In this document: piece after piece, positions 1-33,930 of the stretch
Layout of the letters: the number at the start of each line of letters is the position of its first letter
Numbering within the stretch: the first letter of the stretch is position 1
Origin: Paracoccaceae bacterium
GTDB lineage: Bacteria > Pseudomonadota > Alphaproteobacteria > Rhodobacterales > Rhodobacteraceae
NCBI GenBank assembly: GCA_026982255.1
Contig: JALSHL010000010.1
Coordinates: forward strand, 1 to 33,930
Direction: 5' to 3'
Length of the DNA stretch: 33,930 bases
Position numbers and translations under genes: made by a program
The notes under the pieces: model-generated
Databases searched by the model: none
What the model saw: only the letters and a program-made list of their open reading frames with translations
Told to the model about the DNA's origin: nothing

Positions 1-649
1 CCGGCATCACGTCCTGCATCCCCTGCGGGGTGTGTGCCGCGAAAACCGCCGTCTGCCAGCCGGGCCAGTTGCGGGATTTTTTCAGGGTCGGTTCGATCCA
101 TTCGGCGAGTTCCGGTGCGCGTTCCAGCGCCGATTGCGCGGCGCGGAAGATGGTTTTCTGTGTGATTCCGGCGGTGAGCGGGTAGACCGGCTCGAACGGC
201 GGCAAATCCGGTGCGGCGTCGGGCGGCAGGATGTGGTCGGGGTGCGGCATCTGGGCAAGCCCGTCGAACAGTTCCACCTTGCCGGAGACGATCCGGCGCG
301 CGCCGATGGGCAAGGTGCGGCGGATCCAGTCCTCGCGGGCGTGGAAAAACACCAGCTGGAAGCCGGTTTCGGCGTCCTCGACCATCACGCGGTAGGGGCG
401 GCCGCGGGTTTGCGGCGGCTGGTGTGCGGTGACGGTGATTTCCACCGTGGCCACCGCCGGAAGCGGCAGGCCCTTGAGCGTGGCACGCGGGCGGCGGTCG
501 ACAACACCGTGCGGCAGGGTGAACAGCAGGTCGCGCGGGCGGTTGATGTCCATATTGGCGAAATTCTGCGCGGATTTCGGGCCGACTCCGGCCAGGGCCG
601 TCAGGTCGGCGAACAGGGGAAACAGAATCTCGGGGCGTGTGCTGCTCAT
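1..649 (-). CDS. recG: ATP-dependent DNA helicase RecG, N-terminal part (gene runs off left edge)
   Basis: Minus-strand reading frame from ATG at 649: MSSTRPEILFPLFADLTALAGVGPKSAQNFANMDINRPRDLLFTLPHGVVDRRPRATL..., typical RecG wedge-domain N-terminus; not in the supplied ORF track because it is open at the edge. Confidence 0.88.
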   Translation of the reverse strand, partial: MSSTRPEILFPLFADLTALAGVGPKSAQNFANMDINRPRDLLFTLPHGVVDRRPRATLKGLPLPAVATVEITVTAHQPPQTRGRPYRVMVEDAETGFQLVFFHAREDWIRRTLPIGARRIVSGKVELFDGLAQMPHPDHILPPDAAPDLPPFEPVYPLTAGITQKTIFRAAQSALERAPELAEWIEPTLKKSRNWPGWQTAVFAAHTPQGMQDVMP

Positions 650-680
650 GCGGGCATTTCACGCGATGGCGGCGGTTTTA

Positions 681-3553
<2,873 letters not shown>

Positions 3554-3614
3554 TTACCGGCTTCCTTTTTATTGGTTGCACCCGCTTCTCGATTGTTACT
3601 ATTTCGTAAAAAGG

Positions 3615-3629
3615 TTAACCGAAGGTTAC
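3615..3629. promoter_or_regulatory. CtrA-like site, 7/8 match (TTAA-CCGAAGG-TTAC) upstream of ctrA
   Basis: Direct read; consensus TTAA-N7-TTAA; about 62-76 nt upstream of the ctrA start. Confidence 0.45.
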
Positions 3630-3656
3630 CAACCCAAGGTTGAATATCACCACACG

Positions 3657-3935
3657 TTAAAGTTGTCTATATTTTTTCAGGTGCGTGATCCGCAGACCGC
3701 TGCGGCCGTGTTTGAGCAAGGCAGCCTCCCAAGAGGTGAATTCCTCCTCCGTCAGGTCATACATGCGGCAAACCTCCTCGAGCGTCACCAGCCCGGCGTG
3801 GACGGCCAGCACCACGGTTGCCTTGCGCCGCGCCACCCAGCGGCAGGTGTTTTTCGGCGGCAGATCGCTGCGGGTCAGGTGCGACCCGTCCGGCAGTTTT
3901 ACGGACACCGGTCCGCTTTCCCTTCTGACAAACAT
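3657..3935 (-). CDS. sciP: SciP/DUF1153 family CtrA inhibitor protein
   Basis: MFVRRESGPVSVKLPDGSHLTRSDLPPKNTCRWVARRKATVVLAVHAGLVTLEEVCRMYDLTEEEFTSWEAALLKHGRSGLRITHLKKYRQL; matches the DUF1153/SciP pattern (DGS.LTR.DLPP.NT.RWV.RRKA). Start chosen at internal ATG 3935. Confidence 0.85.
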   Translation of the reverse strand: MFVRRESGPVSVKLPDGSHLTRSDLPPKNTCRWVARRKATVVLAVHAGLVTLEEVCRMYDLTEEEFTSWEAALLKHGRSGLRITHLKKYRQL

Positions 3936-3981
3936 ATTTTCCCCCGATGTTTCCCTCGTGTCCCACACTGGACGGAAACCG

Positions 3982-3996
3982 TTAAGCAGTTATGAA
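3982..3996. promoter_or_regulatory. CtrA-like site, 7/8 match (TTAA-GCAGTTA-TGAA)
   Basis: Direct read in the sciP/mnmA divergent intergenic region; consensus TTAA-N7-TTAA. Confidence 0.3.
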
Positions 3997-4004
3997 AGCC
4001 CCGC

Positions 4005-4032
4005 TTGCGAGTGTGTAAAATTTGCCTATATT
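4005..4032 (+). promoter_or_regulatory. Candidate sigma70-type promoter of mnmA
   Basis: TTGCGA - 16 nt - TATATT, 22 nt before ATG at 4055. Confidence 0.45.
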
Positions 4033-4054
4033 GCCACACATTCAGGAGCGCCCC

Positions 4055-5194
4055 ATGACAGCCGTAAATTCCCTTGGCTTTGCCAAACCCGAAAGCGAAA
4101 CCCGCGTGGTCGTGGCCATGTCGGGCGGTGTGGATTCATCCGTCGTAGCGGCCATGCTGAAACGCGAGGGCTACGATGTGGTCGGGGTGACGCTGCAGCT
4201 CTATGACCACGGGGCGGCGCTGGCCAAGAAAGGCGCCTGCTGTGCCGGTCGCGACATCCACGATGCGCGCCGCGTGGCCGAGGAAATGGGGTTTCCGCAT
4301 TATGTGCTGGATTACGAGAACCGATTCCGGGAAACCGTGATCGAGGAATTCGCCGATGCCTATCTGGCCGGTGCGACGCCGGTGCCCTGCATCCGCTGCA
4401 ACGAAAAGGTGAAGTTCCGCGATCTGCTGGAAACCGCGCGCGATCTGGGCGCGGACTGCATGGCGACAGGGCATTACATCCAGCGTTTCGACGGCGACAA
4501 GGCGGAGCTACACCAGGCCGCCGACCCCGACCGCGACCAGAGCTATTTCCTGTTTTCCACCACGCAGGAGCAGCTGGACTATCTGCGGTTCCCGCTCGGC
4601 CACCTGAAATCCAAGGCCGAGACCCGCGCGCTGGCAACCGAATTCGGGCTGGCGGTGGCGGACAAGCCGGACAGTCAGGATATCTGCTTTGTGCCCAATG
4701 GCTCCTACGCCGAGGTGATCGAGAAACTGCGCCCCGGTGCCGCCGACCCCGGCGATATTGTGCATCTGGACGGCGAGGTTCTGGGACAACATCGCGGCGT
4801 GATCCACTATACCATCGGGCAGCGGCGCGGGCTGGGAATCGGCGGGCGCGAGCCGCTTTATGTGGTGAAGCTCGACCCCGATACGCGGCAGGTCGTCGTC
4901 GGCCCGCGCGAGGCGCTCGGCAAATTGCGTATTCCGGTGGCCGAGGTCAACTGGCTGGGCGATACGGATTTCGAAAACGCGCCCGAGGGCGGCTGGGAAA
5001 TGCGGGTGCGGGTGCGCTCCACCCGCCCACCGAAACCGGCGCGCATCATTCCCGCCGGCCCGCATACGGCCATTGTCGAACTGGCAGAGCCCGAAGACGG
5101 GGTATCCCCCGGGCAGGCCTGTGTATTCTATGCCCCCGACAGCACCCGCATCTATGGCGGGGGCTGGATTGTCAAAGAACAGGAAACACCATGA
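4055..5194 (+). CDS. mnmA: tRNA-specific 2-thiouridylase MnmA
   Basis: [36 protein letters not shown]-loop; [27 protein letters not shown]-like motif; ATG at 4055 preceded by CAGGAG. Confidence 0.95.
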
Positions 5195-6561
5195 GCAACC
5201 TTGATGCCGCCCTTGCAAAGGCCGATGAAAACATCCCCGCCGCGCTGGAGCGCCTGTTCGAACTGCTGCGGATCGAAAGCATTTCCACCGATCCGGCCTA
5301 TGCCGGTGCATGTGTCAGGGCCGCCGACTGGCTGGTGGCGCAGTTGAACGATATCGGTTTCAGGGCCGAACGTCGCGACACCCCCGGCCATCCGATGGTG
5401 GTGGCCCATTCCGGCGGCGAGGGGCGGCACATGCTGTTTTACGGGCATTACGATGTGCAGCCGGTCGATCCGCTCGACCTCTGGGACCGGCCGCCGTTCG
5501 ATCCGGCCATCGAGGACACGCCGAAGGGCAAGGTGATCCGCGCGCGCGGGGCCTCGGACGACAAGGGGCAGCTGATGACCTTTGTCGAGGCCTGCCGCGC
5601 CTGGAAGGATGTGACCGGCGAACTGCCCGGCAATATTTCCATCCTGTTCGAGGGGGAGGAGGAAAGCGGATCGCCCTCGCTGATCCCGTTTTTGCAGGAA
5701 AACGCCGAGGAGCTGAAAGCCGACATCGCGCTGGTTTGCGATACCGGCCTGTGGGACGAGAACACCCCTGCGATCTCCACCATGCTGCGCGGGCTGGTGG
5801 GCGAGGACTTCACCATCCATGCCGCCAGCAAGGACCTGCATTCGGGCATGTATGGCGGCCCCGCAATCAACCCGATCCGCGTGCTGACCCGTATTCTGGC
5901 CGGTCTGCATGACGATAACGGGCGCATCACCCTGCCCGGTTTCTATGACGGCGTGCCGGAGATTTCGCTGGAAATCAAGGCGCAGTGGGACGGGCTGGAT
6001 TTCGACGCCGCGCATTTTCTGGGCGAGGTCGGCCTGTCGGAACCGGCCGGCGAAAAGGGCTATTCAGCGCTGGAGCAAATCTGGGCGCGCCCGACCTGCG
6101 ATATCAACGGCATCATCGGCGGCTATACCGGCGAGGGTTTCAAAACCGTGCTGCCCGCCGAAGCCAGCGCCAAGGTTTCCTTCCGGCTCGTCGGCACGCA
6201 GGACCCGGAACAGATCAGCGCCGCCTTCCGGCAATATGTGCAGGACAACCTGCCGCCGGATTGCTCGGTCTCCTTCCGCGAGAAGGACGGCGCCGGTGCC
6301 ACCACCCTGCCCGTCGAGGCCGAGGAGTTCGCGCTGGCCCGCGACGCGCTGTCGGCGGAATGGCCGAACGAGGCGATTTTTGCCGGTTGTGGCGGTTCCA
6401 TCCCGATTGTCGGGCATTTTCAGGAAATCCTCGGCATGGATTCCGTGCTGATCGGGTTCGGGCTGGACGACGACCAGATCCACTCGCCGAACGAAAAATA
6501 TGCCCTGCGTAGTTTCGAAAAAGGTATCCGCAGCTGGATTCGGGTGCTTGACGCGCTGTAG
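5191..6561 (+). CDS. M20/M25/M40 family dipeptidase
   Basis: [45 protein letters not shown] metal-binding motifs; ATGA overlap with mnmA. Confidence 0.93.
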
Positions 6562-6614
6562 GGGTGGGTTTTTTCGGGGGCGCTGTCGCTGGTGAAAGCC
6601 GCACCGGTTCCAAT

Positions 6615-6636
6615 TCCACTAAACTAGTTTAGTGGA
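6615..6636. repeat. 22-bp perfect palindrome TCCACTAAACTAGTTTAGTGGA
   Basis: Sequence equals its own reverse complement; in convergent intergenic region. Confidence 0.95.
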
Positions 6637-6637
6637 G

Positions 6638-6646
6638 TTATCCACA
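6638..6646 (+). promoter_or_regulatory. Consensus DnaA box TTATCCACA
   Basis: Exact match to TTATNCACA, 1 nt after the palindrome. Confidence 0.5.
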
Positions 6647-6683
6647 GGTATATTTTTCATTATATGCCAATGGGTTGAACGAT

Positions 6684-7535
6684 TTATCCGGTTCCGAACG
6701 CCCGCTGCAAGAACCGCACCAGAACATCCGCGTGTGCCTCGATCTTGTCGATGGAGCCGTGGTGCGCGCCCTCGACCAGCAGGGTTTCGTCCTTTTGCGG
6801 ATTACAGTTGGCGGCGATTTCATTGAAATCCGAGACCGGCACCGCGCGGTCCTCGTCCCCGTGCACCAGCAGCACCGGAGCGGTGATCTTGCGGATGGTA
6901 TGCACCGGCGCGATATCCGCGAAACGGTGGCCGATCACCCATTCGATATAGCGCAGCGCCATGCGGGCCAGCGGGCGCGGGATGTGCAGCTTCGCCAGCC
7001 AGCGTTGCATCAGGGTCTCGGGGTGGGCGAAACTGGCCACCGAGATCACCGCCGCGATGTCGTCGCGCCGCGAGGCTTCCAGCAGCACCGCCGCCGCGCC
7101 GACGGAATGGCCCATGAGGGCAACGCGCCCTTGTGAATGCCCGCGCAGCCAGTCCGCTGCCGCGCCCGCATCCCCGGCGAATTTCGGCATGGCGGAATAG
7201 CCGTCCGAGGGGCTGCGCCCGTGCCCGCGCGCGTCCACCAGCAACACATTGAAACCGGCGCGATAAAGCGGTGCCGCCAGTGGCAGCATGATTCCCGCAT
7301 TCGCACCCCAGCCATGCAGCAGCACCACATTCGGCGCGTCGGGATCCTCCGGCACCAGCCACCAGCCGAACAGGGTTTTGCCGTGAGCTGTCGGCACGGC
7401 CACCTGCCGGAAGGCCATGCCGAAATCCGGCGGCTCCTGCGTTTCCGCGACCCTTGGCGCGCGAAACCCGAAGTGGATTGCCGCCACGAAACCGGCAGCA
7501 AGAACCGCCAGAGACAGCGCGAGCCAGAGCATCAT
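6684..7535 (-). CDS. Alpha/beta hydrolase with N-terminal membrane anchor
   Basis: Hydrophobic N-terminus, VVLLHGWGANAG, GHSVGAAAVLLEA nucleophile elbow, HGDEDRAVPV, GAHHGSID catalytic His. Confidence 0.88.
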   Translation of the reverse strand: MMLWLALSLAVLAAGFVAAIHFGFRAPRVAETQEPPDFGMAFRQVAVPTAHGKTLFGWWLVPEDPDAPNVVLLHGWGANAGIMLPLAAPLYRAGFNVLLVDARGHGRSPSDGYSAMPKFAGDAGAAADWLRGHSQGRVALMGHSVGAAAVLLEASRRDDIAAVISVASFAHPETLMQRWLAKLHIPRPLARMALRYIEWVIGHRFADIAPVHTIRKITAPVLLVHGDEDRAVPVSDFNEIAANCNPQKDETLLVEGAHHGSIDKIEAHADVLVRFLQRAFGTG

Positions 7536-7792
7536 TGCCGCCGCCTGCCACGCCGGCGCGGGTTGGGCACATCCGCCAGCGCCTGTTGCAATATTTCCGT
7601 CATCGGATGGTCCGGATGGGCGGGGCGGTAATGCGCCAGAAGCGCGGCGCTATGGGTGTGGGTGCTTTCCCCGGCCGGCACGCCGAGCGCCCAGTCAAGG
7701 AAAATCGCGCGGCATTCCGGCGCGGAGATCCCCTCGATGCGATAGGCCTCGGCAATCAGGCCGCGCGGATCGCAAGGCAGATCCCCCTTCAT
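7532..7792 (-). CDS. Small conserved-type hypothetical protein (86 aa) with Arg-rich C-terminus
   Basis: MKGDLPCDPRGLIAEAYRIEGISAPECRAIFLDWALGVPAGESTHTHSAALLAHYRPAHPDHPMTEILQQALADVPNPRRRGRRRQ; ATGA overlap with upstream aldolase stop, 4-nt overlap with downstream hydrolase start. Confidence 0.75.
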   Translation of the reverse strand: MKGDLPCDPRGLIAEAYRIEGISAPECRAIFLDWALGVPAGESTHTHSAALLAHYRPAHPDHPMTEILQQALADVPNPRRRGRRRQ

Positions 7793-8511
7793 GCCTGCCC
7801 CCGTGCCGCCTGCAGGGCCGTATCCAGCGACCCTGCCAGATTGGCAACATCGCTGGCCACGGCGATATGGCTGAAACCCAGAGCGGCCAGAACCTCCGGC
7901 GTGCCGCGCGGGAAAGTCACCGCGCCGCAGGTCAGCCCGTGTGCCTTGGCCACTTCGGCAATCCGTTTTGCGGCCTCCAGAGTCTCGCGACTGTCGATGC
8001 CGACGCCCGCATCGGCGGAATAGTCCGCAGGGCCGAAGAACAATTCGCTGATGCCTTCCACGGCGGCAATCGCCCCGATATTTTCCAGCCCCGCGACCGA
8101 TTCGATCTGCACTGCCAGAAATCCGTCGCGGTTCCAGCGGGTTTTGTATTCTTCGGCCTTGCGCCCCCAACCGGCGGCCCGCACCACGGTGCGCGCATCG
8201 CCGCGCGCGCCTCTGGGGGCGTAAAACGTCCAGTCCACGATCTGCCGCGCCGCTTCGGCGCTTTCGACCTTCGGCACCATCACCCCGTCGGCGCCCGCGT
8301 CCAGCACCCGCTTGATCCAGGCTTCGGAGGCCTCGGGCACGCGCACGATGGCTTCGGCCCGCGCGCCGATCGCCATCAGTTGCGCCTGTGCGGTTTCCAC
8401 GCTGGCGGGGCCGTGTTCCAGATCGACCACGACAAAATCGAACCCCGTTCCGGCAACAATATCCGCCACCTGAAGCGACGGCATGTCCAGCCAGCATCCG
8501 TATTTCGGCAT
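7789..8511 (-). CDS. HpcH/HpaI aldolase/citrate lyase family protein
   Basis: FDFVVVDLEHGPASVETAQAQL, GADGVMVPKVESAEAARQIV, PRGARG motifs. Confidence 0.92.
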   Translation of the reverse strand: MPKYGCWLDMPSLQVADIVAGTGFDFVVVDLEHGPASVETAQAQLMAIGARAEAIVRVPEASEAWIKRVLDAGADGVMVPKVESAEAARQIVDWTFYAPRGARGDARTVVRAAGWGRKAEEYKTRWNRDGFLAVQIESVAGLENIGAIAAVEGISELFFGPADYSADAGVGIDSRETLEAAKRIAEVAKAHGLTCGAVTFPRGTPEVLAALGFSHIAVASDVANLAGSLDTALQAARGQA

Positions 8512-11307
8512 TTACCCCTCCTGTTCCAGCGTTTTCGCGATGATCGCCGCCATGTTTGCGGCTGTTTCCAGCAGCTTTGCCTCCAGCGCGGCAATGTCCT
8601 TCACATCCGCCACTTTCACCAGCAAGTCAAGGAAGCCCCTGCCCGCCCTTGCCGGATCGACCGGCCCGTCCACGGCCAGCCGCGCCACCTGCTGAATGCC
8701 GGAAAACAGCCGCAGGGCCGCAACGATTGCAGCGCCGTCCGCCTGCGAAACCCAGCCGGCGCGCACCAGTTCCGGCACCATCTCCACGGGTCGTTTTACA
8801 TCCGCAAGCCCATACAGAACCGCGCCGGTCTGCAACAGCAGTTCGATATCCATCAAGGATCCCGCGCCGTGTTTCAGCTCCCACGGGTTGCGCGCGGAAT
8901 CGCCTTTGGCCTCGGCCAGTCTGGCGCGCATTTCGATCACATCGGCAATCACCCTGGCGCGGTCGTGCGGCTGGCACAGGGCCGCGCGGATCGCGCCTTC
9001 GACGTCCGCCACCAGATCGGCGCGCCCCGCCACAACCCGCGCCCGCGACAGCGCGAGGTGTTCCCATGTCCAGGCCTCGGTTTTCTGGTATTCGGCAAAG
9101 GCCGCCAGCGAGGTCGCCACCGGACCCTGCCGCCCCGAGGGACGCAGCCGCATATCGACCTCGTAGAGCGCCCCTTCGGCCGTCGGCACCGTCAGCGCGG
9201 AAATCAGCGCCTGCGTCAGACGGGCGAAATACGGGCTGATGGCCAGCGGGCGCGGACCATCCGAGGCCTCCGCCCCTTCGGCGTCATAGACCACGATCAG
9301 GTCGAGGTCCGAGGTCGCCGTCATCTCGCGCGAGCCGAGTTTTCCCATGGCAATCACCGCCGCCCCCTTGCCCGGTGGCGGACCGTAGCGACGGGCGAAA
9401 TTCTCGCAGACGGTCGGAAACAGCACCGACAGGCAGGCCTCGGCCACGTTCGAGTAGGCCAGCGCCGCCTCCTCCGCCCCCGATATCCGGCGCAGCAGAT
9501 GCACGCCGATGCGGAACTGCTGCTCCTTGACCCAGCGCCGCGCGGTGTCCAGCGCCGCCTCGTAATCCGCAGCCGTTTCGATCTGCGCGGCGATATCGGC
9601 GCGCAGGCACTCCAGACCGGGCAGGCTGGCGAAAAAATCCGTTCCGACCACCGCGTCGAACACTTTCGCGTTGCGCCCCAGATAGCGGGCCAGTTCCGGC
9701 GCCGTGGCGCAGATATCCACCAGCAGGTCGAGCAGATGCGGGTTGGCCTCGAACAGGGAGAACAGTTGCACCCCTGCGGGCAGGCCGGACAGGAAGGCAT
9801 CGAACTGGATCAAGGCCTCGTCAGGGCTGGCGGAATCCGACAGGCGACGCAGGATTTCCGGCTTCAGGCGCGCAAAAATCCGGCGGGCGCGGTCGGAACG
9901 CAGGGCGGGCAGGCTCTCCCATTTCTGCATGATTTCTTCGGCGCGATCGGGCAGATCCTCCGGCAGCTCCGTTTCCTCGCCGTCGGCGGCAAAAAAACGC
10001 TCGGTCATCCGGTGGACCTTTTGCAGGCGCTCCCTGATCCTGCCCTCGAAAGCCGCCGGATCGCTTTCGCCGCAAAACGCCGCCAGCCGCTGCCGCTTTT
10101 CCGGAGCCTCGGGGATCCGGTGTGTCTGGGCATCGTCGAGCATCTGCAAGCGGTGTTCCAGCGTGCGATGCGCCACATAGGATTCGTGCAGATATGCCTC
10201 GACCTCTGCCGATATCCATCCCTTTTGCCGCAACGCCGCCAGAGCCTTCAGCGTCTCTCGCTGGCGAATACCGGCGTCGCGTCCGCCCCAGATGATCTGC
10301 TGGGTCTGGGTGAAAAACTCGATCTCGCGAATGCCGCCGCGCCCCAGCTTCATGTCGTGGCCGGGGACGGAAACCGCGCCATGCAGGCCCTTGTGCTCGC
10401 GAATCCGCAGCCGCATGTTATGCGCGTCCTCGATGGCGGCAAAATCGAGATACTTGCGCCAGATGAACGGTTTGAGCCGCTCCAGAAACGCCTGCCCTGC
10501 CCTGATGTCCCCCGCGCAGGGCCGCGCCTTGATAAAGGCCGCGCGCTCCCATGTGCGGCCGAGGCTTTCGTAATACCGTTCCGCCGGTTCCATGGCGATA
10601 CACACCGGCGTCACCGCCGCGTCGGGGCGCAGGCGCAGGTCGGTGCGGAACACATAGCCCTCGGCGGTATTGGCCGAGAGCAGCTTGACCATCCGCTGTG
10701 TCACCCGGATGAAACCGGCGCGCACCTCGGCGTAGTTTTCCGGCGCGTGGCGGGTTTCGTCGAACAGCATGATCAGGTCGATGTCCGAGGAATAGTTCAG
10801 CTCCCCCGCGCCCATCTTGCCCATGGCCAGCGCCACCATACCGGCGGCGTCCTTCGCATCTTCCGGCGTGCAGCCGGGCAGCTTGCCGCGCGCGATTTCC
10901 GCTGCCACCAGATGCTCCAGCGCCGCCTGCACCGCCGCATCGGCAAGTCGTGTCAGCGCCCCCGTCACCTGTTCCAGCGTCCAGATCCCGCCGAGGTCCG
11001 CCAGCCCCGCCAGCAGCGCCCCGCGCCGCTTCGCCTGTCGCAGGTTGTCCGAGAGCGCCTGAAAACTGTCGCCGCCGATGTCGGCCAGAATGGACTCGAA
11101 AACCGCCGCCGCATCCCGGGCCGCGACCGAACGCAGCCAGTCGCCCTCGCGCTGCATCAACCGTTCGAGATAGGGGCTGCACGCCGCCGTCCCCGCGATC
11201 AGGTCCAGCAGGTTTTCCGGCAGGCCGGCAAAGGATTCGCGCGCCTCCTGCCCCCGTTCGGCATCGAACGGAAGCGGCGCCTTGCTGACATCATGGAGCG
11301 TATTCAT
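8512..11307 (-). CDS. glnE: Bifunctional [glutamine synthetase] adenylyltransferase/deadenylase GlnE
   Basis: Two nucleotidyltransferase domains (MGAGELNYSSDIDLIMLFD; MGKLGSREMTATSDLDLIVVYD), KLGRGGIREIEFFTQTQQII. Confidence 0.95.
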   Translation of the reverse strand: MNTLHDVSKAPLPFDAERGQEARESFAGLPENLLDLIAGTAACSPYLERLMQREGDWLRSVAARDAAAVFESILADIGGDSFQALSDNLRQAKRRGALLAGLADLGGIWTLEQVTGALTRLADAAVQAALEHLVAAEIARGKLPGCTPEDAKDAAGMVALAMGKMGAGELNYSSDIDLIMLFDETRHAPENYAEVRAGFIRVTQRMVKLLSANTAEGYVFRTDLRLRPDAAVTPVCIAMEPAERYYESLGRTWERAAFIKARPCAGDIRAGQAFLERLKPFIWRKYLDFAAIEDAHNMRLRIREHKGLHGAVSVPGHDMKLGRGGIREIEFFTQTQQIIWGGRDAGIRQRETLKALAALRQKGWISAEVEAYLHESYVAHRTLEHRLQMLDDAQTHRIPEAPEKRQRLAAFCGESDPAAFEGRIRERLQKVHRMTERFFAADGEETELPEDLPDRAEEIMQKWESLPALRSDRARRIFARLKPEILRRLSDSASPDEALIQFDAFLSGLPAGVQLFSLFEANPHLLDLLVDICATAPELARYLGRNAKVFDAVVGTDFFASLPGLECLRADIAAQIETAADYEAALDTARRWVKEQQFRIGVHLLRRISGAEEAALAYSNVAEACLSVLFPTVCENFARRYGPPPGKGAAVIAMGKLGSREMTATSDLDLIVVYDAEGAEASDGPRPLAISPYFARLTQALISALTVPTAEGALYEVDMRLRPSGRQGPVATSLAAFAEYQKTEAWTWEHLALSRARVVAGRADLVADVEGAIRAALCQPHDRARVIADVIEMRARLAEAKGDSARNPWELKHGAGSLMDIELLLQTGAVLYGLADVKRPVEMVPELVRAGWVSQADGAAIVAALRLFSGIQQVARLAVDGPVDPARAGRGFLDLLVKVADVKDIAALEAKLLETAANMAAIIAKTLEQEG

Positions 11308-11346
11308 AGGGCCAGAATGGCATCATTCCGGCGCGGGTCAAGCGGC

Positions 11347-12123
11347 TTATCGCCCCTCGTATTTCGGCGGACGTTTTTCCATGAAGGCCGTGACCCCCTC
11401 CAGAAAATCGCGGGATTTTCCGGCCTCACCCTGCAATTCCGCCTCGACCTGCAACTGCTGCTCCAGCGTATGGTCCAGTGAACCGCGCAGCGCCTGTTTG
11501 ATCAGGCGATAGGCCTTCGTCGGCCCCTTGGCCAGATGCTGCGCCCGCGCGTCGATCACGGCGGCGAAATCGTCATCCTCGACACATTCCCAGATCATGC
11601 CCCAGTCGTCGGCCTGCTGCGCCGAAATCCGGTCGGCAAACAGCGCCGCCCCCATCGCCTTGGCAATCCCCATCTGGCGCGGCAGCCAGTAGGTGCCCCC
11701 CGCATCCGGTATCAGGCCGATGCGGGCGAAGGCCTGCAGGAAAAACGCCGACTTCGCCGCGATCACCACATCCGCCGCCAGCGCGAGGTTCGCCCCCGCC
11801 CCCGCCGCCGCACCGTTCACGGCCGAGATCGTCGGGATCGGGCAATCGTAGATCGCCTTGAGCATCGGTTCGTATTCTTCCTTGAGGGTGCGCTCCAGAT
11901 CGATGTCGCCGGCATTCTTGCGATCGCCCAGATCCTGACCGGAACAGAAACCGCGCCCGGCACCGGTCAGCACCAGCACCCGCGCATCTTTTCCCGCCTG
12001 CCCGGCCGCATGGGTAATCTCGGCCCGCATCCGCGCATTCAGCCCGTTCATCACATCGGGGCGGTTCAGCGTGATACGCGCCACATCGTCGGCAACGGTA
12101 TAGAGAATGGTTTCGTAGTTCAT
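11347..12123 (-). CDS. Enoyl-CoA hydratase/isomerase family, PaaG-like
   Basis: TLNRPDVMNGLNARMRAEI, GAGRGFCSGQDLGDRK, AVNGAAAGAGANLALAADVVIAA, ARIGLIPDAGGTYWLPR; closest by eye to PaaG. Confidence 0.85.
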   Translation of the reverse strand: MNYETILYTVADDVARITLNRPDVMNGLNARMRAEITHAAGQAGKDARVLVLTGAGRGFCSGQDLGDRKNAGDIDLERTLKEEYEPMLKAIYDCPIPTISAVNGAAAGAGANLALAADVVIAAKSAFFLQAFARIGLIPDAGGTYWLPRQMGIAKAMGAALFADRISAQQADDWGMIWECVEDDDFAAVIDARAQHLAKGPTKAYRLIKQALRGSLDHTLEQQLQVEAELQGEAGKSRDFLEGVTAFMEKRPPKYEGR

Positions 12124-12157
12124 GGGTCAGCCTCCTGATTCACAGGGAGCATAAACC

Positions 12158-12169
12158 GACCGCGCGGTC
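12158..12169. promoter_or_regulatory. Perfect palindrome GACCGCGCGGTC upstream of paaG-like gene (candidate TetR-family operator)
   Basis: Direct read; starts 35 nt upstream of the 12123 ATG. Confidence 0.5.
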
Positions 12170-12189
12170 AATCAAACCCCGACGTGGCG

Positions 12190-12639
12190 TCAGTCCCCGA
12201 TCAGGCTGGCCAGCCGGTCGCGTTCCTCGTCGCTTAGTCCGTCATCCGGTTTTTCCGCCCTGCTTCGTCGCCGGATAAAACCGATCACACCGGCTCCGCC
12301 GATCAGGAACAGGATGGGGCCGGTAAACCACAGGATCGCATTGCGCAGGCTGAACTTGGGTTTCAGCAGGATAAACTCGCCATAGCGGTCAACGACGTAA
12401 TCCTCGACCTCCTGATCCGTATCGCCTGCCACCAGACGCTCGCGCACCAGCAAACGCAAATCGCGCGCAAGATCCGCGTTGGAATCGTCGATATTCTCGT
12501 TCTGGCAAACAAGACACCGAAGCCCCTTGGAAATCTCGCGGGCGCGCTCCTCCATAACCGGATCGTCCAGAATTTCGTCCGGCTCGACAGCAAACGCCGG
12601 CACGGCAAGCACAAGGAGCAGAAGCAGAAATCTCAGCAT
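12190..12639 (-). CDS. ccmH: Cytochrome c-type biogenesis protein CcmH
   Basis: MLRFLLLLLVLAVPAFAVEPDEILDDPVMEERAREISKGLRCLVCQNENIDDSNADLARDLR; CxxC motif RCLVCQN; start at 12639 immediately after ccmF. Confidence 0.95.
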   Translation of the reverse strand: MLRFLLLLLVLAVPAFAVEPDEILDDPVMEERAREISKGLRCLVCQNENIDDSNADLARDLRLLVRERLVAGDTDQEVEDYVVDRYGEFILLKPKFSLRNAILWFTGPILFLIGGAGVIGFIRRRSRAEKPDDGLSDEERDRLASLIGD

Positions 12640-12643
12640 ATCC

Positions 12644-14632
12644 CTACTCCGCCGGCACGGCTTCGACCGGTTTTCCTGCCGGTTTGTTGGCCGGTGCCGC
12701 AACACGATACCGCCGGTCCGACAGGCTCAGCAAACCACCGACGGCCATCACCAGCAGGCCGATCCACAGCCATGCGGTAAACGGCTTGATATAGCTGCGC
12801 ACGGCCCAGCTGCCGTCATCCTGTTTGTCACCGACCACGATGTAGAGGTCACGCAGCAGATTCTGCTGGATGCCGGCCTCGGTCGTCGGCATGCCCTCGA
12901 CCGGATATACCCGTTTTTCCGGCGACAGGCTGGCCACCAGTTTACCGTCCTCGAAAACGCTGAAATGCCCCCGCTGCGCGATATAGTTCGGCCCCTGGAC
13001 GGTTTCGACCCCGTCGAACAGCACCTCGTATTTCCCGAGGGGATAACGTTCGCCGGGATTGACCGTGCGGATATCCTCGGTTTCCAGTGCTGTCAGAACC
13101 GTGATTGCAAAGATCACGATCCCCAGACCGAAATGCGATACCATCTTCCCCCATTCGGAACGGGGGAAATTGCGGAAACGGCGCAGGCTCTCGCCAAGCG
13201 ACGCCCGCCCGAGCTTCGCCCGATAGGAAATATCGACAACTGCCCCGGCCGCGACCCAGAAGGCCAGCGCCAGACCGATGGGGGCCAGCATGCCCTCGCC
13301 GGTTTGCAGCGTCCACACCAGCGCCAGCAATACCACGGTCAGAATGACGACCCCTTGCAAGGGTTTCATGGTTTTTTTCAGCTTGCCCCGTTTCCACGGC
13401 ACCATCGAGCCGATCGGCAGCAGAATCGCCAGCAACACCATAAAGGGTGTGAAAGCCATGTCGAAGAACGGCGCGCCGACCGAAACCTTGGCGCCGGTAA
13501 AGGCCTCGGCGATCAACGGCCAGATTGTGCCCACAAAGACAACCGCGGCCGAGACCGCCAGCAACAGATTGTTCAGCACCAGCGCGCTTTCGCGACTGAC
13601 GACCCCGAACACCGCACTCGTTTTCAGCGTCGAGGCCCGAATCGCGAACAACGTCAGCGCCCCGCCGATAGTGATCAGGATAATTCCGAACACGAACATC
13701 CCGCGGGTCGGGTCGGTTGCAAAAGCATGCACCGAGGTCAGAACGCCGGACCGCACAATGAACGTCCCGATCAGGCTGAAGGAAAACGCCAGGATCGCCA
13801 GCAGGATGGTCCAGCTTTTGAGCGCGTTGCGTTTTTCGACCACAATCGCCGAATGCAACAGCGCCGTTGCCACCAGCCACGGCATGAAGCTGGAGTTTTC
13901 AACCGGATCCCAGAACCACCAGCCACCCCAGCCAAGCTCGTAGTAGGCCCACCAGCTGCCCAGACCGATTCCGATGGTCAGGAAAACCCAGGCGGCCAGC
14001 GTCCACGGACGCACCCAGCGGGCCCAGGCCGCGTCGACCTTGCCTTCCAGCAAGGCGGCAATGGCGAAGCTGAACGAAACCGAAAGCCCCACATAACCGA
14101 GGTAAAGGAACGGCGGATGGAACGCCAGGCCGAGATCCTGCAACAGCGGGTTCAACCCTTCACCGTCAATCGGCGGACGTGCCAGACGCAGGAACGGGTT
14201 GGAGGTGAACAGGATAAACGACAGGAACGAAACGCTGATCATTGCCTGAATGGACAACACGCGCGCCTTCAGGCTGGGCGGCAACCCCTTGCCGAACACA
14301 GCCACCATCGCCCCGAAAATCGCCAGAATGGTATTCCACATCAGCAGCGATCCCTCGTGATTCGCCCAGACACCGGTGATCTTGTAGATCATCGGCTTCG
14401 ACGAATGGGAATTGGCAGCAACGAGGCGAACCGAGAAGTCCGACGTGACAAACGCATACATCAACGCCGCGAAAGACAGCCCGACCAGCACCACCTGCAC
14501 CTGCGAGGCCGGCGTCCCGAACCGCATCCAGTCGGCCCAGCCCTTCTGTGCCCCGATCATGGGCACGATGGCCTGCAAAATCGCCACGCCGAAGGCCAGC
14601 ACGAGCGCGAAATGTCCGAGTTCAACAATCAT
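12644..14632 (-). CDS. ccmF: Heme lyase CcmF/NrfE family subunit
   Basis: Multi-TM; WAYYELGWGGWWFWDPVENSSFMPWLVATALLHS WWD motif; GVWANHEGSLLMW. Confidence 0.97.
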   Translation of the reverse strand: MIVELGHFALVLAFGVAILQAIVPMIGAQKGWADWMRFGTPASQVQVVLVGLSFAALMYAFVTSDFSVRLVAANSHSSKPMIYKITGVWANHEGSLLMWNTILAIFGAMVAVFGKGLPPSLKARVLSIQAMISVSFLSFILFTSNPFLRLARPPIDGEGLNPLLQDLGLAFHPPFLYLGYVGLSVSFSFAIAALLEGKVDAAWARWVRPWTLAAWVFLTIGIGLGSWWAYYELGWGGWWFWDPVENSSFMPWLVATALLHSAIVVEKRNALKSWTILLAILAFSFSLIGTFIVRSGVLTSVHAFATDPTRGMFVFGIILITIGGALTLFAIRASTLKTSAVFGVVSRESALVLNNLLLAVSAAVVFVGTIWPLIAEAFTGAKVSVGAPFFDMAFTPFMVLLAILLPIGSMVPWKRGKLKKTMKPLQGVVILTVVLLALVWTLQTGEGMLAPIGLALAFWVAAGAVVDISYRAKLGRASLGESLRRFRNFPRSEWGKMVSHFGLGIVIFAITVLTALETEDIRTVNPGERYPLGKYEVLFDGVETVQGPNYIAQRGHFSVFEDGKLVASLSPEKRVYPVEGMPTTEAGIQQNLLRDLYIVVGDKQDDGSWAVRSYIKPFTAWLWIGLLVMAVGGLLSLSDRRYRVAAPANKPAGKPVEAVPAE

Positions 14633-14750
14633 GTTACGAATCCCCTGTTATTCGACGGCGATCATACGCAGGGCCAAACCCATATTCAAATTGCATTTAC
14701 GTGATCGGCGCATTTGCCGCCCCTGCAGAATTCAGCGGGGCGACACACTG

Positions 14751-15266
14751 CTATTTTCTCATCCGCAGCGCGCGCCATTCCTCAAGCGCCGGATTTCCGT
14801 CAGCACGGAGCGGCGCTTCCCCCGCATTTTTCCCGGACAGGACCGTCGCCGGAAGCACAGGCGCGGCGCGACCTTCGCGGGCATAGTGCATTTCCCGTGC
14901 GCCGAAATAGAACGACACAACAGCCCCCAACAACCACCAGAGCGGCTCCGGCACATGCGCCAGCCCCTGCATCCGGCCGGCAAAGGCTTGCGGGTCAATC
15001 ATGGCAAAGACAAACAACCCCACCGTTCCCAATGCCATCACCGGTCGGGGCAAACGGTTCAATCCGTTGATCAGACTGTCGAACCACCCGCTTCCGGCCC
15101 GCCCGAATTCCGCGCTGTATTGCGCCAGAGAAGCCATCGACTGCGCCCGTGCGGCCAGTTCCGCCTTGGTTTTGTTGACGGTAAACACCTCGGCCACCCC
15201 CTCGACCGCGCCCCCCACATCGCGCGCCGCCGATCCGATGCCGAATATCCGTTCGATCACCCCCAT
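14751..15266 (-). CDS. Holin family protein, GTA_holin_3TM type
   Basis: MGVIERIFGIGSAARDVGGAVEGVAEVFTVNKTKAELAARAQSMASLAQYSAEF...SWFDSLINGLNRLPRPVMALGTVGLFVFAMIDP...LWWLLGAVVSFYFGAREMHY; overlaps the endolysin 3' end by 10 nt; GGAGGG Shine-Dalgarno within endolysin codons. Confidence 0.85.
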   Translation of the reverse strand: MGVIERIFGIGSAARDVGGAVEGVAEVFTVNKTKAELAARAQSMASLAQYSAEFGRAGSGWFDSLINGLNRLPRPVMALGTVGLFVFAMIDPQAFAGRMQGLAHVPEPLWWLLGAVVSFYFGAREMHYAREGRAAPVLPATVLSGKNAGEAPLRADGNPALEEWRALRMRK

Positions 15267-15868
15267 GCCGCAACCCTCCGCGCATGTTCTGCATCGCTCA
15301 GGTGAAAACGGGCCGAGATGAACTCCTCCGCCCGCGCAATCCAGCCCCCCTTGCCTCCGTCACGCCGCCGCGCGTATTTGCGCGAGGACGGCCGGCGGTC
15401 CGCCAGCCGGTAGTAGTAATTCCTCCGCTCGATCCCGTATGCATCCGCCAGATGCTCCGGCGCCACCCCGAGCGCCGCTTCCGCTGCACCGAAAGTCTGC
15501 GGCCCCAGCACGCCGTCCACCGCCACCGGAAACCCGAATTCCCCGAGCAACCGTTGCAAAATCGTGACCGCCGCGCTTCCGGCGTTCACATACATATCGA
15601 AAACCGTTGCCTGCAAAGCCTCGGGCAGCCGGTCGATTCCGGGCTTGTGAAAATACTCCTTTTTATAGATTTCCACCGCTTGCGCCCGTGTCAGGGCCCG
15701 CACATCGGCCACATCAACCGCACCGTTTTCGTCCAGATCAAGCCCCAGGCGCCGCATGGTGCCGAGCGTCACCCCGAAATTCGTTGCCCCGCCCGGATCC
15801 TCGGGGTCATTCACAAATCCCCCCTCGCGCCGCAAAATACCGACCACGATGTCATCAACAGATGCCAT
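15257..15868 (-). CDS. GH108 N-acetylmuramidase (holin-associated endolysin) with PG_binding_3-like C-terminal domain
   Basis: ILRREGGFVNDPEDPGGATNFGVTLGTMRRLG (GH108 EGG...DPGGATN.G motif), YKKEYFHKPGIDRLPEALQATVFDMYVNAG, GFPVAVDGVLGPQTFGAAEAA, RRNYYYRLADRRPSSRKYARG-like tail. Confidence 0.93.
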   Translation of the reverse strand: MASVDDIVVGILRREGGFVNDPEDPGGATNFGVTLGTMRRLGLDLDENGAVDVADVRALTRAQAVEIYKKEYFHKPGIDRLPEALQATVFDMYVNAGSAAVTILQRLLGEFGFPVAVDGVLGPQTFGAAEAALGVAPEHLADAYGIERRNYYYRLADRRPSSRKYARRRDGGKGGWIARAEEFISARFHLSDAEHARRVAAWG

Positions 15869-15916
15869 AGCGTATTCTCCTGTGATTTCGTCATAAAATA
15901 CAGGAAGAATACGCTA
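15868..15916 (-). promoter_or_regulatory. Long imperfect inverted repeat; predicted mRNA hairpin over the endolysin Shine-Dalgarno and start codon
   Basis: TAGCGTATTCTCCTGT (15868-15883) versus ACAGGAAGAATACGCTA (15900-15916): 16 bp with one bulged base, plus inner ATTT/AAAT pairing, 7-nt loop. Confidence 0.8.
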
Positions 15917-15922
15917 CAATTC

Positions 15923-15937
15923 CTAAAATTCGATTAA
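15923..15937 (-). promoter_or_regulatory. CtrA-like site, 7/8 match (TTAA-TCGAATT-TTAG on minus strand)
   Basis: Direct read, between ccmE stop and the endolysin hairpin. Confidence 0.4.
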
Positions 15938-15943
15938 AACCGG

Positions 15944-16399
15944 TCAGCTTTCCGGTGCGGCATTCGGATCCACATATATGCCCTGTTCCTTGAGGGCGTC
16001 CACGACCTCTTTCGGCATATAATCCTCGTCATGCTTGGCCAGAACCTCGCTGGCGACGAATACCCCGTTCTCCAGCTTGCCGGTGGCTACCATGCCCTGC
16101 CCCTCGCCGAACAGATCCGGCAGGATACCCTTGAAGGTCACGGGAATGGTTTCATTGCCATCGGTCACACTGAAACGGACCGTCTCGGATTCCCCGCGCA
16201 CGACCGAGCCCTCTTCGACCAGACCGCCAATACGGAACCTCTCCCTCGGGGAAGGCGGATCCTCGACGACCTGCGTCGGCGAACGGAAAAACTCGATCCC
16301 GTCTTTCATTGCATAGCCGATAATTACGCTGGCCGAGACCAGTAGCACCAGCCCGATAAGAACGAGCCGTATACGCCGTTTTTTCTTGAGTCCTGCCAT
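15944..16399 (-). CDS. ccmE: Cytochrome c maturation protein CcmE (heme chaperone)
   Basis: MAGLKKKRRIRLVLIGLVLLVSASVIIGYAMKDGIEFFRSP...RFRIGGLVEEGSVVR...VLAKHDEDYMPKEV with heme-binding HDExY motif. Confidence 0.97.
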   Translation of the reverse strand: MAGLKKKRRIRLVLIGLVLLVSASVIIGYAMKDGIEFFRSPTQVVEDPPSPRERFRIGGLVEEGSVVRGESETVRFSVTDGNETIPVTFKGILPDLFGEGQGMVATGKLENGVFVASEVLAKHDEDYMPKEVVDALKEQGIYVDPNAAPES

Positions 16400-16422
16400 G
16401 GGTCCCCTCCTGTTAGCCCGCT

Positions 16423-17286
16423 TTATATAGGCTTTATATCCGCATTGTTAAGGGGCCGAAGCGCCGCACGTCGCGAAATAAGTTCCGCATTCAGCTCCGC
16501 CCCGAAAATCACCGCCACACCGGACAGATAGAAAAACACCAGCGTGATAATCACCCCCGCCAGTGTGCCATAGGTAATCGCATAGGTCGGTGTCAGCGTC
16601 AGGTAATAGGAAAACACCATCGCCCCCGCAACCCAGCTCGTTACCGTCACCAGCACCCCGGGCCAGAGCCGCAGCCCCTTCATCCGGTGGCTCGGCAAAA
16701 ACCGGTGCATGAGCAGCAGGAACAGCACAAACACCAGAACTCCCAGAACGAAGCTCACCGCCACCGCGGCGCCGCTCACCCGGATATGGGACCAGTTTTC
16801 CGCAATCCGCAGCAAAATCGGCGCGAAAATGATCGAAACACCCAAAACCGCCGCAACCACCGCCCCCAGAAACACAAAGGCAATCGCCCGCAGTCGCCGC
16901 GCGATATAGTGCCGCTTGCCTTCGCCGCCATAAGCACGGTCAAACGCCACCCGGAATGCCTCGAAGGCCGAGGACGCCAGCCAGATCGCCCCTATGATCG
17001 AGACAGTCAGATACCGGCCGCCGCGTTCCCGCATCACCTCGCGCAGCACAGGCTCCAAAGTTTCGGCAATGTTTTCAGGTGCATAGCGAAACAACGCCTC
17101 GATCGCCTCGCCGCCATATTGCCGCCCCAGCACCAGACCGGTCAGCGAAGTGGCAAAAATCAGGAAGGGAAAAACCGACAGCAACCCCGAAAAGGCGATA
17201 TAGCCTGCCATGGCAATGCCGTCGTCCGCGACAAACCGGCGATAGCTGGCCAGAAGAACCGAAAATATCGCCCGAAGCCGGTTCAC
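16423..17286 (-). CDS. YihY/BrkB family inner membrane protein
   Basis: [29 protein letters not shown], multi-[37 protein letters not shown]. Confidence 0.93.
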
Positions 17287-18314
17287 GGAAACAGCGGTGC
17301 CTGCTCCAGCCCCGTGGTTTCGGGCAGCCCGAGCATCAGGTTGGCGTTCTGGATCGCCTGACCGGAGGAGCCTTTGGTCAGGTTGTCGAGCGCCGCAAAC
17401 ACCCTGACATGCCCGTCCACACGGTCCGCCACCACGCCGATATGGCAGAAATTCGAGCCGCGCACATGCCGCGTCGCCGGTGCCTCGCCCATGGGCAGAA
17501 CCACAATAAATGGTTCGTTTTCATATGCTTGCGCAAGGGCCGCATGGATTTCATCCGCATCCCCCTTCACATGCACCGTCGCCAGAATACCGCGGTTGGC
17601 CGGCATTAAATGGGGGGTAAAGATTACCCTGACCTCCTGCCCCGCATCCTTGGAAAACTCCTGATCGAACTCGGCGGTATGGCGATGCACCGGCAGACCG
17701 TAGGGATGCGTGCCCTCGGATACCTCGGAATGCAACATCGCCTCTTTTGCCGCGCGTCCGGCGCCGGAAACACCGCAGAACATGTCGATAATGATGCCCT
17801 CGGGATCGATCACACCGGCCCGCAACAGGGGCCGCAAGGCAAACTGTCCCGTCGCCGCATTGCAACCGGTCCCCGCCACCAGCCGCGCGGATTTGATCTG
17901 CTCCCGATAGAACTCGGTCAGGCCATACACCGCCTCTTTCTGCATTTCCGGCGCGTAATGCGGATGCCCATACCATTTTTCGTATTCGGCAGGGTCCTCC
18001 AGCCGGAAATCCGCCGAAATATCGACGATTTTCAGGTTTTTCGGCAAATCCCTGACGATTTCCTGCGTCATGGCGTGCGGCAGGGCGCAAAACACCAGAT
18101 CGACGGCGGAAAAGTCCACATCCTCGATCCGGCACAGTTGCGGCAGCTCCAGATGGCGCAGATGCGGAAATACCTGCCCCATGCTCTGCCCCACCTTGCG
18201 GTCTGCGGTCAGGGCCACGACCTCCATATGCGGATGCAGGGCAATCAGACGCACCAGTTCCGCCCCCGTATAGCCCGAAGCCCCGAGAATGGCGATTTTA
18301 TGCGTCCTGGTCAT
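17283..18314 (-). CDS. argC: N-acetyl-gamma-glutamyl-phosphate reductase ArgC
   Basis: [47 protein letters not shown]; start chosen at ATG 18314. Confidence 0.95.
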
Positions 18315-18365
18315 GGTTTTCTCCGTTGTTTGCCCCGCTTTAGGCGAAATCGTCACGGCAATCAA

Positions 18366-19175
18366 TCAGGCAGCGGTAAAAGGCACCGGATGACCCAGAA
18401 ACAGCTCGGCGCGCCGCGATGTCTGGGCCGGATTGCCGCTGGTCAGATAGACCACATCGCCCGCCTGCGCAAACCGCGGATGTCGTTGCAGATAGTCCAC
18501 CAGACTGTCCGCCACGATCTCCGGTTGCGAGACCAGCCGCGTCCTGTTCGGCAAAGCAGCGCGGAACCGGTCCTCCATCAGCGGGTAATGTGTGCAGCCC
18601 AGAACGGCCGATTGCGGCTCCGGCAGGCGTTCCAGCAGGCTTGCCACATGTGCATCCACCAGCGCCTCGGCCCCGACCATATCGCCCGCCTCGATCGCAT
18701 CAACCAGCCCGACGCAGGCCTCGGCCACAACTTCCACGTCACGGGCGCGAAATTTCAGTTCGCGGGCAAAAGCCCCGCTTTCCACAGTCGCCGGCGTGGC
18801 AAAAAGCGCCACATTACGCAGCCCTGTATGGGTCGGCGGCGTGTTATCGCCCCAGTCGCGGCTGGTCAGTTCCTCGATCACCGGCACGAACACCCCCAGA
18901 ACGCGGCGGTCCCCCTGCAACCAGTCCACCTGCAAATCATGCAGCGCGACGGCCGAAGCGGTATTGCAGGCCAGCACCACCAGATCGCAACCGGCATCGA
19001 ACAGCCGTTGCACTCCTTTGCGGGTAATGTCATGGATTTCCGCCGCCGGTCGCCCGCCAATCGGCGCATTGGCGTTGTCGCCGAAATAGACGAAGGCCTG
19101 CTCCGGCAGCCTGTCACGAAATGCCTGCAAAACCGTCAGCCCGCCGAGGCCGCTGTCAAAAACCCCGATCGCCAT
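18366..19175 (-). CDS. murI: Glutamate racemase MurI
   Basis: IGVFDSGLGGLTVLQAF; YFGDNANAPIGGR; VVLACNTASA; VLGCTHYPLM. Confidence 0.94.
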   Translation of the reverse strand: MAIGVFDSGLGGLTVLQAFRDRLPEQAFVYFGDNANAPIGGRPAAEIHDITRKGVQRLFDAGCDLVVLACNTASAVALHDLQVDWLQGDRRVLGVFVPVIEELTSRDWGDNTPPTHTGLRNVALFATPATVESGAFARELKFRARDVEVVAEACVGLVDAIEAGDMVGAEALVDAHVASLLERLPEPQSAVLGCTHYPLMEDRFRAALPNRTRLVSQPEIVADSLVDYLQRHPRFAQAGDVVYLTSGNPAQTSRRAELFLGHPVPFTAA

Positions 19176-19205
19176 CCGTTTTGCCTCTCTGTCTTGGGCG
19201 CAGAC

Positions 19206-20066
19206 CTAAAAATCTTTGCCGTATTCGTCGTATTTCACCGGCTTGGGTGAAAGAGCATAGGTTTTGGTGCGCAGGAAATCCATCATAGCCTTGGGATCTT
19301 TCACATACGCATCCAGTGCATCCTGATCCAGCGGCTCGCCAATGGCAACCCTGACGGGACGGTTCAGGCGGCGTTTGAACTCACTGATCAACAGGGCGGT
19401 GCGCACGGTCTTGTTGTAATGGCCGACGACCTGGAAGCGCCGCGAATTATGCCCCTCGAAGAACATCGGCACCACCGTCGCCCCCGATTTGGCAATCATC
19501 TTGGCCGAGAACGTCCGCCACACCGGATCCATCGGAAAGCCCAGCGGGCGTTGCGGCGAGGAAACCGAACCGCCCGGGAAAATCCCGACAGCGCCACCCT
19601 GCCCCAGATACTCCAGCGCCTTCTTGCGGGTCTGCAGGTTGAGGGCAACAGCCTCGCGCGTTTCATCGAAACTGATCGGCAGGATATGATCGCTGATGTC
19701 GTTGGCCTTGGAGAACACCCGATGCGCCAGAATGCGGAAATCGCCGCGGGTCTGCGACAGGATATGCCCCATCATCAACCCGTCCAGAATACCGTAGGGG
19801 TGGTTCGACAGCACCACCAGCGGCCCCTCGCGCGGGATATTGTCGAGCGAGCCGGACATGACATCGAGCCGCAACCGATACCGTTCGGTCATCGCATCCC
19901 AGAAATTGCGGCCGGCCTGCAACTCCTCGTCAATGCCGCGCAGACGCCGGATCACCTTCAACCGTCCTGTCGCATTCTCCAGCGAGCGGATGAACACCCG
20001 CTTGCGCAGGCTCTTGGCCGTGCTGGAATAACTGACATCGCGAACGGCCGAGCGATTGAGGCCCAT
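19206..20066 (-). CDS. Lysophospholipid acyltransferase (LPLAT) family protein
   Basis: VVLSNHPYGILDGLMM, AVGIFPGGSVSSPQ, GATVVPMFFEGHNSR acyltransferase motifs. Confidence 0.87.
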   Translation of the reverse strand: MGLNRSAVRDVSYSSTAKSLRKRVFIRSLENATGRLKVIRRLRGIDEELQAGRNFWDAMTERYRLRLDVMSGSLDNIPREGPLVVLSNHPYGILDGLMMGHILSQTRGDFRILAHRVFSKANDISDHILPISFDETREAVALNLQTRKKALEYLGQGGAVGIFPGGSVSSPQRPLGFPMDPVWRTFSAKMIAKSGATVVPMFFEGHNSRRFQVVGHYNKTVRTALLISEFKRRLNRPVRVAIGEPLDQDALDAYVKDPKAMMDFLRTKTYALSPKPVKYDEYGKDF

Positions 20067-20261
20067 TGTCTGCTCCTTGTCTTGCGTGAACTTTACCTAT
20101 GGTCAGCTAAGGCATTTCCACCCGGATTACCAGAGGATTACCGTCGCTGTCCTGCCCGTAGCACATAACACACCCTGTTGGCATCGCAAATATCCTTCTG
20201 CGTCGCAGCGACAACTCCGTTCCGGTGGCCGGCGCAGGTATCACGACGATGCAAAACAGAA

Positions 20262-20288
20262 AAGGGCCGCAACAGGTGCAGCCCTTTC
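20262..20288 (-). terminator. Rho-independent terminator downstream of rpsI
   Basis: Minus strand AAAGGGCTGCA-CCTGT-TGCGGCCCTTT (one G.U) followed by T-rich TTTTCTGTTTT. Confidence 0.8.
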
Positions 20289-20311
20289 CGGATAGTGCGG
20301 TAACAAACGGC

Positions 20312-20800
20312 CTAGCGTTTGGAGAACTGGAAGCTCCGGCGTGCCTTGCGTTTACCGTATTTCTTGCGCTCGACCACGCGGCTGTCGCGGGTCAGGAAGC
20401 CGGCGGCCTTCAGCGGACCACGCAGGGACGGCTCATACAGCTGCAGCGCCTTGGAAATACCGTGCTTGACCGCACCGGCCTGACCGGAGAGGCCACCCCC
20501 CTTGACGGTTGCCATTACGTCGAACTCGCCGGTAACACCGGCAACCTCGAAGGGCTGGCGCAGGATCATCTGCAGAACCGGACGGGCGAAATACTTGTCC
20601 ATATCCTTGCCGTTGACGGTTACCTTGCCGGAACCGGGCTTGATCCAGACGCGGGCAACCGCATCCTTGCGTTTGCCGGTGGCATAGGAGCGGCCCAGTT
20701 CGTCACGCACCGGCTCGCGCGGGGCGGCCGTTTCCTCGACGGGGGCTTCCGCGACGACAGCTTCTTTCAGGTCGTCGAGTGTTTTGATATCGTCACTCAT
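20312..20800 (-). CDS. rpsI: 30S ribosomal protein S9
   Basis: [33 protein letters not shown] ... [10 protein letters not shown]-terminus. Confidence 0.98.
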
Positions 20801-20802
20801 GT

Positions 20803-21267
20803 TTATGCACTCCGCGTGTTTTTCGGGTTCATGGCCTTGACGTCCAGAACTTCGGGGTTTTGGGCTTCATGCGGATGCTCGGCACCTGCATAGACGCGAA
20901 GGTTGGTCATCTGCTGCCGGGACAGCGGGCCACCGGGCAGCATGCGCTGGATGGCCTTGGTGATCACACGCTCGGGGTGCTTCCCTTCGAGAATATCGCC
21001 TGCGGTGCGGAATTTGATCCCGCCCGGATGGCCGGTGTGCCAGTAGTAACGCTTGTCGGCGCGTTTGTTACCGGTCATCTGCACTTTTTCAGCGTTGATG
21101 ATGATAACATTGTCGCCCATGTCCATGTGCGGGGTAAAGGTCGCCTTGTGCTTGCCGCGCAGGCGCATGGCAACGATGCTGGCAAGACGGCCCAGAACAA
21201 CGCCCTCGGCGTCGATCAGGATCCATTTCTTGTCAATATCGGCCGGTTTGGCAGAATATGTTTTCAT
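20803..21267 (-). CDS. rplM: 50S ribosomal protein L13
   Basis: [62 protein letters not shown]. Confidence 0.98.
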
Positions 21268-21291
21268 TTTCTCGATCCGTTTCGGAGTTGG

Positions 21292-21313
21292 CACAAGGGG
21301 GATTCCCCTCGTG
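21292..21313 (-). promoter_or_regulatory. Hairpin in the rplM 5' leader
   Basis: mRNA CACGAGGGG-AAUC-CCCCUUGUG, 9 bp with one G.U, 24 nt upstream of the rplM ATG. Confidence 0.6.
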
Positions 21314-21410
21314 TGAATTCGATACGGGGGGTTTTACGCATATAGAGCGCACCGTCAAGCGCCGTTAACACGATATTTCATCGTATTTTCAAAGCATTAC
21401 AAATTAGGTA

Positions 21411-21848
21411 TCATTTTACCCCAATTCCGGACGGCTTCTGCGGCATCGAATAGGTCAGATTGGCGTGGGCCACGGGTTCGGCCATGCCATCGGAATAGAC
21501 CAGCACATCGCCGACACTCAAAACCTTGCCCAGTTTCAGGATCCGCGCCTCGGCAATCAGGTCGGTCGGCGCGGGGCGGCGCATGAAATCGATGTGGCAG
21601 CTCGTGGTTACCGCCAGCGCCTCCGGCCCGATCATCGCCAGCGTGGCGATATAATAGGCGCAATCGACCGCCGTGAACATGGCGGGGCCGGACACCGTGC
21701 CACCCGGGCGCAGGTCGTCGTCGGTGATCCGCATCCGCACTTTCACACGGAACGGCGCCACCTCCAGAATGGTAAAAGCCCCCTTCATCTGCGGAAACAC
21801 CCGGTCAAGGAATTCCTGCATTTCGGGAATGCTCATCTTTACCGTCAT
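21411..21848 (-). CDS. PaaI-type hotdog thioesterase family protein
   Basis: RITDDDLRPGGTVSGPAMFTAVDCAYYIATLAMIGPEALAVTTSCHIDFMRRP; start at ATG 21848 (alternative 21875). Confidence 0.88.
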   Translation of the reverse strand: MTVKMSIPEMQEFLDRVFPQMKGAFTILEVAPFRVKVRMRITDDDLRPGGTVSGPAMFTAVDCAYYIATLAMIGPEALAVTTSCHIDFMRRPAPTDLIAEARILKLGKVLSVGDVLVYSDGMAEPVAHANLTYSMPQKPSGIGVK

Positions 21849-21909
21849 TTTTTCTTCCAAAATCCGCGCCCTCATGGAATTGTTGCATTGAAACAGAGGA
21901 GTCTCCGAA

Positions 21910-22698
21910 ATGTCCGATATTTTGCTGCGCCAAGACAAGAATGCCGTTGCGTCACTGACCATGAACGCTCCGAACAAGCTCAATGCCCTGTCCGAGGAAA
22001 TGCTGGCCGCCCTGCAAGGGGAACTGGAAGCCATCGCCGGCGACGACAGCATCCGCGCCGTTATCATCAAAGGTGCGGGCAAGGCGTTTTGCGCCGGTCA
22101 CGACCTGAAACAGATGACCGCCGCGCGGCAAGCCGAGGACGGCGGCAAGGCCTATTTCAACGAGCTTTTTGCCACCTGCGGCCGCCTGATGACCACCATC
22201 ACCCGCATCCCGAAGCCGGTGATCGCGCAGGTCCACGGCATCGCCACGGCAGCGGGTTGCCAGATGGTTGCCTCCTGCGACATGGCCGTGGCGGCGGAGG
22301 GCACCCGTTTCGGCGTCAACGGTGTCAACATCGGCCTGTTCTGCTCCACCCCCATGGTGGCACTGACCCGCAACATCCCGCGCAAACAGGCGTTCGAGAT
22401 GCTGACCACCGGCGAGTTTATCATGGCCGACCGCGCCCGCGACCTCGGTCTGGTCAACCGTGTGGTGCCGCATGACGATCTGGAGGATGAAACCGCCGCG
22501 CTGGCCGAAAAGGTCGCCGCGCAACTGGGCGTGGCGGTGAAAATCGGCAAGGAGGCTTTCTACAAGCAGGCCGAAATGACGCTGGACGAAGCCTATGCCT
22601 ATACCGGCGCGGTGATGGCGGAAAACATGCTGTTCCGCGATACCGAACAGGGCATCGCGGCCTTTCTCGACAAACGCAAACCGGAATGGGAGCAGTAG
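21910..22698 (+). CDS. Enoyl-CoA hydratase/isomerase family protein
   Basis: LTMNAPNKLNALSEEMLAALQGEL, GAGKAFCAGHDLKQM, QVHGIATAAGCQMVASCDMAVA. Confidence 0.93.
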   Translation: MSDILLRQDKNAVASLTMNAPNKLNALSEEMLAALQGELEAIAGDDSIRAVIIKGAGKAFCAGHDLKQMTAARQAEDGGKAYFNELFATCGRLMTTITRIPKPVIAQVHGIATAAGCQMVASCDMAVAAEGTRFGVNGVNIGLFCSTPMVALTRNIPRKQAFEMLTTGEFIMADRARDLGLVNRVVPHDDLEDETAALAEKVAAQLGVAVKIGKEAFYKQAEMTLDEAYAYTGAVMAENMLFRDTEQGIAAFLDKRKPEWEQ

Positions 22699-22702
22699 TC
22701 CC

Positions 22703-23830
22703 CTACCCGCGCGAAATGCTCTGCTGCACCGGATAGGCGGCACCGAAGCGTGCCCGCAGGATCATTACGAACACGCCCACCGCGCCGAGCTGATGTACAA
22801 TGGCAATGTTCACCGGCGCACCGTAAAGCACCGTGACGATCCCGAGCGTGACCTGCCCGAACAGCAGCACCAGCACCCAGTCGAAACGCCGGCGCAGATC
22901 GGCCAGCGGGCTTTTGCGGCTGCGCCACCAGGCGTAAATCCCGAGCGCAAAAACCAGATAGCCCGCCATACGGTGATTGAACTGCACCAGCGCCGGGTTT
23001 TCGAAGAAGTTGCTCCACATCGGGGTCTTGTCGAAACTCTCGGAGGGCAGGAACTCGCCCGCCATGTCCGGCCATGTCGGGAATGTGCGCCCGGCATCGA
23101 TCCCCGCCACCAGCGCGCCCAGCAATATCTGGAAAAACAGCAATGCAGCCAGAACAGCCGCCAGCCGCATCAGCCCTTGGTCACGCGAGCGGCGCGCCTG
23201 TAACAGATCCGCCGGTTCGCGCCGCAACTCGAACACAAACCACGCCATGATGCCGAGAATGGCGAACGCCAGCCCCAGATGGATCGCCAGACGATAGGAG
23301 GCCACATCGACCATTCGCCCGACCAGCCCCGAAGATACCATCCACCAGCCGACAGCCCCCTGCAAACCGCCGAGAACCCCGAGGCTGAACATCTTCCAGC
23401 CCCAGCCGGTCGGGATTTGCCTGCGCAACCCGAACCACAGCATTCCGAAAGCCCAGACCACCCCGACCATACGGCCCAGCAGGCGATGGCCCCATTCCCA
23501 CCAGAAGATGCCCTTGAATTCCTCGAGGCTCATACCCTTGTTCTGCAACCGGTATTCCGGCGAAGCCTGGTATTTCGAGAACTCCTCGGCCCAGGCATCG
23601 GCTCCGACCGGCGGAATGACTCCCGTTACGGGTTTCCATTCGGTGATCGACAGGCCGCTGTCGGTCAGCCTCGTCATGCCGCCGATAACAATCATGCCCA
23701 CGACCATGGCAAACAGGATCGCCACCCAGACCGAAATCGCCTTGCGCGCCGGTTTGCGCTTGCCCTTTTGCGGAGCGGGCGCGGCGTTCTTGCTGTCGAC
23801 TTCCTCGAAAATACTACGCGTATTGCTCAT
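22703..23830 (-). CDS. ctaA: Heme A synthase CtaA/COX15
   Basis: MVVGMIVIGGMTRLTDSGLSITEWKPVTGVIPP; EFKGIFWWEWGHRLLGRMVG; QFNHRMAGYLVF; start ATG 23830. Confidence 0.96.
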   Translation of the reverse strand: MSNTRSIFEEVDSKNAAPAPQKGKRKPARKAISVWVAILFAMVVGMIVIGGMTRLTDSGLSITEWKPVTGVIPPVGADAWAEEFSKYQASPEYRLQNKGMSLEEFKGIFWWEWGHRLLGRMVGVVWAFGMLWFGLRRQIPTGWGWKMFSLGVLGGLQGAVGWWMVSSGLVGRMVDVASYRLAIHLGLAFAILGIMAWFVFELRREPADLLQARRSRDQGLMRLAAVLAALLFFQILLGALVAGIDAGRTFPTWPDMAGEFLPSESFDKTPMWSNFFENPALVQFNHRMAGYLVFALGIYAWWRSRKSPLADLRRRFDWVLVLLFGQVTLGIVTVLYGAPVNIAIVHQLGAVGVFVMILRARFGAAYPVQQSISRG

Positions 23831-23886
23831 GGAACTCCCCTTCATTTGTGCCGGAGATTACGGCGCGGCCCCTTGGCCCGCAAGCC

Positions 23887-24660
23887 TCAATCCTGCCCCC
23901 GCCGCTTTTCCGTGAGCGCCCGCAGCACCCCGTGCAACGTGCGCACATCCGCATCGGTCAGATCGAGACGCGAGAACATGTTGCGCAGGTTCTCGATCAT
24001 CGAGTCGCGTTTGTGTTCGGGCCAGAAAAACCCGACATCGTCCAGCTTGGCTTCCAGATGTTCGGTGAATTTTTCCACCTCGATATGGGTGGCAAAGCGG
24101 GTTTTTCCCATCTCGCGCACCTCGGGCACCACATCGTCGGCCTGCCGCCGCCATTCGTAGGCATTCAGCAACACCGATTGTGCCAGATTAAGCGAGGCAA
24201 AGGCCGGGTTGACCGGAATGGAGATCAGCGCATTGGCCCGCACGATATCGGCGTTTTCCAGCCCGGCCCGCTCCGGTCCGAACATTACGCCGACCTTCTG
24301 CCCTGCCGCAATCATCTCGCGCGCCTCGGCCATGGCCCGTTCCGGTGTCAGAACGGTTTTGGTCAGATCGCGCGAACGCGCCGTGGTGGCAAAGACATAG
24401 TTGAGGTCGGCCAGTGCCGCCTCGGTGCTGGCGACAACCTGCACCTGGTCCAGCACCCTGCCCGCGCCCGAGGCCATCGCCACCGCCTTCGGGTTCGGCC
24501 AGCCGTCGCGCGGGGCGACAAGGCGCATCCGGTCCAGACCGAAATTCCACATCGCCCGTGCCGCACCGCCGATATTCTCGCCCATCTGCGGGCGCACCAG
24601 AATAAAGGCCGGAGTCGGCCCCTGCCATCCTTCGTCTTTCGCGTGATCTGTGCCGGACAT
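23887..24660 (-). CDS. RNA methyltransferase, TrmH/TrmJ family
   Basis: FILVRPQMGENIGGAARAMWNFGLDRMRLVAPRDGWPN; VGVMFGPERAGLENADI; IPVNPAFASLNLAQSVLLNAYEW (SPOUT motifs); ATG 24660 preceded by GGAGGCGG. Confidence 0.92.
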   Translation of the reverse strand: MSGTDHAKDEGWQGPTPAFILVRPQMGENIGGAARAMWNFGLDRMRLVAPRDGWPNPKAVAMASGAGRVLDQVQVVASTEAALADLNYVFATTARSRDLTKTVLTPERAMAEAREMIAAGQKVGVMFGPERAGLENADIVRANALISIPVNPAFASLNLAQSVLLNAYEWRRQADDVVPEVREMGKTRFATHIEVEKFTEHLEAKLDDVGFFWPEHKRDSMIENLRNMFSRLDLTDADVRTLHGVLRALTEKRRGQD

Positions 24661-24694
24661 TTCCGCCTCCGTTCCGTTTGCGCGCCTGATACGC

Positions 24695-24713
24695 TGCATA
24701 TGTCGCATATGCA
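24695..24713. promoter_or_regulatory. Inverted repeat TGCATATG-TCG-CATATGCA in trmJ/icd divergent region
   Basis: 8-bp perfect arms, 3-nt spacer. Confidence 0.6.
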
Positions 24714-24728
24714 ACGGCAAGAAATTCA

Positions 24729-24744
24729 GTATACCGACGTATAC
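24729..24744. promoter_or_regulatory. Inverted repeat GTATAC-CGAC-GTATAC in trmJ/icd divergent region
   Basis: 6-bp perfect arms, 4-nt spacer. Confidence 0.5.
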
Positions 24745-24815
24745 AACCCTTTCCTTTTGCGATAATATCCCGTAAACAGCGCCAAATCATCGAATCCAAC
24801 ACCAAGGGGACCAGC

Positions 24816-26027
24816 ATGGCCAAGATCAAAGTAGACAATCCGGTCGTCGAGCTCGACGGCGACGAGATGACCCGCATCATCTGGCAGTTCATCAAGGACA
24901 AACTGATCCTGCCCTATCTCGATATCGACCTGAAATACTACGATCTGGGCATCGAGGAGCGCGACCGCACCAACGACCAGATCACCATCGACGCGGCCAA
25001 CGCGATCAAGAAATACGGTGTCGGCATCAAATGCGCCACCATCACGCCGGATGAAGCCCGGGTCGAGGAATTCGGCCTGAAGGAAATGTGGCGCTCGCCG
25101 AACGGCACCATCCGCAACATTCTTGGCGGTGTGGTGTTCCGCGCACCGATCATCTGCAAAAACGTGCCGCGCCTTGTCCCCGGCTGGACCGATCCGATCG
25201 TCATCGGGCGCCACGCCTTTGGCGACCAGTATAAAGCCACCGACTTCCTGATGCCCGGCCCCGGCCAGTTGACCATGAAATTCGTCGGCGAGGACGGTAC
25301 GGTGATCGAGAAGGTTGTCTATGACGCCCCCTCCGCCGGTGTCGCCATGGGCATGTACAACCTTGACGACTCCATCCGCGATTTCGCCCGCGCCTCGTTC
25401 AACTACGGTCTGGACAAGGGCTGGCCGGTGTATCTGTCGACCAAGAACACCATCCTGAAAGCCTATGACGGCCGTTTCAAGGATCTGTTCCAGGAGGTAT
25501 TCGACGCCGAATTCGCCGACAAGTTCGCGGAAAAAGGCATCACCTACGAACATCGCCTGATCGACGATATGGTCGCTTCGGCCATGAAATGGTCGGGCAA
25601 ATTCGTCTGGGCCTGTAAAAACTACGACGGCGACGTGCAGTCGGATACGGTGGCACAGGGTTTCGGCTCGCTTGGCCTGATGACCTCCATCCTGATGACA
25701 CCGGACGGGAAAACCGTCGAGGCCGAGGCCGCCCACGGCACGGTTACCCGCCACTATCGCCAGCACCAGAAGGGCGAGGCGACCTCGACCAACTCCATCG
25801 CCTCGATCTTTGCATGGACCGGCGGCCTGAAGCACCGTGCCAAGCTGGACGGCAACGAAGCCCTGAAAAACTTCGCCGAGACGCTGGAACGTGTGGTTGT
25901 CGATACCGTGGAAAGCGGGTTTATGACCAAGGATCTGGCGCTGCTCGTCGGACCGGACCAAAAATGGCTGACCACCGAAGGGTTCCTCGAAAAAGTCGAC
26001 GAGAACCTGAAAAAAGAATTGGCCTGA
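24816..26027 (+). CDS. icd: NADP-dependent isocitrate dehydrogenase
   Basis: [61 protein letters not shown]; eukaryote-like homodimeric IDH type. Confidence 0.97.
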
Positions 26028-26051
26028 TCCTCCTCCCTGGACTACGGTCGA

Positions 26052-26081
26052 AGGGCGTCCCGCACGGGGCGCCCTTTTTTT
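26052..26081 (+). terminator. Rho-independent terminator downstream of icd
   Basis: AGGGCGTCCC-GCAC-GGGGCGCCCT followed by a run of 7 T. Confidence 0.92.
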
Positions 26082-26097
26082 CTGTCGGAGGCACCCC

Positions 26098-26433
26098 ATG
26101 CCCGTGCAATATATCTATCTGCTGGTCGCTATCGTAGCCGAGGTTATCGGCACTTCCGCCATGCAGGCCTCGGCGCAGTTCACCCGCCTTTGGCCCTCGG
26201 TGCTGATGGTGCTGGCCTATGGCGGGTCGTTCTATTTCATGGCGCTGGCCCTGAAATACATGCCCGTCGCCATCGTCTATGCGATCTGGTCCGGTCTCGG
26301 CATCGTCTTTATCGGAGTTGTCGGCTGGATCTGGTTCAAACAGTCGATCGACCTTGCGGGAATCATCGGCATTTCGCTGATTGTCGCCGGCGTCGTGGTC
26401 ATCCAGCTATTTTCGAACTCGGCCTCGCATTAG
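26098..26433 (+). CDS. Small multidrug resistance (SMR/EmrE-type) efflux protein
   Basis: YIYLLVAIVAEVIGTSAMQASAQFTRLWPSVLMVLAYGGSFYFMALALKYMPVAIVYAIWSGLGIVFI; conserved E in TM1; WSGLG motif. Confidence 0.95.
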   Translation: MPVQYIYLLVAIVAEVIGTSAMQASAQFTRLWPSVLMVLAYGGSFYFMALALKYMPVAIVYAIWSGLGIVFIGVVGWIWFKQSIDLAGIIGISLIVAGVVVIQLFSNSASH

Positions 26434-26714
26434 GCCCCTTCGACAATCACCAGATCCCGCTCGGAATTTTCCAGCGCAATTGGCAGGATCTCCCGATATT
26501 CCGGCGAGTCATAAAACCGTCGCGCGGTATCGCGGTCCGGAAACTCGATCACCACATGGCGATCCGGTCCGCTACCCTCGACCTGTTCAAAGGCCCCTGC
26601 CTTGACAAGAAACCGCCCGCCGAAAGCCTCGGCCAGTGCCGGCGTGCGCGCGGCATATTCCTTGTAAGCATCAAGGTTCGTCACCCTGATCCGCGCAATG
26701 ATATAGGCGGCCAT
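26430..26714 (-). CDS. DUF1330 family protein (copy 2)
   Basis: MAAYIIARIRVTNLDAYKEYAARTPALAEAFGGRFLVKAGAFEQVEGSGPDRHVVIEFPDRDTARRFYDSPEYREILPIALENSERDLVIVEGA. Confidence 0.92.
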   Translation of the reverse strand: MAAYIIARIRVTNLDAYKEYAARTPALAEAFGGRFLVKAGAFEQVEGSGPDRHVVIEFPDRDTARRFYDSPEYREILPIALENSERDLVIVEGA

Positions 26715-26998
26715 CAGACCCCCTCGACGAAGGTATACTCGCGTTCCGCTGCCGGCAGCCCGTAGGAGAGCGCCTCCTGATACTCCGGCGAATGATAAAA
26801 CGCCTTGGCAGTATCCATATCCTTGAAGCGGATAATCACGTTGCGCGCGCGGCCCTTGCCCTCCATGTGGACACATTCGCCGCCACGGGCCAGAAACTCG
26901 CCGCCGTATTTCAGCACCGCTGGTCCGGCGAGTTCCGCGTATTTCGCGTATTCGTCCGGATCTGTCACATCGATATGGACCATCGCATAAACAGCCAT
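26714..26998 (-). CDS. DUF1330 family protein (copy 1)
   Basis: MAVYAMVHIDVTDPDEYAKYAELAGPAVLKYGGEFLARGGECVHMEGKGRARNVIIRFKDMDTAKAFYHSPEYQEALSYGLPAAEREYTFVEGV. Confidence 0.92.
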   Translation of the reverse strand: MAVYAMVHIDVTDPDEYAKYAELAGPAVLKYGGEFLARGGECVHMEGKGRARNVIIRFKDMDTAKAFYHSPEYQEALSYGLPAAEREYTFVEGV

Positions 26999-29656
26999 CT
27001 AATCCTCCAACAGTTTTTCTACCGCAGCAATCGCCGCATCCGCATTTTCCGCGCTGGCCCCGCCGCCCTGCGCCATGTCGGGGCGACCACCGCCCCCCTT
27101 GCCGCCGAGGGCCTCTGCTGCCGTGCGCACGATGTCCACGGCCGAAACCTTGTCTGTCAGGTCGTCGGTCACGCCGGCAGCAATCGCCGCGCGGCCTCCG
27201 GTGTCGGCGATCAGCAGAATCACGCCCGAACCGATACGGCTTTTGTGTTCGTCGATGAAACCGCGCAAATCCTTGCCGGAAACACCCGTGAGGATCTGGG
27301 CCAGAAACGGCTTCCCACCCACCTCCTTGACCGCAACCTGCGCCTGACCGCTACCGGCCATGGCCAGCTGTTTGCGGAAGTTCGCCAGTTCGTTCTGCAA
27401 CTGCTTGCGTTCGTCCATCAGCGCCCTGATGCGCTCCGGCAACTGCTCCGGCGTGGTTTTCATCACGGCTGCCGCCGCGTTCAGCGCCGCTTCCTCGGCC
27501 GCTATATGGTCGAGCGCGCCCTTGCCGGTCAGCGCCTCGATCCGGCGCACACCGCTGGCCGATGCCCCTTCGGACACCAGTTTGAACAGGCCGATCTCGC
27601 CCAGACGTGAAACATGCGTGCCGCCGCAAAGTTCCAGCGAATAGGTGTTCTTGTCGATCCCCTTGCCGCTGCCGGGCTGCTCGCCCATGGAAACCACCCG
27701 CACCTCGTCGCCGTATTTCTCGCCGAACAGCGCCTGCGCGCCCAGTTCGCGCGCCTCGTCCGGCGTCATGATCCGCGTCTCCACAGGGCCGTTCTGGCGG
27801 ATATAGGTGTTTACCTCAGCCTCGACCGCCGCCAGTTCCGCATCGCTCATCGCCTTCTGGTGGCTGAAATCGAAGCGCAGGCGGTTCTCGGCATTGAGCG
27901 AGCCGCGCTGCGCCACATGGTCCCCGAGCACATTGCGCAAGGCCTCGTTCAGCAGATGTGTGGCCGAGTGGTTGGCCCGAATGGCGGTGCGCCGGTCATG
28001 GTCGACCTTGAGTTCCGCCGCCTCGCCAACCGAGACTTCGCCTTCCAGCACCTCCGCCACATGCACGAACACACCGGCCTTTTTCTTGACGTCCAGCACC
28101 TTCACCTTGGCCGTATCGGTCAGCAACAGGCCGGAATCCCCGACCTGCCCGCCGGATTCCGCGTAAAACGGCGTCTGGTTCAGCGCGATCTGCACTGTCT
28201 CCCCCGCCTTGGCGCTTTCGACCTGTTTGCCATCCCGCACCAGCGCCAGAATCTGCCCTTCGGCCTCCTCGTCGTCATAGCCGATAAATTCGGTCACCCC
28301 GTGCTTGTCGGCCACGTCGAACCAGACGGTTTCATCCGCCGCCTCGCCCGAGCCGGCCCATGCTGCGCGTGCCTTGGCCTTCTGCTCGGCCATTGCCGCA
28401 TCGAAGCCCTCGGTGTCCACCGTGCGGCCCTTTTCGCGCAAGGCATCCTGCGTCAGATCGAGCGGAAACCCGTAGGTGTCATACAGTTTGAACGCAGTCG
28501 TGCCCGGCAGTTCCGCGTCCTCCGGCAGGCCCGAAAGCTCATCCTCCAGCAGCTTCAGCCCGCGATCAAGCGTCGTCTGGAAACGGGTTTCCTCCAGTTC
28601 CAACGTCTCTTCGATCATGCTCTGGGCCTGTCCCAGTTCGGGAAATGCCTGCCCCATCTGCGCCACCAGCGCCGGCACCAGCTTGTGCATCACCGGATCC
28701 TGCGCACCCAGCAAATGCGCATGACGCATGGCGCGGCGCATGATGCGGCGCAGAACATAGCCGCGCCCCTCGTTGCTCGGCAGCACGCCGTCGGCAATCA
28801 GGAAAGAGGTCGAACGCAAATGGTCCGCGATCACCCGCAGATGCACATTGCCCTCGCCGTCCGGGTCCGAGTTGGTCACATGTGCCGCCGCCTCGATCAG
28901 GTCGCGCATCAGGTCGGTGTCGTAATTGTCATGTTTGCCCTGCAACACCGCGCCGAGCCGTTCCAGCCCCATGCCCGTGTCGATCGAGGGTTTCGGCAGT
29001 TCCAGCCGCTCGCCGTTTTCCTGCTGGTCATACTGCATGAAAACGAGGTTCCAGATTTCGATGAACCGGTCGCCGTCCTCGTCCTTCGATCCCGGAGGGC
29101 CGCCCCAGACGTCCTCTCCGTGGTCATAGAAAATCTCGGAACAGGGGCCGCAGGGGCCGGTCGCGCCCATGGACCAGAAATTGTCGTCCGTGGCGATGCG
29201 GATAATCCGGTCATCCGGCAAGCCGGCGTATTTCTTCCAGATGTCCGCAGCCTCGTCATCGGTATGGTAAACCGTAACCAGCAACTTGTCCTCGGGCAGG
29301 CCATACACCTTGGTCAACAGGTCCCAGGCATAGGGGATGGCCTGCTCCTTGAAATAGTCGCCAAAGGAAAAATTGCCCATCATCTCGAAGAAGGTATGAT
29401 GGCGCGCGGTATAGCCCACGTTGTCCAGATCGTTGTGCTTGCCACCGGCGCGCACGCATTTCTGGCTGGTCACGGCGCGGGAATAATCCCGTTGTTCCAG
29501 GCCTGTAAAGACGTTCTTGAACTGCACCATGCCCGCATTGGTGAACATCAGCGTCGGATCGTTGCGCGGCACCAGCGAAGAGCTTTCGACAACCTCGTGA
29601 TCGTTGTTTTCGAAATACTCCAGAAAAGTAGAGCGGATTTCGTTCAAACTGGCCAT
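26999..29656 (-). CDS. alaS: Alanyl-tRNA synthetase
   Basis: [66 protein letters not shown]; start ATG 29656. Confidence 0.98.
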
Positions 29657-29745
29657 ATCGTCATTCCCGTTCCTGCGCGCGGTGCGCATCGTTCAAAGTC
29701 CGAAACGGTGTATCGCGCCCTTGCCGGACTGTCCACAGGGCAGGC

Positions 29746-29781
29746 ACAAAAACGGGCCGCCTGCGCAAACAGACGGCCCGT
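29746..29781 (-). terminator. Rho-independent terminator downstream of recA
   Basis: Minus strand ACGGGCCG-TCTGTTTGCGCAGG-CGGCCCGT followed by TTTTG. Confidence 0.85.
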
Positions 29782-29801
29782 GAAAATGCGTGGCGGCTTG
29801 A

Positions 29802-30866
29802 TCAGTCCTCGACCACATCGTCTGTGATCGGCGCCCCGTCGAAATCCAGCCCGTGCGCGGCGCGGATTTTATCCTCGATCTCCAGTGCCATATCGGGATG
29901 GTCCTTCAGATAGGTCTTGGCGTTCTCGCGGCCCTGCCCGATCCGCTCGTCGCCATAGGAAAACCACGAACCGGCCTTGTCGACGATCCCTGCCTTGACG
30001 CCGAGGTCCAGCAACTCGCCAACCTTGGAAATCCCCTCGCCATACATGATGTCGAATTCCACCTGCTTGAACGGCGGCGAGACCTTGTTCTTCACCACTT
30101 TCACGCGGGTTGCATTGCCCACCACCTCGTCGCGATCCTTCAGCGCGCCAATGCGGCGGATATCCAGACGCACGGAAGCATAGAATTTCAGCGCGTTGCC
30201 GCCCGAGGTCGTCTCCGGCGAACCGAACATCACCCCGATTTTCATGCGGATCTGGTTGATGAAGATCACCATGCAATTGGAGCGGCTGATCGCGCCGGTC
30301 AGCTTGCGCATCGCCTGGCTCATCAAGCGCGCCTGTGCGCCGACCTGATGGTCGCCCATATCGCCTTCCAGTTCCGATTTCGGCGTCAGTGCCGCCACCG
30401 AATCCACCACGACGACCGAAACCGCGCCGGACCGCACCAGCGTCTCGGTAATCTCCAGCGCCTGCTCGCCCGCATCGGGCTGCGAGATCAGCAACTCGTC
30501 CAGATCCACGCCCAGTTTCTTGGCATACTGCGGGTCGAGCGCATGTTCCGCATCGACAAAGGCGCAAATCCCGCCCTTTTTCTGCGCTTCGGCAATCACA
30601 TGCAGCGCCAGCGTCGTCTTGCCCGAGCTTTCCGGCCCGTAAACCTCGATAATCCGGCCCTGCGGCAGGCCGCCGATGCCCAGCGCAATGTCCAGCCCGA
30701 TAGAGCCGGTCGAGGTCGCCTCGATATCCATCGCCGGATTATCCTGCCCCATCCGCATGACCGAGCCTTTACCGAAGCTCCGCTCGATCTGGCTCAGGGC
30801 CGATTCCAGCGCTTTTTCCTTGTCCATATTCCGTCTTTCGCTCAGATCCAGAAGGGTGCTAGCCAT
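29802..30866 (-). CDS. recA: Recombinase RecA
   Basis: [48 protein letters not shown] Walker A; ATG 30866 preceded by AAGGAAAG. Confidence 0.98.
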
Positions 30867-30916
30867 TTTCGCTTTCCTTATTTCATATCCTGTTATGTTC
30901 GGCAATCGCTGCTGAT

Positions 30917-30931
30917 GTTCGCATCTTGTTC
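30917..30931. promoter_or_regulatory. Alphaproteobacterial-type LexA/SOS box GTTC-GCATCTT-GTTC
   Basis: Exact GTTC-N7-GTTC direct repeat about 51-65 nt upstream of the recA ATG. Confidence 0.8.
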
Positions 30932-31046
30932 TTCTTGCACCATGCGATCAAAACGAGAACATTGCAACTAAAATTTTCGACTTTTCCATCTTTCCCCGCA
31001 TTTGGTTAGCATTTAGTAAAGAAACAGAAACAATACGGCGAACCCC

Positions 31047-31637
31047 ATGCTGATCTCGATCGAGAAGAAAATCGCCTTTCTGGCCATGACCAAAGCCGCC
31101 TCTACCAGTATCGAGATGGCACTCGCCCCCCGTTGCGACATCGCCTACTATGGCAATCCGCGGGTGAAGCACATTTCCTACCGTCGCTACAGCCGTTTTG
31201 TCGCGCCCTATCTGGCCAGTCTGGGCTATAACGATATCGAGACCTGCTGCCTGTTCCGCGAGCCGGTCGACTGGCTGTTCAGCTGGTATCGCTATCGCTC
31301 GCGGCCGGAAATCGCGGGCAGGCCACAGAGCACCGCCGGGTTGAGTTTCGACGAGTTTGCCGGTCTCTATCTGGCCGGAAGTCCCACGACGAAGGGCGTC
31401 GGGCGGCCATCGAAATTTGTCGCCGACAAGGACGGAACACCCTCGGTGACCCATATTTTCAAATACGACAACCTGCCCGCATTCCGGAAATTCATCGAAA
31501 ACCGCTTCGGCGAACCGTTGCACTTCGACCGGCTCAACGAATCTCCGGCAGGGGAATTCACCCTTTCGCCGGAAACCGGGGCGCGCCTGACGGAGTTTTT
31601 CGCGCCGGAATACGAAATCTACGAATCCGCGCGTTAG
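31047..31637 (+). CDS. Sulfotransferase family-like protein
   Basis: MLISIEKKIAFLAMTKAASTSIEMALAP (PAPS-loop-like K.ASTSI), CCLFREPVDWLFSWYRYRSR (FRxPxxWxxSWYR, 3'-phosphate-binding-like). Confidence 0.72.
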   Translation: MLISIEKKIAFLAMTKAASTSIEMALAPRCDIAYYGNPRVKHISYRRYSRFVAPYLASLGYNDIETCCLFREPVDWLFSWYRYRSRPEIAGRPQSTAGLSFDEFAGLYLAGSPTTKGVGRPSKFVADKDGTPSVTHIFKYDNLPAFRKFIENRFGEPLHFDRLNESPAGEFTLSPETGARLTEFFAPEYEIYESAR

Positions 31638-33346
31638 GCGTCAATCTGCTCCTTCACTTTCTGCGTCAATTCCACCAGCGAGAACGGCTTGGCCAGAAAC
31701 GCCGCATGCGGAATATCCGGTTTCCCGTTCCTGAACGCATCCTCGGCGTAACCCGATACAAACACCACCTTGGTGTCCGGCGCTTCCCGCATCGCCTCGC
31801 GCACCCATGTCGGACCGTCCTTACCGGGCATCACAACGTCGGAAACGTAAACATCGAACCGCACCCCCTTGTCGGACAGAATCTCCAGCGCCTCCTCGCC
31901 CGAAGCGGCCTCGGTCACTGTATACCCCCGCAGCTTCAGCGCCCGCGCCGCAAAGGAGCGCACCGGTGCCTCGTCCTCTACCAGCAACACCCGCCCGCGC
32001 CCCGTCAGATCGGTTACGGCCGGCGCCTGTGGCGCCTCCTCAGCCTCGTCCGGTTCCTCGTTGACCGGCAGGTAGATGGAAAAACAGGTGCCCGCCCCAA
32101 CATCACTATCGACAAAAACGAAACCGCCGGTCTGCTTGACAATACCGTAGACGGTCGAGAGGCCCAGCCCCGTGCCCTCCCCCGGCTTCTTGGTGGTAAA
32201 GAACGGTTCGAAAATCTTGGAAATCTTGTCCGGCGCGATCCCCGTGCCGGTATCGCGGACCTCCACCACCACATAGTCGCCCGGATACACAATGGCACGA
32301 TCACGGCGCAATTCCTGCTCCAGCGTTACATTCCGCGTGCGGATGACCACCGTGCCCCCCCCGGCCATGGCATCGCGAGCATTGACCACCAGATTCATGA
32401 TAACCTGCTCGAACTGCCGTTCGTCCACCCGCACCGGTTTCAGGTCGCGCCCGTGATCCGTGTGTAGCGAGACCTTTTCCCCAAGCAAACGGTTCAGAAG
32501 ATGCGAAAGGTCCGAGAGCGTATCATCCAGCTTCAGGGATTTCGGCTGCAGGGTCTGTTTTCGCGAAAACGCCAGCAACTGGCGCACCAGCGCCGCTGCA
32601 CGGTTGGCGTTCTGGCGGATCTGGTCGAGGTCGGCAAAATCGGGACTGCGCCGGTCACATCGTTGCAACAACAGATCGGCATGCCCCGAAATCGCGGTCA
32701 GGATATTGTTGAAATCATGTGCCACACCGCCCGCAAGCTGTCCGACCGCCTGCATTTTCTGGCTTTGCACAAATTGCGCCTCCAGCGTTTTGAATTCTGT
32801 CGCATCGCTCAGCGTGGCCAGAATGGAAACCGCACCGTTCCGCATCATCCGGGTCATGGAGAGTTGCAGGAACACCTCCTGCCCGTCCTTGTAGTGCCGG
32901 GCCATTTCGGGCCGCCCCAGCCCGAAACCCTTGAGCGTATCCGCCATGCGGTCGCTGACGGAGCGGCCCATGCCTTCGACAAGGTCGCACAGGTTGCTTT
33001 CCGACACATCGCCGGCACCCAGCAAGGCCAGCGCTGCACCATTGGCCCGCCGGATTGCGCCATCTGGGGCCGCCTCGATCATCGGAACGGGAAGGTCATC
33101 GAACAGGTCCGGCGGGGGGGGCACATTCCGTTGTGGCCATTGCAGCCGCAAACCGGTCAGCAACAGATAGTAGACCGCCGAACCGCCGGCCAGCGACAGC
33201 ACGATAATGCCGAGCGTATATTGTGTGGCCAGAGACGCTGCCAGGCCGGCAAAAATCGCCAGCGTAACTATACCGACAACAACGAACAGGCCAAACCCGT
33301 CGCCCGCCCCATCACCGGCAGTTCTGTCCGATACAGTATCCGTCAT
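31634..33346 (-). CDS. cckA: Hybrid sensor histidine kinase CckA (PAS-HisKA-HATPase-REC)
   Basis: [35 protein letters not shown]-box; [54 protein letters not shown]-terminal receiver [23 protein letters not shown]...[14 protein letters not shown]; two N-terminal TM helices; start ATG 33346. Confidence 0.92.
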
Positions 33347-33403
33347 GCAGCCCGTCCTCCGCCGGTCAGTTACCGGCCCGGACCCCACACTTCCCGCCAA
33401 AAG

Positions 33404-33418
33404 TTAATATATCATTTA
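33404..33418. promoter_or_regulatory. CtrA-like site, 7/8 match (TTAA-TATATCA-TTTA) upstream of cckA
   Basis: Direct read in moaB-cckA intergenic region. Confidence 0.35.
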
Positions 33419-33435
33419 CAATCTTAAGTTGTAAA
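33415..33435. repeat. Inverted repeat TTTACAA-TCTTAAG-TTGTAAA
   Basis: 7-bp perfect arms between moaB stop and cckA start. Confidence 0.7.
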
Positions 33436-33444
33436 GCGGGATAT

Positions 33445-33930
33445 CTATTTACGGCGTTTGTGTTCCTCGAGTCGCGGCATGATCTCGACGAAGTTGCACG
33501 GCATGTGGCGGTAATCCAGTTGGTGTTGCAAAATCCCGTCCCAGCCATCCTTGCAGGCCCCGGGCGATCCGGGCAGTGCGAAAATATAGGTGCCACCCGC
33601 AACGCCGCCGCAGGCGCGGGACTGCACCGCCGACGTGCCGATTTTCTCGACCGATATCATGGTAAACAAAGTGGAAAAGGCGTCGATCTCCTTTTCATAG
33701 ACATCGCGATGCGCCTCCACCGTCACATCGCGCCCCGTCAGGCCGGTGCCGCCGGTGGAAATGATAACATCCACCCCCGCATCGGCCACCCATTCACGCA
33801 GCTTGGCGGAAATATCGGCGCGCTCGTCGGTGACGATATCGCGCGCGGCCAGAATATGCCCTGCGGCCTCGATCCGTTTCACCAGAATGTCGCCGGAGCG
33901 GTCCTCGGCCAGCGAGCGGCTGTCGGAGAC
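33445..33930 (-). CDS. moaB: Molybdenum cofactor biosynthesis protein B (5' end off right edge)
   Basis: VSDSRSLAEDRSGDILVKRIEAAGH...VDVIISTGGTGLTGRDVTVEA...FALPGSPGACKDGWDGILQHQLD; frame stays open to the window edge. Confidence 0.93.
   Translation of the reverse strand, partial: VSDSRSLAEDRSGDILVKRIEAAGHILAARDIVTDERADISAKLREWVADAGVDVIISTGGTGLTGRDVTVEAHRDVYEKEIDAFSTLFTMISVEKIGTSAVQSRACGGVAGGTYIFALPGSPGACKDGWDGILQHQLDYRHMPCNFVEIMPRLEEHKRRK

Follow-up and report, generated by a model that had tools for sequence, protein, structure and literature searches.

A candidate CtrA-type promoter interlocked with a predicted ribosome-binding-site hairpin at the gene transfer agent lysis genes of Rhodobacteraceae

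Introduction

The closest described counterpart of the arrangement reported here is the lysozyme gene e of phage T4, whose long early RNA is locked by a hairpin over the ribosome-binding site (RBS), while a late RNA made from a promoter in the 5' strand of that hairpin is translated (PMC3014915). In R. capsulatus, expression of the endolysin of the gene transfer agent (GTA) depends on CtrA, by genetic evidence, as well as on GafA, which binds the lysis promoter (PMC6363796); putative CtrA half-sites have already been proposed in that promoter (PMC9638019). That CtrA controls the lysis genes is in itself known and is not presented here as new. CtrA also binds in vitro to the sequence TTAAC-N6-GTAAC at gafA (PMC6363796), and the D. 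shibae quorum-sensing (QS) promoters, which carry predicted CtrA sites, require CtrA (PMC4046655). The Caulobacter ctrA promoter P2 is activated through a full CtrA motif whose 5' end lies 39 nt before the transcription start, at position -39 (PMC4287350).

Here we analyzed a CtrA-like box that had been predicted in front of an endolysin gene in a stretch of Paracoccaceae DNA of 33,930 nucleotides (the window). We propose, with a probability of roughly 0.6, that this box is the degenerate version, in the window, of a CtrA-type site belonging to a GTA lysis promoter found throughout the Rhodobacteraceae, and that it cooperates with the hairpin downstream. The original prediction had taken box and hairpin as neighbours, which is what they are; their proposed joint working, our main point, was missing from it. 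In the open papers searched, we found no report of the hairpin, of the CGNRCG box described below, or of a family-wide composite promoter of fixed geometry.

Results

The endolysin and holin genes lie between cytochrome-maturation genes

Read along the minus strand, the genes follow one another as ccmE, endolysin, GTA holin, ccmF and ccmH, of which these are needed here:

15944-16399, minus strand: ccmE, upstream housekeeping gene (PF03100)
15257-15868, minus strand: GTA endolysin, GH108 (PF05838) plus PG_binding_3 (Pfam 1.7e-27 and 8.8e-21)
14751-15266, minus strand: GTA holin (GTA_holin_3TM, PF11351, 2e-27), whose first 10 nt are shared with the 3' end of the endolysin gene
12644-14632, minus strand: ccmF, downstream housekeeping gene (PF16327)

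The same genome contains a gafA homologue (DUF6456, L123) and GTA_TIM genes (PF13547 matches), which indicates that it carries GTA genes. With a GH108 gene beside a GTA_holin_3TM gene and GTA genes in the genome, the endolysin-holin pair is a GTA lysis module, in which the holin may be translationally coupled to the endolysin. In other Alphaproteobacteria, ccmE is reported to share translational-efficiency trends with GTA genes (PMC9765227), and this may relate to the neighbourhood of ccmE and the lysis genes.

The box is present but does not exceed chance in the window

The minus strand from 15937 to 15923 reads TTAATCGAATTTTAG (TTAA-TCGAATT-TTAG), a 7/8 match to TTAA-N7-TTAA, and the box lies in the 75-nt gap between the ccmE stop (15944) and the endolysin ATG (15868), both as predicted. 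It also adjoins the hairpin, at a separation of 7 nt in the present fold, where the hairpin starts at 15915, instead of the 6 nt that had been given. The candidate promoter fragment of the window is TTAATCGAATTTTAGG, and the features of the gap are:

15934-15937, minus strand: upstream CtrA-type half-site TTAA, perfect here, whereas most of the family has a weak, TT-rich upstream half
15923-15926, minus strand: downstream half-site TTAG(G), the positional equivalent of the family TTAAC(C), 34.5 nt before the centre of the hairpin loop
15906-15911, minus strand: minus-10-like hexamer TATTCT, beginning 15 nt past the start of the downstream half-site
15897-15901 (about 15899), minus strand: predicted local transcription start, placed from the minus-10 position, 27 nt past the half-site start
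15869-15915, minus strand: RBS-closing hairpin (5' arm 15915-15895, loop 15894-15890, 3' arm 15889-15869)
15877-15881, minus strand: endolysin Shine-Dalgarno AGGAG, within the 3' arm of the hairpin

If one mismatch is allowed, the window has 5 occurrences of TTAA-N7-TTAA where 2.0 would be expected, a count reached by 5 of 100 shuffles, and a match of at least 7/8 arises in 14% of shuffles of the 75-nt gap (P ~0.14). Scoring with a CtrA matrix, one of the checks that had been proposed for the box, did not single it out: with a matrix derived from 29 sites in the ctrA and gafA promoters of relatives, the promoter of ctrA itself ranked first in the window (21.3 bits) and the lysis box only 24th (5.9 bits). 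The second-best site (16.9 bits) was TTAATATATCATTTAC at 33404-33419 on the plus strand, between the open reading frames 31634-33400 and 33445-33882. Because of this rank and of the P value of ~0.14, a CtrA site is not claimable from the single sequence. The original prediction had warned of a chance match, and this caution holds for the window sequence alone, which has no excess over chance, but not for the comparison of orthologues, which has one.

A composite promoter precedes the endolysin across the family

Of 398 Rhodobacteraceae genomes searched, 343 have the endolysin, and in most of the loci examined the gene follows ccmE; the named loci do not include R. capsulatus. TTAAC was found on the sense strand in 42-43 of 72-73 non-redundant ccmE-endolysin gaps (expected 6.3-6.7; maximum 13 in 200 shuffles) and, among held-out loci, in 66 of 98 gaps (expected 5.1; maximum 10 in 100 shuffles), the loci being kin by descent and the counts not independent events. 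Conservation of the half-site at orthologous endolysins, a further check proposed for the box, is thus observed. The pentamer is placed mostly at -43 to -57 from the endolysin start codon, and it occurred upstream of the endolysin in 101 of 170 cases versus 8/77, 2/65 and 0/73 for the starts of ccmE, ccmF and holin in these loci. A clade of 24 sequences has an invariant TTAAC with variable flanks.

Aligning 86 loci on TTAAC yielded a composite promoter, CGNRCG-N16-TTAAC-N10-(-10). CGNRCG stands exactly 22 nt before TTAAC in 31 of the 36 loci in which that stretch lies outside ccmE, and because the box is kept there, protein coding does not explain it; it is retained both in the 3' end of ccmE and in noncoding sequence. 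The minus-10 signal, nAnnnT, is found at +15 from TTAAC in 64 of the 86 promoters and at +16 in 14 more. When a profile of the 86 promoters was applied to 84 loci that had not contributed to it, 58 reached a score of 15 or more, as did none of 420 shuffles. TTAAC as a sigma-70 -35 hexamer was excluded, since no more than 9-10 nt separate it from the minus-10 element, and a transcription start 36 nt past TTAAC was dropped in favour of 27 nt after the minus-10 element had been found.

The window allows two registers

The TTAAC of four congeners (L003-L005 and L009) aligns exactly with the TTAGG of the window, and the TATTCT hexamer follows TTAG at 15 nt and is identical, as is the box, in the sister locus L002. 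For these reasons we take TTAG (15926-15923) as the putative counterpart of the conserved half-site, TTAA (15937-15934) as its upstream half and ~15899 as the probable start. In the sister genus the box is bipartite as well, with 8/8 matches in L007 and 7/8 in L174 and an upstream half of TTAA or TAAA. The preferred register has no CGNRCG box and obtained a profile score of -10.6, whereas a second register, TTAAT at 15937 with CGCACC at 15959-15954, scored 10.5. The CGCACC box of this second register is not retained in L002, and the RNA would start inside the 5' arm with much of the hairpin left. As far as the window itself is concerned, the choice of register is where our case is weakest. In the same four congeners (L003, L004, L005, L009) a second CtrA-like box (TTTACGAAATGTTAA) occurs ~25 nt upstream of the endolysin start; it overlaps the hairpin loop and the Shine-Dalgarno sequence and could be a repressor site or a chance match.

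These uncertainties bear on the strongest of the competing explanations, namely that the window box is a chance match or a dead remnant, the family promoter having been lost here and the lysis genes being silent or using another promoter. The match frequency in gap shuffles and the low matrix rank given above speak for it, as do the change of TTAAC to TTAGG and the absence of the CG box in the preferred register. Moreover, the endolysin was not found in 4 of 12 congeners searched (G004, G006, G007, G011) and carries internal stops in one more (L027 of G005), which fits a loss of GTA lysis in parts of the genus, or incomplete assemblies. However, the position of the box, its spacing to TATTCT and its spacing to the loop all match the family, box and hexamer are the same in L002, the hairpin and the endolysin reading frame are intact, and gafA and GTA_TIM genes are retained in the genome. 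We consider a remnant or chance match unlikely, yet a serious contender.

A predicted hairpin closes the endolysin Shine-Dalgarno sequence

Returning to the interlocked promoter and hairpin that we favour, the window hairpin has a predicted energy of -22.0 kcal/mol when folded singly, and its 106-nt context gave z = -4.85 (0/200 shuffles). A hairpin ending at or next to the start codon was predicted across 170 loci, with medians of -17.1 and -16.4 kcal/mol in two sets versus -8.6 and -9.5 kcal/mol for shuffled hairpins; the procedure for finding hairpins favours self-pairing, which the shuffled controls correct in part. The Shine-Dalgarno sequence of the endolysin has a median unpaired probability of 0.16 over the 170 loci, compared with 0.46 for ccmE, 0.34 for ccmF and 0.47 for the holin. 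The sequence of the hairpin varies greatly from genus to genus, as would be expected of an RNA structure more than of a protein operator. Because the hairpins align poorly, RNAalifold on one clade of 24 sequences returned only a small consensus stem, to which covariation contributed a negligible term; in place of covariation we used z-scores from shuffles, comparison with control genes and an arm-swap test. In the arm-swap test the own 5' arm of a hairpin beats foreign arms, with a median rank of 0.012 versus 0.121 in shuffled controls, on which the bias of the test was measured.

An Rfam match to mir-308 was rejected as spurious, being sub-threshold (31.3 bits, where the gathering score is 60) and of a kind expected from many perfect hairpins, which resemble miRNA. 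In the Aliiroseovarius clade (L044, L048, L052, L056, L057, L061, L064, L086), the TTAACG region can pair with AGCGTT in the first endolysin codons, a predicted pairing that is possibly a second closing stem.

Promoter and hairpin are set at a fixed distance

The distance from TTAAC to the centre of the loop has medians of 33.5 and 32.5 nt in the two locus sets, and the DNA of the 5' hairpin arm includes the minus-10 element. With a predicted start 27 nt past TTAAC, the local RNA would begin ~6 nt before the loop centre, with a leader of ~25 nt and most of the 5' arm missing. The predicted accessibility of the Shine-Dalgarno sequence is 0.14 in read-through RNA and 0.44 in local RNA, with a rise in 77 of 87 loci; in the window, the mean unpaired probability in silico is 0.003 for read-through RNA and 0.18 for RNA from the predicted start, which makes the local RNA of the window no more than moderately open. 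With the predicted start, the family loci would fit a geometry like that of T4 gene e, and for the window this depends on which of the two registers applies.

It is rather improbable that the hairpin is instead a general damper, an RNA thermometer or an element of mRNA stability or processing, unrelated to the transcription start. Hairpins are present in some loci that have another gene than ccmE upstream (L068, L103, L197), and the start of the transcript is a predicted position, both of which favour such a role. Against it, the spacing between TTAAC and the loop is tight (30-36 nt in most loci), the minus-10 element is part of the 5' arm, and loci without ccmE as the upstream gene have weaker hairpins (n = 22; P = 0.002 by a Mann-Whitney test that did not correct for relatedness). 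Stems of about -17 kcal/mol also seem too stable for a simple thermometer.

CtrA is the probable reader of TTAAC

The window contains ctrA and its promoter, which served as a positive control:

2846-3553, minus strand: ctrA (73% identity to the query CtrA sequence, 225 residues)
3614-3629, minus strand: ctrA promoter box GTAAC-N6-TTAAC, GTAACCTTCGGTTAAC, the top CtrA-matrix match

The ctrA-promoter box was conserved in 20 of 20 Rhodobacteraceae loci tested, and ctrA probably regulates its own expression through it, as far as the sequence can tell. Further CtrA-like half-sites lie beside the box (3599-3629, minus strand). In 13 of the 20 ctrA promoters nAnnnT is found at +15 from TTAAC, as it is at the endolysin promoters. 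Given the -39 position of the 5' end of the Caulobacter P2 motif, its second half would lie at about -28, and the endolysin TTAAC lies at about -27 from the predicted start. It is mainly because the spacing equals that of the ctrA promoters and the P2 geometry that we call TTAAC a CtrA site. The direct CtrA control of the lysis genes suggested by the original prediction is consistent with the conserved half-site and the ctrA-like spacing, but is weakened for the window by its degenerate copy, TTAGG for TTAAC.

TTAAC might also be read by another factor, for instance GafA or an activator of the CGNRCG box, with an indirect role for CtrA. GafA binds the R. capsulatus lysis promoter (PMC6363796), and the CGNRCG box points to a second factor or feature. 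We nevertheless regard this reading as improbable, because half-site and minus-10 element are spaced as in the ctrA promoters, CtrA binds TTAAC-N6-GTAAC at gafA in vitro (PMC6363796), and the composite pattern in its strict and looser forms (below) also matches luxI, while D. shibae QS promoters need CtrA (PMC4046655). CGNRCG itself was considered as a possible GafA box; none was found at the equivalent position of the gafA promoters examined, nor at that of the ctrA promoters examined.

A role of the inverted repeat as an intrinsic terminator that separates ccmE from the lysis genes has next to no probability: a strong hairpin does sit between two genes, but instead of the G+C-rich stem followed by a T run that marks a terminator it has no T run, its stem runs straight into the start codon, and a scan of 14550-16500 (ccmE to ccmF) returned 0 terminator-like sites.

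The composite promoter also occurs at other genes

The strict pattern CGNACG-N16-TTAACC-N9-CAGNNT had 43 matches in 348 genomes and 0 with the reversed control; an endolysin lies downstream in 15 of the 30 matches inspected, those with sequence. Other strict matches lie upstream of orphan antitoxin genes, BrnA-like (L293, L298, L329, L330) or Phd-like (L333, L347), of luxI (L345) and of a gene for a DUF2793 plus S74 protein (L324), which may be a head-spike protein. A looser pattern adds two luxI genes and one GTA portal-like gene (L303, L313, L318). These occurrences beyond the endolysin suggest a putative regulon shared by GTA and quorum sensing.

Discussion

From the observed order of the genes we propose that transcripts serving ccmF, which is situated past the lysis genes, would run through endolysin and holin, as is to be expected of a region with no terminator-like site. 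In the read-through RNA, the predicted hairpin would pair the endolysin Shine-Dalgarno sequence and block translation, and the overlapping holin would perhaps be silenced together with the endolysin. At GTA release, CtrA, probably phosphorylated and acting with GafA, would activate the local promoter through the observed TTAAC half-site ~27 nt upstream of the start. Since this promoter lies within the 5' arm, the local mRNA would be made without most of that arm and its Shine-Dalgarno sequence would, by the predicted geometry, be more accessible. Lysis would in this way be tied to CtrA and insulated from ccm transcription, following the logic of T4 gene e.

Tentatively, and with slightly less than even confidence, we extend this proposal to the whole family: a promoter-in-hairpin switch would hold the GTA lysis genes in a housekeeping operon across the Rhodobacteraceae, and the composite promoter would mark a wider CtrA-linked GTA and QS regulon in which the CG box is read by a further factor, possibly GafA.

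Cells that make gene transfer agents pay for them with lysis. To our knowledge, the GTA field has yet to settle how the cell delays lysis until the particles have matured, and we know of no mechanism shown at the lysis genes themselves, though CtrA is required for lysis. If our proposal is true, it explains how lethal genes can sit safely within an operon needed for respiration and why it is CtrA in particular that times lysis, and it places a T4-like timing device on a chromosome, where it has been kept across many genera.

Among known systems, T4 gene e has the arrangement that we propose here, a lysis gene inside a longer transcription unit with a local promoter in the DNA of the 5' strand of the hairpin, and related phages retain it (PMC3014915). 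It differs in having a T4 late promoter, whereas the promoter described here appears to be a CtrA-type host promoter, and the module here is a chromosomal GTA lysis module in a cytochrome-maturation operon of the host. The T4-like phage genes I-TevI and mobE likewise have their RBS closed in RNA initiated upstream, and their late promoter is sited so that the local RNA cannot fold (PMC2988022); these are homing endonuclease genes and differ from the endolysin in gene function and host context. The promoters of Caulobacter ctrA (P2) and Rhodobacteraceae ctrA have the same spacing from TTAAC to the minus-10 element, and the full motif has its 5' end near -39 (PMC4287350), but most endolysin promoters differ from ctrA promoters in their weak upstream half and in their CGNRCG box. 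Finally, R. capsulatus rcc00555 and rcc00556 are likewise an endolysin and a holin with putative CtrA half-sites in their promoter (PMC6363796, PMC9638019); relative to the accounts of these genes in the open papers searched, the hairpin, the composite promoter and its conservation are described only here.
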